From positions 19,988 through 83,987 of the forward strand of contig CACJYD010000004.1 of assembly GCA_902597545.1 (NCBI GenBank): a stretch of 64,000 nt of DNA, given 5' to 3'. Both the position numbers and the translations under genes were made by a program. The notes under the pieces are model-generated. The model did not search any database, was not told where the DNA came from, and saw only the letters and a list, made by a program, of their open reading frames with translations. Source of the stretch: an uncultured Bacteroidota bacterium (GTDB taxonomy: Bacteria > Bacteroidota > Bacteroidia > Flavobacteriales > Flavobacteriaceae). This document shows positions 1 through 64,000 of the stretch, one piece after another. Position 1 is the first letter of the stretch; each line of letters starts with the position of its first letter.

Positions 1-203
1 GCCTGCATGATTCACAAGTTCAGTATTGGGAACCTGCTAAATGGGTTGCTAAACTGAGAGATTATAACAAATCCGACAGCACAATCCTATTAAATACAAA
101 CATGGAAACTGGACACAGCGGGGCCTCTGGCAGATTTGAAGCTTTAAAAGAGATTGCAATGGAGTATGCTTTCTTAATTGGTTTAGAAAAAGATTTGTTT
201 TAG
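1..203 (+). CDS. Oligopeptidase B (S9A peptidase), C-terminal fragment
   Basis: The frame is open from the window edge to TAG at 201-203 and was not in the ORF track because its start lies outside. The readable 66 or so residues begin with [14 protein letters not shown], which matches the end of protease II (oligopeptidase B), a serine peptidase that cleaves peptides after basic residues. The stretch G-H-S-G-A-S-G-R-F carries the catalytic histidine typical of this family. The stop overlaps by 3 bases with the stop of the convergent gene on the other strand. The Ser and Asp of the triad are outside the window, so activity cannot be judged here. Confidence 0.85.
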
Positions 204-1060
204 TTCGATTCTGCTAATATTTCAAGCAAATCCAAAAATAAATTGATTATGTCTAAGTACAAATTAACTGCAACCCTGACGGCAGTTCCCCACGAATTAT
301 CACCAGCAGCAATTGCTTTTTCTAAATAATTAAAATCATAAATTAAATACAATGAAAATATAACAACTCCACAATATGAGTATATTATCCTTCTCCTTTC
401 TGATTTAAATACAAAAGCATTCAAAACTTCCACAACTATCAATGCTAATAATGAAATCCAAAGGAAAATTCCAAGAAAACTAAAATCTGTAGGAAAGTAT
501 GCTACAATTGCACCAGCTACAATTACAGCTAATGTTGTTCCAGTCATAGCTTGAAAAACTACATTTTGCCACTCTTGATTGTACTTATCGTGAGATAATA
601 CATTTTTATTAAAATCGTCTTTTAATTTTTTAAATTCATCAGACATATTATCAAAAGTTTTGGCAGGTTCTGATGCATAGTAATAGATGTATTTCTTTTC
701 ATCATCAGCCCCAAACATTTTTTCCACAAAAGTTGCATTTGGATTTTTTTTAACTGTTTTTGATAAAACAGCTTTGGACTTTAGATATTTTCTAAATTTA
801 AATCTTTCTCCAATATAAGCTATAGTTGGTCCCAATGACCAGCCAATAAAGCCTGAAAAAATAGCAACCATAACAAGGTTTAGAGGATATGAATCAGCAT
901 AAATCATAACCATAATAAGAAATAAAAATGTTCCTCCTATTGTAAATACTGCCTCAAGTGTTGTTTCATAGGCTTTATTAAATCTCGCTGATAAAGTAGT
1001 GACTACCAGCATGCCACCCAGAATTAAGAATGTTCTGGACATCAATAAATTTGGTTCCAT
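200..1060 (-). CDS. Bax inhibitor-1 (BI-1/YccA-like) membrane protein with a loop insertion
   Basis: The 286-residue protein has three or four hydrophobic segments in its first 90 residues, a hydrophilic stretch at about residues 95-165, and further membrane segments to the end. The C-terminus (I-Y-D-F-N-Y ... [11 protein letters not shown]) closely resembles the last helices of BI-1 family proteins, which in other organisms are pH-sensitive calcium leak channels or membrane-stress proteins. Usual bacterial members have about 220-240 residues, so the charged insertion of about 70 residues is unusual. The gene is divergent from the M81 operon and convergent with the oligopeptidase gene. Family assignment rests mainly on the C-terminal motif; the function is inferred. 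Confidence 0.65.
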
Positions 1061-1153
1061 TACTATATATTTTACAAATTTTTGATCAAAAAAAAAAATA
1101 AACTGAGCTTATAAAAAACTAAATCTAAATTTTTTATAAATTCATTAATCATT

Positions 1154-2707
1154 ATGAAATTTTATAAACTTTTAACAATAATTACCATTACAATTTTATT
1201 TTCTTGCAAAAAGACAAATGAGAAACCAAGAATTGGGATTACAGGAATCGCAATAGAATCTAGTACATTTTCACCTGCAATAACCACAGAAAAAGAATTT
1301 GATATTAAATATAGTAGTGAAATTTTTGGAAGGTATCCTTTTTTTGATCAGAACTATATTGATAACGCAGATTGGTTTCCAACAATGACTGCTCGAGCTC
1401 TACCTGGGGGCGTTGTTTCTAAAGAAGCTTACGAATCTATGGTTTTACAAATTATTGAACTTACCAAACAGACTTTGCCGTTAGATGGTTTGTTTCTTGA
1501 TATTCATGGAGCAATGAATGTAGTTGGCATGGATGATCCTGAAGGTGATTTTATAGAAAGAATTAGGGCTGTGATTGGAAATAACACAATGATTTCAACT
1601 TCAATGGATTCTCATGGAAATGTTTCAGAAAAATTAGCAAAGTATTCAGATATTATTACATGTTACAGAAAGGCTCCACATACTGATGCTCTTGAATCAA
1701 AACAAAGAGCTCTTGATAATTTAGTTGACAGATTAAAATCTGGGAAAGGAAAACCCAAATACAAAGCTTGGATTCCAGTCCCTATACTTTTACCTGGAGA
1801 GCAAACTAGCACAAGAGTTGAACCTGGTAAATCACTTTATGAAAAGGTTAAACCCATTGCTGATAGTAAAGGTGTTGTTGATGCTGCTGTTTGGGTAGGA
1901 TATGCTTGGGGAGACGCACCTAGAAATCACGCTGTTGTAATGACTGTTGGTGATAATAAAAAAGCTGTGGTAAATGGAGCAGAAGAGTTAGCTCAAAGTT
2001 TTTGGGATGCTAGATATGAATTTGATTTTGTAGCTCCAACTACGACCTTGGATAGCGCATTAAATCAAGCTTTTAATTATCAAAAAAATAAAATTGATAA
2101 TAAGCCATTTATCATTAGTGATATGGGTGATAATCCTACTGCTGGGGGTGCTGGAGATGTAACATGGACATTAGATAAATTATTAAAGATTAAAGAATTT
2201 AAATCTGAAAATGGTCCAGAATTAATTTATGCTTCAATCCCTGGACCTGATTTGATTTTAAATGCTTTAAATACTAAAATTGGAGATAAAGTTAGTGGTT
2301 ATGTTGGAGCTAAAGTTGATGATCGATTTTCACCACCTGTTCTTTTAAATGGAATTTTAAAAGCAGTCCATTTAGGAGATAAAAATGCTGAAGCAGAAGT
2401 TGTTGTTCAAGTTGGAAGTATTAAGGTAATTGTAACTAATAAAAGGAAACCATATCATTATATTTCAGATTTTACAAATCTTAATCTAGATCCAAAAAAT
2501 ACAGATATTCTTATGGTTAAAATTGGTTATTTAGTTCCTGAGCTTTATGAAATTAGAGGTGATTGGGTCATGGCTTTGACACCAGGTGGAGTTGATCAAG
2601 ATCTATATAGACTGGGATACAAGAAAATAAAAAGACCAATGTTTCCTTTGGATAAAGATATGGAAGATCCAGATTTAAATGCAGTATTGATTCCAGTATT
2701 AAAATGA
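1154..2707 (+). CDS. M81 family metallopeptidase (MlrC-like) lipoprotein
   Basis: The 517-residue protein starts with a lipoprotein signal ending at I-L-F-S-C, so it is probably anchored in a membrane after export. The body matches the MlrC family, first known from microcystin degradation: an N-terminal domain with D-G-L-F-L-D-I-H-G-A-M at about residues 115-125 and S-M-D-S-H-G-N at about 150, whose His and Asp residues are the likely metal ligands, then a C-terminal MlrC domain. Most family members act on unknown peptides or amides; microcystin itself is not implied. It is the first gene of a tight plus-strand run and its stop overlaps the next ATG (ATGA). Confidence 0.85.
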   Translation: MKFYKLLTIITITILFSCKKTNEKPRIGITGIAIESSTFSPAITTEKEFDIKYSSEIFGRYPFFDQNYIDNADWFPTMTARALPGGVVSKEAYESMVLQIIELTKQTLPLDGLFLDIHGAMNVVGMDDPEGDFIERIRAVIGNNTMISTSMDSHGNVSEKLAKYSDIITCYRKAPHTDALESKQRALDNLVDRLKSGKGKPKYKAWIPVPILLPGEQTSTRVEPGKSLYEKVKPIADSKGVVDAAVWVGYAWGDAPRNHAVVMTVGDNKKAVVNGAEELAQSFWDARYEFDFVAPTTTLDSALNQAFNYQKNKIDNKPFIISDMGDNPTAGGAGDVTWTLDKLLKIKEFKSENGPELIYASIPGPDLILNALNTKIGDKVSGYVGAKVDDRFSPPVLLNGILKAVHLGDKNAEAEVVVQVGSIKVIVTNKRKPYHYISDFTNLNLDPKNTDILMVKIGYLVPELYEIRGDWVMALTPGGVDQDLYRLGYKKIKRPMFPLDKDMEDPDLNAVLIPVLK

Positions 2708-3126
2708 AAATAAAACTAATCAACAAAGCTGGTTACCATTCAAAAATTGAAAATCAAAATGGAAATTATATAGATATTGATAATAAATCTGATATAAATC
2801 CCAAAGGAGTTAGTCCAATGGAGCTTCTATTAATGGGGGTTGCAGGATGTAGTAGCATTGATATAATTTCTATATTAAAAAAACAAAAACAAGAATTTAA
2901 AAACTTATATATTGAAGTTGAAGGAAAAAGAGAGGATGGAGAATTACCATCGCTTTTTACTCAGATTCATGCTGATGTATTTATAGAGGGAGAAGTAGAT
3001 TCCAAAAAAGCGTATAAGGCAAGTGAACTTTCATTTACAAAATATTGCTCTGTTTCAAAAACTCTAGAGGCTACAGCTGATATCTCCTTTTCAGTATATG
3101 TTAACAATAAAATTTGTAGTAAGTAA
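2704..3126 (+). CDS. OsmC family peroxide/thiol reductase
   Basis: This 140-residue protein has the OsmC fold signature: a short N-terminal beta domain, then G-V-S-P-M-E-L-L-L-M-G-V-A-G-C-S at about residues 36-51 with the first conserved Cys, and a second conserved Cys in the C-terminal half (K-Y-C-S-V-S-K). OsmC proteins reduce organic hydroperoxides with this Cys pair; many YhfA-like members have unknown substrates. It has no signal peptide and should be cytoplasmic. Its ATG overlaps the MlrC stop, showing translational coupling. The length is normal for the family. Confidence 0.88.
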   Translation: MKIKLINKAGYHSKIENQNGNYIDIDNKSDINPKGVSPMELLLMGVAGCSSIDIISILKKQKQEFKNLYIEVEGKREDGELPSLFTQIHADVFIEGEVDSKKAYKASELSFTKYCSVSKTLEATADISFSVYVNNKICSK

Positions 3127-3127
3127 A

Positions 3128-3439
3128 ATGAATTTAGATAGTGTAGAGCAAAAAGAATTTTTCCCAGGTTTAAAAGGGAAATTGATACATGGCGACAAAA
3201 TAACGTGGGCGTTTTGGGATGTTGAAAAAGATGCTGAAGTTCCAGAACATTTCCATCATCATGAACAAATTATGCATGTTGTTGAAGGTGAGTTTGAATT
3301 TATATTAGATGGAGAAAAAATGGTTTGTAAAAATGGAGATGTAATTGTAATACCTTCAAATATTCCTCACTCTGGTAGAGCTCTAACTAAATGTATTTTG
3401 ATGGATGTTTTTTCACCTGTTAGAGAAGAATACAAATGA
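3128..3439 (+). CDS. Small cupin-domain protein
   Basis: I start this 103-residue protein at ATG 3128, one base after the OsmC stop. The ORF-track start at 3098 lies inside OsmC and would add residues unrelated to a cupin. A single cupin barrel is visible: motif 1 is H-F-H-H-H-E-Q-I-M-H-V-V-E-G-E-F, giving His/His/Glu/His metal ligands, and motif 2 is I-P-S-N-I-P-H-S-G. Such proteins bind a metal and can be isomerases, dioxygenases or ligand sensors; no substrate can be read from sequence. The stop overlaps the next gene (ATGA), so it belongs to the M81-OsmC-cupin-SDR operon. Confidence 0.85.
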   Translation: MNLDSVEQKEFFPGLKGKLIHGDKITWAFWDVEKDAEVPEHFHHHEQIMHVVEGEFEFILDGEKMVCKNGDVIVIPSNIPHSGRALTKCILMDVFSPVREEYK

Positions 3440-4224
3440 ATATTTCACTTAAATCTAAAAATGCTTTAGTAGGTGGAAGCAGTAAGGGGCTAGGAAATGC
3501 AGTGGCAAGACAACTTGCTATGTCTGGAGCTAAAGTTACTTTAGTTGCAAGATCTGAAGATTTATTGGTTGATACGGTCAATGAACTAAATAAACTCACT
3601 GACTGTAAACATGAATACTTAATATGTGACTATAATGATCATGAAAAATACTCCAAAATAATTAGTCAATATTTGTCTAATAATCGAATTGATATATTAA
3701 TTAATAATACACAAGGTCCTAAATCAGGTGATATAAATAGCTTATCAATTAAGGACTATCAAAAAGCTTTTGATTTATTATTTAAAAATACTGTGTTCAC
3801 AACAATGCTTGCGATTGAAAATATGAAAAAAAATAGCTGGGGAAGAATTATAAATATGACATCGGTTAGTGTTAAAGAACCACTCAGTTATTTAGCATTA
3901 TCCAATTCTATGAGATCATCTGTTATATCTTGGGCAAAAACTCTTTCAAATGATATAGGCAATAATAATGTTACAGTAAATAATATTTTGACAGGTTATT
4001 TTGATACTGAAAGATTAAAAGAGTTGAATTCAGATAAAGCAAAAAAGTTTAACGTAGATGTTGATGATTTATATGATACAATGAGAAATCAGGTGCCATT
4101 AGGAAGAATCGGTAACCCTATGGAATTTGGATATCTAATAACATTTTTAGCATCTGAATATGCTAGCTATATTAATGGAGCAAATATTCCAATTGACGGA
4201 GGACTTTTGAAATCTATTTCATAA
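3436..4224 (+). CDS. Atypical short-chain dehydrogenase/reductase
   Basis: The 262-residue protein has a Rossmann start G-G-S-S-K-G-L-G at about residues 13-20 and the SDR helix pattern, ending in a typical I-D-G-G-L tail. Where classical SDRs have S-x12-Y-x3-K, this protein reads T-S-V-S-V-K-E-P-L-S-Y-L-A-L-S-N-S-M-R. At the Tyr position stands Ser and at the Lys position Arg. This Ser-Asn...Arg pattern is known from a branch of BKR-like SDRs that lacks the standard tetrad, so the loss is a family trait rather than decay. The reaction is unknown. It is the last gene of the operon that starts with M81. Confidence 0.82.
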   Translation: MNISLKSKNALVGGSSKGLGNAVARQLAMSGAKVTLVARSEDLLVDTVNELNKLTDCKHEYLICDYNDHEKYSKIISQYLSNNRIDILINNTQGPKSGDINSLSIKDYQKAFDLLFKNTVFTTMLAIENMKKNSWGRIINMTSVSVKEPLSYLALSNSMRSSVISWAKTLSNDIGNNNVTVNNILTGYFDTERLKELNSDKAKKFNVDVDDLYDTMRNQVPLGRIGNPMEFGYLITFLASEYASYINGANIPIDGGLLKSIS

Positions 4225-4360
4225 TTAATTAGGATTTGTAATGTACTTTATAATGCACTAATTTATTTTAATTTATCAATTTCAAGTTTAATTAAAATTT
4301 CTAATTATTTGACTTATTAATAGTTTTAATGATTATTTTAAAAATTGATATATTTAAACA

Positions 4361-4984
4361 ATGATTAAGACCAAGGCGCTTAAATTCAACTACAATAATC
4401 AAGTTTCATTTAATTTTCCTGATATTTCATTAAATAAAAATGAAAACTTATTAATTATTGGAAGTTCAGGTATAGGAAAGACAACTCTTTTACACCTTCT
4501 TGCAGGCTTGCTTCAATCTAATTCTGGCTCAATAAATCTATATGGTCAAGATATTAGTAAATTAACTCAACATCAAATTGATAAATTTAGAGGACAAAAT
4601 ATTGGTATTGTTTTTCAAAAACCTCACTTTGTCAATTCTTTAACTGTCAAGGAAAATCTACAACTAGCTCAATATTTAGGGAACAAAAAGGACGATTCTA
4701 GGATTGTAGATATTTTGTCAAGTTTAGACATCTTGGACAAGGAAAATAAAAATCCTAAAAAATTAAGTCAAGGTGAAAAACAAAGAGCATCAATAGCTAT
4801 GGCTATTGTAAATTCACCCAAATTGATATTGGCTGATGAACCTACCTCGAGTTTAGATGATGAGAATTGTGAAAGAGTAATTAAATTATTAAAAAAACAA
4901 GCTTCAGATTTTAATGCGCAGCTTATTGTCATAACTCACGATAACAGATTAAAGAAACATTTTAAAAAATCCATCAAGCTTTGA
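4361..4984 (+). CDS. ABC transporter ATP-binding protein (LolD/MacB type)
   Basis: This 207-residue ATPase has Walker A G-S-S-G-I-G-K-T-T at about residues 33-41, a Q-loop (V-F-Q-K-P-H), the signature L-S-Q-G-E-K-Q, Walker B L-I-L-A-D-E-P and a switch His in V-I-T-H-D. The short form and D-E-P-T-S-S-L-D fit the LolD/MacB/FtsE subfamily, which works with FtsX-fold permeases by mechanotransmission. The permease follows directly, with its TTG start shifted one base from this stop, so the two are one unit. The 136 bases upstream are AT-rich and hold no gene; I saw no convincing metal-regulator box there. Confidence 0.9.
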   Translation: MIKTKALKFNYNNQVSFNFPDISLNKNENLLIIGSSGIGKTTLLHLLAGLLQSNSGSINLYGQDISKLTQHQIDKFRGQNIGIVFQKPHFVNSLTVKENLQLAQYLGNKKDDSRIVDILSSLDILDKENKNPKKLSQGEKQRASIAMAIVNSPKLILADEPTSSLDDENCERVIKLLKKQASDFNAQLIVITHDNRLKKHFKKSIKL

Positions 4985-6240
4985 ATATTTTTAAATTAAG
5001 CATAAAGAATATTATTAGTAAGCCTTTAAGTTCACTTTTGAGTTTAGCATTACTGGTTTTTGGTATAGGAATAATTTCTCTTTTACTACAACTAAATAGC
5101 TTGATTAAAACTCAAATGGATAATAATCTTAAGGGAATTGATATGGTCGTTGGTGCTAAAGGAAGTCCACTTCAACTAATACTATCTGCAGTTTACCACA
5201 TTGATTCTCCAACAGGGAATATTTCTGTTGAAGATGCTAAAAAAATTAAAAATAATAGAATGGTCGGCTCTAGTATTGATCTTCTTTATGGTGATAATTA
5301 TAAAGGTTATAGAATTGTGGGTACTGATGATGAGTTCCTTGACCTTTATGATGCAAAAATTAAAGATGGTCGTAAATGGGAGGATCCATTTGAGGTTGTA
5401 GTTGGATCAAAAATATATTCGAATCTAGGTTTAAAATTGGATGATGAATTAATGAGTTCGCACGGATTAAGAGAAACTGGAGAAGCCCATGAAGATCAAT
5501 TATTTAAAATTGTTGGATTGCTTGAACCATCAAACTCTGTAATTGATCAGTTAATTGTTACATCTCCAGAAAGCATTTGGGATTTACATGGTGAACATGA
5601 TCACAGTGGGGAGGAACACGATGATGAACACGACCACGAACATGATGATGAACACGACCACGAACATGATGATGAACACGACCACGAACATGATGATGAA
5701 GAAATTACAGCGATGTTAATTAAGTTTCAAAACCCAATGAATATCATTCAGTTCCCTCGTCAAATTAATGAAGAGACAAATCTTCAAGCAGCTGTACCAT
5801 CATATGAAATATCAAGACTATTTAAACTATTTGGATTTGGAATTGAAACGCTAACATACTTGGCATATCTAATTATAATTGTCTCAGCTTTTAGTCTATT
5901 TATTAATCTTTTTAACTCAATGCGAGATAGAAAATATGAGATGGCCTTAATTAGAACACTTGGTTCATCTAGGAGACAGCTGTCATTTATGATTATTTTT
6001 GAAAGTTTAATTTTAACTACAGTTGGATTTCTTCTAGGATTGTTGGTTAGTAGATTAGGTGTTATGTTTGTATCTTCGCTCATGGAGGAAAGCTTAAATT
6101 ATAATTTAAATTCCTTTGGTATTTTAAATGAAGAATTATGGTTATTAATACTTTCAATTTTTATAGGATTAATTTCATCTATAATTCCTGCATTACAAGT
6201 CTATAATTTAAATATATCTGAAGTATTAGGTGATGAATAA
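4981..6240 (+). CDS. FtsX-like ABC permease with His/Asp-rich periplasmic loop
   Basis: The 419-residue protein starts at TTG 4981, overlapping the ATPase stop. It has a first membrane helix at about residues 17-40, a large periplasmic domain, and three membrane helices in the C-terminal 150 residues, the MacB/FtsX layout. The C-terminal R-D-R-K-Y-E-M-A-L-I-R-T-L-G is the usual coupling motif. Within the periplasmic domain, at about residues 205-240, is a run almost only of His, Asp and Glu, partly built by three perfect copies of an eight-residue unit. Such a loop is expected to bind divalent metal such as zinc. The next gene is DUF3299-like, which supports a metal-related role over lipoprotein release. 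This is inferred. Confidence 0.85.
   Translation: MNIFKLSIKNIISKPLSSLLSLALLVFGIGIISLLLQLNSLIKTQMDNNLKGIDMVVGAKGSPLQLILSAVYHIDSPTGNISVEDAKKIKNNRMVGSSIDLLYGDNYKGYRIVGTDDEFLDLYDAKIKDGRKWEDPFEVVVGSKIYSNLGLKLDDELMSSHGLRETGEAHEDQLFKIVGLLEPSNSVIDQLIVTSPESIWDLHGEHDHSGEEHDDEHDHEHDDEHDHEHDDEHDHEHDDEEITAMLIKFQNPMNIIQFPRQINEETNLQAAVPSYEISRLFKLFGFGIETLTYLAYLIIIVSAFSLFINLFNSMRDRKYEMALIRTLGSSRRQLSFMIIFESLILTTVGFLLGLLVSRLGVMFVSSLMEESLNYNLNSFGILNEELWLLILSIFIGLISSIIPALQVYNLNISEVLGDE
5626..5697 (+). repeat. Three perfect 24-bp tandem repeats coding E-H-D-H-E-H-D-D
   Basis: The unit GAACACGACCACGAACATGATGAT is present three times without a mismatch at 5626, 5650 and 5674. It codes an eight-residue His/Asp/Glu unit in the periplasmic loop of the FtsX-like permease. 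The unit is a multiple of three, so copy-number change keeps the frame. Perfect identity suggests recent slippage expansion. It is not a CRISPR, since there are no spacers. Confidence 0.97.
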
Positions 6241-6667
6241 AATAATTTTCTTTTTAGCTTTTTTTATTACAAATGATGCATTATCTCAAATTGAGATTGA
6301 TTGGTTTAAACTAAGGGACGTGTATTATAAATCCGAATATAAGGAAGAGATTGGCGGATATTTTCAAACACCATATTTTGGTGAAGGAGTTGAAAGTTTG
6401 GATAATGAATATGTTAAAATAACAGGATACATGCTAACTCTTGCACCTGATGCCGGAGTATTTGTTTTATCTCAAAACCCCTATGCTGATTGTTTCTTTT
6501 GTGGATATGGAGGTCCTGAATCTGCTATTGAATTAACTCTTAGGCCTGGATACGATGATTTTTATATGGATGAACTTGTGGAAGTCGTTGGAATATTAAG
6601 ACTTAAAAGAGAAGATGTTAGTAGCGGAGTATATCTAATGGATGATGCAGTTGCAATTAGAAAATAA
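6233..6667 (+). CDS. DUF3299-like periplasmic protein
   Basis: I choose the ATG at 6233 rather than the GTG at 6230; the protein then has 144 residues and a signal peptide (F-F-L-A-F-F-I-T-N-D-A-L-S-Q). After that come V-K-I-T-G-Y-M and F-V-L-S-Q-N-P-Y-A-D-C-F-F-C-G-Y-G-G-P-E-S, the core of the DUF3299 family, with a conserved Cys-x2-Cys. In gammaproteobacteria DUF3299 proteins sit beside similar ABC genes in zinc-regulated loci. The start overlaps the permease end by 8 bases. The two Cys could bind metal or be redox active; that is not shown. Confidence 0.72.
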   Translation: MNKIIFFLAFFITNDALSQIEIDWFKLRDVYYKSEYKEEIGGYFQTPYFGEGVESLDNEYVKITGYMLTLAPDAGVFVLSQNPYADCFFCGYGGPESAIELTLRPGYDDFYMDELVEVVGILRLKREDVSSGVYLMDDAVAIRK

Positions 6668-7790
6668 ACTTAAAAACTGTTTTTGATTTAAATACTTCAC
6701 CAGCTTTCAAATAAACATTTGGAAATGATTCTTTATTAGGAGAATCTGGAAAATGTTGTGTTTCCAAACAAAAACCAGATCTTTTTTCATATTTGAGACC
6801 TTGCTTAGAGCTAATAGATCCATTTAAAAAATTTCCAGTATATAATTGAACACCTGGTTGATCAGTATAAACATCCATTTGTATGCCACTTTGGTCACTG
6901 TATGCACTTGCTATCTTTCTTACACCTCCATCAAAATCATTTAAAACCCAACAATGATCATAACCATTCCCTAAGATTAATTGATTATTTTCAAGATCTA
7001 TATCTCTTCCAATTTTTTTCGGTTCTATAAAATCAAATGGTGTTCCTTGAACTTTCTCAATATCACCAGTTGGTATAATTTTTTCATTTACCGGCAAGTA
7101 TGAATCTGCATAAATTTCTAAATTATGATCTAATACATCTCCGCTGCTTTCTCCTGATAGATTAAAATAAGAATGCTGAGTTAGGTTCAAAATAGTTGTT
7201 TTATCAGTTTCAGCATAATATTGAACAGCAAGTTCATTTTCGTTAGTTAGTATATAGGTAACATATACATTTAAATTTCCAGGATAACCTTCTTCCATGT
7301 CTTTTGATAAATAGTTGAGTTTTAAAGAGCTGTAATTTTTATCATCATAACTTACCACCTTCCAATTTACTTTATCAAATCCTGTAACGCCTCCATGAAG
7401 TGAGGTGCCATTATTATTTAAAGCTAAATTATATTCAACATCATCTATCGTGAATTTTCCATTATCAATTCTATTTGCATACCTCCCAACGATTGCACCA
7501 AAATATGGATGTTCATTTAAATATGGCTCCAAAGAATTAAAACCAAGTGCAACATCTAATAATTTGCCATTTTTATCTGGTACTTTTATGCTGGTGATAA
7601 TAGCTCCTAGTGATATAATTTCTACTTCACAATCTTTATTTTTTAGAAGAAATTTATGAACCTCTTCTCCATTATTCATTTTACCTATTAACACTTTACT
7701 TTGATTAGGATTTGAACATGAAATTAAAATTAATATTGTGATAATTGTAAATGATATAAGATATTTTTTAATTTCGAGAGCATTTATCAT
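6657..7790 (-). CDS. galM: Aldose 1-epimerase (galactose mutarotase), lipoprotein
   Basis: The 377-residue protein begins with a lipoprotein signal (I-L-I-L-I-S-C-S) and then a full GalM-type fold. Visible family motifs are G-A-I-V-G-R-Y-A-N-R-I, the catalytic His region L-T-Q-H-S-Y-F-N-L-S-G, and C-L-E-T-Q-H-F-P-D-S-P-N, which carries the catalytic Glu. It interconverts alpha and beta anomers of aldoses such as galactose. Export is common for this family in Bacteroidota and suggests work on sugars in the periplasm. The 3' end overlaps the convergent DUF3299-like gene by 11 bases. No sugar operon is adjacent. Confidence 0.92.
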   Translation of the reverse strand: MINALEIKKYLISFTIITILILISCSNPNQSKVLIGKMNNGEEVHKFLLKNKDCEVEIISLGAIITSIKVPDKNGKLLDVALGFNSLEPYLNEHPYFGAIVGRYANRIDNGKFTIDDVEYNLALNNNGTSLHGGVTGFDKVNWKVVSYDDKNYSSLKLNYLSKDMEEGYPGNLNVYVTYILTNENELAVQYYAETDKTTILNLTQHSYFNLSGESSGDVLDHNLEIYADSYLPVNEKIIPTGDIEKVQGTPFDFIEPKKIGRDIDLENNQLILGNGYDHCWVLNDFDGGVRKIASAYSDQSGIQMDVYTDQPGVQLYTGNFLNGSISSKQGLKYEKRSGFCLETQHFPDSPNKESFPNVYLKAGEVFKSKTVFKFIF

Positions 7791-7831
7791 AATTTGGGTC
7801 TAACTTTTGATATTAAAAATAGAAAATTAAC

Positions 7832-9034
7832 ATGAAAATCTTTTTAACATATTTGCTTACTCTTTTTTCTATTTTATCATTCACTCAAGAAACTAAGATT
7901 AAGGCTTACATCGATTGCAGATGCGATGAGAATTACATCAAACAAGAAACTTCATTCTTAGAATATGTAAGAGATCAAGATCTTGCTGATGTAGAGATTT
8001 TCATAAGAGATGAAAGAAATCCTACTGGGTCAAGATCATTTGAAATAAAAATTGATGGTAATAATAAGTACCAAGGAATAAGTTCAACAGGCACAGTTGT
8101 AGGATATACAAATGATACATCCAGTAGTTTGAGAGATAAATTAGTCCATAAGTTAAAAGTGGTTCTCGTTCCATTTTTAGATAAAGGTGACTATAATTTG
8201 AAACTTGATATTGATTCAAATTATACGGATGTTCCAACAAATGACGATAAGTGGAAAAACTGGGTTTTTGAATTATCAGGATCTTATAATGGTGATCAAG
8301 AAGAAAGCAGAAAAACTAATAGATATGAGATTGAATTTGAAATTGATAAACTAACTGAAGATTGGAGAATAGGGGCGGAATTAAGAAGAAATGAAACTAA
8401 TAGAAAGTTCTATTCGGATGATAATGTATACAAGAGTAATAGAAAAACTACAAGTTTTAATGGCAGAGTTGTAAGAAGTATTTCTGATCACTTTTCAGCT
8501 GGGGTATTCTTCGGCGCATATCAAAATACTTATGAAAATATTGATTTCAATAGATATATACAGCCTGCTATCGAATATAGCTTCTACCCTTACAAAGATG
8601 TTTTAAGTAAGGAAATTACACTTGCTTACAAAATTAGTACGGGTAAAAGAAATTATATTGAAAAAACCATTTATGGCTATGAAAAGCAAAAGCTCTCATC
8701 ACAAACATTAAGTTTGAATATTAGATTTAGACAAAAATGGGGTAATGTAAGTTCATATCTTAATGCAACTCAATTTTTAAATGATGGATCAAAAAAAAGA
8801 TTTTCACTTAGAAGTGATTTAGACATAAGAATCTTTGAAGGTTTAGCAGTTAGACTTTCAGGAAATATAAATTTAATCAGAGAACAATATAGCCTAGCAG
8901 CTGGAAATACATCGATTGAAGATTTACTACTTCAGCAAAGGCAAATTGCAACAGACTATAGGACAGGTTTTTCTTTTGGTCTTAGCTATACATTTGGATC
9001 AATTTATAACAGCATAATCAACACTAGGTTATAG
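7832..9034 (+). CDS. Outer-membrane beta-barrel-like protein, unknown function
   Basis: The 400-residue protein has a signal peptide (S-I-L-S-F-T-Q). Next comes a small conserved domain at about residues 22-120 containing Y-I-D-C-R-C-D-E-N-Y-I and F-L-E-Y-V-R-D-Q, with two close cysteines. The last 270 residues alternate polar and hydrophobic positions and end in an aromatic-rich G-L-S-Y-T-F-G, as in outer-membrane beta-barrels. I recall similar proteins with this D-C-x-C domain across Bacteroidota but no assigned function. It lies 22 bases before an S9 peptidase gene and may be cotranscribed with it. Confidence 0.6.
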   Translation: MKIFLTYLLTLFSILSFTQETKIKAYIDCRCDENYIKQETSFLEYVRDQDLADVEIFIRDERNPTGSRSFEIKIDGNNKYQGISSTGTVVGYTNDTSSSLRDKLVHKLKVVLVPFLDKGDYNLKLDIDSNYTDVPTNDDKWKNWVFELSGSYNGDQEESRKTNRYEIEFEIDKLTEDWRIGAELRRNETNRKFYSDDNVYKSNRKTTSFNGRVVRSISDHFSAGVFFGAYQNTYENIDFNRYIQPAIEYSFYPYKDVLSKEITLAYKISTGKRNYIEKTIYGYEKQKLSSQTLSLNIRFRQKWGNVSSYLNATQFLNDGSKKRFSLRSDLDIRIFEGLAVRLSGNINLIREQYSLAAGNTSIEDLLLQQRQIATDYRTGFSFGLSYTFGSIYNSIINTRL

Positions 9035-9056
9035 AAATGTTTTAATTTTAAAGACT

Positions 9057-11216
9057 ATGAGTAGAATATTATTTTTTATCAGTGTATTATTTAGCGTTCT
9101 AGTTTCATGCAGCGATGATATTCAAAAATATGATGCTGATGTATATGAAAATGCAGTCAAATACTTGTCTCAAAACATGAATAAGTATGTGAAGAATAAT
9201 ATTATTTCTCAAAAATGGGAAAACGATAATTTACACTTTAGATTAAAAAGTGATACAATATTTAAATCATATAAAATTAATCTAACAAACCTTGAGCTTA
9301 CTGAGGAAGAATATCCTTTTGATAATACAAGAAGAGTTAGCTATCTTGAGTTTGTTTCACCTGACAAAGAAAAGAGTGTTTACATAAAAGATTATAATCT
9401 TTGGGTTAAAAATTTAAAAACCAACAAATCAAAACAATTAACATTTAATGGTTACCAAGATTACGGATATGGTACAAATAATGCTGGATGGATTAAAAAT
9501 GATAGGCCAGTTTTAAAGTGGTCTGATGACTCGAAAACTATTACTACTTTCAGACAAGATGCAAGAAAGGTTGGAGAAATGTATTTAACTACAACCAATG
9601 TAGGACACCCTAACCTACAAAAATGGAAATATACACTTCCTGGTGATGAAAATATATTTGAAATTGAAAGACTTTTTATTAATGTTGAGACCGGAAAAGT
9701 TACCCCTTTTAAGATGAATAGAGATTATCAAAGGTCAACTACAACGGATCATATTGCTGGCAGAGGTGGAGTATTACTTGATGCAAATTTTAGTAAGGAT
9801 GGAAAAAAATTAGCATTTATTTCTTCCTCAAGAGACCATAAAGAAGCTGATTTAAAAATAGCAGATGTTAAAACTGGAAACGTTAAATCTGTTTACAAAG
9901 AGGTGACAAAGACTTATTATGAATCAGGCGTTAATGGTGAAAATTGGAGAGTTTTTTTCAAAACAAATGAATTTTTGTGGTATTCTGAAAAGGATGATTG
10001 GGGACATCTTTATCTACATGATTTAACAACTGGAAAATTAAAGAATCAAATTACAAGTGGTGAATGGCTGGTAAGAGATGTATTACATGTTGATGAGGTA
10101 ACAAGAGAAATATTTTTTACTGGTGGCGGAAAAGAAGAAGGAAACCCATATCATGTTTATTTATATAAAGTAAACTTTGATGGTTCTGGTTTAATTTGTT
10201 TAACCCCCGAAAAAGGCACTCATAGCATCAATGCTTCGAATGACTGGGAATATTTTACAACTACTTATTCAACTTCAAAAAACCCACCTATTACACTCTT
10301 AAAAAATAGAAGTGGTGAAACACTTAAAGAAGTCAATAAAGTTGATATTTCGGAACTATTAAAAAATAACTGGCAAGAGCCAATTGAATTTTCAGTTAAG
10401 GGCAGAGATGATATAACAGATATCTATGGACTTCTTTACTTACCTAGTTTTTACAATGAAAATCACAATTACCCTGTGCTTAATTATATATATCCAGGTC
10501 CCCAATCTGGAAGTATAGGTAATTATTCATTCTCTGTTGCTAAAAGAGATTTTCAAGCATTAGCCGAGCTGGGGTTCATAGTAATAGGAGTTGATGCAAT
10601 GGGAACACCGGGTAGATCAAAGTCATTTCATGATGCGTATTACGGAAATATGGGTGATAATGGATTGCCAGATAATATAAAAGCCATAAAAGATCTTTCA
10701 AAAATTTATAAAGGAATGGATACTGATCGTGTTGGTATTTGGGGTCATTCAGGCGGAGGCTTTGCATCAACCAGAGCAATTTTAGAGTATCCTGAATTTT
10801 ATGATGTTGCGGTTTCAAGCTCTGGTAATCATGACAATAGAAATTATGAAGCAGACTGGGGAGAAAAATGGCAGGGACTTTTAGAATATATTGATAATGA
10901 TGCCAGCGATGGAGAAAATAATTATGATCTAAAAAAGACTAATTATGATAATCAAGCTAATCAGCTTTTAGCAAAAAATTTAAAAGGCAAATTATTACTA
11001 GCTCATGGTAATTTAGATGATAATGTTCCGCCATATTCTACACTTTTGGTTGTAGATGCTTTAATAAAAGAAAATAAAGATTTTGATCTAATTATTTTTC
11101 CAAACAAAAGGCATGGCTATGGAGATATGAATGACTATTTTACAAGAAGAAAGTGGGATTATTTCGTTAAAAATTTAAAAGGCATAGAACCTCCAAAAGA
11201 GTTTGAGATCAATTAA
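9057..11216 (+). CDS. S9 family (DPP IV-like) dipeptidyl peptidase lipoprotein
   Basis: The 719-residue protein carries a lipoprotein signal (V-L-V-S-C-S-D-D), an eight-bladed-propeller type DPPIV N-terminal domain to about residue 440, and a C-terminal prolyl-oligopeptidase hydrolase domain. The catalytic triad can be placed: Ser565 in G-H-S-G-G-G, Asp654 in L-D-D-N-V, His686 in K-R-H-G-Y-G. Proteins of this type remove X-Pro or X-Ala dipeptides from peptides at the cell surface or in the periplasm. The length equals normal DPP IV. A paralogue lies at 17470-19947. Confidence 0.92.
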   Translation: MSRILFFISVLFSVLVSCSDDIQKYDADVYENAVKYLSQNMNKYVKNNIISQKWENDNLHFRLKSDTIFKSYKINLTNLELTEEEYPFDNTRRVSYLEFVSPDKEKSVYIKDYNLWVKNLKTNKSKQLTFNGYQDYGYGTNNAGWIKNDRPVLKWSDDSKTITTFRQDARKVGEMYLTTTNVGHPNLQKWKYTLPGDENIFEIERLFINVETGKVTPFKMNRDYQRSTTTDHIAGRGGVLLDANFSKDGKKLAFISSSRDHKEADLKIADVKTGNVKSVYKEVTKTYYESGVNGENWRVFFKTNEFLWYSEKDDWGHLYLHDLTTGKLKNQITSGEWLVRDVLHVDEVTREIFFTGGGKEEGNPYHVYLYKVNFDGSGLICLTPEKGTHSINASNDWEYFTTTYSTSKNPPITLLKNRSGETLKEVNKVDISELLKNNWQEPIEFSVKGRDDITDIYGLLYLPSFYNENHNYPVLNYIYPGPQSGSIGNYSFSVAKRDFQALAELGFIVIGVDAMGTPGRSKSFHDAYYGNMGDNGLPDNIKAIKDLSKIYKGMDTDRVGIWGHSGGGFASTRAILEYPEFYDVAVSSSGNHDNRNYEADWGEKWQGLLEYIDNDASDGENNYDLKKTNYDNQANQLLAKNLKGKLLLAHGNLDDNVPPYSTLLVVDALIKENKDFDLIIFPNKRHGYGDMNDYFTRRKWDYFVKNLKGIEPPKEFEIN

Positions 11217-11217
11217 G

Positions 11218-11913
11218 TTATTTGAATATTTTCTTTAAAGTTTTTGAAGTTATTCCCCACAAAATAAAACCACTCATTACTGTAAATAGACCCATTAAAG
11301 AAAAAATTCTAATTAATTTATTATTAAAATCATCTCTTGTTTCATAATCCATTGTATGTGTCATCCATAAAAAGTCAAACCATCTCCAATCTCTATGTCT
11401 TACTGTTTGGAACTGCCCATCTAACGCAGAAACATATGATTTTAAATTTTCTGTTCCTTCATAAGAAATTACGAAAGCTGGAAGAGGACGTCCTCTGTAT
11501 TCGTGATGATTTCCAACCTCATATATCTTCTCAACAAGGCTAATTTTATACTGGTCTAAAATATTTTCATTTGAAATTGAAATAGCTTCTTCTTTTGTTA
11601 TAGAATCTTTTATAGACCCATTAATAGCATTTACCAAAAGTTCGCTATTTATCCAATAATATGGTACATTGTTGAAATCTCTTAAAGATATTGTTTTGAT
11701 ACCATCTTTATAGTCTAAGTCTGAGGGGCTAATTAAATTTTTATATTCCTTTTGGACCTTATTTTTTTTGAATTGATCTCCATGAATTTCATCTAAATTA
11801 GTCCATGAAAAATAAAGGCCACTTATTGTCCAAAATAGAAATTGGATTCCTAAAAATAAGCCAAGATATCTATGGACTTTTCTAAACTTGAGTGATGTTT
11901 TAGCAGAAACCAA
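11218..11913 (-). CDS. PepSY-associated membrane protein
   Basis: The 231-residue protein has an N-terminal helix with K-V-H-R-Y-L-G-L-F-L-G-I-Q-F-L-F-W, a periplasmic domain of about 140 residues, and a C-terminal helix (L-M-G-L-F-T-V-M-S-G-F-I-L-W-G). This is the layout of PepSY-associated TM proteins, often linked to iron or copper uptake or reduction. The start must be TTG at 11913, because an in-frame stop lies two codons upstream and no ATG follows in the N-terminal helix. It is the last of three minus-strand genes with an HMA protein and a TonB receptor, 13 bases after the HMA gene. Confidence 0.75.
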   Translation of the reverse strand: MVSAKTSLKFRKVHRYLGLFLGIQFLFWTISGLYFSWTNLDEIHGDQFKKNKVQKEYKNLISPSDLDYKDGIKTISLRDFNNVPYYWINSELLVNAINGSIKDSITKEEAISISNENILDQYKISLVEKIYEVGNHHEYRGRPLPAFVISYEGTENLKSYVSALDGQFQTVRHRDWRWFDFLWMTHTMDYETRDDFNNKLIRIFSLMGLFTVMSGFILWGITSKTLKKIFK

Positions 11914-11926
11914 GACAGATTACCAT

Positions 11927-12265
11927 TTATTCTGGATCACGATATTTACAACAGCCGTGAAGATTATCATATACTTCGTCAGTTGCCTTATATGATGAAT
12001 TATCATGACCAACATCAGCAATTTTCTTTTTAACATCATCAATAGAAACTTTAGTACTATTGTAGATGATTGAAAAGTTCTTTGACTGAGGGCTCCAACT
12101 CACATACTTTACACCTTTGAGGGATAAGGTTGCAGACTCAATTCTTTTTTTACACATCTCACAATTACCGCTAACTTCAAAAGTATCTCTAGCATTTTTT
12201 TCTTTGGTTTGTGAAAAAGAAATTAATGGGATAACTAATAATAAAAGAAAAATAATATTTTTCAT
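11927..12265 (-). CDS. Exported heavy-metal-associated (HMA) domain protein
   Basis: The 112-residue protein has a signal peptide (L-V-I-P-L-I-S-F-S-Q) and one HMA domain with the metal motif G-N-C-E-M-C-K-K-R, a C-x2-C site typical of Cu(I) or other soft metal binding. A second Cys pair is near the end (H-G-C-C-K-Y). HMA domains are usually cytoplasmic chaperones or parts of P-type ATPases; an exported one suggests periplasmic metal handling. It sits 4 bases from the TonB receptor stop, so the two are one operon. Which metal is bound is not readable; copper is most likely by family. Confidence 0.85.
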   Translation of the reverse strand: MKNIIFLLLLVIPLISFSQTKEKNARDTFEVSGNCEMCKKRIESATLSLKGVKYVSWSPQSKNFSIIYNSTKVSIDDVKKKIADVGHDNSSYKATDEVYDNLHGCCKYRDPE

Positions 12266-12269
12266 AATA

Positions 12270-14492
12270 CTAATTTAATATTTTATAACGTAATCCTAAG
12301 TAATATATCGAACCAAAAATTGGGCCATGAACAATTGAAGCATCAAAATTTGGATCAAAAGGATTATTGGACATAATTATCGGATTATCTTGTTTAAAGT
12401 TATTGATATTTTCACCTCCTAAGTAAACTTCAAATTTATTACTAAAAACTCTGGTAATTTGAGAGTTAACAGAAAAATGAGGATCAACAAGTTCAAAACT
12501 ATCTCTTGGGTTTTGCATTAATCTTTGTTTACCTAATCTATTATATGTTATATCAAATTTCCAATTTTTATCATTTACTTTATTTGATTCAATCCCATAG
12601 TTGAAAAAGATAATATTTCTAGGTTGAATAGGTTTTTCTTTCAACCCGGATTTATAATATGATTTAACATCATACTTTTTATAAGCAGCCGTTAAATTCC
12701 AATTGTTTTTAGAAAAAAGAAATTCGAGTTGATAGTTGTCTGATTTAGACTTTCCAAATGTTGAATTATAAAAATTAAATTCACCAAAAGTCTCGTAATC
12801 CAAGATCACTTTATTATCAAAAATTGTTTTGTAAAAGTCAAAAATTAAGTTTCCTTGTCCTCCAAATAGAAAAACTTTGTGATCTAGACTAAAGCCTAAG
12901 TTAGTAGCCTTTTCCGGATCAACACCATATAATTTTTCGGCAAATGTTTTATTAATATTTTTTCTATTAGATAAAAATAAAACTTGATTTTCAGCAAATA
13001 TATTAGCAATTTTTCTACCCGTTCCTAATGATCCCTTTATTGAAAAATTATCATTTAATGAATATCTAAAATGCAACCTTGGGGTAAAGAATGAACCTAA
13101 ATTGTTATGAATATCATACCTGAGTCCAAAAATCAAATTAAAATTGTTAGTGTTGTCGAAACTGTATTCAAAAAAACCTCCAAATGATGAATCAACTCTG
13201 CTTAAATCAGACTTGAATACGTACTCATGATAGTCATCGCTAGAAAAATTTAATCCTACTTTTATTTTATTTTTTGTATTTGAAATAATTGAATTATAAA
13301 TCAAATTAGTAAAGAAGCTCTTTTGAGAAATATCATAATCATTTAGACCATAATATGATTCTTGATCATGAAAATTATATGCAAATTGAAACCCTAAACT
13401 TTGATATGGAATATTAGGATTTACATAACCAAGTTTAAAAGACGAATCAAATCTATTTGTAAAAATCTCTCCTCCCCAAACTCTTGATAAATCTGATTTT
13501 TCATTAAAGTCAACACTACCAATTTTTTTATTATCATCTAAGTATCTGATATTTAAAAAACTTACTAATCCATTAGATGCATCCGTAAATTGCCATTTAC
13601 TTAAAAGGTTGATTTGATCTTGAATTGGTTTGTCCAAAAATAAATCTCCATTCTTATCATTCGCTCTTTTTCTATCATTGTAATGAATGAATAATGTGTT
13701 TTGTAATTTTTCACTCCATTTAGATCTTACATGTGCATTTGCCTCAATCCTACCATCAATACTATTGAACAAATTAAAAAAGAAAGGCATGTCACTGGAA
13801 GGTTTTTTAATTTCGTAATTAATCTGTCCAGCAATACTTTCATAACCATTTGTTACACTACCCATTCCTTTAGTAACCTGAATACTTTCAATCCAAGTTC
13901 CTGGTGTAAAGCCTAAACCAAAAGTTTGTGAGGCTCCTCTTACCATCGGAATATTTTCCTCCGTTATAAGAATGTAAGGACTTTTCAATCCTAACATTTC
14001 AATTTGCTTAGTACCTGTGATTGCATCATTATGGTTGACATCAACGGATGGGTTTGTTTCAAAACTTTCTGATAGATTACAACAAGCTGCTTTTAATAGT
14101 TCCTCTTCGCTAATCATAACAACATTTTGAGGCATTAAATAGGTTCTTTGAGCTGAGCTTCTCCTTTTTGAAACTGTAACTTCACTTAATTCATTTTGAT
14201 CAGAAAATTTGAGGTAATGTGTTATGTATTTATTATCATTAACATCTAAAGTATCAGTATTAAAACCAATATAACTGATAATTAGTTTATTTGTACTTTG
14301 CTCTTTATCAATTTTAAACTCTCCATTGGATTTTGTTATAACTCCTTTACTTGTTCCTTGCCAAAAAACATTAGCACCAGAAATTGGAAAGTCAACACCC
14401 TCGTCTTCAAATAATACTTTACCAGAAATTACATCTTGAGAATAAATAAAATTTATTGATGAGATAAATAGTATATATAGAAATTTTTTCAT
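12270..14492 (-). CDS. TonB-dependent receptor, probably for copper or another metal
   Basis: The 740-residue protein has a signal peptide, a carboxypeptidase-like regulatory domain (about residues 20-105), a plug domain (about 125-235) and a beta-barrel that ends in a hydrophobic strand (Y-Y-L-G-L-R-Y-K-I-L-N). The plug carries A-A-C-C-N-L-S-E-S-F-E, a Cys-Cys motif of a receptor branch that occurs next to HMA proteins. With the HMA and PepSY genes downstream it forms a likely metal import or scavenging unit. A -7 like element TATTTTTG lies on the minus strand at 14528-14535. Substrate is inferred from context only. Confidence 0.88.
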   Translation of the reverse strand: MKKFLYILFISSINFIYSQDVISGKVLFEDEGVDFPISGANVFWQGTSKGVITKSNGEFKIDKEQSTNKLIISYIGFNTDTLDVNDNKYITHYLKFSDQNELSEVTVSKRRSSAQRTYLMPQNVVMISEEELLKAACCNLSESFETNPSVDVNHNDAITGTKQIEMLGLKSPYILITEENIPMVRGASQTFGLGFTPGTWIESIQVTKGMGSVTNGYESIAGQINYEIKKPSSDMPFFFNLFNSIDGRIEANAHVRSKWSEKLQNTLFIHYNDRKRANDKNGDLFLDKPIQDQINLLSKWQFTDASNGLVSFLNIRYLDDNKKIGSVDFNEKSDLSRVWGGEIFTNRFDSSFKLGYVNPNIPYQSLGFQFAYNFHDQESYYGLNDYDISQKSFFTNLIYNSIISNTKNKIKVGLNFSSDDYHEYVFKSDLSRVDSSFGGFFEYSFDNTNNFNLIFGLRYDIHNNLGSFFTPRLHFRYSLNDNFSIKGSLGTGRKIANIFAENQVLFLSNRKNINKTFAEKLYGVDPEKATNLGFSLDHKVFLFGGQGNLIFDFYKTIFDNKVILDYETFGEFNFYNSTFGKSKSDNYQLEFLFSKNNWNLTAAYKKYDVKSYYKSGLKEKPIQPRNIIFFNYGIESNKVNDKNWKFDITYNRLGKQRLMQNPRDSFELVDPHFSVNSQITRVFSNKFEVYLGGENINNFKQDNPIIMSNNPFDPNFDASIVHGPIFGSIYYLGLRYKILN

Positions 14493-14579
14493 TTTTATTT
14501 CGAACTAACGAAACATATTATTTGGAGCAAAAATAGCACAGTTTTAGATGATTTAAGCTATTTTTGATTAAGTTTTTAA

Positions 14580-14807
14580 ATGAGTACGCTAGAGCTAATA
14601 GGTTGGATAGGAAATACATTCGTAATTATATCTTTCTTGCATAATGACACCTTAAAACTCAGATCTTATAACTTGGTAGGGGCATCTGCATGGCTCATTT
14701 ATGGAATTGTAGCAAATTCTTATTCAATCATTTTTCTTAATGTTGTAGTTATCTCAATACAAATTTTTAAAATTTCTCAAATACTAAGAGACAAGAAAAA
14801 ATTATAG
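14580..14807 (+). CDS. Small YgjV/SemiSWEET-like membrane protein
   Basis: This 75-residue protein has about three hydrophobic helices and the pattern I-G-W-I-G-N-T ... L-K-L-R-S-Y-N-L-V-G-A ... I-Y-G-I-V-A-N, which resembles half-size PQ-loop proteins and the YgjV family. Transport of small sugars is the role of true SemiSWEETs, but here it is only a possibility. It is divergent from the TonB receptor and overlaps the 3' end of the sulfatase gene by 6 bases. Confidence 0.6.
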   Translation: MSTLELIGWIGNTFVIISFLHNDTLKLRSYNLVGASAWLIYGIVANSYSIIFLNVVVISIQIFKISQILRDKKKL

Positions 14808-16532
14808 TTTTTTTACCTCCACCCAAAAGGGTAAAATGTTTTTTCGATTTATTGTTAAAAATGGTATTAAATCGAAATCTCCTTCATCAACTTTAATATT
14901 TTCCATGCTAGCAAATCCTTTATCATCAAGGTATATCTTTTTTGAATGGACACTATTCCCAATCTCCAAAGTCATTTGCCCATCACTCTGCTCAACATTA
15001 TTAAATTTGAATTTAAAATTATATACACCACTTTGAAAATTAACTCTCCATAAACCGTATTTCTCATTTTGAGCCCAAATACCTCTTTGTCCACCTGCAT
15101 CATTTCTGTTTAAAATTGTAGGGTTTTCATAAATACTCCCTAAGTGAATTCTAGGCTTATTTACCAAGTTTTTTGATTTTATTAATTCATCATACACATC
15201 ATCCATTCTATTTTTCATGTCCATTGCGAGTTGGTTTTTCTCTAAAATTAAATTTTTAGATTCAGTAGGATCATTAACCAAATCATACAATTCAAAATTT
15301 TCAATTTGTGAATCATAATCGGTGTTTCCAACAAGCTTATAGTTATCACTATTTAATGAAATATTTTTATATAGCTCAGGTGATTTTCTTGTCCAGTAAG
15401 AGAAAAAATCTCTATTATTTTTATCAATATTTTCATCAAATAAATCAATTCCATCTATTTTTCTATCAGAGGGAATTGTTAGGTTACATAGTTTAGACAA
15501 GGTTGGAAGAACATCAATATGAGCGCCAAAAAAATCTATATCCTTTGCCTTTTTATAAAGTTTGGGATAGCTAAAGTAAAGGGGAACTTTAATGCCCCCA
15601 TTATAAACCTGACTCTTTAAACCTCTAAGATTTGAAACATATCTTGTTTGCTGAGGACCATTATCAGTTAAAAAAATAACAATTGTGTTTTCTTTAATAT
15701 CTAATTCCTCAAGCTTATATAAAAGCTTTCCAAAATTTTCATCAATATTGGTAACCATACCATAAATCTTTTTTGCATCATTAACATCTCTTTCAGTCAT
15801 TTCAGAAGTTACTTCTTCATAAAAATTTGAAGGATCAATATCCTTATATAAATCATAATATTTTTCAGGGACTTGCAAAGGAGTGTGAGGAGCATTGAAT
15901 GATAAATAGCAAAAAAACTGATTCGATTTATTTTGTTCAATAAACTTTAAAGCCTCATCAGTGAAAATATCTGAACAATATCCCTCATATTCTTTTATTT
16001 CATTGTTATGCCATAAAGCTGGATCAAAATAGCTCTCATTTCCAGCATAATAATTTGTAAAATCTCCAACTTGACCTATACCTCCTGCTAAATGAATTAA
16101 TGATTCCTGAAAACCTTGATCAGACGGTCTTGAGGGATAGTTATCTCCTAAGTGCCATTTTCCAAAAATTCCAGTTTTGTAATTTTTTTCAGCAAAAATT
16201 TCAGCTAATGTTATTTCACTAGATGACATTATTGCGCCACCATTATATGTATCAGTAACTCCCGTTCTAAGAGAATACCTTCCAGTTAATAAACTAGATC
16301 TAGTAGGAGCACAAACTGGGGAAACATGAAAGTTATTGAACCTTAAACTCTCACTAGCAAATTTGTCAAGGTTAGGAGTAATTATATTTTTATTGCCATT
16401 GTAGCCAATATCTCCATAACCCTGATCATCTGTAATTACTATAATAACATTTGGATTACTTGTTTCAGAATTATTATTGCATGAAAGCAATAAGCTAGAT
16501 AAAATGAAGAAAAATAATATGTTGTATTTCAT
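14802..16532 (-). CDS. Sulfatase (arylsulfatase type), lipoprotein
   Basis: The 576-residue protein starts with a lipoprotein signal (L-L-L-S-C-N-N). The alkaline-phosphatase-fold N-terminal domain has the metal-binding D-D-Q-G-Y-G at about residues 35-40 and the formylglycine site C-A-P-T-R at Cys74, followed by S-S-L-L-T-G-R. Cys74 needs conversion by a sulfatase-maturing enzyme, which is not in this window. A C-terminal domain of about 120 residues extends past the usual core. Sulfatases of marine Bacteroidota release sulfate from algal polysaccharides. It is the last gene of a minus-strand run with two esterases and an S9 peptidase. Confidence 0.92.
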   Translation of the reverse strand: MKYNILFFFILSSLLLSCNNNSETSNPNVIIVITDDQGYGDIGYNGNKNIITPNLDKFASESLRFNNFHVSPVCAPTRSSLLTGRYSLRTGVTDTYNGGAIMSSSEITLAEIFAEKNYKTGIFGKWHLGDNYPSRPSDQGFQESLIHLAGGIGQVGDFTNYYAGNESYFDPALWHNNEIKEYEGYCSDIFTDEALKFIEQNKSNQFFCYLSFNAPHTPLQVPEKYYDLYKDIDPSNFYEEVTSEMTERDVNDAKKIYGMVTNIDENFGKLLYKLEELDIKENTIVIFLTDNGPQQTRYVSNLRGLKSQVYNGGIKVPLYFSYPKLYKKAKDIDFFGAHIDVLPTLSKLCNLTIPSDRKIDGIDLFDENIDKNNRDFFSYWTRKSPELYKNISLNSDNYKLVGNTDYDSQIENFELYDLVNDPTESKNLILEKNQLAMDMKNRMDDVYDELIKSKNLVNKPRIHLGSIYENPTILNRNDAGGQRGIWAQNEKYGLWRVNFQSGVYNFKFKFNNVEQSDGQMTLEIGNSVHSKKIYLDDKGFASMENIKVDEGDFDLIPFLTINRKNILPFWVEVKKL

Positions 16533-16548
16533 GGAAAAATTAGCTTTT

Positions 16549-17454
16549 CTAATCTATTATTCCATCAATATTATAGCTAGAAACAAATTCCCAAATTAAA
16601 CCGCTAGTATTTTTACCGTTATAATTTAATTTATCATCCCAATAATGGCCACCTCCTATTATTTTAATATGTTCAACATAAATATCTCCAGCATCATTAT
16701 AGTATTTATACTGTTCTATTGAACCATCTTGATTAGTTAATAAATCTTCATTTGGTGTGGTGTTAAAATTTTTCCACCAATCAACTACTTCTGGAATTGA
16801 TGGATAATATATATTACCATCATATGGAACATCAAAATCATCCGTTCCATGAATATTAATCATTGCCGTAGGGAATTGAGCATCACAACTTTGGTAACTA
16901 TCATCTAACATAGTACCAGCAACTGAACCAATCGCAGCAAATTTTTTGGAGTTACAAGCTAAATAATATGACATAAAACCTCCATTTGAATATCCAGCAG
17001 CGTATATTCTTTTACTATCAATTACAGGATAATCAACTATTAATTGATCAATTAAATTTTCAATGAAACCAATATCATCAACATCACTTTTATTATCAGC
17101 AGAGGGATTAGAACAATTCCAATGTGAGCCAGTACCACCTAAATCAAGACCTTGAGGATAGACAACTATAAAATTATTACTCTCTGCTAAATCTCTCATA
17201 TCTGCCGAATTAATGAATTGAGTAGCAATTCCTCCAAAACCATGAAAAACAAACATCAATGGATAATCAATTTCAGAATCATAAGAATCAGGAATATAGA
17301 CAAGATAGTTTCTATTCACATTGTCATGAGTTAAAGTTTTTGTTTGAAGTCCTGTTATAATTCCATCCTCATCAACCTGAGTATTATCTTCACTCTTACA
17401 TGAAATAATCATTAATGATAAAATGAAAAAGGATAAATATTTTTTGCAATTCAT
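16549..17454 (-). CDS. PHB depolymerase/feruloyl esterase-like lipoprotein
   Basis: The 301-residue alpha/beta hydrolase has a lipoprotein signal (M-I-I-S-C-K). The oxyanion region is V-F-H-G-F-G-G, the nucleophile is Ser156 in G-Y-S-N-G-G, an Asp candidate is in H-G-T-D-D-F-D-V-P, and the His is in G-G-G-H-Y-W. This is the LpqC/poly(3-hydroxybutyrate) depolymerase family, whose members also include feruloyl and acetylxylan esterases. Substrate cannot be told. It follows the S9 peptidase by 15 bases and precedes the sulfatase by 16 bases, so all are probably one transcript. Confidence 0.85.
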   Translation of the reverse strand: MNCKKYLSFFILSLMIISCKSEDNTQVDEDGIITGLQTKTLTHDNVNRNYLVYIPDSYDSEIDYPLMFVFHGFGGIATQFINSADMRDLAESNNFIVVYPQGLDLGGTGSHWNCSNPSADNKSDVDDIGFIENLIDQLIVDYPVIDSKRIYAAGYSNGGFMSYYLACNSKKFAAIGSVAGTMLDDSYQSCDAQFPTAMINIHGTDDFDVPYDGNIYYPSIPEVVDWWKNFNTTPNEDLLTNQDGSIEQYKYYNDAGDIYVEHIKIIGGGHYWDDKLNYNGKNTSGLIWEFVSSYNIDGIID

Positions 17455-17469
17455 ATTATTAAAATTATG

Positions 17470-19947
17470 TTATTTAGACTGTGGAATATCTATATTAATT
17501 TCGACCATATCCACAAGATTATTTTCACTTCCAAGTAGATATTTAGAAAAATGATTCGCTCGAAGCCAAAAATTATATTCAGACATATTCCCAAAACCAT
17601 GTCTTTGACTAGGTAATATCATAAAACCAAATTTTTTATTTGCTTTTATTAAGGCATTCGCCATTCTATAAGTAGCCCCAGGATGAACATTATTATCCAT
17701 ATCTCCAGTTACCAAATATAAATGTCCTTTCAAATTCTTTGCCAACGATTGATTCTTATCAATATCATAAATGTATTTAATATTTCCATCATCATCGGTT
17801 TCCTCTAAAATACCATGATGCGTTTCACTCCACCAGCTATTATAAATAGAGTTATCATGGTTTCCTGCTTGAGAATACGCAACTTTGAAGAAATCAGGGT
17901 AAACTAAAATCGCTGCAGTTGACATAAAACCACCACCACTGTGACCATAAATTCCTACTCGATTAATATCAATAAAATCGTGTCTGTTTGCTAATTGTTG
18001 TGCAACATATTTTTTATCAGCTAAGCCATAATCTCTTAAGTTTCCATAGCCATAATTATGATACCATTTTGATCTATCTGGATGACCTCCTCTATTCCCT
18101 AAAGTGATTACAATAAAACCTAACTGAGCCATTCTATCAAGCCTATCCATTCTAACTGAGAAAGACTTATTGACTGATTCGGTTTGAGGGCCTGGGTAAA
18201 CATATTCTAATAAGGGATATTTTTTATTTTCATCAAAATCAAAGGGTTTGTAAATAACTCCATACAAATCTGTTATTCCATCATCTGCTTTTGCTTTAAA
18301 TGTTTCTGGAAATTTATATCCTGATTCAAATAAAGCACTTAAATCAGCAGTCTCCAGATTCATTATCACACTTCCATCAGAGTTTATAAGATTAGATTTT
18401 GGTGTTGTATTTACCCTGGAAAAATTATTAACAAAAAACTTATGATTATCTGAAGGGTATGTCATTGTATTGAAGTCACCCTTATTTAATAATTTGGGTA
18501 CTCCACCATTTAAAGAAATTTTATAAGTATGTTCATAATAAGGATCAATTTCTTTATTTACTCCATGTGCACTGAAAAATAAAAAGTTTGATTTTTGATC
18601 GTAATACTTAATATTATCACTATGAAAAGGGCCACTAGTAATTCGGTTTAACAAATTCCCATTTATATCATGCCTGTAAAAATGTGCCCATCCATCTTTC
18701 TCAGACCAATGTATCATTTCAGTTTCATTTTTAATTAAGTACAATGGTCTTGTTTCAATGTAAGTATTCATTCTTTCTTCAATTAATACTTCTACCTCTC
18801 CAGTGTTAATGTCAGCTCTACATACATCCATTTTTTTTCTATCTCTACTCGTTATATTAAAATATATTTTTCCTTTATCAGACAATAATAATGTAGGCCT
18901 AAATTCATCATCATAACTAGACGGTTTAGTTCTTTTACTATGAATATTAATTCCACTTATGTAGGAGATTGTTTTTTGCTTGATTGAGTCAATTTGAACT
19001 TTTCTTATATCTTTAGATTTTATATCAAAGATCAAAATTTCGTGAGTGTACTCTGCTTCCTCACCAGCCATATGATATTTATACGTTTCGAGTGTAGGTC
19101 TTTTTTTACCAACAGAATTTATTACCCACAAATCTTTAATTTTTCGTCTGTCAGTTTTTTGATATACAAAATTTTTGGAATCAGATGACCAATACCCTCT
19201 TATTGGAAATTTATCATTTTTCATTTTTTCAATATCTTCATTATCCATTCCTCTATTGTATCCTCCATATCCAAAATGTTCAACACCATCTTTTGTCCAC
19301 TGATTTTCTACTATAGTTGAATCTTTTTCATCAGCTACTGCCTTTAAAAAGTTTTCCTTATCCATCCAATATAGATTGTGTTTTTTTGAATAAAGTACAA
19401 TTGTACTATCAGGTGCTACATTTGCCCATTTTTTCCACTTCTCGTCTTTCTTTTTTTCATTATTAATGATTGTTAGTCCATTGCCTCCAAGTTTATATTC
19501 AAGAAAGAAAACCTTTTTTTCTTTGCTTTTCTTTTTTAAAGTATCAGAGGACTCTACAAGTTCTGAAGATGTAACCCTAAATCTAATAGCAGTTTCATTT
19601 TTAACAAACTTGAAATTAAACTTTGGAAGGTGTTTACCATCATAAGGATCCTTTGTGATTTCTGTTAACCATGCAGCCATTTTATCATTATCAAATAATT
19701 CTGACTTTGTTCTTCTATCTGCATCCACTAAATAATATTTAGAACCATTAGTTGTTTTATATTGATACCAAAATTTATTTCCGTTTTTAAGCCAATGAGG
19801 ATTAACGGTTGTTGAATGAACTAGTTTAGCTAAATTTTTTGGAGAAAACTTATAAGCTAATTCATAGTTTGCCTTGTTAGTATCATGAGATTGACTAAAA
19901 CTCAGATAAGTAAATAAAATAAATAAACTATAACACAATTTTTTCAT
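17470..19947 (-). CDS. S9 family (DPP IV-like) peptidase, secreted
   Basis: I use ATG 19947 (M-K-K-L-C-Y-S-L) rather than the GTG two codons upstream, because AGGTG lies just before it and the signal peptide then starts normally; the product has 825 residues. A DPPIV propeller spans roughly residues 80-560 and the hydrolase domain the rest. The nucleophile is Ser670 in Y-G-H-S-G-G-G; Asp is in G-D-M-D-N-N-V and His in Q-R-H-G-F-G. It is about 100 residues longer than the paralogue at 9057, with a Lys-rich insertion near residue 140. It lies between two esterase genes on the same strand. Confidence 0.92.
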   Translation of the reverse strand: MKKLCYSLFILFTYLSFSQSHDTNKANYELAYKFSPKNLAKLVHSTTVNPHWLKNGNKFWYQYKTTNGSKYYLVDADRRTKSELFDNDKMAAWLTEITKDPYDGKHLPKFNFKFVKNETAIRFRVTSSELVESSDTLKKKSKEKKVFFLEYKLGGNGLTIINNEKKKDEKWKKWANVAPDSTIVLYSKKHNLYWMDKENFLKAVADEKDSTIVENQWTKDGVEHFGYGGYNRGMDNEDIEKMKNDKFPIRGYWSSDSKNFVYQKTDRRKIKDLWVINSVGKKRPTLETYKYHMAGEEAEYTHEILIFDIKSKDIRKVQIDSIKQKTISYISGINIHSKRTKPSSYDDEFRPTLLLSDKGKIYFNITSRDRKKMDVCRADINTGEVEVLIEERMNTYIETRPLYLIKNETEMIHWSEKDGWAHFYRHDINGNLLNRITSGPFHSDNIKYYDQKSNFLFFSAHGVNKEIDPYYEHTYKISLNGGVPKLLNKGDFNTMTYPSDNHKFFVNNFSRVNTTPKSNLINSDGSVIMNLETADLSALFESGYKFPETFKAKADDGITDLYGVIYKPFDFDENKKYPLLEYVYPGPQTESVNKSFSVRMDRLDRMAQLGFIVITLGNRGGHPDRSKWYHNYGYGNLRDYGLADKKYVAQQLANRHDFIDINRVGIYGHSGGGFMSTAAILVYPDFFKVAYSQAGNHDNSIYNSWWSETHHGILEETDDDGNIKYIYDIDKNQSLAKNLKGHLYLVTGDMDNNVHPGATYRMANALIKANKKFGFMILPSQRHGFGNMSEYNFWLRANHFSKYLLGSENNLVDMVEINIDIPQSK

Positions 19948-20002
19948 AAACACCTACAATTAAGTTAATTAAATATAAAAGATAGAATTAAAAATACAAT
20001 TT

Positions 20003-20860
20003 TTAGAATCTTTTAAAAAAATTCCAAATATCTGAGAACATATTTGGATATGTTGGTCTTAAATTATGTCCTCCATTTTCAACCCTTATATATTTTATTT
20101 CTTTATTATCATTACATCCAATGAAAGTATATATTGTCTTATCATTCATTATTTTTTTTTGTGGAGGAAGTGCACACTCAAAATTTATTGCCCACAGCTC
20201 TGCACTTTTTAGTGCATCTAAAAAATTGTGGCCAAATGCTATTCCACCATCAATAGGAATAGTCGAATCTTTAGCACCATTTATTTGAAATATAGATAGT
20301 GGTTTTGTGTTGTCTTTAATTGGCATACTTTCCATAAGCTGACTCACAACTGGAGCAATTGCTTTAAAATGTGAAGTATGAATTCCTAGTTTGTTTACCA
20401 TCCCTGATCCATTTGAAGTTCCTATTGCATAAATCTTATTCATATTCAAATTATTGTAGTTTTCTAATTCCTTGATAATTGAATTAATGAAAGCCACATC
20501 ATCAGCTTTTGAAGGTTCTGTCCCTAAATTCCAAGAATCTAGATGACCTTGAGGATAAATGCCAACAAATTCTCCACTATCCGTAAAACTTTTTAACTGA
20601 TTTACCCATGAAGTATTTTTACCACCTTTTCCGTGTAAAGCAAATACAATTGGATAATCTACATCACTATTAATATTTGCCGATGTTTGAATTATTACTG
20701 GTCTTTCAGTTTTGGTTCCTTGAATTATTTGATCAATATAAATAGTCTTCGTAACTAACGATTTTTTACCATTAAGATCCTGGCTTACTAATTCATTTGA
20801 ACTATCGCATGAAAAAAAGAATATGAAAATCGTTGATATAAAAACTAAATTAATTTTCAT
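20003..20860 (-). CDS. Second PHB depolymerase/feruloyl esterase-like lipoprotein
   Basis: The 285-residue protein has a lipoprotein signal (F-F-F-S-C-D). It shows A-L-H-G-K-G-G for the oxyanion hole, nucleophile Ser149 in G-T-S-N-G-S, an Asp candidate in I-N-G-A-K-D-S-T-I-P and His in N-G-G-H-N-L. It is related to the esterase at 16549 but the sequences differ greatly, so this is not a recent duplication. In its minus-strand run it follows the Cys-rich peptide by 39 bases and precedes the S9 peptidase by 55. It probably hydrolyses esters on polymers or oligosaccharides outside the cytoplasm. Confidence 0.82.
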   Translation of the reverse strand: MKINLVFISTIFIFFFSCDSSNELVSQDLNGKKSLVTKTIYIDQIIQGTKTERPVIIQTSANINSDVDYPIVFALHGKGGKNTSWVNQLKSFTDSGEFVGIYPQGHLDSWNLGTEPSKADDVAFINSIIKELENYNNLNMNKIYAIGTSNGSGMVNKLGIHTSHFKAIAPVVSQLMESMPIKDNTKPLSIFQINGAKDSTIPIDGGIAFGHNFLDALKSAELWAINFECALPPQKKIMNDKTIYTFIGCNDNKEIKYIRVENGGHNLRPTYPNMFSDIWNFFKRF

Positions 20861-20899
20861 AAAAAAATCTAATGATCAGTATTTTGATGTAAATAAAAA

Positions 20900-21007
20900 T
20901 TAACAATCACATGGATCGCAATTACAAGGGCTGCAAGTACACTGGTTGCAATTATTTTTATTACATGGCTCGCAGTCACAACTACAATTAGTATTCATAT
21001 TGGTCAT
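20900..21007 (-). CDS. Cys-rich 35-residue metallothionein-like peptide (not in ORF track)
   Basis: Reading the minus strand from ATG at 21007 to TAA at 20900-20902 gives 35 residues, 11 of them Cys: M-T-N-M-N-T-N-C-S-C-D-C-E-P-C then C-N-Q-C-T-C-S-P-C-N-C-D-P-C-D-C after a short K-N-N linker. There is no His and no aromatic residue, and C-x-C and C-x2-C spacings dominate, as in metallothioneins. It lies 29 bases after dgkA and 39 before an esterase gene, filling the only otherwise empty gap in this run. A start at Met4 is possible. It should bind soft metals such as Zn, Cu or Cd if expressed; no homologue is named here because none was searched. Confidence 0.6.
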   Translation of the reverse strand: MTNMNTNCSCDCEPCNKNNCNQCTCSPCNCDPCDC

Positions 21008-21036
21008 TTGTTATAATAAAGTTAGGAATAAAATTA

Positions 21037-21411
21037 TTACGTATTATTTAGTAAATCAGAAAAATAGGGATAGTAGATTATAACTAATACCATTAACGAA
21101 CTAATTACAGCAAATGAAACAGCCCCAGCAGAAATATCTTTGATTAATTTAATTCTAGAATCATACTCTGGATTAATTATATCACATATTTTTTCAGCCA
21201 CAGTATTCAGAGCTTCTGTGCTTAATATAAATCCAATCAAGATTATATGAATAATCCATTCATTTTTTGTTATTTCAAAATAATACCCTAGACCAATAAA
21301 TAGAAGAAAAAAAAGGGATTGAACTTTAATTGAATCTTCATTTTTTAAAAGAAAAAACATTCCACTAAGAGCAATTATAATACCTTTGATTCTTTTAAAT
21401 ATAAATTGCAT
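21037..21411 (-). CDS. dgkA: Diacylglycerol kinase family protein
   Basis: This 124-residue integral membrane protein has the DgkA signature E-A-L-N-T-V-A-E-K-I-C-D followed by I-K-L-I-K-D-I-S-A-G-A-V, and three membrane helices. DgkA enzymes phosphorylate diacylglycerol, or undecaprenol in Gram-positives, in the inner membrane. The length is normal. It is the first gene of the minus-strand run leading to the Cys-rich peptide and esterases. The gene diverges from the DUF457-like gene at 21446 with only 34 bases between the starts. Confidence 0.9.
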   Translation of the reverse strand: MQFIFKRIKGIIIALSGMFFLLKNEDSIKVQSLFFLLFIGLGYYFEITKNEWIIHIILIGFILSTEALNTVAEKICDIINPEYDSRIKLIKDISAGAVSFAVISSLMVLVIIYYPYFSDLLNNT

Positions 21412-21445
21412 AATATTAAAAACTTAACTTAAAATTATAATAATT

Positions 21446-21922
21446 ATGGATACGCTCAGTCATGCGCTATATGGAAAAGGATTATTTGGATATAAAAAAT
21501 ACAGATGGTATTCATTCTTCTTTGGTATTATACCAGACATATTTTCATTTGGTATTTACTTTATTTATTTAATTGTATTTAGTGAATTTGAATTTGGCAG
21601 ACCCTCTAGAGAGGAACTTCCTCACTGGGTATATGATTTATATGATATTTCTCATAGTATGGTAACAGCTTTAGTCTTTATTGCAATTGCTTACAAGATT
21701 AATAAAGATTTTGCATGGCCAATGTTAGCTTGGCCTATGCATATTGTTGTAGATTTTTTCACACATAGTATTAAATTTTTTCCAACCCCAATTTTATGGC
21801 CAATTTCAGATTATAGATTTGATGGAGTACCATGGTCAAATCCATATGTATTGGGAATAAATTTTATATTGATATTTTTAATATTTATATATCGCTGGAG
21901 AACCAGGCTAAAAAATAAATAA
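21446..21922 (+). CDS. DUF457-like inner membrane protein (YdjM-type)
   Basis: The 158-residue protein begins M-D-T-L-S-H-A-L-Y-G and continues with G-I-I-P-D-I, D-I-S-H-S, and P-M-H-I-V-V-D-F-F-T-H-S between four hydrophobic helices. The early His, the Pro-Asp and the later His-x3-Asp-x3-His pattern match membrane-bound predicted metal-dependent hydrolases of the DUF457/YdjM type, whose substrates are unknown. Its stop overlaps the next gene's ATG by one base (TAATG). Confidence 0.65.
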   Translation: MDTLSHALYGKGLFGYKKYRWYSFFFGIIPDIFSFGIYFIYLIVFSEFEFGRPSREELPHWVYDLYDISHSMVTALVFIAIAYKINKDFAWPMLAWPMHIVVDFFTHSIKFFPTPILWPISDYRFDGVPWSNPYVLGINFILIFLIFIYRWRTRLKNK

Positions 21923-22623
21923 TGAGAGAAAAAAGTTTTAAACGTTATCTGTTTGATTTTATTGTAATTGTTTTAGGGATTACAGTATCATTTTGGTTTA
22001 ACCAATTATCAATTAAAAGAAGTGATAATAAAGAGAGAATAAAAGTTCTAAATAATATTGAAAAGGAAATTGCAGAAATAGAGAAATATTGTGATGAAAG
22101 ACTTAATGCTTGGAATGATGATATAGGATTGTATACGGAATTTTTAGATGATAATTTAAATATTGAATCCATAAAAAATATTACTTCAAGTAAAGGAAGG
22201 ATTGAGTTTAATTTAATTTACTATAGGGATTTTGAACCACCTATGAATAGATACAATTCTATGATTAGCTCGGGTGATATAAAGTTTATTAAATCAGAAA
22301 AAATTAAAGAAACGCTGACAAGACTTCATAATTTGAATTATTCTAATCTTAAAACGTCAGTTGAATATGAAAAATCTTTAAAGCAAGAACTGATTAACAT
22401 TTTAACCGAAAACCACTCTGAGATATTATTTGCAGCTGATAGTTATAAAACATCAATTGAAATATATTCAAGTCTTTTACATAAATCAATACAAAGCGAC
22501 CAAGAACTAAAGTCGAACCTGCTAATACAAATGAAGTATTTTAAAAGTAGAGTTAGTCTTCTGAAGCTTTACATGTATACCTTAGACGAGTTAAAATCTG
22601 AAGTTGAAAATTCTTTAGATTAG
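21922..22623 (+). CDS. DUF6090-like protein with one N-terminal membrane helix
   Basis: The 233-residue protein has a single membrane helix at about residues 10-25 (D-F-I-V-I-V-L-G-I-T-V-S-F-W-F-N) followed by a charged, mostly helical domain. This matches a family frequent in Flavobacteriia in which the helix is followed by a Trp-Asn or Phe-Asn pair and helices of unknown role. It is translationally coupled to the upstream gene. Its 3' end overlaps the convergent SnoaL-like gene by 4 bases. I can name no function. Confidence 0.55.
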   Translation: MREKSFKRYLFDFIVIVLGITVSFWFNQLSIKRSDNKERIKVLNNIEKEIAEIEKYCDERLNAWNDDIGLYTEFLDDNLNIESIKNITSSKGRIEFNLIYYRDFEPPMNRYNSMISSGDIKFIKSEKIKETLTRLHNLNYSNLKTSVEYEKSLKQELINILTENHSEILFAADSYKTSIEIYSSLLHKSIQSDQELKSNLLIQMKYFKSRVSLLKLYMYTLDELKSEVENSLD

Positions 22624-23156
22624 TTTACAGCTTGGTACTCGTCAATCACTACATCTCCATCAGAGTTTAACAATTGATCAAGCATAGATTTCATGTCAAA
22701 AAAGTCATGTTCTTTAGCAATCTTACCATCTTTCATTGTGATCATGGTTGTTCCAGAAAGATCTAAATAATTTCCTGTTGCTGGAATTCCAAAAAAATCT
22801 CCTGTGTGCTTTCCCTTAAAGTTCCAATGTTTTACAAGTCTATTACCCTGACCAAAAGCATCAATAATTTTCCACTCTATTTCTGAAAAACCGTTAAGAT
22901 AATTTAAATAATGATTTTTTACAGCTTCAATACCAACTACATCACCTTGATCTGTAACAACAACAACATCTTCAGTAAAATTATCAGAATTAACTGTACT
23001 TGTATCTCCATCAATTAAAAATGTATTCCAAACATTTTGATACATTTCAAGATCTTTCTCAAGTTGAGCATTAGCATCAATTAATTTTTTTTCAGCAGTA
23101 TTTCCTCCACAACTCAATAGAAGGAGAGAAAAAAGTATTACATATATATTTTTCAT
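22620..23156 (-). CDS. SnoaL/NTF2-like lipoprotein
   Basis: This 178-residue protein has a lipoprotein signal (L-L-L-L-S-C-G-G) and then an NTF2-like fold similar to SnoaL polyketide cyclases: G-I-E-A-V-K-N-H-Y-L-N-Y and F-G-I-P-A-T-G-N-Y-L-D-L-S-G-T-T-M, with D-G-K-I-A-K-E-H-D-F-F-D near the end. Such exported domains bind small ligands or act as isomerases; the substrate is unknown. It is monocistronic between convergent and divergent neighbours. Confidence 0.8.
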   Translation of the reverse strand: MKNIYVILFSLLLLSCGGNTAEKKLIDANAQLEKDLEMYQNVWNTFLIDGDTSTVNSDNFTEDVVVVTDQGDVVGIEAVKNHYLNYLNGFSEIEWKIIDAFGQGNRLVKHWNFKGKHTGDFFGIPATGNYLDLSGTTMITMKDGKIAKEHDFFDMKSMLDQLLNSDGDVVIDEYQAVN

Positions 23157-23189
23157 AATTGATTTAAATTTATATAATTATAAATCCAG

Positions 23190-24011
23190 ATGCAAAAAAA
23201 ACTTTTACTTATAATTCCCATACTATTTTTTTTAAACATTAATGAACTAAAAGTGATTTCATATAATATTAGATACAATAACTCTAATGATGGTGTCAAT
23301 ATTTGGGAAAATAGAAGATCAACTATTAAGAATTTTATTGTTGATGAAAATCCAGATTTTGCAGGATTGCAAGAGGTTACTTACTCTCAACTAATATTTT
23401 TAACTGAATCTTTAAAAGATTATGATTATATAGGTGTCGGTCGTGATGACGGAAAAACAAAAGGAGAATTTAGTCCAATATTTTATAATAGGAATAAATA
23501 CAAAATTTTAACCAATGATACATTTTGGTTATCCTCAACACCTGAGAAAGTTTCTATTGGTTGGGACGCTTCAATGGAAAGAATATGTACATATGGATTA
23601 TTTGAAAATGTAGATACAAAACAGAGGTTATGGGTATTCAATACCCATTTTGACCACATTGGTAATCACGCAAGAGAAAAATCTACAGATTTAATTTTGA
23701 AGAAGATTAACAGTATTAAATCAAAAGATATTCCAGTTATATTAACTGGTGATTTTAATTTAAATGATGATAATTTTTCCATAAAAAAAATTCAAAAACA
23801 ACTAAAGGATGTTCTAATCAATATCAAAAAAACTGATCTTAATTATGAGACATACAATGGGTTTAAAAATTTAGTTAAATCAAAAAGAAGAATTGATTAT
23901 ATTTTTACTAGAAATTTTGAAGTAAAAGAAGCTAAACATGTCTACATAAAAACCCCATATGGTGGTTGGGCATCAGATCATCATCCAGTTTTATCACTAC
24001 TTAAATATTAA
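23190..24011 (+). CDS. Endonuclease/exonuclease/phosphatase (EEP) family hydrolase
   Basis: The 273-residue protein has a short hydrophobic N-terminus that may export it and then the EEP fold: V-I-S-Y-N-I-R-Y-N-N at about residue 22, G-L-Q-E-V-T with the metal-binding Glu, N-T-H-F-D-H-I-G-N, G-D-F-N-L-N, and S-D-H-H-P-V at the end. All catalytic residues of the family are present. Members cleave phosphodiester or phosphomonoester bonds in nucleic acids, inositol phosphates or lipids; the substrate cannot be assigned. A hairpin follows the stop. Confidence 0.88.
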   Translation: MQKKLLLIIPILFFLNINELKVISYNIRYNNSNDGVNIWENRRSTIKNFIVDENPDFAGLQEVTYSQLIFLTESLKDYDYIGVGRDDGKTKGEFSPIFYNRNKYKILTNDTFWLSSTPEKVSIGWDASMERICTYGLFENVDTKQRLWVFNTHFDHIGNHAREKSTDLILKKINSIKSKDIPVILTGDFNLNDDNFSIKKIQKQLKDVLINIKKTDLNYETYNGFKNLVKSKRRIDYIFTRNFEVKEAKHVYIKTPYGGWASDHHPVLSLLKY

Positions 24012-24038
24012 AAAAAACCCTGCAAACTGCAGGGCTTT
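24010..24038 (-). terminator. Rho-independent terminator (tRNA-Asn, possibly shared)
   Basis: CCCTGCA-AAC-TGCAGGG forms a perfect 7-bp stem. Read on the minus strand it is followed by at least seven T, so it terminates the tRNA-Asn transcript. On the plus strand only CTTT follows, giving a weaker signal for the EEP gene. Confidence 0.85.
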
Positions 24039-24066
24039 AAGAATATGTGATGTAGCGGTATACTTG

Positions 24067-24140
24067 CTCCCCCTCTTGGACTCGAACCAAGGACCCTCTG
24101 ATTAACAGTCAGATGCTCTAACCAACTGAGCTAAGGAGGA
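24067..24140 (-). tRNA. tRNA-Asn (anticodon GTT)
   Basis: On the minus strand the sequence folds as a full cloverleaf of 74 bases. The acceptor stem TCCTCCT pairs with AGGGGGA (one G-T), the D arm holds AGCTCAGTTGGTTAGAGC, the anticodon loop is CTGTTAA with GTT as anticodon, and the T arm is CTTGG-TTCGAGT-CCAAG. The discriminator base is G and CCA is not encoded. It stands alone, with its own promoter and terminator. Confidence 0.97.
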
Positions 24141-24152
24141 ATTTAATGAAGG

Positions 24153-24183
24153 CAAATATATATTTAATTTTTGGGTAATCAAA
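24153..24183 (-). promoter_or_regulatory. Bacteroidota-type promoter of tRNA-Asn
   Basis: The minus strand reads TTTG, 19 bases, then TATATTTG, which fits the Bacteroidota primary sigma consensus TTTG-N19-21-TAnnTTTG. The -7 box ends 12 bases before the mature tRNA. This is the clearest standard promoter I found and serves as an internal reference for the Pho-type promoters. Confidence 0.8.
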
Positions 24184-24198
24184 TAAGAGAAATAAGAA

Positions 24199-25515
24199 TT
24201 AGTTTAAAGCTCTAACCACATCCATTCCATTGGCATATATGAATAATCCAAGAAGTAAAAATAGACCTATATAAGTTGCGTATTCCATAAACTTCTCATT
24301 TGGTTTCCTTCCACTAACCATTTCATATAAGACAAACATAACATGACCTCCATCTAAAGCAGGAATTGGTAATAGATTCATAAATGCTAAAATTATGGAT
24401 AATAAGGCAGTAGTTTCCCAAAATCTTTGCCAGTCCCATGCTGCAGGAAAGATTTTTCCAATAGTGCCAAAGCCACCTAGTTGTGAAGCTCCAGCCTTGG
24501 TTGCTATATATTGAAATTGGGCTACATAATCGTATAAAGTCCAATAACCATAATCAAAACCAACTTGAATACTTTCAAAAAAACCATAATTTAATTTAGT
24601 TGGTTTTGGCATTTGGTTCATAATATTAATACCAATGACTTTATCTTCTGAATCAAAAGGAATCGTTACATCAAATAAACTACCATTTCTTAAGATTTCA
24701 AGTTCCATATAATCAGCATTAACAGACTTATTACTATCAAAGTCATCCATCTCGTAAATTTTGGATCCATTAACTCTGCTAATGATATCCCCTTTGGTTA
24801 ATCCTGCATATGATGCAGGTAATCCAGAGATAACAGAATCTATAACTATGTCTGGAACTGGAATAAATGATAGCATTTGACCAGATTCCATCATTCTTGT
24901 TCCAATATTCTCAGGAATATTTATAATTTTTCTACTACCATCCTCAGAAATTACTTGAACCTCTGAGAGTGCTCTGGTAAATAACATTTTATTGATGTCA
25001 AATTGATCGACAATTTCTTTACCATCAACTGTTAGAATTTTATCACCGTCAGTAAATCCAACCTCTTGCATTAATTCAGAAACCTTAAAACCAGAATTCA
25101 AATTTTCTTCTGTGATTACTGTCTTTCCCCAAACAAACATGATCATCATATAAAGTAAAAAACCAACAATAAAGTTAACAGTAACACCACCCAAAAGAAT
25201 AATTAATCTTTGCCAAGCAGGTTTGGACCTGAATTCCCATTCTTTAGGCTCCGATGAGGTGTGATCAGTATCAAAACTTTCATCTACAATTCCAGAAATT
25301 TTGACATATCCTCCAAGTGGAAGAGCTCCAATACCAAATTCTGTTTCACCAATTTTTTTCTTAAAAAAAGTAAATGGCCAATCAATAAAAAGGTAAAATT
25401 TCTCTACTCTACATCCAAATAACTTGGCTGGAATATAATGACCAAATTCATGAAGAACTACGAGAATTGATAAACTTAGTATTAATTGAAATGCTTTGAT
25501 TAAAACTACTTCCAT
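24199..25515 (-). CDS. rseP: RseP-type site-2 intramembrane metalloprotease
   Basis: I start at ATG 25515 (M-E-V-V-L-I-K-A-F-Q), giving 438 residues. The ORF-track start at 25698 adds 61 residues of unlike composition that would run through the divergent SCO1 promoter and start. The zinc motif H-E-F-G-H is at about residues 22-26, with the second site N-L-L-P-I-P-A-L-D-G-G-H near residue 380, and two PDZ-like domains between. RseP cleaves anti-sigma factors or signal-peptide remnants inside the inner membrane. It ends about 60 bases upstream of the tRNA-Asn gene on the same strand. Confidence 0.93.
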   Translation of the reverse strand: MEVVLIKAFQLILSLSILVVLHEFGHYIPAKLFGCRVEKFYLFIDWPFTFFKKKIGETEFGIGALPLGGYVKISGIVDESFDTDHTSSEPKEWEFRSKPAWQRLIILLGGVTVNFIVGFLLYMMIMFVWGKTVITEENLNSGFKVSELMQEVGFTDGDKILTVDGKEIVDQFDINKMLFTRALSEVQVISEDGSRKIINIPENIGTRMMESGQMLSFIPVPDIVIDSVISGLPASYAGLTKGDIISRVNGSKIYEMDDFDSNKSVNADYMELEILRNGSLFDVTIPFDSEDKVIGINIMNQMPKPTKLNYGFFESIQVGFDYGYWTLYDYVAQFQYIATKAGASQLGGFGTIGKIFPAAWDWQRFWETTALLSIILAFMNLLPIPALDGGHVMFVLYEMVSGRKPNEKFMEYATYIGLFLLLGLFIYANGMDVVRALN

Positions 25516-25615
25516 ATTTAAAAATTGGATGTCAAAAGTAACCTTTTTTGATATTACAAAAAAACTTAAAAAAAATATTTTAAAAATTATAAATAGGTTA
25601 ATTTTGCCAGTCCAT

Positions 25616-26296
25616 ATGAAAAATAGTTTTTTAAAGAGATACGGCCTAATAATTTTATTTTTTATTGTTTTTTCAGTTGTTGGAGTTTCATCATTCAACT
25701 ACGTACAAACTCCAACTAAAAAACTTCCTATATACAGCCCATCAATGGTAAGTGATGAGTTGGTCGAAGAGGATTTAAGATATGTAAAAAAATACCACAG
25801 GATTAGTGATTTTTCATTGTTTAATCAAAATGGTGAAAACGTAACTCATGATAATTATAAGAATAAAATATATGTTGCTGATTTTTTCTTTACTACATGT
25901 CCAGATATTTGTCCAATAATGACAGGTAATATGTTGTACCTACAAGAAAACTTAAAAAATGTTGATGATATTATGTTGGCCTCTTTTTCTGTAACACCTG
26001 ACGTTGATACAGTTGAAGTATTAAAATCTTATTCTCTTGAAAAAGGAGTTGATGATTCGAAGTGGAATTTGATGACAGGTGAAAAGAAACAAATTTATGA
26101 CTTGGCAAGAAAGTCATTTTTAGTAGCTAAAAAAATCCACAATGAGCAAACTCATGGTATGATTCATACAGAAAATTTTGTCTTAGTTGATAAAGACAAA
26201 AGAATTAGAGGATATTACGATGGCACAAATATTGAAGAAATGGATAGGTTACTTGATGATATTAAAATACTTTTAGATTCCTATGAAAGCTCTTAA
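25616..26296 (+). CDS. SCO1/SenC-type copper chaperone
   Basis: The start is ATG 25616 (M-K-N-S-F-L-K-R-Y), giving 226 residues. The longer ORF from 25496 overlaps rseP and lacks family similarity. One membrane helix at about residues 10-28 anchors a thioredoxin-like domain with T-C-P-D-I-C-P, the Cu-binding C-x3-C, and the His ligand in M-I-H-T-E-N-F. SCO proteins load copper into the CuA site of cytochrome oxidase. A -7 like TAATTTTG lies at 25599-25606, so the leader may be very short. The next gene, a Tp34/P19 type protein, starts 14 bases before this stop. Confidence 0.92.
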   Translation: MKNSFLKRYGLIILFFIVFSVVGVSSFNYVQTPTKKLPIYSPSMVSDELVEEDLRYVKKYHRISDFSLFNQNGENVTHDNYKNKIYVADFFFTTCPDICPIMTGNMLYLQENLKNVDDIMLASFSVTPDVDTVEVLKSYSLEKGVDDSKWNLMTGEKKQIYDLARKSFLVAKKIHNEQTHGMIHTENFVLVDKDKRIRGYYDGTNIEEMDRLLDDIKILLDSYESS

Positions 26297-26834
26297 AATC
26301 TTGTTTTTCTTTTACATATTATTTTTTTCATCATTTAATATTTTTAGTCAAGAATTAATAATTGGAGAGGAAAGAATTGAACCTGGTATTGTTTTAATTT
26401 TCGAAGGTGCTGTTAAAGATGTTGTAATTCCCAAATCCAATAATTTGAGTGTTGAAGAAACTAATGTACATATTGAAGCGAGAGTTAATTGGGATTCTTT
26501 AAATATCCCCGAGGGGACTCCGGCAGGTGGATTTGTACCATTCTTAAAAATAAGTTCTGTTATATTAAATCAAAGTACTGGTCTAAAAACATTTGTTGAT
26601 CTTACTCCTCACATCAATCTGATTGATAACTTTCATTATGCACGAAATATTGCCCTTCCTGGGAAGGTTGATGATTTATATACAGTTGAATTTAAAATCA
26701 ATCCTCCACACGTTTATGATTTAGCTTTTCATAAAGATTGGGCTGAAAAATTTGGTAAAGACTTATTCAAAGGAAAATCCTATACTTATGAAGATGTTGA
26801 CTTTGAGGAGATTGCAAAGGCTAACAGAGAATAA
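26283..26834 (+). CDS. Tp34/P19-family periplasmic metal-binding protein
   Basis: The 183-residue protein has a signal peptide (F-F-S-S-F-N-I-F-S-Q) and matches the Tp34/P19 family: V-H-I-E-A-R-V-N-W at about residue 62, G-T-P-A-G-G-F-V-P-F-L near 80, N-F-H-Y-A-R-N-I-A-L-P-G near 117, and D-L-A-F-H-K-D-W near 150. Family members bind copper or iron in the periplasm and support iron uptake, commonly beside an FTR1-type permease. No such permease is next to it here. It is translationally coupled to SCO1, which points towards copper handling. Confidence 0.78.
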   Translation: MKALKILFFFYILFFSSFNIFSQELIIGEERIEPGIVLIFEGAVKDVVIPKSNNLSVEETNVHIEARVNWDSLNIPEGTPAGGFVPFLKISSVILNQSTGLKTFVDLTPHINLIDNFHYARNIALPGKVDDLYTVEFKINPPHVYDLAFHKDWAEKFGKDLFKGKSYTYEDVDFEEIAKANRE

Positions 26835-26871
26835 AATTTTTTGCTAAATTTATTTAAATCAAAAAAATATT

Positions 26872-27711
26872 ATGAAAAAGTTACTATTTATAGTTAGCCT
26901 ATTATTAATTGGCTGCGAGACAAATCAAAACAGGGATAATGCAACATGGACATTTGATGCATCAACTGGAGACTATATTGAATGGCAAAGTGAAAATGAT
27001 TTTGCAAATGAAATGACAAATGCTGCTTTTGTTCATTTATATAATGTTGAGTATGAAAAAGCAATGGTATTTTTCGAAAAAGCATTGGAATATGACCCAT
27101 CACTATTTGGACCACATGTAGTTTTAGCTGGATTTTCGGAAGATGGATCTGAGAAACAACAAATGCATATATCTAAAGCCAAGGAATTGGTTGAAAATAA
27201 AAATAATACTTCGAAACTTTTTGTTTCACTTTTAGACTTAGATAAAGGAGGAAGTTGGCCACTTGTTACACAAGGTGCTCATGATGTTTGGAAATCAATG
27301 AGAGATATTGAACCGAAAGGTAAACTTATTCATTACTATTATGCATTTACTATTCCTGGAATGGAAAATAAAATTCAAGAAATGGAAACACTTTTAGCTG
27401 AGCTAAAAGATGGTACTGGTGATAGTGAATCTCTTGCTGTTAGCGGTGATCATTCATTCATGATAGCTCCAATAGTAAATACACTGGGCTATTTTTATTA
27501 CAACATTGGAAATAAGGAAGAGGCAAAAAACCTATTTGAAGAGTATCTTAATCTTTATCCAGATGGATATAATTCATATGATTCGATGGGTGAGTTTTAT
27601 TACAATGAGGGTGATATGGAAAATGCTCTAAAATTTTATAAAAAAGCAAAAGAAATGTACCCAGCTGCAACTTCAGCAAATATGATGATTGAAGAAATTT
27701 CAAAATCTTAA
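26872..27711 (+). CDS. TPR lipoprotein
   Basis: The 279-residue protein has a lipoprotein signal (L-L-L-I-G-C-E) and tetratricopeptide repeats near residues 55-90 (Y-E-K-A-M-V-F-F-E-K-A-L-E-Y-D-P) and 210-270 (E-A-K-N-L-F-E-E-Y-L-N-L-Y-P; N-A-L-K-F-Y-K-K-A-K-E-M-Y-P). TPRs mediate protein contacts; nothing shows a specific partner. It lies 37 bases after the Tp34-like gene and is followed by a bidirectional terminator. Confidence 0.82.
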   Translation: MKKLLFIVSLLLIGCETNQNRDNATWTFDASTGDYIEWQSENDFANEMTNAAFVHLYNVEYEKAMVFFEKALEYDPSLFGPHVVLAGFSEDGSEKQQMHISKAKELVENKNNTSKLFVSLLDLDKGGSWPLVTQGAHDVWKSMRDIEPKGKLIHYYYAFTIPGMENKIQEMETLLAELKDGTGDSESLAVSGDHSFMIAPIVNTLGYFYYNIGNKEEAKNLFEEYLNLYPDGYNSYDSMGEFYYNEGDMENALKFYKKAKEMYPAATSANMMIEEISKS

Positions 27712-27717
27712 ATTATA

Positions 27718-27753
27718 TTAAGGGTAAAATCTAATAACGATTTTGCCCTTAAT
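27718..27753. terminator. Bidirectional rho-independent terminator
   Basis: TTAAGGGTAAAATC and GATTTTGCCCTTAA form a 14-bp stem with one G-T pair around the loop TAATAAC. A- and T-rich arms lie on both sides, so it can stop both the TPR gene and the convergent RidA-like gene, whose stop codon overlaps the arm. Confidence 0.8.
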
Positions 27754-28288
27754 TATTTTCCACTTCTAAAATTAAATCAATTTCTACGGCAATATTCATT
27801 GGTAATGAATTCATTCCCAATGCTACTCGAGTATGCTTACCTCTATCACCAAAAACTTCAACTAATAAATCAGAACATCCATTTATAACTTTTGGTTGAT
27901 CTGTAAAATTAGATGCTGAATTAACCATACCATTTACTCTAATGATTTGTTTCACATTTTTAAGATCACCAATTGCAGATTTAATTGTAGAAATCAAATT
28001 TATGCCTGTAGCTCTAGCTGCTTCATAGCCCTGATGAATAGTCAAGTCATATCCCAACTTTCCCTTGATGTATTCACCATCATTTTTTAGTGGTCCTTTT
28101 CCAGAGATAAATAAAAGATTTCCCGATTGAACAGTATTTACATAATTTGCAACGGGGTCAGATGGAATCATTAGTTCAATTCCTAACTCCTTCAACTTGG
28201 ATTCAGGATCAAAATTGGAATCTTGATCTTTCTTTTCTGGAACACATGCAACAATTAATAGTAACAGTAAATAAAATATTTTCTTCAC
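27749..28288 (-). CDS. RidA/YjgF-like lipoprotein
   Basis: The 179-residue protein starts with GTG and has a lipoprotein signal (L-L-I-V-A-C-V-P), about 50 residues more than a normal cytoplasmic RidA. The rest is a complete RidA fold: L-L-F-I-S-G-K-G-P-L, then V-N-G-M-V-N-S-A, and H-T-R-V-A-L-G-M-N-S-L-P-M-N-I-A-V-E-I, with the Arg that binds the substrate carboxylate in true RidA. RidA hydrolyses reactive enamine/imine intermediates; an exported version must have another substrate or role. Confidence 0.88.
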   Translation of the reverse strand: MKKIFYLLLLLIVACVPEKKDQDSNFDPESKLKELGIELMIPSDPVANYVNTVQSGNLLFISGKGPLKNDGEYIKGKLGYDLTIHQGYEAARATGINLISTIKSAIGDLKNVKQIIRVNGMVNSASNFTDQPKVINGCSDLLVEVFGDRGKHTRVALGMNSLPMNIAVEIDLILEVENN

Positions 28289-28314
28289 TTTTATATAATA
28301 TTTTAAATTAAAAA

Positions 28315-29163
28315 TTATCCAAGATATACGTCAAGGCTCATCATGACAATGAATCCAGCAATTAAACCCATTGTTGCTAAATCTGTATTTCCACCTCTCT
28401 GACTTTCAGGAATTACCTCTTCAACAACAATAAAAATCATTGCACCAGCAGCGAATGATAATGCATATGGTAATATTGGCCAAACAAGAATTACTAATGC
28501 AGCACCAATGACTGCAAAGATTGGTTCTACTATAGCTGATAGCTGTCCCCATATCCAGGATTTAGTTCTGCTAAAACCTGCTCTTCTCACAGGCATAGAT
28601 ACGGCAAAACCTTCAGGAAAATTTTGAATTCCTATACCAATTCCTAATGCAACAGCAGCTCCGAGTGTATATACATTAGCAAATTCTGGAATAACTAAAG
28701 CCCCAAAAGCAACTCCAACTGCTAATCCTTCTGGAATATTATGAATAGCAATAGCTAATACAAGTAAAGAAGTTTTTTTAAGATCTGTCTTGGGCCCTTC
28801 TGCTTCTTTCATTTTTCCAAAAATATGTAAGTGTGGGATTGCCTTATCTAATATGAACATGAAAAGTGCTCCAATGAAAAAACCAATTGCTGGAGGTAAA
28901 AATGATGGCAGAGTTGATTGTCCCAACTCATTCTGAACCTCAACTGCATCAATAGCTGGTGCTATTAATGACCAAAAACTTGCAGCAATCATTACACCAC
29001 CAGTAAATCCTAAAGCCATATCAAGAACTTTTCTATTTGAGCCCTTGAACAAAAAGACAAGAGCAGCTCCAATAGCTGTCATGATCCAAGTAAATAGACC
29101 AGCATAAAGTGCTTGTAATATTGGATTGGTTTGAGATTGAAAAAATTCTAATATAGAATTCAT
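28315..29163 (-). CDS. ZIP family metal transporter
   Basis: This 282-residue protein has eight predicted membrane helices and the two ZIP signature helices, A-I-H-N-I-P-E-G-L-A-V-G-V-A-F-G in helix 4 and Q-N-F-P-E-G-F-A-V-S in helix 5, holding the metal ligands His, Asn and Glu. The usual His-rich loop between helices 3 and 4 is short (H-L-H-I-F-G). ZIP proteins move zinc, iron or manganese into the cytoplasm; it resembles ZupT/GufA. A 19-bp palindrome just before the start could be its operator. Confidence 0.9.
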   Translation of the reverse strand: MNSILEFFQSQTNPILQALYAGLFTWIMTAIGAALVFLFKGSNRKVLDMALGFTGGVMIAASFWSLIAPAIDAVEVQNELGQSTLPSFLPPAIGFFIGALFMFILDKAIPHLHIFGKMKEAEGPKTDLKKTSLLVLAIAIHNIPEGLAVGVAFGALVIPEFANVYTLGAAVALGIGIGIQNFPEGFAVSMPVRRAGFSRTKSWIWGQLSAIVEPIFAVIGAALVILVWPILPYALSFAAGAMIFIVVEEVIPESQRGGNTDLATMGLIAGFIVMMSLDVYLG

Positions 29164-29174
29164 TATTTAGTTAA

Positions 29175-29193
29175 TTAAAACAACCTGTTTTAA
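29175..29193. promoter_or_regulatory. 19-bp palindrome upstream of ZIP gene, possible operator
   Basis: TTAAAACA-ACC-TGTTTTAA is an 8-bp perfect inverted repeat with a 3-bp centre, 11 bases before the ZIP start. It lies between the prenyl synthase stop and the ZIP start on the minus strand. It could be a metal-regulator site or a weak hairpin ending the upstream transcript. No T-tract supports a strong terminator. Confidence 0.4.
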
Positions 29194-29216
29194 AGTTCAC
29201 ACATCAAAGATATGAA

Positions 29217-30191
<975 letters not shown>

Positions 30192-30297
30192 TATATAAAT
30201 GCTAAAATACATTATATAAATATTAAAAGGTAAATTAGAGGTTTAGAAACTTAAGAAAGTTATATAGTTTTATAGTTTCTTTTAGATATTTGTAATT

Positions 30298-32025
30298 ATG
30301 TACAGAACTAATAATTGTGGAGAGCTTAAAATTTCAGATGTTGGAAAAGCTGTAACTCTTGCAGGTTGGGTTCAAAAAATAAGGAATAAAGGTTTTTTAA
30401 TTTGGATTGATCTCAGAGACAGATATGGCATAACTCAGCTTATCATAAATTCTGAAAAAAGTTCAAAAAAAGTTATTGATTCTGTAAAAGATATTGGAAG
30501 AGAATTTGTAATTCAAGTTGAAGGAGAAGTAATTAAAAGAGAAGCAATAAATAAGAATATCCCAACTGGTGAAATTGAGATATTAGTTACAGAAATAAAT
30601 ATTTTAAATTCATCCAAGGTACCCCCTTTTACAATTGAAAATGAAACTGATGGAGGTGAGGAATTAAGAATGAAGTATAGGTATCTAGACCTAAGAAGAC
30701 CAGCTTTAAAAGACAACATTATTTTTAGGAATGAATTAACTTTTCAAGTGCGTAAGTACTTAAAAGAGGAGGGATTTATTGATATTGAAACTCCCTATTT
30801 AATCAAATCAACACCTGAGGGAGCAAGAGATTTTGTAGTTCCTTCTAGAATAAATCCTGGAGAATTTTATGCACTTCCACAATCACCTCAAACATTTAAA
30901 CAGTTGCTTATGGTATCTGGATTTGATAAATATGTTCAAATTGTAAAATGTTTTAGGGATGAGGATCTTAGAGCTGATAGGCAACCAGAATTTACTCAAA
31001 TTGATTGTGAAATGTCATTTGTCAATCAAGAGGATATCCTAAATACTTTTGAAGGATTAGTCAAAAATTTATTTAAAGTTTGTATCGGAGCATCTTTGGA
31101 AAAATTTGATCGTATATCCTACGCTGATGCAATGGAACTTTATGGGTCTGACAAGCCAGATACACGATTTGGAATGAAGTTTTTAAACCTTTCAGAAAAA
31201 GCTAAGGGAAGTGGTTTTAAAATTTTTGATTCAAGTGAATCTATTTATGCATTTACTATTGAAAATGGTGAATCTTTTTCAAGAAAAGATATTGATTATT
31301 ATACAGACTGGGTTAAAAGACCTCAAATTGGTGCTCTTGGTTTGATTTGGATAAAGCACAATCAAGATGGGTCAGTCAAATCTTCAGTTGATAAATTCTT
31401 TAATGAAGAACAATTAAAATCAATGACAGGCTCGAAAGCTGGAGATCTAACATTTATAATATCTGGTGATAAGAAAAAGACACTTACTCAACTTGGGAGT
31501 TTGAGAATACATGTTGGCGAAAAACTAGGGCTTAGAGATAAAAATAAATTTAATGCATTATGGGTTACTGACTTTCCTATGTTCGAATGGGATGAAGAAG
31601 CTAAAAGATATCATGCAATGCATCATCCATTTACATCACCAGTTAAAAATACAATTGGGGAGGATCCAGGATCAACTCTAGCTAATGCTTATGACCTTGT
31701 TATAAATGGAAATGAAATTGGTGGTGGATCAATAAGAATTCATGATCAAAAACTACAAGAGGAAGTTTTCTCTATTTTAGGGTTTTCTAAAAAAGAGGCG
31801 TTTGATCAATTTGGATTTTTACTAGAAGCTTTTACTTATGGTGCACCTCCGCATGGCGGTATTGCATTTGGATTAGACAGATTAGCTGCTGTGATGAAAG
31901 GTGAAGAATCAATCAGAGACTATATAGCATTTCCAAAAAACAATAGTGGACGAGATGTTATGATTGACAGCCCATCAATTATTGATAAAGACCAATTGGA
32001 TGATTTAAATATTAAAATCAAATAA
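30298..32025 (+). CDS. aspS: Aspartyl-tRNA synthetase
   Basis: The 575-residue class II synthetase has the N-terminal OB anticodon-binding domain ([10 protein letters not shown] at about 22-31), motif 2 ([16 protein letters not shown]) near residue 220, the bacterial GAD insertion domain at about 290-400 and motif 3 (G-I-A-F-G-L-D-R-L) near the end. The length is normal for the bacterial type, which charges tRNA-Asp in the cytoplasm. A small membrane-protein ORF follows after one base. Confidence 0.97.
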
Positions 32026-32026
32026 T

Positions 32027-32233
32027 TTGTTTCTACGAATTTTACTATACATTATTTTTATTCTGGATTTGGCTCTACTGTTTTTCGGATTGTATAAAAA
32101 AAATACAGATATCGAACTTGGTGAAAAATTAATTGGAAGTAGTGTTCTTGCTTTCTGTTTTATTTTCTTACCTATCTTTCTTTACTACCGCTACAGTAAG
32201 AGAAATTTAGAGGATTATATTTATAAAGACTAA
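32027..32233 (+). CDS. Small two-helix membrane protein
   Basis: The 68-residue ORF starts with TTG one base after the aspS stop. It has two hydrophobic helices (I-L-L-Y-I-I-F-I-L-D-L-A-L-L-F-F and V-L-A-F-C-F-I-F-L-P-I-F-L) separated by a short charged loop and a charged tail. Placement tight against aspS and a 4-base overlap with tadA suggest a real gene. I recognise no family. Confidence 0.65.
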   Translation: MFLRILLYIIFILDLALLFFGLYKKNTDIELGEKLIGSSVLAFCFIFLPIFLYYRYSKRNLEDYIYKD

Positions 32234-32685
32234 GTTTTTTTCAGTTTCCTTTTTTTAATAAAAAAGGCATCAATTAGTAATTTACACTCATTAGATAAAA
32301 CTCCATAAGAAACTTTTGTTTTAGGATGTAATGTTGTATTTAATTTTCTGTATCCTCTGTGAGGATCACTAGCTCCAAAAACCAGTCTTGATAATTGTGC
32401 CCAATACATAGCACCAGCACACATTTGGCACGGCTCCAATGTAACATATAATGTACAATCATTTAAATATTTACCTCCTAAATAATTAGCTGCAGATGTT
32501 ATAGCTTGCATTTCAGCGTGAGCAGTTACATCATTTAGCATTTCTGTTAAATTATGAGCTCTAGCAATAATTTTATCATTTGAAACAATTACAGCACCAA
32601 CAGGAACTTCATCTTTTTCAAAAGCCGTTTTGGCTTCAGCAAGGGCTTTGGACATATAGAAAATATCTTTTTCTTTCTGGTTCAT
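32230..32685 (-). CDS. tadA: tRNA-specific adenosine deaminase
   Basis: This 151-residue protein has the deaminase zinc site H-A-E-M-Q-A-I at about residues 56-62 and P-C-Q-M-C-A-G-A-M at about 86-94. The early segment V-P-V-G-A-V-I-V and the late R-L-V-F-G-A-S-D-P are typical for TadA, which converts A34 to inosine in tRNA-Arg. A related guanine deaminase is the alternative but TadA fits better. The ATG overlaps the dgt stop by one base, so the two are cotranscribed. Confidence 0.9.
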   Translation of the reverse strand: MNQKEKDIFYMSKALAEAKTAFEKDEVPVGAVIVSNDKIIARAHNLTEMLNDVTAHAEMQAITSAANYLGGKYLNDCTLYVTLEPCQMCAGAMYWAQLSRLVFGASDPHRGYRKLNTTLHPKTKVSYGVLSNECKLLIDAFFIKKRKLKKT

Positions 32686-34004
32686 TAACTTAATTTTTTA
32701 TACCATTCAAGTGCTAATCCGTCGGTTAAACTAGCAATAAAACAACTAACATCTAACAGACTTGAATATAAATCTGTATCTCTGTTTAAATATTCCTTTG
32801 GAATACATTCCAAAGCTAATTCATCAAATGCACTTACTTTGTCATTTCTCCAATTTATAACTGAATTTGTAAATGTCTTCAAAAGGAAATTTAAAACCTT
32901 ATATCCTGTGAGTTCTTTTTCAATCACCTCTTTAGACTTATAGACTTTTTCAATACTAATCTCAATTATTCCATCCATTTGTGCTTTAAATTTACTTATG
33001 GACATTAAAGATTTATCGAATGTTCCATCCAATATTTTTTCTTCATTTTCAATAAATATTTTTACTGCTTCATTAATTAATGTGTTAATTGCTAATGCTC
33101 TCAAGTATGCAATTCTTTGAGACTTCAATCCCATTTTTGAATATTTTTCTTTATCAATTGTATCCTTAACAAGCTTAACTAAATATTCAAGAGCAAATTC
33201 TTCAGGAATCCAATCCAGATTTATTCCATCCTCAAAATCAATTAATGTGTAACAAATATCATCAGCCGCTTCAACTAAAAAAGCTAAAGGATGTCTATTG
33301 TAATTTGAGTCACCGATTTTTAAATTTAGTTCCTCAGCAACTTCATCAAAAAAGATATGTTGGTTAGAAAAGAAACCATATTTTTTATCCTTAATATTCT
33401 TTGTTGGCTTGTATGGAAGTGAGGCTTTTGGGTATTTTGTAAATGCTCCTAGAGTTGCATAGCTTAATCTCAAACCTCCTGGTGATCCAATTTTACTTTC
33501 TGTTAATATTTTAAATCCATTGGCATTACCCTCAAAATTACACAGGTCATGATACTGAACTTTTGTTAACTCGCTTTTATATTTTTCTCCTTCACCAATT
33601 TTAAAAAAATCTCCAATTGCTGACTCTCCACTGTGACCAAATGGTGGATTCCCAATATCGTGAGCTAAACAAGCAGCAGCTACAATACTCCCAAAATCAT
33701 TTGTTTGAAATCCATGAATTTGATTTAAATATGGATACTTTTCTAAAATGTGTTTTCCAACTGTACGCCCTAAACTTCTACCAACGACAGATACTTCTAA
33801 ACTGTGTGTTAATCTTGTATGGACGAAACTTGTTTTTGAAAATGGTACAACTTGTGTTTTGTCTTGAAGTGTTCTAAAAAATGATGAGAAAACAATTCTA
33901 TCATAGTCAACATCAAATCCAACTCTCGTTTCATCTTGCTCTGACCTAAGTCTTTTTAAACTATCTCCATGTCTTTTTAATGATAAAAGGTTTTCCCATT
34001 TCAT
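32685..34004 (-). CDS. dgt: Deoxyguanosinetriphosphate triphosphohydrolase (dNTPase)
   Basis: The 439-residue HD-domain protein opens with L-L-S-L-K-R-H-G-D and has R-T-L-Q-D-K-T-Q-V-V-P, T-R-L-T-H-S-L-E-V, and the metal site C-L-A-H-D-I-G-N-P-P-F-G-H-S-G-E at about residues 112-127, all typical of Dgt. It splits dNTPs to nucleoside and triphosphate and so shapes the dNTP pool. The length matches the Bacteroidota-type dGTPase. It forms a two-gene unit with tadA. Confidence 0.93.
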   Translation of the reverse strand: MKWENLLSLKRHGDSLKRLRSEQDETRVGFDVDYDRIVFSSFFRTLQDKTQVVPFSKTSFVHTRLTHSLEVSVVGRSLGRTVGKHILEKYPYLNQIHGFQTNDFGSIVAAACLAHDIGNPPFGHSGESAIGDFFKIGEGEKYKSELTKVQYHDLCNFEGNANGFKILTESKIGSPGGLRLSYATLGAFTKYPKASLPYKPTKNIKDKKYGFFSNQHIFFDEVAEELNLKIGDSNYNRHPLAFLVEAADDICYTLIDFEDGINLDWIPEEFALEYLVKLVKDTIDKEKYSKMGLKSQRIAYLRALAINTLINEAVKIFIENEEKILDGTFDKSLMSISKFKAQMDGIIEISIEKVYKSKEVIEKELTGYKVLNFLLKTFTNSVINWRNDKVSAFDELALECIPKEYLNRDTDLYSSLLDVSCFIASLTDGLALEWYKKLS

Positions 34005-34055
34005 TAATGCAATTTAAATATTTTTGAGAATTGGAAAGATGAAAAAATAAATGTT

Positions 34056-34877
34056 TTATAATTTAAATTTCATCAACCTTGCAGCTGAGCTACTTTTTTC
34101 ATCTTCAGAGGTTATCCAGAATGTTGTTGGATCAATAATTTTTATAGCCTCAACCTGAGTTTTCCCGATTGGGATTTCATACATATCAATTTTTTGATTT
34201 TTATTGTTTAAACTAAAATCAGAAATTATTAAAACGTAATATTCATCAAACTTGATAGTTGATGTCAGAGCTAATGTATTTGTTTCTTTATCGTAATCAC
34301 CACCAGTGACTATTGAATCAGTATTTAAACTACCAATTTTTTTTGCCTGATAATTTCCTCCATTTTTTGGAAGAGAGTAGATTTCAGTAATTTTTTTTCG
34401 TTTATTTTTTGTGAATATTAACAGTTTATCCTCAAAAGAGATTAAAGCTTCAGCATCATACTCTGATCGTCTATAAATTCTCCTAAATTTTTTTTGTTCT
34501 GGATATGAAAAATTTATCACCTCAACATTTTCATTAGAAGACTTTTGAATTGGGATTTTAACAATAGATAAATTTTTTCTTGTATCATAATTATTCCCCA
34601 TGTTAGCAACATATAAAAACTCTTCGTCTTTAGTTATGTCCTCCCAATCAGTATTTTTAACCCCAGCAATCTTTCGGGTCTCAACTATTTTTCCTTTTTC
34701 ATCTAAATAATATAATGCTGGATCCCCTCCAGAATCATTGTGTGTAACAAATTGACCATCTATAATCTCTAATCCAGATGTTTCATCAATAATTTTTGAT
34801 AAACTTATGTCTGTTGTAATTTTCTGCGAATAAGAAAATTGAAATACAATAAGTGTAAGTAGAATACTAATTCTCAT
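34056..34877 (-). CDS. Secreted beta-propeller-like protein downstream of phytase
   Basis: The 273-residue protein has a signal peptide (I-V-F-Q-F-S-Y-S-Q) and repeated beta strands with motifs such as T-H-N-D-S-G-G-D-P-A-L-Y, T-D-W-E-D-I-T, V-A-N-M-G-N-N and F-W-I-T-S-E-D-E. Asp/Gly-rich strand ends of this kind occur in phytase-like and SdiA-regulated propeller proteins. Its start overlaps the phytase stop by 11 bases, so it belongs to the receptor-phytase transcript. A role in phosphate release is inferred from that position only. Confidence 0.6.
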   Translation of the reverse strand: MRISILLTLIVFQFSYSQKITTDISLSKIIDETSGLEIIDGQFVTHNDSGGDPALYYLDEKGKIVETRKIAGVKNTDWEDITKDEEFLYVANMGNNYDTRKNLSIVKIPIQKSSNENVEVINFSYPEQKKFRRIYRRSEYDAEALISFEDKLLIFTKNKRKKITEIYSLPKNGGNYQAKKIGSLNTDSIVTGGDYDKETNTLALTSTIKFDEYYVLIISDFSLNNKNQKIDMYEIPIGKTQVEAIKIIDPTTFWITSEDEKSSSAARLMKFKL

Positions 34878-35886
34878 TTATAATTTTTCTCCAATCTACT
34901 AATTTAAAATTTTGATTCAAACCATCATTATCATCATCTTGAGCAATAAAAAATCCCTTAGGAAATTTTTTAGTAGAAATTGAAGTTACATCAATACCAT
35001 CAGTTTCAGTTGTACCATCAATAGTTTTTCCAGATATAACTCTGAAAAAAGTCTTAGCCTTTAATGATTCTCTATCAATAAGTAAATAACCATTAGATCC
35101 TTGAACAGAAGAAATTAAATACCCTTTACTGTCGCCATCGTCCCTCAATGCCAAACCTTCAAAGTCAGGTTTAAAAAATTTATTTTTCTTAAATATTAAT
35201 TTTCTTTCCTCATCAGTTGTTGGAAAAACATTAATTTCCCATATACCTTTTCTTTCTTGACCTATGTAAACTTTTCCTTTAGATTCATCTGCTACTATAC
35301 CTTCAACTAAAGAGGAAAATCTTAATTTTCTTTCAAATTTAATTTCGGGACTTGATTCATCATTATTATAACTCCACTGCTCTACATTTCCTTTTTTATC
35401 ACTTACAAATAAATATGTATTATACTTATCATCATAAAAAGTAATTCCATATACATCTTTTAAACTTGGAACTACTTCACGAACTATATTTTTTTCTAAT
35501 TCTCCATTGGAATTAAAAATATAAAGATCTATACTATTATGTGTTCTATTTGTTCCAGCAACTAAGTATTTATCTTGACTGAACTTGGATGGTATTATGT
35601 CCACATTATTTATCCTCCCAACCTCATAATCATAGAGCTTATTACCCTCTAAGTCATATACAATTATGCCGAATTTTTTATCAGATGAAACAATTAAGCT
35701 TTTTTCTGGATTGATTAGGTTTTCTAAAACACACATATCATCTGCTGCATCATCACCAGCAAAAACTGGCTCTGTTTCTACATCAGCTTCAACTTCAATA
35801 TATAACAAAGAGCCTAATAAATTAGGCTCTTGTGAATTTAAAATGCTAGTAAAAATTAAACTAGCAAAAAATAATTTTTTAACCAT
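34867..35886 (-). CDS. Beta-propeller phytase
   Basis: The 339-residue protein has a signal peptide (F-T-S-I-L-N-S-Q) and the beta-propeller phytase pattern: G-D-D-A-A-D-D-M near residue 43, S-L-I-V-S-S-D-K-K-F-G-I-I-V-Y-D-L-E-G near 65-83, G-R-I-N-N-V-D, V-S-D-K-K-G-N-V near 150 and F-E-G-L-A-L-R-D-D-G near 245. The many acidic residues are the calcium and phosphate sites of the family, which frees phosphate from phytate outside the cell. Its ATG overlaps the stop of the TonB receptor upstream, a firm sign that receptor and enzyme act together. Confidence 0.88.
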   Translation of the reverse strand: MVKKLFFASLIFTSILNSQEPNLLGSLLYIEVEADVETEPVFAGDDAADDMCVLENLINPEKSLIVSSDKKFGIIVYDLEGNKLYDYEVGRINNVDIIPSKFSQDKYLVAGTNRTHNSIDLYIFNSNGELEKNIVREVVPSLKDVYGITFYDDKYNTYLFVSDKKGNVEQWSYNNDESSPEIKFERKLRFSSLVEGIVADESKGKVYIGQERKGIWEINVFPTTDEERKLIFKKNKFFKPDFEGLALRDDGDSKGYLISSVQGSNGYLLIDRESLKAKTFFRVISGKTIDGTTETDGIDVTSISTKKFPKGFFIAQDDDNDGLNQNFKLVDWRKIINEN

Positions 35887-38597
35887 TAAAAATCATATTT
35901 TAAACCTACATTCCAGCTTAAATTATAATATTCAAGTTGCATAGTTTTTTCAACAGTACCTTGATAATATCTTAAAGGCTGATTTGTTAGGTTTTTCCCC
36001 TCAGCAAATATACTAAGTTTGTCAGTAATTTTGTAGTTAGCATTTACGTCCAAAAATGTTTGCTCATCATAATATCTGTCTTCATAAGCATCTCCACTCA
36101 ACTCATCCAATGCTTCACTTGCATAATTCATTGATGCCCTAACAAAAAATTTATTTGCTTCATAGGCTAACGATAAGTTATACATATTATCAACTTGACC
36201 AACTAGTGGAATGTCATCTCTACCTTCAACTCTGTCTGTCGAAGAATTGGTTGAAGTATAGTTGCCCATAAAAGTGAAGTTATTCAAGAGTTTAGTTTGA
36301 AAACCAATTTCAAAACCATTCAAAGTAGCTTTTTCACCATTTCTAAGTTGACTCATTTCATAACCATCATCACCAGCATATGTATAATTATTAGTAGCAA
36401 ACTTATAAATCCAGTCATCAATACTTTTATTAAAAAACCCTACAGAAAATAAACCTAATCCTTTAAAATAATATTCAGCCATAAAATCAATGTTAGTTGA
36501 TAAAGAGGCTTTTAAATCAGGGTTTCCAAGTGCAAGTTCTTTATCATCAGAATTTGAATATTCGTATGGAACTAGATCATAATATGATGGTCTAGATAAT
36601 GATTGAGTTAATGCAAAGTTAAAATTCAATTTATCATTTAAATCCCATTGTAAAGTTAGATTTGGAAGAACATTAGTATAACTATTATCTCCAGTTACTG
36701 ATCCGATATCTGCTGGTGTCTCATCCTCTTCTTCATCAAAAACCTGACCTGTATATTCAACATTTGTACTTTCAATTCTAGCTCCAGCAATTAAAGTTAA
36801 ATTATCTCCTAACTTATCTTTAATCATCGCATAAAATGCAGTTATATTTTCATCTGCATCGTAATTACCTCCTGCAAATTCATCCATAACATAGGAGTCA
36901 AAATTAGGATCACTAGGGCCTCCTAACGATAAGCTACCTAATGCTTCAGCAGTCATAAAATTTCCACTTTGATATTTTTTTCCAGGCTGATAATCAGAAA
37001 GTGTAGCATTAAAAAATGAAACTCCATCCATGTTAGGTAAGTCGTTATCATATTCATACCAAATATCATTTCTGTCTTTGGTTTTACTTTTGTATTTGAG
37101 TCCAAATTTTATTTCATCATTGACATTATATGGTAAATCAAAGTCTAATGAAAAAGAAGTATTAGTTTCTTCAGTACCCTTAAATGCTTGCTCAGTTTTT
37201 TTGTAACCAAACTTACTTGCTTCAGTCCAATTATCTCCTTGATAAATAAAATTTGGGAATCTTGGGTTTGAAATATCAAGAGAAGAAATTGGAACTCCTT
37301 TTTGCTCATATCTTACATATCTTTCATCAGGCCTATCCTCACTAGCAGCTGAAAAACTCACTTTCCAATCCATTCCAAGTTTACCAAATTGATGATCACC
37401 ACCTAAAGAATATTTCTGAGTCTTTTGGTCCTCTAATCTTGTATTTTTATTTCTATCATTATTACCTCCACCTTTAGTTTGTCTTCTAACTCTAACTGTC
37501 ATATCATCCATATCAATACTTCCAACTCTCATTCTAAATCTATTTTCCCAGTCATCTCTGTGGTTATATATTGATTTAAAGTAGAGCTGATTATTATCAT
37601 TTAAGTTCCAATCTAAGTTTAAACTTAAACTTCGTCTTGTTCTTTTGACATCATATCTTCTTATATCCATTTCACCAATAGCTCCATCATCTGCCCAATC
37701 AGCTGGATCGTTCCATTCAAACTCAATATTATCAGAACCATAATCTCTAGTTTGAACAGTAGCAGATAGTGTATAGCTAAATTTTTCAGAAACTTCATTT
37801 CCAATTAGTGCTGTTACATTTGAATTATACCCACCGGATCTTATTGGATTTCCACCTCCAGCTACAGTTGCAGATGCCCTAAAACCTGTTGGATTTGATC
37901 TGGTAATTAAGTTGACAGAACCACCAATTGCATCAGCCTCCATATCAGGTGTTAATGTTTTATTGACCTCAATTGACTGAATCATTGCTGATGGTATTAG
38001 ATCTAACTGAACGTTTCTATTATCACCTTCTGCTGATGGAATTCTATCTCCATTTAATGTTACAGAATTTTGACCAGGTCCTAATCCTCTCATTACAATA
38101 TTCCTTGCTTCACCTTGATCACCTTGCATACTAACACCAGCAATTCTTTTAATTACATCACCAACATTATCATCGGGAAATTTTCCAATCTGATCTGCCG
38201 AAACAACATTGGTTACATTAACATCGGATTTTTGCTTATTGAGTCCTTTAATAATTCCACTTTGAAATCCGGATACTACAACTTGAGCCAATTCACTTAC
38301 AGCTGTTTCTAAAGTGAAGTCTAAAGTATTTGAACCATCTTCAATTGAAATAGATTGTTCAACAGTTTCAAATCCAATGTATGAGACCTTTATAATCTGA
38401 TCTCCTTCAATACCAACGATAGTATAAAATCCATTAAAGTCAGTAACCACAGCTTTTCCTGATGGTGAAGCTTGAATTGTTGCGCCAGGTAATGCAAAAC
38501 CATTAGCATCTGTAATTTTACCTTTTAAAGTAGATGTTTGAGAATATGATAAACCAAACATTAGGAAGGTAAAGATAAATAGAATGTAATTTTTCAT
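35886..38597 (-). CDS. TonB-dependent receptor of the phytase operon
   Basis: The 903-residue receptor has a signal peptide, a carboxypeptidase-like domain (about residues 22-110), a plug (about 120-230, with V-I-K-R-I-A-G-V and N-I-V-M-R-G-L-G-P) and a large beta-barrel ending W-N-V-G-L-K-Y-D-F. The plug type is the long catecholate/maltodextrin-like one. Phytase follows with overlapping codons, so a likely substrate is an inositol phosphate or another phosphate ester. Just upstream is a Pho-box-like repeat joined to a perfect -7 box, predicting induction by phosphate shortage. Confidence 0.9.
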   Translation of the reverse strand: MKNYILFIFTFLMFGLSYSQTSTLKGKITDANGFALPGATIQASPSGKAVVTDFNGFYTIVGIEGDQIIKVSYIGFETVEQSISIEDGSNTLDFTLETAVSELAQVVVSGFQSGIIKGLNKQKSDVNVTNVVSADQIGKFPDDNVGDVIKRIAGVSMQGDQGEARNIVMRGLGPGQNSVTLNGDRIPSAEGDNRNVQLDLIPSAMIQSIEVNKTLTPDMEADAIGGSVNLITRSNPTGFRASATVAGGGNPIRSGGYNSNVTALIGNEVSEKFSYTLSATVQTRDYGSDNIEFEWNDPADWADDGAIGEMDIRRYDVKRTRRSLSLNLDWNLNDNNQLYFKSIYNHRDDWENRFRMRVGSIDMDDMTVRVRRQTKGGGNNDRNKNTRLEDQKTQKYSLGGDHQFGKLGMDWKVSFSAASEDRPDERYVRYEQKGVPISSLDISNPRFPNFIYQGDNWTEASKFGYKKTEQAFKGTEETNTSFSLDFDLPYNVNDEIKFGLKYKSKTKDRNDIWYEYDNDLPNMDGVSFFNATLSDYQPGKKYQSGNFMTAEALGSLSLGGPSDPNFDSYVMDEFAGGNYDADENITAFYAMIKDKLGDNLTLIAGARIESTNVEYTGQVFDEEEDETPADIGSVTGDNSYTNVLPNLTLQWDLNDKLNFNFALTQSLSRPSYYDLVPYEYSNSDDKELALGNPDLKASLSTNIDFMAEYYFKGLGLFSVGFFNKSIDDWIYKFATNNYTYAGDDGYEMSQLRNGEKATLNGFEIGFQTKLLNNFTFMGNYTSTNSSTDRVEGRDDIPLVGQVDNMYNLSLAYEANKFFVRASMNYASEALDELSGDAYEDRYYDEQTFLDVNANYKITDKLSIFAEGKNLTNQPLRYYQGTVEKTMQLEYYNLSWNVGLKYDF

Positions 38598-38616
38598 AAT
38601 TATTGTTTTATGTAAA

Positions 38617-38661
38617 CAAAATTATTTTATTACACTATCCTCAATGTTAACTTAAGGTTAA
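38617..38661 (-). promoter_or_regulatory. Predicted Pho-box promoter of receptor-phytase operon
   Basis: On the minus strand TTAACCT-TAAG-TTAACAT (38661-38644) gives two 7-bp direct repeats with 11-bp period, then 19 bases, then TAATTTTG (38624-38617), an exact TAnnTTTG -7 box. The start codon follows after 19 bases. The repeat occupies the -33 position, as activator boxes do at PhoB-dependent promoters. The layout is the same as before the receptor at 40977. Confidence 0.7.
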
Positions 38662-38689
38662 TTTTTAGATAAGATATAAATGGAGTTAA

Positions 38690-39070
38690 TTACTTAACAG
38701 CAACTACATTTTGATTTTCCCATTTAAAATGGCTAATTACTTTATTATTTTGAAAATTAACCTCTGTAAAATTCTTATTACCCCAAAAAAACCATTTTCC
38801 TGTTTTTTTACCTTTTATGAATTCTCCAATTACAGCTAAATTTCCATCAATGTCATAAGACTCCCACCTACCATGTAGTTTATTGTTTTTTAAATACCCT
38901 TTTTGATATAACTCCCCATTATCATGAAAAATTTCCACTTTTACCACTCTATCAAATCTATTGTAAACATGTTCAAGATCTTCTGTATTTAGATCTTGAT
39001 ATTTGATTTCATTTTGAGAAACGATTGAGTTAACAAAAAATAAACTAATTAATAAGAATAGATTTTTCAT
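38690..39070 (-). CDS. Exported MORN/YwqK-type repeat protein
   Basis: I start at ATG 39070 (M-K-N-L-F-L-L), giving 126 residues with a signal peptide (S-I-V-S-Q). The body holds about three MORN-2 type repeats: D-N-G-E-L-Y-Q-K-G-Y-L-K-N-N-K-L-H-G-R-W, then D-I-D-G-N-L-A-V-I-G-E-F-I-K-G-K-K-T-G-K-W-F-F-W. Such repeats occur in YwqK-like antitoxins and in many exported Bacteroidota proteins of unknown role. No toxin gene is adjacent. It lies between the two arms of the phosphate locus; its upstream region holds the four-fold Pho-type repeat, so it may belong to the same regulon. Confidence 0.75.
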   Translation of the reverse strand: MKNLFLLISLFFVNSIVSQNEIKYQDLNTEDLEHVYNRFDRVVKVEIFHDNGELYQKGYLKNNKLHGRWESYDIDGNLAVIGEFIKGKKTGKWFFWGNKNFTEVNFQNNKVISHFKWENQNVVAVK

Positions 39071-39107
39071 AATACTGTTATTTAATTTCAATAAATATAA
39101 TTAATAT

Positions 39108-39147
39108 TTTACATTAAATTAACATTTACGTAACATTAAATTAACAT
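39108..39147 (+). promoter_or_regulatory. Four in-phase 7-bp direct repeats (Pho-box-like array)
   Basis: TTTACAT, TTAACAT, GTAACAT and TTAACAT start at 39108, 39119, 39130 and 39141, exactly 11 bp apart with AT-rich 4-bp spacers. The 15-bp ACATTAAATTAACAT is repeated exactly 22 bp apart. This matches the two-dimer arrangement of PhoB-type sites. It lies between the MORN gene and the beta-helix lipoprotein gene, so either or both could be controlled. No good -7 box follows at 19 bp. Confidence 0.65.
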
Positions 39148-39216
39148 AGTGATTATAGTTTACTGATTATCAATAGTTTAATTTTTTATTTTTTATGCAT
39201 AAAAAAATCTATTTTG

Positions 39217-39245
39217 TTAACATTAGCATAATGTAAAGGTTACAT
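39217..39245 (+). promoter_or_regulatory. Second, weaker Pho-box-like repeat before the lipoprotein gene
   Basis: TTAACAT at 39217 and GTTACAT at 39239 lie exactly 22 bp apart, two turns of the same 11-bp register; the middle position reads ATAATGT and does not match. It is 71 bases before the lipoprotein start. A near-match -7 element TAATTTTA stands at 39287-39294, not at the 19-bp spacing seen for the other two promoters. Confidence 0.45.
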
Positions 39246-39316
39246 TATGATGATTTTTAGGAAACGTTAAGTTAAACGCCATTACATAATTTTAGCTCAA
39301 CTAATACTAAATAATA

Positions 39317-40831
39317 ATGAAAAAAATAAATTTTTTATTGATCATGTCAGCATTTATATTTGTTGCATGTTCAGACGATGACAACGAGGTGGATGCAGTT
39401 GTAAATATTGCTCCCCAAGTTGTTGATCTAACAGCTGCAATTACGGTAGCTAATAATTCAAGCGTAGACATAACATTAGTTGGTACAGATGCTGATGGAG
39501 ATGATCTGACATTTTCCGTAGTTTCTCAACCTTCACAAGGTTCTGTAGATATTAGTGGAAACAAAGCAACTTATACACCAAGCGACAATGCAGACGGTGA
39601 AGACTCTTTCACTTATAAAGCTAACGACGGTGCATTGGATAGTAATGTAGCTACTGTTACAATTGATGTTACTGGAAACTTTGTTCTTAATGGTGAAATC
39701 TCATCAGATAGAACACTTACAGCTGACAAGATATGGACAATTAAAGGTAGAGTTTTTGTTGGAGATGGCGCTACATTAACCATTCCTGCAGGAACAATCT
39801 TAAAAGCTGAAGGAGGAACTGGAACAAATGCATCCTTCTTAGCTGTAGCAAGAGGTGGTAAATTAATTGCTAATGGTACAGCAGATAAACCGATAATTAT
39901 GACTTCAGTTTCAGATGACATAAAAGTAGGAGAAAGTGTTGGATCAAACTTAAATGTTGATAACAGAGGTTTATGGGGAGGATTACTTGTATTAGGTAAA
40001 GCACCTAGTTCATTTAAAGGTGATGTTTCTGAATATCAAATTGAAGGTATTCCTGCTGATGATACAAGAGGATTATATGGTGGGTCAGATGCTTCTGATA
40101 ATTCAGGATCAATGAAATATATTTCTATTAGACATGGCGGTGCAGAAATTGGTGCAGATAATGAAATCAATGGGCTTACACTAGGAGGAGTTGGTAGTGG
40201 TACTGTAATTGACAATATTGAAGTTGTAGGAAATGTTGATGATGGAATTGAATTTTTTGGCGGAACTGTTAACGCTTCTAACCTATTAGTTTGGGGACAA
40301 GGAGATGATGGATTAGATATTGATCAAGCTTATTCTGGAACAGTAGAAAATGCAATGGTAATAGCAACTGCAGCTTCAGATCACGGTATGGAAATTGACG
40401 GTCCTGAAGGATCTGCTAAAGGTAAATTTACGTTAAAGAAAATTACTTTAGTTGGGTCTTCTAGCGCTGCTGATGGAGAATATAATGACAATAGAAAAGG
40501 AGCTACTGGAACAATTGATGGATTGGTTGCATTTGGATTCCAGGCTGGTAAAGATTTCGAATTAGATGCTGATGCTGACAGTAAAACTTATACTGATGGT
40601 GATTTAGTATTTAAAAATTTCCAAGTTGATGTTCCAGATGGAGCAAGTTTAACTGGTGGTGATATTTTTGATGATAAATCGAGTACTCCTAATGCTAACT
40701 ATGAAGATGGCAAAACAATTGGTGGTGCATCTTTTGTAACTAATGTTGCTAGAGCATCTCAAACTGGTGGAGCTGATGTTACAGTTTGGGCATGGTCAAT
40801 GGCTAAAGCTAGAGGAGCAGATGGATTGTAA
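39317..40831 (+). CDS. Surface lipoprotein with cadherin-like and beta-helix domains
   Basis: The 504-residue protein has a lipoprotein signal with C-S-D-D-D-N-E after the cleavage site, like the export signal of surface lipoproteins in Flavobacteriia. Residues about 30-120 form an Ig/cadherin-like domain (D-A-D-G-D-D-L-T-F-S-V; D-S-F-T-Y-K-A-N-D-G). The rest is a right-handed beta-helix type domain with G-D-G-A-T-L-T-I-P-A-G-T, R-G-L-W-G-G-L, L-T-L-G-G-V-G-S-G-T-V-I and D-D-G-I-E-F-F-G-G-T-V, and W-A-W-S near the end. Proteins of this kind often neighbour TonB receptors. Here it precedes a receptor and a phosphate transporter behind Pho-type repeats, so it may capture a phosphate substrate at the surface. 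That role is inferred. Confidence 0.75.
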   Translation: MKKINFLLIMSAFIFVACSDDDNEVDAVVNIAPQVVDLTAAITVANNSSVDITLVGTDADGDDLTFSVVSQPSQGSVDISGNKATYTPSDNADGEDSFTYKANDGALDSNVATVTIDVTGNFVLNGEISSDRTLTADKIWTIKGRVFVGDGATLTIPAGTILKAEGGTGTNASFLAVARGGKLIANGTADKPIIMTSVSDDIKVGESVGSNLNVDNRGLWGGLLVLGKAPSSFKGDVSEYQIEGIPADDTRGLYGGSDASDNSGSMKYISIRHGGAEIGADNEINGLTLGGVGSGTVIDNIEVVGNVDDGIEFFGGTVNASNLLVWGQGDDGLDIDQAYSGTVENAMVIATAASDHGMEIDGPEGSAKGKFTLKKITLVGSSSAADGEYNDNRKGATGTIDGLVAFGFQAGKDFELDADADSKTYTDGDLVFKNFQVDVPDGASLTGGDIFDDKSSTPNANYEDGKTIGGASFVTNVARASQTGGADVTVWAWSMAKARGADGL

Positions 40832-40879
40832 AATATTTTTTTAATAGTTCGTTAATTAAATACTTTTATTAGTTGTTAG

Positions 40880-40913
40880 AAAACCCGTCAGTTTAATTCT
40901 GATGGGTTTTTTA
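40880..40913 (+). terminator. Rho-independent terminator after the lipoprotein gene
   Basis: AAAACCCGTCAG and CTGATGGGTTTT form a 12-bp stem with one G-T pair around TTTAATT, followed by a T-run. It ends the lipoprotein transcript, so the receptor and PiT genes need the promoter that follows. Confidence 0.88.
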
Positions 40914-40958
40914 TTAACAATAGCTTAACATTGTATTGCACTTGAAACTTGATATTTG
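40914..40958 (+). promoter_or_regulatory. Predicted Pho-box promoter of receptor-PiT operon
   Basis: TTAACAA-TAGC-TTAACAT (40914-40931) is a pair of 7-bp direct repeats with 11-bp period, followed after exactly 19 bases by GATATTTG (40951-40958), one mismatch from TAnnTTTG. The ATG is 18 bases further. Box, spacing and leader length match the promoter at 38617-38661, although the genes are otherwise unrelated in this region. Confidence 0.7.
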
Positions 40959-40976
40959 CAACAACACTAATCTATA

Positions 40977-43781
40977 ATGAAAAATAAATCAACTATTCTA
41001 AAAACAATATTTATTCTTTTTATTTCTTACTCATTTTCTCAAAATTCAATTATTAGAGGAACTGTAATTGATGCAGATTTTCAAGACCCAATTCCTTTTG
41101 CAAACATATTAGTGAAAGAAACTGGAACAGGAACAACATCTGATTTTGATGGAAATTTTGAAATTTATTTAGATGAAGGATCATACACACTTCAGTTCAG
41201 TTACATTGGATACAAAACAATTGAAATTAGCGAAGTTGTGACTAATTCCATTGATCCCTATGTTATTAATGTAACTATGGAAGTTTTAGCTGAAGGTTTA
41301 GATGAGGTTGTTGTTTCTGTAAGTGCAAAAAAAAATACTGAAGCATCAGTATTGGCATTTCAAAAAAAATCTGCAAGTTTAGTTGATGGGCTTTCGTCTC
41401 AAAGAATAAAAAGTAGTGGAGCCTCAGATATTGCATCTGCAGTAAAATCAATACCAGGAGTTTCTGTTCAAGGTGGAAAATATGTTTATGTAAGAGGGCT
41501 TGGAGATCGTTATACAAAATCGATTTTAAATGGAATTGATATACCAGGTTTAGACCCAGACAGGAACACAGTTCAAATGGATTTATTTCCTACAAATATT
41601 TTAGATAATGTTATCATAATTAAATCTTCAACAGCCGAAAACCCTGCTGATTTCACTGGTGGAATTATCAATGTTGTTACAAAAGAATTTCCAACCAACA
41701 AACAACTATCAATTTCTATTGGGACATCATACAACCCAAATATGCATTATATCAATAATTTTATTGGATACGAAGGAGGTAAAACAGATTTTTTAGGGTT
41801 TGATGATGGAACTAGATCTTTACCTGTAGATCCAACTAAAACATACAGTTTCTTAGATGTTTTAAACAATCCAATACAAACTGAACAAACCAAAAAATAC
41901 ACCAAAACAATGGCTGGAACAAGACAGTCTAATATGGGTGATTATAGTTTTTCAATTTCTGGGGGTAATCAAAAAAGCATTGGAGATGGAGATAACAAAT
42001 TAGGTTATTTTGGGGCTTTATCATTTAAAAATGAATCAGAATTTTATGAGGGAGCAGAAAATAATGAATATATGCGAAATGAAAATAAATCTGTATATGA
42101 ACTTGATCCAGCAGTAACTCAAAAAGGGGACTATGGAGTTGAATTAGCTACACTAAGCGGTATGGGTGGACTTTCATTTAAAACAGTGAATTCTAAAATC
42201 AAATTTAATGCTCTTCATATACAAAATGGAGAATCTACTGCTGGAGATTTTATTCAAGATAGAATGGATACAGATTTTAATACTTACAAGAAAAGTGTCT
42301 TACAGTATACAGAAAGATCTATAACAAACATTCTTCTTTCAGGAACTCATTCATTAGCTGAAGGTAATTGGAAAATAGATTGGAAATTATCTCCAACTAG
42401 ATCATCCATTCAAGATAAAGATGATAGAACTACTGCATTTAAAATAACTGATGAAGGCCGATATGTAATAAATCTAAATAATAGACCAAAAAGAATATGG
42501 AGGGACCTAGAAGAATTCAATTATGTTGCTAAAATTGATATTGTAAAAAGAATGGAGATATTTAAAAATGATGCTCTTTTTAAATTTGGAATTTTTGGGT
42601 CTTACAAAGAAAGAGATTATAATATTTATGCTGCAACTATAAACTCCCCAACGAACATGGGGACTCTAAATAATGGAGATGCAAATAACATATTAAAGGA
42701 TGTAAATATTTGGAGCACTTCAAACACTGGTGGAAACCTTATAGATTTAACATATAGTTTGATTCAAAGAGGTAAAAGTTTTGTTTCTGATCAAAATAAT
42801 TTAGCTGGATATTTATCATTTGAGTTTAAATTCAATCCTAATTTTAGATCAATAATCGGTTTACGAGCAGAAAAATACTTTACATATTATACTGGTCAGG
42901 ACAGTTCTGGAGACAAAGAATTTAATGATGAAAAGATCATCGATACTTTTGACTTATTTCCATCATCTAATTTCATTTGGACCTTGAATGAGCAGGCTAA
43001 TCTTCGTTTTTCTTATTCTAAAACTACTGCCAGACCTTCATTTAAGGAAGCGTCAATTGCTCAAATTTTTGACCCTTTATCAAACATTGTATTCATTGGA
43101 AATATAGATTTAAAACCTACCTACATTGATAATTTAGATATTAGATATGAGGACTTTGGAGATAATAATCAGCTTTTTGCAATAAGTGCATTTTATAAAA
43201 ATTTCATAAATCCTATTGAGCTAAGCTATTTTGAATCTGCAAGACAAAATTATCAACCTAGAAACCTAGGAAACGCTACAGTCTATGGCTTAGAGTTAGA
43301 ATTAAGAAAAAATATTTCTTCTATGCTAAGTGCAAACATAAATGCTTCAATAATTGAATCTAATCAAAAGTATGGTGAAGCTGAAAGAAATCTTAGATCT
43401 TTGGCTATCAGGGATGGTGAGACAATAAGTGGTTCTAGAGAACTTCAGGGTCAATCCCCCTACCTTATAAATACCAGCATTGATTATAGAAATGATAATG
43501 GAACCAGAGCAGGATTATATTTCAATATGCAAGGTAAAACACTTGAAGTTGTTGGTAATGGGATAAATCCTGACATTTATACACAACCATTTGAAAGTCT
43601 AAACTTTACATTCTCAAAAAGTTTCGGGATTAATAATAAAAGATCAATTAATCTAAAAGTTGAAAATCTTCTTGGAAGTGAAAAAGAAAGTTTTGCAGAA
43701 TCATTTAATGCAACAAAAAAAGTTTTTAGCTATGCAGATCCTGGTATTAAATTCTCAATAGGGTACTCAATTAACTTTTAA
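40977..43781 (+). CDS. TonB-dependent receptor, probably for phosphate compounds
   Basis: This 934-residue receptor has a signal peptide, a carboxypeptidase-like domain (about residues 25-110), a plug with S-I-P-G-V-S-V-Q-G-G-K-Y-V-Y-V-R-G-L-G-D-R-Y near 155-180, and a beta-barrel ending F-S-I-G-Y-S-I-N-F. It is followed after 20 bases by a PiT phosphate transporter and is preceded by its own Pho-type promoter. The simplest reading is import of phosphate or a phosphate ester over the outer membrane with PiT as the inner-membrane step. The receptor is not a close copy of the phytase-linked one. Confidence 0.88.
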   Translation: MKNKSTILKTIFILFISYSFSQNSIIRGTVIDADFQDPIPFANILVKETGTGTTSDFDGNFEIYLDEGSYTLQFSYIGYKTIEISEVVTNSIDPYVINVTMEVLAEGLDEVVVSVSAKKNTEASVLAFQKKSASLVDGLSSQRIKSSGASDIASAVKSIPGVSVQGGKYVYVRGLGDRYTKSILNGIDIPGLDPDRNTVQMDLFPTNILDNVIIIKSSTAENPADFTGGIINVVTKEFPTNKQLSISIGTSYNPNMHYINNFIGYEGGKTDFLGFDDGTRSLPVDPTKTYSFLDVLNNPIQTEQTKKYTKTMAGTRQSNMGDYSFSISGGNQKSIGDGDNKLGYFGALSFKNESEFYEGAENNEYMRNENKSVYELDPAVTQKGDYGVELATLSGMGGLSFKTVNSKIKFNALHIQNGESTAGDFIQDRMDTDFNTYKKSVLQYTERSITNILLSGTHSLAEGNWKIDWKLSPTRSSIQDKDDRTTAFKITDEGRYVINLNNRPKRIWRDLEEFNYVAKIDIVKRMEIFKNDALFKFGIFGSYKERDYNIYAATINSPTNMGTLNNGDANNILKDVNIWSTSNTGGNLIDLTYSLIQRGKSFVSDQNNLAGYLSFEFKFNPNFRSIIGLRAEKYFTYYTGQDSSGDKEFNDEKIIDTFDLFPSSNFIWTLNEQANLRFSYSKTTARPSFKEASIAQIFDPLSNIVFIGNIDLKPTYIDNLDIRYEDFGDNNQLFAISAFYKNFINPIELSYFESARQNYQPRNLGNATVYGLELELRKNISSMLSANINASIIESNQKYGEAERNLRSLAIRDGETISGSRELQGQSPYLINTSIDYRNDNGTRAGLYFNMQGKTLEVVGNGINPDIYTQPFESLNFTFSKSFGINNKRSINLKVENLLGSEKESFAESFNATKKVFSYADPGIKFSIGYSINF

Positions 43782-43801
43782 TTCAATATCTTAGTTTGTT
43801 G

Positions 43802-46099
43802 ATGCAAGACTACTATTTAATACTTGTCATAATCCTTGGAATATTAGCAATTATTGATTTGATGGTTGGAGTTAGTAATGATGCTGTAAACTTTTTAAAC
43901 TCAGCAATTGGATCAAAAGTAGTTTCCTTTAAAACCTTAATGATTATTGCTAGCTTGGGTGTTGCTTTTGGCGCAATGTCATCAAGTGGAATGATGGAAG
44001 TTGCCAGAAAAGGAATATTCAATCCTGAAATGTTTCTATTCTCTGAAATCATGATAATATTTATTGCAGTTATGATAACAGACATATTATTATTAGACTT
44101 GTTTAATTCTTATGGTCTTCCAACCTCAACAACAGTTTCCATTGTTTTTGAACTTTTAGGTGCTGCTGTTGTCATATCAATAATTAAAATTTCATCAAGC
44201 AGCGATGCTTTTATAGATTTATCAACATACATAAACACGTCTAAAGCAACTCAAATAATTTTTGGAATATTTTTGTCCGTCTTAGTTGCCTTTTCAATAG
44301 GGGCATTGGTTCAGTTTTTATCCAGATTAGTTCTGTCTTTTAAATTTGAAGAAAAAAAGAAATGGTTGGGTTCAATATTTGGAGGAATCGCCTTAACATC
44401 AATATTTTATTTCATTGTAATTAAGGGATTAAAAGGAACGCCATACTCATCAAGTAGTTTTGAAATTTTAAATGGGAGTACTCTTTCAAACTTTATAGAC
44501 AATAATCTAGTATCAATTGTTATTGTATCACTTTTGTTTTTAACATTTTTATCTTATTTAATCAATTCCATTTTAAAAGTAAATATCTATACAATTGTAA
44601 TTTGTGTTGGAACATTTGCATTAGCATTAGCATTTGCAGGGAATGACCTTGTTAACTTTATTGGTGTGCCAATTGCTGGATATCAATCATACCTTGCGTG
44701 GATTGGCTCTGGAGTTGAAGCTGATGCATACTTTATGGGCGCATTATCAGAAAAAGTCGCAGCACCAACATTGATACTGCTTGGTGCAGGTGTAATTATG
44801 ATAGTTACATTATGGACTTCTTCAAAAGCTAAATCTGTTATAAAAACATCCATTGATTTATCAAGACAAGAAGAAACAATTGAAAGATTTGAACCAAATT
44901 TTCTTTCTAGAGGACTAGTTAGATTAGGGGCTTATTTTCAAAAAAGTTTTTTAAAAATACTTCCAAATAATTCAATTAATTTTATTGAGAGACAGTACAT
45001 AAAACCAAAAGTAAACACGCTAATACTTAGGAAAGATAGACCTGCATTTGATAAAATTAGAGCTTCAATTAATTTAGTAGTAGCTGCAATTTTAATATCA
45101 ATAGCTACATCTTACAAGCTACCACTTTCAACAACATATGTAACATTTATGGTTGCTATGGGAACATCTTTAGCAGATAGGGCGTGGGGAAGTGACAGTG
45201 CTGCTTACAGAGTTGCAGGTGTAATTAATGTAATTGGCGGATGGCTTATGACTGCACTAATTGCCTTTTTGGCTTCAGGTCTAATTGCTTCAATTATCTA
45301 TTATTTTGATCAATATGCTTTATACCTTTTAGTTCTTATAGTAGCAATAGTTTTAACTAAAAATTACTTTACTCATAAAGAAAGAAGAACAAAAGAAATT
45401 GAAGAGGAAGAGCTAGAGTTAATTGAAAGTAAATCAATAAAAGGCGTAATTTTTGAAAGCTCTAAAAACATTACCAAATTTTCAAAAAGAATTAGTAAGC
45501 TATATAAAAATCTACTAACAGGAATTAGCTCAAAAAATATTTTACTATTAAAAGACAGTGAATCAATAGTCAATAAACTAGATAAAGATGTAGATCTTAT
45601 CGCTAATAATGTTTTCTATTTTATTAAAAACTTAGATGAAGCAACTTCACAATCTGCGTCTAATTTTCATATGAGTGTTCTTGAATCTTTAGAAAATATA
45701 ACAAGACTCACTCAATCGTTATTAAAGTCCAGTTCTAAACATTTTAAAAATGAACACAGGGGGCTAACATTCCAACAATTAAGAGAGCTCAAGGAGATTG
45801 AAATAGATTTAGAATTATTTTTCAACAAGGTTATAGAAACTTTTGAAAATAAAAATTACAAACAAATTCAATCAATTTTTGAGATTAAAGAAAGTGTAAG
45901 CAATTCTCTGGAATCAAAAATTAAATCTCAAATTTCTCGAACGAAAGAGAAAGAATCTAGCCCAAGGAATACAAGGCTTTATTTTGAAATCCTTAAAAAA
46001 ACTAAAAAAATTACTGAAAATTATATTGAAATTTTAGAGCTGTACTCAGATAAGTATGATGAGAAAATCAGCCCTACACAATTTGAAAATCAAGATTAA
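43802..46099 (+). CDS. PiT-type inorganic phosphate transporter with PhoU-like tail
   Basis: The start is ATG 43802 (M-Q-D-Y-Y-L-I-L), two codons after the TTG in the track, giving 765 residues. The membrane part carries both PiT signatures: G-V-S-N-D-A-V-N-F-L-N-S-A near residue 23 and G-N-D-L-V-N-F-I-G-V-P near 280, plus G-L-P-T-S-T-T-V-S and K-L-P-L-S-T-T-Y-V-T. The last 220 residues are soluble, helical and resemble DUF47/PhoU domains, which regulate phosphate transport. PiT proteins carry metal-phosphate with protons or sodium. It shares a transcript with the TonB receptor. Confidence 0.93.
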   Translation: MQDYYLILVIILGILAIIDLMVGVSNDAVNFLNSAIGSKVVSFKTLMIIASLGVAFGAMSSSGMMEVARKGIFNPEMFLFSEIMIIFIAVMITDILLLDLFNSYGLPTSTTVSIVFELLGAAVVISIIKISSSSDAFIDLSTYINTSKATQIIFGIFLSVLVAFSIGALVQFLSRLVLSFKFEEKKKWLGSIFGGIALTSIFYFIVIKGLKGTPYSSSSFEILNGSTLSNFIDNNLVSIVIVSLLFLTFLSYLINSILKVNIYTIVICVGTFALALAFAGNDLVNFIGVPIAGYQSYLAWIGSGVEADAYFMGALSEKVAAPTLILLGAGVIMIVTLWTSSKAKSVIKTSIDLSRQEETIERFEPNFLSRGLVRLGAYFQKSFLKILPNNSINFIERQYIKPKVNTLILRKDRPAFDKIRASINLVVAAILISIATSYKLPLSTTYVTFMVAMGTSLADRAWGSDSAAYRVAGVINVIGGWLMTALIAFLASGLIASIIYYFDQYALYLLVLIVAIVLTKNYFTHKERRTKEIEEEELELIESKSIKGVIFESSKNITKFSKRISKLYKNLLTGISSKNILLLKDSESIVNKLDKDVDLIANNVFYFIKNLDEATSQSASNFHMSVLESLENITRLTQSLLKSSSKHFKNEHRGLTFQQLRELKEIEIDLELFFNKVIETFENKNYKQIQSIFEIKESVSNSLESKIKSQISRTKEKESSPRNTRLYFEILKKTKKITENYIEILELYSDKYDEKISPTQFENQD

Positions 46100-46101
46100 A
46101 A

Positions 46102-48549
46102 TTAGGAACCACACATTAAGCAATCATCTCCTTCATCATTCTTGTTTTTTTCGATCATCTCCTTTAATTCTTCTGCAGTTAATGGCTCAACAGGGATTTG
46201 AGAAACGGCATCAGCAGTTGGTGGAGGTTCAGCGATAGATGCTGTTGCAGCAACCTCTTCTTTAACCTTTTCTTCTTTCTTAGTATTATCGAGTGTAAAT
46301 TTAATTGCATCTACAGCTGACTTTGTTCTTAAGTAATACATTCCAGTTTTTAAACCAGATTTCCATGCATAAAAATGCATTGATGTTAACTTGGCCATTG
46401 TAGCGCCTTCCATAAATAAATTTAATGACTGAGACTGATCAATGAAATATCCTCTGTGTCTAGCCATATCAATTATATCTTTCATTTTTAGTTCCCAAAC
46501 TGTTCTGTAAAGCTCTTTAATATCCTCAGGAATTCCATCTATGTGTTGGATTGATCCATTTGCTTTCATTAACTCTTGCTTTAACTCTTCAGTCCACAAA
46601 CCTAATTTTACAAGATCTTCTAATAGATGTTTATTTACAACAATAAATTCACCTGAAAGAACTCTTCTCGTGTATATATTTGATGTGTAAGGCTCAAAAC
46701 ATTCATTGTTTCCAAGTATTTGAGCGGTTGAAGCAGTAGGCATAGGTGCAACCAATAATGAGTTTCTCACACCATTCTTTTTAATTTCTTTTCTAAGACC
46801 ATCCCAATCCCATCTTCCGCTTAATTCATCATCTTTAATGCCCCACATATTGTGTTGAAATTCACCTTTAGAAATTGGAGACCCTTTATAAGATTTATAT
46901 GCCCCATCTTTAATTGCTTCTTCCATTGATGCGGTCAAAGCAGCAAAATAAATTGTTTCAAAAATTTCTTGGTTTAAGGTTTTTGCATCATCACATGTAA
47001 AAGGCATTCTTAATTTTATAAATGTGTCAGCAAGACCTTGTACTCCTAATCCAATTGGTCTATGTCTGAAATTTGAATTCTCAGCTTCCTTAACTGGATA
47101 ATAATTTCTATCAATTACTTTATTCAAATTCTTAGTAACTCTTTTAGTTACTTTAAATAGTTCCTTATGGTCAAAAGAATTATTCTTAACAAACATTGGA
47201 AGAGCAATTGATGCGAGGTTGCATACAGCAATTTCATCTTTAGATGTATACTCTAATATTTCAGTACAAAGATTTGAAGATCTGATTGTACCTAAGTTTT
47301 TTTGATTTGACTTTCTGTTACATGCGTCCTTGTATAACATGTACGGAGTACCAGTTTCAATTTGAGCTTCTAATATTTTTTCCCAAAGCTCTCTGGCCTT
47401 AATTGTCTTTCTTCCTTTTTGATCTTTCTCGTATTTTAAATAAAGTTTTTCAAACTCTTCACTGTGTGTATCATACAATCCGGGACACTCGTTTGGACAC
47501 ATTAAAGTCCACTCTTCATTACTTTCAACTCTTTTCATGAATAAGTCTGGAATCCACATTGCATAAAACAAGTCTCTTGCTCTCATCTCCTCTTTACCAT
47601 GATTTTTCTTTAATTCTAAAAAGTCAAATATATCTGAATGCCACGGCTCAATGTATATTGCAAATGATCCTTTTCGTTTTCCTCCACCTTGATCAACGTA
47701 TCTAGCTGTATCATTGAAAACTCTCAACATAGGAACTATACCATTTGAAGTACCATTAGTCCCAGCTATGTATGAACCGGTTGCTCTAATATTATGTATG
47801 GACAATCCGATACCGCCAGCTGATTGAGAAATTTTTGCTGTTTGCTTTAATGTATTGTATATACCATCTATGCTATCATCCTGCATTGTCAATAAAAAAC
47901 ATGAGGATAGCTGAGGCTTTGGTGTTCCTGAATTAAATAATGTAGGAGTTGCATGAGTAAAATACTTTTTTGACATCAAAGTATATGTTTCAATTGCAGC
48001 GTCTAGATCATCCAAATGAATACCAATTGAAACCCTCATCAACATATGTTGAGGTCTCTCAACAGTAACTCCATTTAACTTTAGAAGATATGATCTCTCA
48101 AGTGTTTTGAATCCAAAATAATCATAGTTGAAATCTCTGTTATAAATAATTGTGGAATCAAGTTTCTCAGCATTTTTCTTAATTACTTTATAAACCTCGT
48201 CTGACAATAATGGAGCTTTTTTATTTGTCCTTGGATTCACATAATTATACAAATCATCCATAGTTTGTGAGAATGATTTCTTTGTGTTTTTGTGAAGGTT
48301 TGAAACAGAAATTCTAGAAGCTAAATTAGCATAGTCTGGATGAGTTGTAGTCATTGTAGCAGCAACTTCTGCAGCAAGGTTATCAAGCTCTGATGTAGTT
48401 ACACCATCATAGAGACCTTCAATAACTCTCATTGAAACTCTGACTGGATCCACAAGTGGGTTAAGACCATAGCAAAGCTTTTTAATTCTTGCCGTTATCT
48501 TATCAAACATTACTGGCTCCTTGTGGCCGTCTCTTTTTACTACAAACAT
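46102..48549 (-). CDS. nrdA: Class I ribonucleotide reductase, large subunit
   Basis: The 815-residue protein starts with an ATP-cone ([13 protein letters not shown]) of about 90 residues, which gives allosteric activity control. Active-site elements are N-L-C-T-E-I and [14 protein letters not shown], and the protein ends D-D-C-L-M-C-G-S, the mobile C-x2-C tail that is re-reduced by thioredoxin. A Pro/Ala/Glu-rich linker of about 50 residues stands before the tail. The enzyme makes dNDPs from NDPs. It follows nrdB by 31 bases. Confidence 0.96.
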
Positions 48550-48580
48550 TTGGTACTAGTTGTTGTTCTTATAAATTTAA

Positions 48581-49552
48581 TTAAAAATCTTCATCAAAAC
48601 TGATCTCTTCAGATCTAGTATCATTATTTAATACTCCAGCTTTTTGATACTCCGAAACTCTTTTTTCAAAGAAGTTTGTTTTTCCTTGTAAAGAAATCAT
48701 ATCCATGAATTCAAATGGATTTGTTGAGTTATAAACTTTATCACAATTAAGCTCAACCAAAAGTCTATCGGTGACAAATTCCAAATATTGAGTCATTAGT
48801 TTTGCATTCATTCCAATTAGACTAACTGGAAGTGATTCTGTAATAAACTCTTTTTCTATTTCTAATGCATCAGTCAAAATCTCAGTGATTCTTTCTTTAG
48901 GAACTTTATTTACAAGGTGATTATTGTGCAGGTGTACGGCATAATCACAATGTACACCTTCGTCTCTTGAAATAAGTTCATTTGAAAAAGTTAAACCAGG
49001 CATGAGTCCTCTTTTCTTTAACCAAAATATAGAGCAGAATGCACCTGAAAAAAAGATACCTTCAACACCTGCAAATGCTATTAATCTTTCTGCAAATGAA
49101 TCAGACTCAATCCACTTTAATGCCCAATCTGCTTTCTTTTTAATTGCTGGAAAGGTTTCGATTGCATTGAATAGTTTATCTTTTTCAGCATCGTCTTTAA
49201 CATACGTATCTATCAATAATGAATAAGTTTCTGAATGAATATTTTCCATCATTATTTGAAAGCCATAGAAAAACTTGGCTTCAGAATACTGAACCTCATT
49301 AACAAAATTCTCAGCAAGATTTTCATTAACGATTCCGTCAGATGCAGCAAAGAATGCTAAAATATGTTTGATGAAATATCTTTCATCATCATTTAATTTT
49401 GTTTTCCAATCTGTCAAATCTTGGTGTAGGTCAATTTCTTCAGCAGTCCAAAAACTAGCTTCACATTTTTTATACCACTCCCATAAATCGTGATGTTTAA
49501 TTGGGAAGATGACAAATCTATCTTTATTTTCTTTTAAAATTGGTTCAACCAT
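48581..49552 (-). CDS. nrdB: Class Ia ribonucleotide reductase, small subunit
   Basis: The 323-residue R2 protein has [13 protein letters not shown] for iron ligands and the radical tyrosine Tyr96 in K-F-F-Y-G-F-Q, the pattern of eukaryote-like class Ia R2 proteins. The C-terminus E-I-S-F-D-E-D-F is the peptide that docks to NrdA. It is the first gene of the nrdB-nrdA operon. The 208-base gap upstream contains a pair of 20-bp imperfect direct repeats that could bind a regulator. I saw no clear NrdR palindrome. Confidence 0.96.
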
Positions 49553-49579
49553 AACGTCTAAATGTAAAAATGAATTAAA

Positions 49580-49634
49580 TGCAATAGAGCTTTACTAAGT
49601 GTATAATAGTAGCATGCAATAAAGCTTAACAAAG
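49580..49634 (-). repeat. 20-bp imperfect direct repeats upstream of nrdB
   Basis: TGCAATAGAGCTTTACTAAG at 49580 and TGCAATAAAGCTTAACAAAG at 49615 agree in 17 of 20 bases with a 35-bp period. They lie 28-82 bases upstream of the nrdB start, where an operator or initiator-type binding site would be expected. No regulator is known to me for this motif. Confidence 0.6.
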
Positions 49635-49760
49635 ATTCTAAATTGTTATCAAAAAAAAAAGAATTAATTATTCACAAATTGTATTAGTTTTTAACAATTT
49701 TAAAAACTTAAATAAAAAATAAAGCGATTAATAATTTGAATTTTTATTTTCGAAAATATT

Positions 49761-49958
49761 ATGTTAAAATATATAGGTCTTGCAATTTCCATCATTATAT
49801 TAATAATCAATTTAGTATACTTTGATTACAGTGATGCTATTTTTTCTAACGATAATAAGGTTGCGCTAATTGGAATTTTTGGGAGCTTATGTGCTATAAT
49901 ACTAATCTTAATTTTAATTATTTCTGAAAAAATAAATTCAAAAATTAAAGGTCAATAA
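49761..49958 (+). CDS. Small two-helix membrane protein
   Basis: The 65-residue ORF starts with ATG and has two long hydrophobic helices (Y-I-G-L-A-I-S-I-I-I-L-I-I-N-L-V-Y and V-A-L-I-G-I-F-G-S-L-C-A-I-I-L-I-L-I-L-I-I) joined by Y-F-D-Y-S-D, with a Lys-rich tail. A similar kind of short protein is common in Flavobacteriia, but I can name no family. It overlaps the convergent deaminase gene by 14 bases. Confidence 0.6.
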   Translation: MLKYIGLAISIIILIINLVYFDYSDAIFSNDNKVALIGIFGSLCAIILILILIISEKINSKIKGQ

Positions 49959-50370
49959 TTTGATCAACTTGAACCCCAGCATTAATCAAAAAATCTAATC
50001 CAGACCTGTCTTTATATTCATTAATGTAGACTACTCGCTTAATGCCAGATTGAAAAATCAACTTACTACATTCCGTACATGGCGACAAAGTAACATAAAG
50101 GGTTGCTCCAATACTGGATTGAGTTGAGGCTGCAACTTTCATAATTGCATTTGCCTCAGCATGTAAAACATACCACTTAGTATAACCTTCATCGTCTTCA
50201 CAGTTATTATCAAGTCCAGTTGGGGTCCCATTATATCCGTCAGAAATAATCATTCGGTCCTTAACAATTAAAGCCCCTACTTGTCTTCTTTTACAATAAG
50301 ATAACTTAGCCCATTCACTAGCCATTTTTAAATAAGCCTTATCGTACTTTAATTGTTTTTTATCAATCAT
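49945..50370 (-). CDS. Deoxycytidylate (dCMP) deaminase family protein
   Basis: The 141-residue zinc deaminase has C-K-R-R-Q-V-G-A-L-I-V-K-D, G-Y-N-G-T-P-T-G, the zinc His/Glu site L-H-A-E-A-N-A-I, and P-C-T-E-C-S-K-L-I for the Cys ligands. This pattern fits dCMP deaminase/ComEB, which makes dUMP for dTMP synthesis. It is smaller than phage-type enzymes but normal for Bacteroidota. Together with nrdAB and dgt the window holds several dNTP-pool genes. The gene upstream is HupE-like with a 4-base gap. Confidence 0.9.
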   Translation of the reverse strand: MIDKKQLKYDKAYLKMASEWAKLSYCKRRQVGALIVKDRMIISDGYNGTPTGLDNNCEDDEGYTKWYVLHAEANAIMKVAASTQSSIGATLYVTLSPCTECSKLIFQSGIKRVVYINEYKDRSGLDFLINAGVQVDQIIDL

Positions 50371-50374
50371 ATTT

Positions 50375-50944
50375 CTAAATAAATATTAATATAGTTAATA
50401 AACAAACTATAATGGAAATTAATCGAACGTAATTTTTTCTAAAGCCAGGATTGATTAAAAATAAAATTGAGTTCAAAATTAAAATTGAAGTTGCTATTAA
50501 TATTTGTGCGGTTTCAACACCAAATGAAAAACCAATCAATGCTACTAGATCGACACCATCATTGAATGTAATTTGATTAAAAAAGTTTGCAAAACCAAAT
50601 CCGTGAATTAATCCAAAAAATAAAGCAATCAGTATTGTTAAGTAACTGATTTTTTGAGTGGACTTTAAAAAAAATAGATTTGTTAGAGCAGAAATAATTA
50701 TAGTTACTGGAATTAAAAATTCAATAATCTCAGAGTTTGGTTTATATATATTGTATGATGAAATTACTAAAGACATTGAATGGCCAATTGTAAAAAAAGT
50801 GACAATCCAAAATAATTTTTTCCAACTTTTAAATGAGTACACAACTGAAATTGAAACAAGAAATAGCAAATGGTCATAGGCACCTATGTCCATTATATGA
50901 CTGAACCCAATTTCTAAATAAAAAATGATTTGATCTAAATTCAT
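50375..50944 (-). CDS. HupE/UreJ-like membrane protein
   Basis: The 189-residue protein has about six membrane helices and D-I-G-A-Y-D-H-L-L-F-L-V, then F-T-I-G-H-S-M-S-L near residue 53 and G-L-I-H-G-F-G-F-A near 112. These His-containing helices characterise HupE/UreJ-2 proteins, thought to move nickel, cobalt or other metals. No hydrogenase or urease gene is nearby, so the metal is unknown. The ATG overlaps the stop of the DnaJ-type gene (ATGA). Confidence 0.8.
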   Translation of the reverse strand: MNLDQIIFYLEIGFSHIMDIGAYDHLLFLVSISVVYSFKSWKKLFWIVTFFTIGHSMSLVISSYNIYKPNSEIIEFLIPVTIIISALTNLFFLKSTQKISYLTILIALFFGLIHGFGFANFFNQITFNDGVDLVALIGFSFGVETAQILIATSILILNSILFLINPGFRKNYVRLISIIVCLLTILIFI

Positions 50945-51642
50945 ATTCCTCTTTGTTTTTTGATGTTTTCATATGCAGCTTGAATTTTAGAAAATTTTTC
51001 CTTTGCCGCCTTTACATAAACTTCACCCAAATTTTGAACTTTATCAGGATGATGTTTTTTTGCTAATTCTCTGTAAGCTTTTTTTAATTCATCATTAGTA
51101 CAGTTTTTATCAATTTCTAAAATTTTATAATCAGAATCTGAAGATTTAAAGAACATCGCTTTAATACTTTCAAAATCTATTCTTGAAATATTTAAATATC
51201 TGGTGAATTCCAGCAACTTCTCAATTTCACTTTTTGAAACATTTCCATCAGCCTTAGCAATATTAAAAAGAAAATGAATCAATTGAAGGCGAGTTCCATA
51301 AGTTGTTCTCCTTAAAAAAAAACTACATATTTTTTCAGCAGAAATATTTCGTTTATCAATATTATTATTGAACTGTTTAAATAAAATCTCAGCTCTAGCT
51401 TGACCATATATCGATATAAAATAATTTCTTACATATTGAAGTTCCTTTTGGGAAACATTTCCATCTGATTTAATTAAAATGGATGCTAAAGCCAATAGAT
51501 TTAACTCAAAATCCTTTTTAATATTGTTTCTAATTTTTATGAAACTATTTTTATCTATTTGATGTCCAATAAATAAACCGATAAAAAATCCAGGTAACCT
51601 AAAAATATAAAACCCAATAATTCCTAAAATCCACTTATACAT
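50941..51642 (-). CDS. DjlA-like protein with TerB and DnaJ domains
   Basis: The 233-residue protein has an N-terminal hydrophobic segment (I-L-G-I-I-G-F-Y-I-F), a TerB-like helical domain at about residues 45-150 (K-S-D-G-N-V-S-Q-K-E-L and K-A-D-G-N-V-S-K-S-E-I, two EF-like acidic repeats) and a C-terminal J domain with H-H-P-D-K near residue 200. The order matches DjlA, a membrane-tethered co-chaperone of DnaK. It is the first gene of the DjlA-HupE-deaminase run. Confidence 0.88.
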   Translation of the reverse strand: MYKWILGIIGFYIFRLPGFFIGLFIGHQIDKNSFIKIRNNIKKDFELNLLALASILIKSDGNVSQKELQYVRNYFISIYGQARAEILFKQFNNNIDKRNISAEKICSFFLRRTTYGTRLQLIHFLFNIAKADGNVSKSEIEKLLEFTRYLNISRIDFESIKAMFFKSSDSDYKILEIDKNCTNDELKKAYRELAKKHHPDKVQNLGEVYVKAAKEKFSKIQAAYENIKKQRGI

Positions 51643-51707
51643 GATATGATGTTCAAATTTACAAATGTCAATTAATAGTTCTTTATTATATTTGAAAAAA
51701 TAAAATT

Positions 51708-52115
51708 ATGTATCCAGAGGAAGTAGTAAAACCAATGAAATTAGAATTAACATCTAATGGATTTGTAGAATTATCAAATGATGATGATATCAAAAAGTTA
51801 ATTGATGATGATACATCAGTGATAATGGTAAATTCTGTTTGTGGTTGTGCAGCAGCAAATGCTAGACCAGGAGTTATAATGTCATTAAATAATGAGAAAA
51901 CTCCAAAAAATTTATATACAGTTTTTGCTGGAGTTGACAGAGAAGCTACTAATTCAGCTCGTGAATTAATGTTCCCTTTTCCTCCATCATCTCCTTGTAT
52001 TGCGTTATTTAAAAATGGTGAGCTAGTTCACATGCTTGAAAGACATCATATTGAGGGAAGAGAAGCAAGTTTAATTTCCGAAAACTTAAAACAAGCTTAC
52101 AACGAGTACTGTTAA
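51708..52115 (+). CDS. BrxA/BrxB-type bacilliredoxin
   Basis: The 135-residue protein begins M-Y-P-E-E-V-V-K-P-M and has the active site V-N-S-V-C-G-C-A-A-A-N-A-R-P at about residues 42-55. This C-G-C motif and length are those of the YphP/YqiW family, which removes bacillithiol from proteins. Bacillithiol occurs in some Bacteroidota, so a role in thiol stress is plausible. Its stop adjoins the convergent kinase stop with no gap. Confidence 0.92.
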   Translation: MYPEEVVKPMKLELTSNGFVELSNDDDIKKLIDDDTSVIMVNSVCGCAAANARPGVIMSLNNEKTPKNLYTVFAGVDREATNSARELMFPFPPSSPCIALFKNGELVHMLERHHIEGREASLISENLKQAYNEYC

Positions 52116-53606
52116 CTAGTCTGATATAGGTAATTCAATTTTAAAAATAGTACTCCCCTTTTTTGAACTAAAATCTATGTTTCCATTGTAATTAGTTACA
52201 AGATTTTTAATAATACTAAGCCCTAATCCCATCCCTTTTGACTTAGTAGTGAATTTTGGTTCAAATATTTTTTCCTTTATATTTTTTGGAACACCAACTC
52301 CATTATCCTGAATTTCTATAATTGCCTTTTTTCGGACTTTTTTAATACTAACGGTGATTTTGGGATCTTCAATATTTTCTGTTGCTTGAATTGAATTCTT
52401 AACTAAATTAGTTATGATTCTAATCAGGTTAGTACGGTCAATTTTAACTTTAAGACTTTCAATTTTAGATTCGAAATCTATACTATTTTCTTTAAAAATT
52501 TCGAGTGCCAATTTTGTTGTTGAAACAATGTCAATATTCTCATTTTTTTGTGCAGGCATTTCAGCAAAATGTGAAAAGGCTGTTGAAATTGAACTAAGCA
52601 CATCTATTTGTTGAACTAATGTATCACTAAAATCCTCCATTTTTTCTTGGATTTTGGGATCATTTGGATTGAACTTAAGTTTAAAATTTTGAACACTTAA
52701 TTTCATTGGAGTGAGTGGATTCTTAATTTCATGTGCAACTTGCTTAGCCATTTCTCTCCAAGCTAACTCTCTTTGAGATTTGGATAATTTTTTTACATTT
52801 TCATCAATTTGACTAACCATGTTATTATATGAACTAACAAGTGTAAACATCTCTTTACTTGAAACGCTAGTTCTAATTTTCTTATTCAATTTATCCAGTC
52901 TCATTTGTCTCATTTTTTTAACTAATTCTGAAATTGGATTAGTAATATAAAGTGAAACAAAATATGATATGATAATTGCTAAAACAAATAATAAAATGTA
53001 TACCTGTGCAATATTAATTATAAAGGATCTAATCTCGTAGGCATTTAATTTATCATCATCAACATATGGTAGATTTAATATCCATATTGGCTTGTCATAA
53101 ATATCCAATATGTAAGAAAAGGATGATCGGATCAATTGATTTTCTGATTCATTTTTTTTCACAAGTTTTGAACTGGTTGAAGATCCCAAATCATTAATCA
53201 ATAATTCATCTAATTTAGTTGTAACATTATCGTCAACTGTAGAGCCAATCAAGGTTCCATCTAAATCATATAAACTGAAATTAATATTTTGAACATCTGA
53301 AATCTTGAAGATTTCATCTTTTAAATCTTCATCTAAAACTGTACTAATATTTATACCTACGTCAGGTCTTCTATTGAACAGATAAGACAGTTGATTGTCT
53401 GGCTGTAGAGATTTTTCATTAAAAAGTATGTTAAAAGCTCTTTGAAGCTGAGCTTCTTTCCTATCTAATCTTAGCTCATGATAATATAATGAGTTATCAC
53501 GAATTTGAAAACTAGTAGTAATCCCAATTAATAAAAAGGATACAAAAACTAGTAGAATCATAGCAAAGAAGATTCTAGTTCTCAATAATAAATATGGCTC
53601 CTTCAT
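52116..53606 (-). CDS. Sensor histidine kinase (NtrY-like)
   Basis: The 496-residue protein has a membrane helix at about 10-30, an extracytoplasmic domain of about 150 residues, a second helix near 195-220, a HAMP region, and then the kinase core: A-H-E-I-K-N-P-L-T-P with the phospho-acceptor His near residue 290, an N box L-V-K-N-S-I-Q-A-T, D-N-G-V-G-V-P, and G-L-G-L-S-I at the end. HEIKNPLTP is the NtrY type. No response regulator adjoins it, so it is an orphan whose signal is unknown. Confidence 0.92.
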   Translation of the reverse strand: MKEPYLLLRTRIFFAMILLVFVSFLLIGITTSFQIRDNSLYYHELRLDRKEAQLQRAFNILFNEKSLQPDNQLSYLFNRRPDVGINISTVLDEDLKDEIFKISDVQNINFSLYDLDGTLIGSTVDDNVTTKLDELLINDLGSSTSSKLVKKNESENQLIRSSFSYILDIYDKPIWILNLPYVDDDKLNAYEIRSFIINIAQVYILLFVLAIIISYFVSLYITNPISELVKKMRQMRLDKLNKKIRTSVSSKEMFTLVSSYNNMVSQIDENVKKLSKSQRELAWREMAKQVAHEIKNPLTPMKLSVQNFKLKFNPNDPKIQEKMEDFSDTLVQQIDVLSSISTAFSHFAEMPAQKNENIDIVSTTKLALEIFKENSIDFESKIESLKVKIDRTNLIRIITNLVKNSIQATENIEDPKITVSIKKVRKKAIIEIQDNGVGVPKNIKEKIFEPKFTTKSKGMGLGLSIIKNLVTNYNGNIDFSSKKGSTIFKIELPISD

Positions 53607-53681
53607 AAATGACTATATCTAAAATAGTCAAAATCAAAAATTATTCCACTTAATATTTTTTATTTTAATACATTAGAGCAG

Positions 53682-54845
53682 ATGAAGAAAAGAACAATTA
53701 TACTTTTTATATGTTCAATATTTATATGTGTTGGAATTATTTTTAAATCAGAAACTGTTTACCTGTACGACTTGGTAAAAATAATTGTAAAAATTAAAAG
53801 AACTACTGCAGATATTACGGACTACAAGTATTTTGATAACATTACTATTCCAAAAAGTAAGAATCCAAAATCATGGCCCATTCATGATAGCTATAATAAT
53901 GTAAACCCCACAGAAAAATTAGACAGCATTCATTCTGAATTAGGAACTGTAGCTTTTTTAATAATTAAAAATGATTCTATATGGCATGAAAAATATTATG
54001 AGGGCTATAATGAAAATTCACTTAGTAATTCTTTTTCGATTTCAAAAAGTATTGTTGCCGCAATTATGGGTAGAGCTATAATGGAAGGATATCTTTCTGG
54101 ATTAGATCATAAAGTTGGAGATTTTATTCCAGAGTTTAGCTCTGGCTTAGCTAGTAACTTAACCGTTGGAGATTTATCAAGTATGTCCTCAGGTATGAAA
54201 TGGACAGAAGATTATAAAAATATTTTTGGAGTAACTGCAAGAGCATATGTTGGAACTGGATTGGAGGAACTTATAAAATCAAGGCCTATTATTTCAGAAC
54301 CAGGTAAATCATTTAAGTATTTGAGTGGTGATACTCAATTATTAGCAATGACGATAGAAAAGGCAACCGGTAGAAAAATATCCGATCTTGTTTATGAATG
54401 GTTTTGGGACCCAATGGGTGCAGAGAATGATGCTCTTTGGCAAGTAGATAATGCAAAAACTAACATGGAAAAAGCCTATTGTTGCTTTAATTCCAATGCT
54501 AGAGATTTTGCAAGATTTGGAAAACTTTTTAAAGATAATGGATATTGGGATGGGGAAACTCTTTTGGATTCATCATTTACAAGAAAAGTTACGTCTCCAA
54601 GATTTAAGGAGAGTCCCAACTACGGATATGGTTTTTGGATAGGGAAATACAACAGTATGGATTTTTTTGCAATGAGAGGTCATCTAGGTCAGCATGTATT
54701 TGTTTTTCCAGATCAAAATATAATGATTGTTAGATTAGGAAAACGTCAAGATAAAAAAACTGAAAGAGAGATATATCCTAGAGATCAACAAGTTTATCTT
54801 GAGGAAGCATTTAATATGTTAAAAATATATTTTGATGAAGTCTAA
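53682..54845 (+). CDS. Serine hydrolase of the class C beta-lactamase family
   Basis: The 387-residue protein has an N-terminal hydrophobic anchor (I-I-L-F-I-C-S-I-F-I-C-V-G-I-I-F). The family motif S-x2-K is F-S-I-S-K with Ser119 and Lys122, the second motif is probably Y-L-S-G-D near residue 210, and a late R-G-H-L-G-Q-H holds the third. Such proteins are esterases, D-amino-acid peptidases or carboxypeptidases rather than true beta-lactamases. The last 11 bases overlap the start of the ABC ATPase gene. Confidence 0.88.
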   Translation: MKKRTIILFICSIFICVGIIFKSETVYLYDLVKIIVKIKRTTADITDYKYFDNITIPKSKNPKSWPIHDSYNNVNPTEKLDSIHSELGTVAFLIIKNDSIWHEKYYEGYNENSLSNSFSISKSIVAAIMGRAIMEGYLSGLDHKVGDFIPEFSSGLASNLTVGDLSSMSSGMKWTEDYKNIFGVTARAYVGTGLEELIKSRPIISEPGKSFKYLSGDTQLLAMTIEKATGRKISDLVYEWFWDPMGAENDALWQVDNAKTNMEKAYCCFNSNARDFARFGKLFKDNGYWDGETLLDSSFTRKVTSPRFKESPNYGYGFWIGKYNSMDFFAMRGHLGQHVFVFPDQNIMIVRLGKRQDKKTEREIYPRDQQVYLEEAFNMLKIYFDEV

Positions 54846-56343
54846 ATTAATCTCAGTTAATAACTTAAAAGTATCATCAGAAAATAAAAAATTAGTTAAA
54901 GGAATTTCATTTGACCTTAATAGAAATGAAATTCTTGGAATTATTGGTGAATCAGGCAGTGGAAAATCATTAACTGCTCTTAGCATTTTATCACTTATAA
55001 AATTCAAAGGGCTTAATCAGAGTGGTGAAATTTTTTATGCTGATGAATTAATTGACAAAAACAATCAGGATAATATTATTAGGAATGAGATTTCTATAAT
55101 TTTTCAAGATCCGATGAGTTATTTAAACCCAAGCATGAAATGCGGCGAACAGATTTTAGAGGCCTTAAAAATTAAAGACAAAAATCAAGTTTTAAGTTTA
55201 ATTAACAAGGTTAAAATTGATGAACCTGAACTTACATATAATAAGTATCCTCACCAATTGAGCGGAGGTCAACAACAAAGAATAATGATAGCTATTGCAA
55301 TTGCCAAAGAGCCGAACTTAATAATTGCTGATGAAGCTACTTCATCTTTGGATAGTCTGATAAAAAAAGATATTATTAATCTTTTGATGGAATTGAAGAA
55401 TGAATATAAACTTAGTCTTATTATTGTAAGCCACAACCTAAATTTAGTATCCAAAATTTCTAATTACGTTTTGGTAATGAATGATGGGTTAATTGTTGAA
55501 GAAGGATCAACCAATAAAGTTTTTAAAAATCCGAAAGAGAATTACACAAAAAAACTTATTGATCAAAATAATAAATTAAAAAAAAGTAAAAGAAAGAAAA
55601 TCGTTAAGGCAAATAAAATTCTGAACATAGAAAATTTAGAATTATCAATTAAAGGAAAACATATATTGCAAAATATAAGTTTTAAAATTATTGAGGGAGA
55701 AACTATTGGTATAATTGGACAGTCAGGTTCAGGCAAAACAACAATATCAAGATGTATCATTGGTTTTTATAAAAACTATGATGGTAAAATACATTACAAA
55801 GGGAAAGAGATTAAATCAATCAGTAGGTATAATTTGAGTAAAGAAATTCAACTAATTTTTCAAGACCCATATTCAGCATTAAATCCAAATATCAAAATCA
55901 TAGATCAAATAAAGGAACCAATGAAAGTTCATTTTAAATTAAATAAAGATGAATTAAACAATAAGGCATATGATTATTTAAGCAAGGTAAAATTAAAAGA
56001 AGATCTATATCACAAATATCCTTCAGAATTATCTGGAGGCGAGAGACAAAGGGTGGTAATAGCTAGAGCACTGTGCTTAAAGCCAAAGCTTATAATATGC
56101 GATGAATGTGTGTCTGCCTTAGATAAATCAATTCAATTTTCAATACTTAAATTATTGGATAATTTAAAGAAGGAAATGAAACTAACTTATATTTTTATTT
56201 CTCACGATCTTGCACTTGTTAAAATTATGTCTGATAGAATTATTGTTTTAAAAGACGGTCAAATAGTTGACGAAAATCCCACTAATAATCTATTTAAAAA
56301 TCCAAAAAAGTATACCAAAAAGCTCATTGACGCAATAATATAA
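54835..56343 (+). CDS. Double ABC ATPase (oligopeptide/YejF type)
   Basis: I start at ATG 54835; the TTG before it is less likely. The 502-residue protein contains two complete ATPase domains. The first has G-E-S-G-S-G-K-S near residue 40 and L-S-G-G-Q-Q-Q; the second has G-Q-S-G-S-G-K-T near 300 and L-S-G-G-E-R-Q. Both have Walker B and switch His. Fusions of DppD- and DppF-like halves energise dipeptide or microcin-type peptide importers. No permease or binding protein is in this window, so partners are elsewhere. It overlaps the serine hydrolase gene by 11 bases. Confidence 0.92.
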   Translation: MKSKLISVNNLKVSSENKKLVKGISFDLNRNEILGIIGESGSGKSLTALSILSLIKFKGLNQSGEIFYADELIDKNNQDNIIRNEISIIFQDPMSYLNPSMKCGEQILEALKIKDKNQVLSLINKVKIDEPELTYNKYPHQLSGGQQQRIMIAIAIAKEPNLIIADEATSSLDSLIKKDIINLLMELKNEYKLSLIIVSHNLNLVSKISNYVLVMNDGLIVEEGSTNKVFKNPKENYTKKLIDQNNKLKKSKRKKIVKANKILNIENLELSIKGKHILQNISFKIIEGETIGIIGQSGSGKTTISRCIIGFYKNYDGKIHYKGKEIKSISRYNLSKEIQLIFQDPYSALNPNIKIIDQIKEPMKVHFKLNKDELNNKAYDYLSKVKLKEDLYHKYPSELSGGERQRVVIARALCLKPKLIICDECVSALDKSIQFSILKLLDNLKKEMKLTYIFISHDLALVKIMSDRIIVLKDGQIVDENPTNNLFKNPKKYTKKLIDAII

Positions 56344-56344
56344 A

Positions 56345-56689
56345 ATGACCGACACTTTATTAATTATTGATTCGCTTCTAAAATATATATCACTCATATT
56401 TCTAATTTATTGCTCTATAAACTTTTGTTATAAATTAATTTTAAAAAAACAATATTCAATTAATGATTTTAGGATATCCCTAATTACTTTAATTTTTGTT
56501 TTTTTTAAATTTTCAGCCTCTCTTTTGTGGATATTTTCTGATCTAATTTTTGAAGAAAAAAACTTAGTAACTTTTATTATTGTTTTATTGGGATTTTATT
56601 TACACAACAAGGTAGTTGAGTCAAGAAAAAAATTTTTTAGGTTGTTTGTTTTCTATTCTATATCAATTTATTTTCTGATGATGACTTAA
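56345..56689 (+). CDS. Small membrane protein, unknown
   Basis: The 114-residue ORF starts one base after the ABC ATPase stop. It has three or four hydrophobic helices (Y-I-S-L-I-F-L-I-Y-C-S-I; L-I-T-L-I-F-V-F-F-K-F; F-I-I-V-L-L-G-F-Y-L) and ends in aromatic residues. No family is recognised. Tight linkage suggests it is real and coexpressed with the ATPase, but it lacks the length and motifs of an ABC permease. Confidence 0.6.
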   Translation: MTDTLLIIDSLLKYISLIFLIYCSINFCYKLILKKQYSINDFRISLITLIFVFFKFSASLLWIFSDLIFEEKNLVTFIIVLLGFYLHNKVVESRKKFFRLFVFYSISIYFLMMT

Positions 56690-56693
56690 AAGC

Positions 56694-56716
56694 AAAAAAC
56701 ACTCATGGAAGAGTGT
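56694..56716 (-). terminator. Hairpin with T-run on the minus strand, uncertain terminator
   Basis: ACACTC-ATGGAA-GAGTGT forms a 6-bp stem, with six A before it on the plus strand, so a U-tract exists only for a minus-strand transcript. No minus-strand gene ends here. It may stop antisense transcription, or be a plus-strand end without a U-tract. A 16-bp palindrome AAACTAAATTTAGTTT follows at 56748-56763. Confidence 0.35.
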
Positions 56717-56797
56717 CTTAGGCTAAACAAACTATGAAAAACTAAGAAACTAAATTTAGTTTAAATTTGTTTCGAATTTTATTAAAGAATTGTTAAA

Positions 56798-57793
56798 ATG
56801 AGTTTTAATAAAAATATTGGTGTGTTGGGAGCTGGAAGCTGGGGAACTGCTTTAGTTAAGATGCTTTCAGAGAATTGCGATAAAATTTTTTGGTTCAGTA
56901 GAAACGATATTCAAATCAAAGAAATAATTAAAACAAAAAAAAATCCAAAATATTTAAAAGATTTAGAAATTGATACTAATAAAATAAGTATTAGTTCAGA
57001 TTTAAATTTCATTATTGATAACTCAGATATTCTAATTATTGCTATTCCTTCACCTTATATTGAAAAAAGTTTAAATGAATATAAAACTGCCTTAGCTCAT
57101 AAAATTATTTTTTCTGGATCAAAAGGCGTGATTCCAGAATCCCATTTGGTAATTACTGAGCATCTCCATAAGGAATACAATATACCATTTAAAAATTTAG
57201 GTATTTTAAGTGGTCCAACTCATGCGGAGGAAATTGCCAAAGGAAAACTATCCTACTTAACCGTTGGTTCATCAAACGATGAAATTTCAAAATATTTATC
57301 AAAAAAATTATTTTCTCCATACGTTCATACGTCACTGTCTAATGATGTAATCGGAATTGAATATGCAGCAACATTAAAAAATATATATTCAATTTTGGTT
57401 GGAATTTCTTTTGGCTTAGGCTATGGAGATAATTTTATAAGTGTACTAATTAGTCATTGCACTAAAGAAATGATAAATTTTATTAAATCAATAGATAACG
57501 TAAAGCGTGAATTTAGCCATTCAGCATACATTGGCGACCTATTGGTAACTACATACTCTAAACATAGTAGAAATAGGGCTTTTGGCGAAATGATAGGAGA
57601 AGGGCTACCTGTAAAAAAAGCTATCTCAAAAATGTCAATGATTGTTGAGGGTTATTATGCTACAAAAAATGCATATGAGATTTCAAAATCAAAAAATATG
57701 AATTTTGAAATTATAAAAGTTGTACATGAAATATTGTACAATAATAAAAATGCAGAATTAGAATTAAAGCTTTTATCTGAAAAACTAAATTGA
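56798..57793 (+). CDS. gpsA: Glycerol-3-phosphate dehydrogenase [NAD(P)+]
   Basis: The 331-residue protein has the Rossmann motif G-A-G-S-W-G-T-A-L near residues 10-18, S-G-P-T-H-A-E-E-I near 135, L-K-N-I-Y-S-I with the catalytic Lys near 190, and the C-terminal helix domain. It reduces dihydroxyacetone phosphate to glycerol 3-phosphate for phospholipids. The length is normal. It overlaps the convergent pheS by 9 bases. Confidence 0.96.
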
Positions 57794-58801
57794 TGATCTG
57801 AACTGATTTAAAAATCTCAAATCATTTTCATACAAGGTTCTAATATCTTCAATTTGATAAAGAAGCATAGCTATTCTTTCAATACCAAGTCCAAATGCGA
57901 ATCCAGAAAATTTTTCAGTATCAATTTTACAGTTTTGTAAAACATTCGGATCAACCATACCACATCCCAATATCTCTAACCATCCAGTTCCTTTAGTTAT
58001 CCTGTAATCAGCCTCAGATTCAAGACCCCAATATATATCAAGTTCTGCACTAGGCTCAGTAAATGGAAAATATGAAGGTCTTAATCTAATTTTACTTTTT
58101 CCAAACAATTCTTTTGTAAAATGCAAAAGCGTTTGTTTTAAATCAACAAATGAAACACCCTTGTCAATGTATAGACCTTCAACCTGATGAAAAAAACAAT
58201 GTGACCTAGCAGAAATATCTTCATTTCTGTAAACCCTTCCTGGTGATATGGTTCTTATTGGCGGATCATTGTTTTCCATATGTCTTATTTGAACTGATGA
58301 GGTATGAGTTCTTAGGAGCCAATCAGGGTTTTTATTAATATAAAAGGTATCCTGCATATCCCTAGCAGGATGATGCTCTGGTAAATTAAGAGCAGTAAAA
58401 TTATGCCAATCATCTTCAATTTCAGGACCTTCTGAAATATCAAATCCTATTTTTAAAAATATATCGATGATTTTATTTTTGACAATTGATATTGGATGTC
58501 TCGATCCTAACTTTATGAAATTTGCTGGTTTAGTTAAATCGTTAAAACTTTGATCCGAGTTTGTTTTCGTAAAGTTTTTCTTTTGTTTGGATAAAATTTC
58601 ATTAACCTTCTCTTTAATGGAGTTAATTTTTAAACCTACTTCCCTTTTTTGAGCATCTGGTATTTCCTTTAATTTTGAAAATAAAAAGGGTACAATTCCT
58701 TTTTTAGAAATATATTTTATTCTAAATTTCTCAAGCTCAGCACTGTCCTTAAGTTTAATTTTTTCTAAATCAGCTATATGTTTATTTATTTCTTCAATCA
58801 T
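57785..58801 (-). CDS. pheS: Phenylalanyl-tRNA synthetase alpha subunit
   Basis: The 338-residue protein has an N-terminal coiled-coil arm (about residues 1-90) and the class II core: [10 protein letters not shown] near residue 140, [22 protein letters not shown] (motif 2) near 185-206, and [11 protein letters not shown] (motif 3) near 310. With PheT it charges tRNA-Phe. pheT is not adjacent, as is common in Bacteroidota. Confidence 0.96.
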
Positions 58802-58843
58802 TAATATTGCTAAAATATCTCAATAAAATTAAATTTTAAAACT

Positions 58844-59305
58844 TCACCAGAATTTAATTAAATCAAATCCATAGTAAATTATTAATGCGGATACTACAAA
58901 TCTAAAAAACTTACCTATTAACATCCACAAAGCAACCCTGTAAGAATCTACCTTAAAAAATCCCAGGCTCAGAGCTAAAATATCTCCTCCCAATGGGAAC
59001 CATGTAAAAAATGCCAGTATACTTCCCCATTTATCAATTTTAATTTTAAATGCTAAAACCTTTTCTTTTTTAATCTTGAAATATTTTTCTATTTTTTTCC
59101 AATCACCTATTCTTCCTACAAAATATGATGTCATTCCACCAAGCCAATTACCAATTGTTGCAACTAAAATTGTAACTGGAAGGCTAAAACCTTTTACAAT
59201 TAATATTCCTAAAATAACTTCAGGACTAAATGGAATAATAAATGTGGCAGCTAAAAAACAAGATATGAATAAACCTAAATATCCTAAATCTGTAAAGTAT
59301 TCCAT
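58844..59305 (-). CDS. YqaA-like (DedA/SNARE-associated) membrane protein
   Basis: The 153-residue protein has four to five hydrophobic segments. F-I-I-P-F-S-P-E-V-I-L-G near residue 22, G-N-W-L-G-G-M-T-S-Y-F-V-G-R near 52 and F-T-W-F-P-L-G-G-D near 100 are the short YqaA version of the DedA fold. DedA relatives flip lipids; the short form's role is unclear. It lies 42 bases upstream of pheS on the same strand. Confidence 0.85.
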   Translation of the reverse strand: MEYFTDLGYLGLFISCFLAATFIIPFSPEVILGILIVKGFSLPVTILVATIGNWLGGMTSYFVGRIGDWKKIEKYFKIKKEKVLAFKIKIDKWGSILAFFTWFPLGGDILALSLGFFKVDSYRVALWMLIGKFFRFVVSALIIYYGFDLIKFW

Positions 59306-59348
59306 TTTAATTTTAAATTTATGCTATATTAAAATTATACTTTAAATT

Positions 59349-59849
59349 TTGATTTATATAGATTTAATAATTATAGTAATAATTCTTTATGCGTTTATAA
59401 AGGGAGTTTCAAATGGATTTATAAATGAGATAGCATCCTTCCTAGGCTTATTTATCGGAGCTATTATATCATATACATTTTCGGATGATTTGTCAAAAAT
59501 AATTGAAAATTATATTGAAATTGATTTAAAATTTTTAAATATTATCAGTTTTGTTTTATTATTCATTATCACATCACTTTGCTTTACAATTGCAGGTAAA
59601 TCCCTCACAAAACTGATAAAGTTTATTTCCCTAGGAACTATAAATAGAATATTAGGAGGTGTATTTAGTTCTCTGAAGTTCATTATTATAATTGTTTCAA
59701 TTTCAATGGTAATAAATTATTTATCTGATCTTTTTTTGATTGAAATTATCCCCAATGATCAAGCGAATAATTCAAAAATTTATCCTGTACTTTTAAAGAT
59801 TGGTGATTTATTATTAGAGTTGTTGGACAATAACTCTTTGACTATCTAA
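59349..59849 (+). CDS. CvpA family membrane protein
   Basis: The 166-residue protein starts with TTG at 59349; no better ATG gives a full first helix. It has four hydrophobic helices with Y-A-F-I-K-G-V-S-N-G-F-I-N-E-I-A-S-F-L-G, the CvpA signature, and a late G-T-I-N-R-I-L-G-G-V-F. CvpA is needed for colicin V export and bile tolerance in enterobacteria; its basic role is unclear. It overlaps batE by 8 bases at the 3' end. Confidence 0.85.
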   Translation: MIYIDLIIIVIILYAFIKGVSNGFINEIASFLGLFIGAIISYTFSDDLSKIIENYIEIDLKFLNIISFVLLFIITSLCFTIAGKSLTKLIKFISLGTINRILGGVFSSLKFIIIIVSISMVINYLSDLFLIEIIPNDQANNSKIYPVLLKIGDLLLELLDNNSLTI

Positions 59850-60588
59850 TTAGCCTGTAGGATGATGAAGTAAGCCATCCTTTATTTCCGTTTTTAAGCT
59901 CAATATAACTCCAATCATCAATCTTTTCAATAATATTCAATTTTGTTCCCTCATGTAAAGTATTTATTTCCTCTGATCTTAAATTTGGTTCTGTCCTTAA
60001 GTCAACCTGTTTATCAAATATGATTGCTGGATTGTCATTCACATAATTATTTTTTGAAATATTTGCTGCTATTAAGCTTAAAACAAAAAATAATGATAAT
60101 GTTAATGCAGAAATAAAATATCTTTTTTTGTTTAAAGGTGTTTTACTAATTAAGTACAAAATTAAAAATATTACAGCAGTGAATTCAAAAAACAGAAAAA
60201 TATACTGCCAAATAGAATAATCAAATAAATTTATAATACTACTAAAAAAAGAATTGATTTGATTCTGAGGTAGTGGCTCAATTTTATCAATTAACATGTT
60301 TTGTGCAAAAGATAAATTATTGGTTATTTTCTCACTCTTTGGATTTAGTAGTAAAGCTTTTTCATAATAAAATATTGAGTTTGCAATATCGTTCAACTTA
60401 TAATAGGAATTTCCCATATTGTAATACAGCTCTGATGAATGCTTACCATCTTTTATTATATCACTATAACTTTCAATTGCTTCTAGATATCTTCCCTGAT
60501 TGTACAAATCATTTCCCTTATCAAATAACTCGGTGTTTTGACCGATACAAAATGAGAAAAACAACAAGGTTATAATGTTTAATTTCAT
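59842..60588 (-). CDS. batE: BatE-like protein with TPR and SH3 domains
   Basis: The 248-residue protein has a signal peptide, TPR repeats at about residues 20-90 (L-Y-Y-N-M-G-N-S-Y-Y-K-L; A-L-L-L-N-P), two membrane helices near 130-180 and a C-terminal SH3-like domain (L-R-T-E-P-N-L-R-S-E-E ... G-W-L-T-S-S). This is the order in BatE of the Bacteroidota aerotolerance operon. Its ATG overlaps the batD stop (ATGA). The system is linked to survival in oxygen or stress, with an unknown mechanism. Confidence 0.88.
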   Translation of the reverse strand: MKLNIITLLFFSFCIGQNTELFDKGNDLYNQGRYLEAIESYSDIIKDGKHSSELYYNMGNSYYKLNDIANSIFYYEKALLLNPKSEKITNNLSFAQNMLIDKIEPLPQNQINSFFSSIINLFDYSIWQYIFLFFEFTAVIFLILYLISKTPLNKKRYFISALTLSLFFVLSLIAANISKNNYVNDNPAIIFDKQVDLRTEPNLRSEEINTLHEGTKLNIIEKIDDWSYIELKNGNKGWLTSSSYRLIR

Positions 60589-62333
60589 GACTTTTCAATA
60601 TTAGATATTACATCAACAGCTTTATCATAATCAACTTTCATTTCTTTAGATGAGGAGGGTGTATATCTAGCATACTCACAACTATTCAAAATTCCAATAA
60701 GTGAATCTATTACACTGTCGGGAATGTTCTTTTTCGAAAGTTTTAATTTAATTTTTTCTTTTGAAAACTCTGTTGTCTGAAAATCAAATCTAGATTTTAA
60801 GAAGTTGAATAAAGCTTTCTCCAAAGAAATATAAAAAAGATCTGTATTCGTTATATCATTCTTTGCATTTTCTAAAAACTTATAGGCTAGTTTTTTAGCT
60901 TCCTCTGCATTCTTCTCACTTTGCGAAATAGACTTCTTATTGGTTTTCAAATAAATAAAAACACAAATAATTAATACTATAGGCAAAATAATAATATAGG
61001 TAATATACTTGTCTAAAATTCGATAGCTTTTACTTATGTTATCAAATTCAGAGTTAAGTTCAATAAAATTAAATTGCAGTGAATTTGAAGCAATTTTATT
61101 ATCCTCAAACGCAACATTACCATTATCATTTGAAACAATTGGACCATCATAAACGTCAACAATTTCTTCATCACTAAATATTGTAGAATACTTATTTAAT
61201 CTAGGATTAAAAAATGAGAACTTTACTCTTGGAATAGGATACTTACCTTGAAATTGTGGAACAATAGTATATGTATTTGAAATATTTCCATTCATGCCTG
61301 CTAAGCCTATTTTTACACTTTCTGAATATTCTGGATCATACTTTTCCAAAGATGATGGAACAATTAGATCAGGGATTGAAAATAATTTTAAATTTCCAGA
61401 ACCAGAAATTTTAAGTTCAACCTGAAAAGATTCTGTAGCTTTTAACTCATTCTTGTTAGAATTTAATGAAATATTAAAATCTCCAACAGCGCCAAAAAAA
61501 TCTTCTGGTTTATTTTCTGTAGGTAAAGATTTAACGTTAACTACCTTTTTATTTGATGAAACTTTACTTGATGTTTGAGTATAAATTATATTTCCAAAAA
61601 AATCTCTTCTGTTGGTAGGAACATCAATTGAAACGTCTAAAGTCATTGGATTAATTTCTAGTTTACCTTCCTTTTGCGGATAAAGCAATGTTTTTTTCCA
61701 GGTAACATAGTTATAGCTCTTCCCATTCAAAGAAGAACGCTTAATCTCTAATCTTGGAACATCAATTTTTTGTGACCAAAAGTTTTTAAACTCCGGCGAA
61801 TCAATCTCCCCTAAATTTCTGACATTAATTTCTGGACTAAAAAATAATTTATATACTATGGAAATTGGTTCATTCAAATAGGGATTACTTTTAGATAATT
61901 CAGCAACAAGTTGAATATCATCATCAACTAGTGTACTTGTACTGTTTGGAGAAGCAGATGAATCAACAGCTTCAACAACTTGAATATCGACTGGTGAAGT
62001 TTTATATATATCTCCCTCAATTTCAATTGATGCCTGACCGATTGTAAATCTTCCTCTTTTTATTGGTGATAAAAAATAAGAGTATGTTTTTGAAAATGTT
62101 CTAGTCCCATTTATCCAGCTATTGCTAACTGACTGATTTGGACCTCCGACAATATTGAAACCTTCAAAGTTTGGAGGAGAAAAATTATCACCATCCTTAT
62201 TCATTTTAAAATCTATCCTTAAGTTTTCATTTACACCAAGTTTGTTTTTACTAACCTCAGCTTCGAACTTAACCTGCGTCCATGTTAACGTGCAATAAAA
62301 AAATGTGAGTATTAACAAAAAATTATTTTTCAT
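60585..62333 (-). CDS. batD: BatD, aerotolerance operon protein
   Basis: The 582-residue protein has a signal peptide (L-T-W-T-Q-V-K-F-E-A) and several Ig-like beta domains with the BatD motif N-F-E-G-F-N-I-V-G-G-P and S-I-V-Y-K-L-F-F-S. A single membrane helix stands near residue 445 and is followed by a cytoplasmic domain of about 110 residues rich in Lys. In the Bat complex BatD is the large periplasmic component. It lies between batC (1 base gap) and batE (overlap). Confidence 0.92.
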   Translation of the reverse strand: MKNNFLLILTFFYCTLTWTQVKFEAEVSKNKLGVNENLRIDFKMNKDGDNFSPPNFEGFNIVGGPNQSVSNSWINGTRTFSKTYSYFLSPIKRGRFTIGQASIEIEGDIYKTSPVDIQVVEAVDSSASPNSTSTLVDDDIQLVAELSKSNPYLNEPISIVYKLFFSPEINVRNLGEIDSPEFKNFWSQKIDVPRLEIKRSSLNGKSYNYVTWKKTLLYPQKEGKLEINPMTLDVSIDVPTNRRDFFGNIIYTQTSSKVSSNKKVVNVKSLPTENKPEDFFGAVGDFNISLNSNKNELKATESFQVELKISGSGNLKLFSIPDLIVPSSLEKYDPEYSESVKIGLAGMNGNISNTYTIVPQFQGKYPIPRVKFSFFNPRLNKYSTIFSDEEIVDVYDGPIVSNDNGNVAFEDNKIASNSLQFNFIELNSEFDNISKSYRILDKYITYIIILPIVLIICVFIYLKTNKKSISQSEKNAEEAKKLAYKFLENAKNDITNTDLFYISLEKALFNFLKSRFDFQTTEFSKEKIKLKLSKKNIPDSVIDSLIGILNSCEYARYTPSSSKEMKVDYDKAVDVISNIEKS

Positions 62334-62334
62334 T

Positions 62335-63066
62335 CTACCAATCTTTCTTATTAGGTTTAGGGTTCCCTTTAAACTTTTTCTTATTAACTTTTTCTTGAAC
62401 TTTTTTCTCTTCTTTGCTCATAGCTTCTAAAATACTTTTTAGTTGCTGAGGAGAAATTTCTTGTTTTGAAGGTTCTTTTTTCGGCTCTGATTTGTTATCC
62501 TGTTTTTTATCCTTCTTGTCTTTATCATCATCTTTTTCTTGATCTTTATTTTGATCCTTGTTTTTTTCTTTATCCTTATTGTCCTTATTGTCCTTATTAT
62601 CTTTATTGTCCTTATTATTATTTTGATTTTTTAATAACTCTTTTGCTAGTACATAATTGTATCTTGTTTCTTCATCGTCAGGATTATTCAATAATGCTTT
62701 TTTAAAACTATCAACTGCTCCCTGATAGTTTTTATCTTTCATAAATGTATTACCTAAATTATGATATGCTTTGTGCAGGTCTTCCTTATCATTTAACTTT
62801 TTGATTGATTTGTTATAACTGAATCTTGCCTCATTTGATAAATTATTTTTATATAGTGAATTACCTAAATTATAAGGTGCCTTATAATTTAAAGAATCAA
62901 AGGAAGTTGCTTTTCTATAATTATATTCAGCATCGGAAAAACGCTCCTTTTGAAATTCAAGATTACCGTCAAAAACAAAATTATTTGAACTCTTTTTGTC
63001 TTCATCTTGGGAAAAGCTGATAGCAAAAATAAAGAATAATGCAGTGAATAATCTAGTTGTTTTCAT
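62335..63066 (-). CDS. batC: BatC-like TPR protein with Lys/Asp-rich tail
   Basis: The 243-residue protein has a signal peptide (I-F-A-I-S-F-S-Q), three TPR motifs at about residues 30-140 (Y-N-L-G-N-S-L-Y-K-N; H-N-L-G-N-T-F-M; A-L-L-N-N-P-D-D), and then about 90 residues almost only of Lys, Asp, Asn and Glu, including D-N-K repeated five times. The codons AATAAGGAC(A) form short tandem repeats on the minus strand. The tail is disordered and may differ in length between strains. Its start overlaps the batB end by 14 bases. Confidence 0.88.
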   Translation of the reverse strand: MKTTRLFTALFFIFAISFSQDEDKKSSNNFVFDGNLEFQKERFSDAEYNYRKATSFDSLNYKAPYNLGNSLYKNNLSNEARFSYNKSIKKLNDKEDLHKAYHNLGNTFMKDKNYQGAVDSFKKALLNNPDDEETRYNYVLAKELLKNQNNNKDNKDNKDNKDNKDKEKNKDQNKDQEKDDDKDKKDKKQDNKSEPKKEPSKQEISPQQLKSILEAMSKEEKKVQEKVNKKKFKGNPKPNKKDW

Positions 63067-64000
63067 TGAACAAATTTAATTTTTCGATCCATTTAGTTTT
63101 TTTATCAAAAATAATTGAGTTAACTAAAAATAATAGTAATCCAGCACCCAAAAACCATTGAAATTGATCTTTAAAAGAGACAAATTGTTTAGATTCAAAC
63201 TCCTTTTTATCCATCTCTTTTAATTCATTTATTATTTCATCAACTACTAAACTGGTGTTATCACCCTTTATATATTTTCCACTAGATTGAGTAGCAATTT
63301 TTTTTAATAATTCATCATTTAATTTTGTAATTACTACCTCTCCTTTATCATCTTTTTTATATGACTTTACAATATTATTTTCTTTAATTGGAATTGGTGC
63401 ACCTTTAGTTGATCCAAGACCAACAGATAATATTATTATTCCACTATCGCTGAGAGTTGAAATAAACTGATTCTCATCATACTCGTGATCCTCACCATCA
63501 GATAAAATACATAGTACCCTATTGGTTTGATTTTCATCATCAAAATATCCTTTAGATAATTCAATGGCCTCAACAATTGATGTACCTTGAGAAGATAACA
63601 TATCGGTATTCAAACTTTCTAAAAACATTTTAGCTGATGAAAAATCATTAGTTATTGGTAAAACAGGAATTGCAGTAGATGCATATGCAATGATACCAAC
63701 TCTATCAGATGCAAGCTTATTGAAAATCTCTGAAACTAATCTTTTAGCTTTAAAAATTCTATTAGGTGCAATATCCTCTGCTAACATACTTTTAGAAACA
63801 TCTATGGCAAAAACTATATCTACACCCTCTCTTTTTACTGTTTTTAATTCAGTCCCAATCTTTGGATTAACTAAACCAAATACCAAAATGGAAATTATCA
63901 GTAAGGTTAAAGATGTTTTTATATATGATTTAGTTGATGATAGTTCAGGGCTTAAAAAATTGAAAGTAGCATCATCGAAATATTTTTTAATTGTTATTTT
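63053..64000 (-). CDS. batB: BatB-like VWA-domain protein (partial, runs off window)
   Basis: The track starts this gene at TTG 63886, but the frame stays open to the window edge and reads Y-F-D-D-A-T-F-N-F-L-S-P-E-L-S and a membrane helix (S-L-T-L-L-I-I-S-I-L-V-F-G-L-V) that belong to the Bat N-terminus. I therefore annotate it as 5'-truncated. The VWA domain has the MIDAS motif D-V-S-K-S-M near the centre, then S-S-Q-G-T-S and L-S-D-G-E-D-H. A second membrane helix ends the protein. Position before batC favours BatB; BatA is the alternative. Confidence 0.85.
   Translation of the reverse strand, partial: KITIKKYFDDATFNFLSPELSSTKSYIKTSLTLLIISILVFGLVNPKIGTELKTVKREGVDIVFAIDVSKSMLAEDIAPNRIFKAKRLVSEIFNKLASDRVGIIAYASTAIPVLPITNDFSSAKMFLESLNTDMLSSQGTSIVEAIELSKGYFDDENQTNRVLCILSDGEDHEYDENQFISTLSDSGIIILSVGLGSTKGAPIPIKENNIVKSYKKDDKGEVVITKLNDELLKKIATQSSGKYIKGDNTSLVVDEIINELKEMDKKEFESKQFVSFKDQFQWFLGAGLLLFLVNSIIFDKKTKWIEKLNLFNENN

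Follow-up and report, generated by a model that had tools for sequence, protein, structure and literature searches.

The stretch of DNA analysed here (the window, 64,000 nucleotides from an uncultured member of the Flavobacteriaceae) contains, between positions 34,056 and 46,099, a locus that we consider likely to be a cluster of Pho regulon modules, each of a known kind, assembled in a marine flavobacterial genus. A phosphate-scavenging role, as proposed in the initial annotation, is supported by the phytase, the PiT permease and the Pho-box-like motif; the mechanism is plausible but unproven, and the novelty is modest. What is new here is the adjacency of a surface lipoprotein gene and a TonB-dependent receptor gene in 78 of 80 loci, the co-divergence of their products and the presence of the motif also at loci with no phosphate gene in the vicinity.

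Gene content and transcription units

All seven ORFs were confirmed at their coordinates by an ORF check of the window, and family matches or models agree with the genes originally described for both arms; the gene set is genuine and correctly called. The minus strand carries a TonB receptor, a phytase and a propeller protein, and the plus strand a surface lipoprotein, a second TonB receptor and PiT. Because the gene of a MORN-type secreted protein (38690–39091, minus strand; 133 aa, PF07661 below cut-off), also found beside the locus in relatives, lies between the arms, receptor 1 has no share in the lipoprotein promoter. Lipoprotein and receptor 2 are parted by a strong terminator-like hairpin (40877–40913, plus strand; −24.1 kcal/mol, z −7.95), which divides the plus arm into two units: the lipoprotein gene by itself, and receptor 2 followed by PiT. 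Each of the three units is preceded by a TTAACA-N5-TTAACA site of its own.

The minus-strand operon begins with TonB-dependent receptor 1 (35886–38597; TIGR01782, 487 bits, with plug and barrel domains), and a receptor of this type is also encoded immediately 5′ of phytase homologues in three further genomes (G024, G036 and G023). The second gene (34867–35886) encodes a beta-propeller phytase of 339 aa, assigned to that family by its score of 224 bits with PF02333 (cut-off 21) and by conserved Ca2+/phosphate residues. All of the residues checked against the Bacillus enzyme, whose Ca2+/substrate residues we take to be E43, D55, K76, R122, Y159, K179, E211, E227, D258, E260, D308 and D314, are conserved, and the active site, as read from the sequence, is intact. 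As the phytase has a signal peptide but no lipobox, it is probably periplasmic. The last gene (34056–34877), which shares 11 bases with the phytase gene, encodes a small exported beta-propeller protein of 273 aa; a family search with it gave nothing above cut-off, and its AF2 model (pLDDT 72) is a propeller with the Bacillus beta-propeller phytase as best PDB match. PDB sequence searches with this protein and with the lipoprotein yielded no useful match.

On the plus strand, the ElpS-family surface lipoprotein (39317–40831, 504 aa) carries a lipobox with acidic residues after it, and its model (pLDDT 80) finds right-handed beta-helix proteins as best structural matches; a family search returned Ig-like domain matches only and no SusD domain. 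Invariant acidic residues (E283, D308/D309, E312, D330/D331, D334 and E359) recur at a spacing of about one beta-helix coil. Such acidic conservation is unexpected for a direct phosphate binder. The partner of the lipoprotein, TonB-dependent receptor 2 (40977–43781, plus strand; PF14905, PF13715 and PF07715), is of the CC0171/Fjoh_0545 type. The PiT phosphate permease (43796–46099, plus strand) matches PF01384 above cut-off (100.6 bits) with both repeats, and its C-terminal region is PhoU-like in appearance, with PF01895 matched in 3 of 13 relatives. In the recovered genome, which is 85% complete and makes absences weak, PiT is the only PHO4 gene, and neither a PstS-type protein nor PhoX was found. 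A PhoR/PhoB pair is encoded on another contig (G000:C9); this PhoB shares 50–59% identity with the PhoB beside the lipoprotein–receptor pair in most relatives and 35% in one.

Pho-box-like sites upstream of the three units

Direct repeats of TTAACA-like half-sites at an 11-bp period lie upstream of the genes, as in a Pho box. The lipoprotein is preceded by an array of four (TTTACA/TTAACA/GTAACA/TTAACA; 39108–39146, plus strand). Receptor 1 is preceded by TTAACCTTAAGTTAACA (38645–38661, minus strand), with a −7 promoter element, TAATTTTG (38617–38624, minus strand), 26 nt downstream of where this box's final half-site begins, and receptor 2 with PiT by TTAACAATAGCTTAACA (40914–40930, plus strand), one of the recovered genome's three exact matches. 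The four-half-site pattern occurs once in the window against 0.02 expected, a figure to be read with the fact that the pattern was composed after the array was seen, so that the real controls are enrichment tests across genomes. In upstream regions of homologous genes from Bacteroidota, TAACAT and TTAACA ranked highest in enrichment among 6-mers paired at 11-bp spacing; TTAACA pairs were present in 26 of 93 such regions compared with 3 of 385, and other spacings showed no enrichment. A second, named set gave the motif in 62/80 compared with 31/394, the p-values of these enrichments being optimistic because related loci are non-independent. Among the homologues, −7 elements stand at offsets of 15, 26 and 37 from the array, and the DAP-seq motif of Riemerella PhoP is TTTAACA (PMC9603813). 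Given the motif enrichment, the phasing of the −7 element and the match to the Riemerella motif, phosphate control of the locus appears well supported, and PhoB would be expected to bind at the TTAACA repeats.

Two-half-site matches with up to two mismatches are not above chance in the window alone (21 against 29 expected), and weight is therefore placed only on position, array length and cross-genome enrichment. Apart from the site at receptor 2, the two other exact two-half-site matches of the genome are found a short way ahead of SusC genes, where no phosphate genes occur, so the short motif alone is non-specific and is not proof. The three units carry the same motif, with 3 of about 35 genome-wide sites falling within 12 kb (p ~0.003). 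The repeat-rich control region that the arms had been thought to share is real as to its repeats, mainly the 11-bp-periodic TTAACA array, but it is not shared, as the MORN-type gene intervenes and the boxes are separate. A general repeat search returned only low-identity chance families, and the meaningful repeat emerged from tandem and promoter scans and from reading the sequence.

Conservation of the lipoprotein–receptor pair

The view of the surface lipoprotein and its TonB receptor as a unit was borne out: among the best 80 Bacteroidota loci, a lipoprotein homologue adjoins a TonB receptor in 78, and the pair is also adjacent at most loci of the relatives. Lipoprotein and receptor distances correlate with r 0.92 over 104 pairs, and at the 32 loci that also have PhoB the correlation is 0.91 between lipoprotein and receptor compared with 0.06 between lipoprotein and PhoB; the two proteins co-diverge, independently of the neighbouring PhoB. 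A neighbourhood search, for which the initial annotation had named predominantly non-phosphate neighbours as evidence against its proposal, gave a divided result. PhoB, PhoR, PiT or an OprP-type porin lies within 6 kb in 43 of the 80 loci and none of these in the other 37, yet the Pho-box-like motif stands upstream of the lipoprotein in 27 of these 37, which speaks against refutation. Neighbours sampled at the marker-free loci were mainly housekeeping genes (MoxR ATPase, enolase and MutS) and gave no common clue to the substrate. We tentatively suggest that the pair may represent a class of lipoprotein-capped TonB transporters that occurs throughout the phylum, is independent of SusD and is dedicated to polymers or esters of phosphorus. 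PhoB would control it via TTAACA arrays helically phased (26 nt ± 11) with the −7 element of Bacteroidota, and the two genes would travel between genomes as one cassette.

Proposed mechanism and alternative explanations

Under low phosphate, PhoR/PhoB would switch on the three promoters through the TTAACA repeats. In one module, receptor 1 would import an inositol phosphate, either phytate or one like it, from which the propeller phytase in the periplasm would free the phosphate; in another, the ElpS-type beta-helix lipoprotein may capture (or cut) a phosphorus-bearing polymer or ester at the cell surface, perhaps via metal ions on the conserved acidic residues, and hand the phosphorus compound to its dedicated receptor 2; in the third, freed phosphate would enter the cytoplasm through PiT. 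The identities of the genes, the pairing of lipoprotein and receptor with their joint divergence, the enrichment of the motif and the intact active site of the phytase are computed results; binding by PhoB, the substrates and the hand-over to the receptor are what we infer.

The two arms are separable, and this might mean that they are unrelated neighbours by chance, with no joint locus. In a close relative (G011), the phytase arm and PiT are present but the lipoprotein–receptor pair is missing, PiT lying directly behind the pair's promoter with an array homologous to 39108–39146 upstream, and phytase of this type is absent from most other genera that have the pair; the arms are accordingly not the single obligatory pathway first envisaged. 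Chance, however, is a quite improbable explanation in view of the common motif on all three units and the retention of both arms in several members of the genus. It is also rather unlikely that the pair imports a non-phosphorus substrate, such as a metal chelate or a glycan needed in phosphate limitation, and is merely co-regulated. The 37 marker-free loci would fit that reading, as would the receptor family, which alone is uninformative on substrate, and the Pseudoalteromonas pair, located with tonB/exbBD where phosphate genes are absent; the Pho-box-like sites at most of those marker-free loci, the Alteromonas pair, which adjoins PhoR and PstS, and the response of such genes in F. johnsoniae to limitation for phosphate but not for iron or nitrogen (PMC8115612) all argue the other way.

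A further possibility, which we hold open although short of probable, is that the lipoprotein is a beta-helix enzyme (a polysaccharide hydrolase, lyase or phosphodiesterase) that releases phosphate-bearing fragments for the receptor to import, and is neither lid nor binder. Its closest structural matches are enzymes (GH87, GH28, pectin methylesterase and an epimerase), the coil-wise spacing of its acidic residues would suit such a role, and overproduction of ElpS in Caulobacter raises secreted phosphatase activity (PMC2996285). However, these matches are remote (TM ≤0.47), no catalytic signature was recognised, and many beta-helix proteins are binders only.

Comparison with known systems

As a probable cluster of Pho regulon modules, the locus can be compared with known systems part by part. 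A TonB receptor adjoins the phytase here as in F. johnsoniae (phytase Fjoh_1367 and TBDT Fjoh_1368; PMC8115612) and in the TBDT-phytase of Citromicrobium (PMC3400609); unlike these, the operon in the window has a third gene, that of the small propeller protein, and a phytase without a lipobox. The permease has both repeats of the PiT family (PF01384) and differs by its PhoU-like C-terminus.

The SusC/D-like division of labour, initially put forward as a new idea, has largely been published for such pairs, in Caulobacter (PMC2996285, 2010) and F. johnsoniae (PMC8115612, 2020). The pairing of a TonB receptor with a surface lipoprotein is shared with SusC/SusD and BtuB/BtuG (PMC10404256), and BtuG is a non-SusD lipoprotein able to complex with its receptor (PMC10404256). 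Unlike SusC/SusD, the two proteins of the pair in the window lie outside both families as judged by family searches: receptor 2 reaches 71.7 bits with SusC/RagA TIGR04056 (cut-off 368), over its N-terminal 100 residues only, and the lipoprotein has a modelled beta-helix fold and no SusD domain. A SusD-like lid role of the lipoprotein is possible, with which adjacency and co-divergence are consistent.

In Caulobacter crescentus, as here, the gene of the surface lipoprotein ElpS (CC0170) adjoins that of the TonB receptor CC0171; the Caulobacter pair adjoins a type II secretion system (T2SS), whereas that of the window adjoins PiT and the phytase operon (PMC2996285). ElpS is induced by low phosphate and cc0171 was reported to be constitutive, not phosphate-regulated (PMC2996285), the latter weighing against the Pho reading; the Pho-box-like sites suggest that ElpS-type induction by phosphate starvation may also occur here. 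Sphingomonas and Indioceanicola plasmids carry homologues in the Caulobacter order (lipoprotein–receptor–T2SS), the Sphingomonas proteins sharing with those of the window, over the aligned parts, 39% identity for the lipoprotein (243 residues) and 25–36% for the receptor. The window thus has the ElpS/CC0171 arrangement of homologous lipoprotein and receptor genes side by side, a link that runs through these T2SS-linked alphaproteobacterial homologues and the resemblance to the Caulobacter lipoprotein stated for FI, FII and FIII (PMC8115612) rather than through the CC0170 sequence. Neither F. johnsoniae nor Caulobacter is among the best 80 loci, and both are linked by synteny, domain make-up and the published work.

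When Flavobacterium is starved of phosphate, lipoproteins of the ElpS/FI/FII kind rank with its most abundant surface proteins, FI making up 18.7% of the exoproteome (PMC8115612). Their near-constant pairing with one receptor type across the phylum, under a recognisable Pho-type promoter, makes the captured compound and the capping of the receptor testable in F. johnsoniae, and would aid the identification of Pho regulons in uncultured marine bacteria. In F. johnsoniae, PUSIV consists of phoBR, the TBDT Fjoh_0545 and the FII lipoprotein Fjoh_0546 (PMC8115612) and matches the pair of the window: Fjoh_0545 has the same domains as receptor 2 (Plug, PF13715 and PF14905), and Fjoh_0546 is of the pectin-lyase class (beta-helix). 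Relative L064 keeps the PUSIV order (glycosyltransferase–phoR–phoB–receptor–lipoprotein), whereas in the window the lipoprotein precedes the receptor and phoBR lies on another contig.

Results

The window comes from a flavobacterial genome (1.43 Mb, 33 contigs, 85% complete). In its minus arm, the genes for a TonB receptor (receptor 1, 35886-38597), a beta-propeller phytase (34867-35886) and a small propeller protein (34056-34877) touch or overlap, and therefore probably form a single operon. The plus arm carries an ElpS-family lipoprotein (39317-40831), a second TonB receptor (receptor 2, 40977-43781) and a PiT transporter (43796-46099), with a terminator-like hairpin separating the lipoprotein from receptor 2. 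A MORN-type gene (38690-39091, minus strand) lies between both arms; this small secreted protein recurs next to the lipoprotein-receptor-PiT cluster, as in L118-L133, and is labelled in 21 of 80 loci.

The lipoprotein and receptor were same-strand neighbours in 78 of 80 Bacteroidota loci, and the pair was also adjacent in nearly all of the relatives' loci read. Their distances were strongly correlated (r=0.92, 104 pairs), a value owed in part to a division into two subtypes; the lipoprotein-first subtype taken by itself still gave 0.81, and the 32 loci with PhoB nearby gave 0.91 for the pair versus 0.06 for lipoprotein and PhoB. Because of this adjacency and these correlations, we conclude that the two genes form an evolutionary unit, which may also be transferred as one. 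Both genes split alike into the lipoprotein-first subtype, as in the window, and a receptor-first subtype that often lies beside phoB (L032-L064, L111-L190). PhoB, PhoR, PiT or an OprP-type porin was found in the pair's flanks at 43 of the 80 loci. Among proteobacterial homologues, those in Sphingomonas and Indioceanicola show the order lipoprotein-receptor-T2SS, that in Alteromonas lies alongside phoR and a phosphate-binding protein gene, and that in Pseudoalteromonas alongside tonB/exbBD.

The initial annotation placed the arms around a shared repeat-rich control region. The repeats are present, as the array TTTACA-N5-TTAACA-N5-GTAACA-N5-TTAACA (39108-39146), but receptors 1 and 2 have two-half-site versions of their own (38645-38661, minus strand, and 40914-40930, respectively). 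A second, weaker TTAACA/GTTACA element (39217-39244) between the MORN and lipoprotein genes might serve the former on the opposite strand. In a 6-mer scan of the regions preceding the genes for lipoprotein, receptor, porin and PiT in 37 relatives' loci, TAACAT and TTAACA pairs spaced at 11 bp were the most enriched; TTAACA pairs occurred at this spacing in 26/93 upstream regions versus 3/385, and at other spacings in 0 to 4 of 93. In a separately searched set of 80 named loci, with pairs counted at 10/12 matching or better, 62 carried one upstream of the lipoprotein gene, versus 31/394 other genes, as did 27 of the 37 named loci without a nearby phosphate marker gene; Fisher values for these enrichments are optimistic because the loci are related.

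Bacteroidota promoters have a -7 element, TAnnTTTG. Scanned with at most one mismatch, it occurred 47 times in 109 promoters at three offsets relative to the array (15, 26 and 37), against a background averaging ~1.8 per offset. At offset 26, receptor 1 has an exact copy (38617-38624) and receptor 2 one with a single mismatch; the lipoprotein promoter in the window has a poor one. The most conserved motif in PhoP DAP-seq of the related flavobacterium Riemerella anatipestifer is TTTAACA (PMC9603813). The genome yielded just one OmpR-type regulator (L100 7908-8591), adjoined by a PhoR-like kinase; it is 50-59% identical to most PhoB proteins adjoining the pair in relatives. Two SusC/SusD operons at which no phosphate genes were found are also preceded, at a distance of ~30 bases, by exact TTAACA-N5-TTAACA sites (L102 9624-9640 and L103 9906-9922); these sites are either a general promoter feature or mark unrecognised Pus-type operons.

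The lipobox of the lipoprotein is followed by acidic residues (CSDDD), an arrangement consistent with surface export in Bacteroidota. The protein's structure model (pLDDT 80) combines an Ig-like domain with a right-handed beta-helix and has only remote structural matches. As the invariant residues, including E283, N285, D308, D309, E312, D330, D331, D334 and E359, recur about one coil (22 residues) apart, they may constitute a metal-binding or catalytic ladder. The N-terminal Ig-like domain (residues 30-116; 39404-39670) is present in some members of the genus and lacking in others.

Every phytase residue checked, drawn from the calcium and substrate residues of the Bacillus enzyme, is conserved. 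Its signal peptide without a lipobox suggests a periplasmic enzyme, which would act once the substrate has been imported. The small propeller protein had no family match above the cut-off; its structure model matches propellers, with Bacillus phytase ranked first. PiT is the sole PHO4 gene found in the recovered genome; neither a PstS-type binding protein nor PhoX was found there, absences that are weak at 85% completeness. In 3 of 13 relatives, the C-terminal third of PiT is similar to PhoU. In the window, the region at 45300-46099 is PhoU-like in look and is present across the aligned relatives.

Discussion

The two arms had been proposed to work as one machine, which is not borne out. In G011, a very close relative with a 98% identical phytase, the locus lacks the pair, nor did the pair turn up in the rest of that incomplete genome. 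At this locus (L212 5014-7483), PiT follows immediately on a promoter region alignable, array included, with that of the lipoprotein (39092-39316), a natural deletion or pre-insertion state. Phytase is missing from most genera that have the pair. The pairing of phytase and receptor is itself conserved. The locus is a set of separable modules, which look to be under the same control.

The surface-capture idea, offered initially as new, is essentially prior art, given descriptions from Caulobacter and Flavobacterium johnsoniae. ElpS (CC0170), induced by low phosphate, and the receptor CC0171 were described in 2010 and suggested to act jointly in phosphate uptake (PMC2996285). F. johnsoniae PUSIV comprises phoBR, the receptor Fjoh_0545 and the FII lipoprotein Fjoh_0546; it is induced by low phosphate, as is the phytase pair Fjoh_1367/1368, and the 2020 study put forward a PUL-like model with binding at the surface, transport across the outer membrane and degradation in the periplasm (PMC8115612). 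Our additions are how strictly and how widely the pairing holds, the pair's independence from its neighbours, the phasing of the Pho-type promoter and, from G011, the modular make-up of the locus; these four were not found in the literature searched, whose coverage leaves out many subscription papers.

The pair is not SusC/SusD, to which its division of labour had been likened, because receptor 2 scores below the SusC family threshold, domain searches detected no SusD domain in the lipoprotein and the fold differs. By analogy, it may nevertheless work like SusC/SusD. In BtuB/BtuG, a non-SusD surface lipoprotein is stably complexed with a TonB receptor (PMC10404256).
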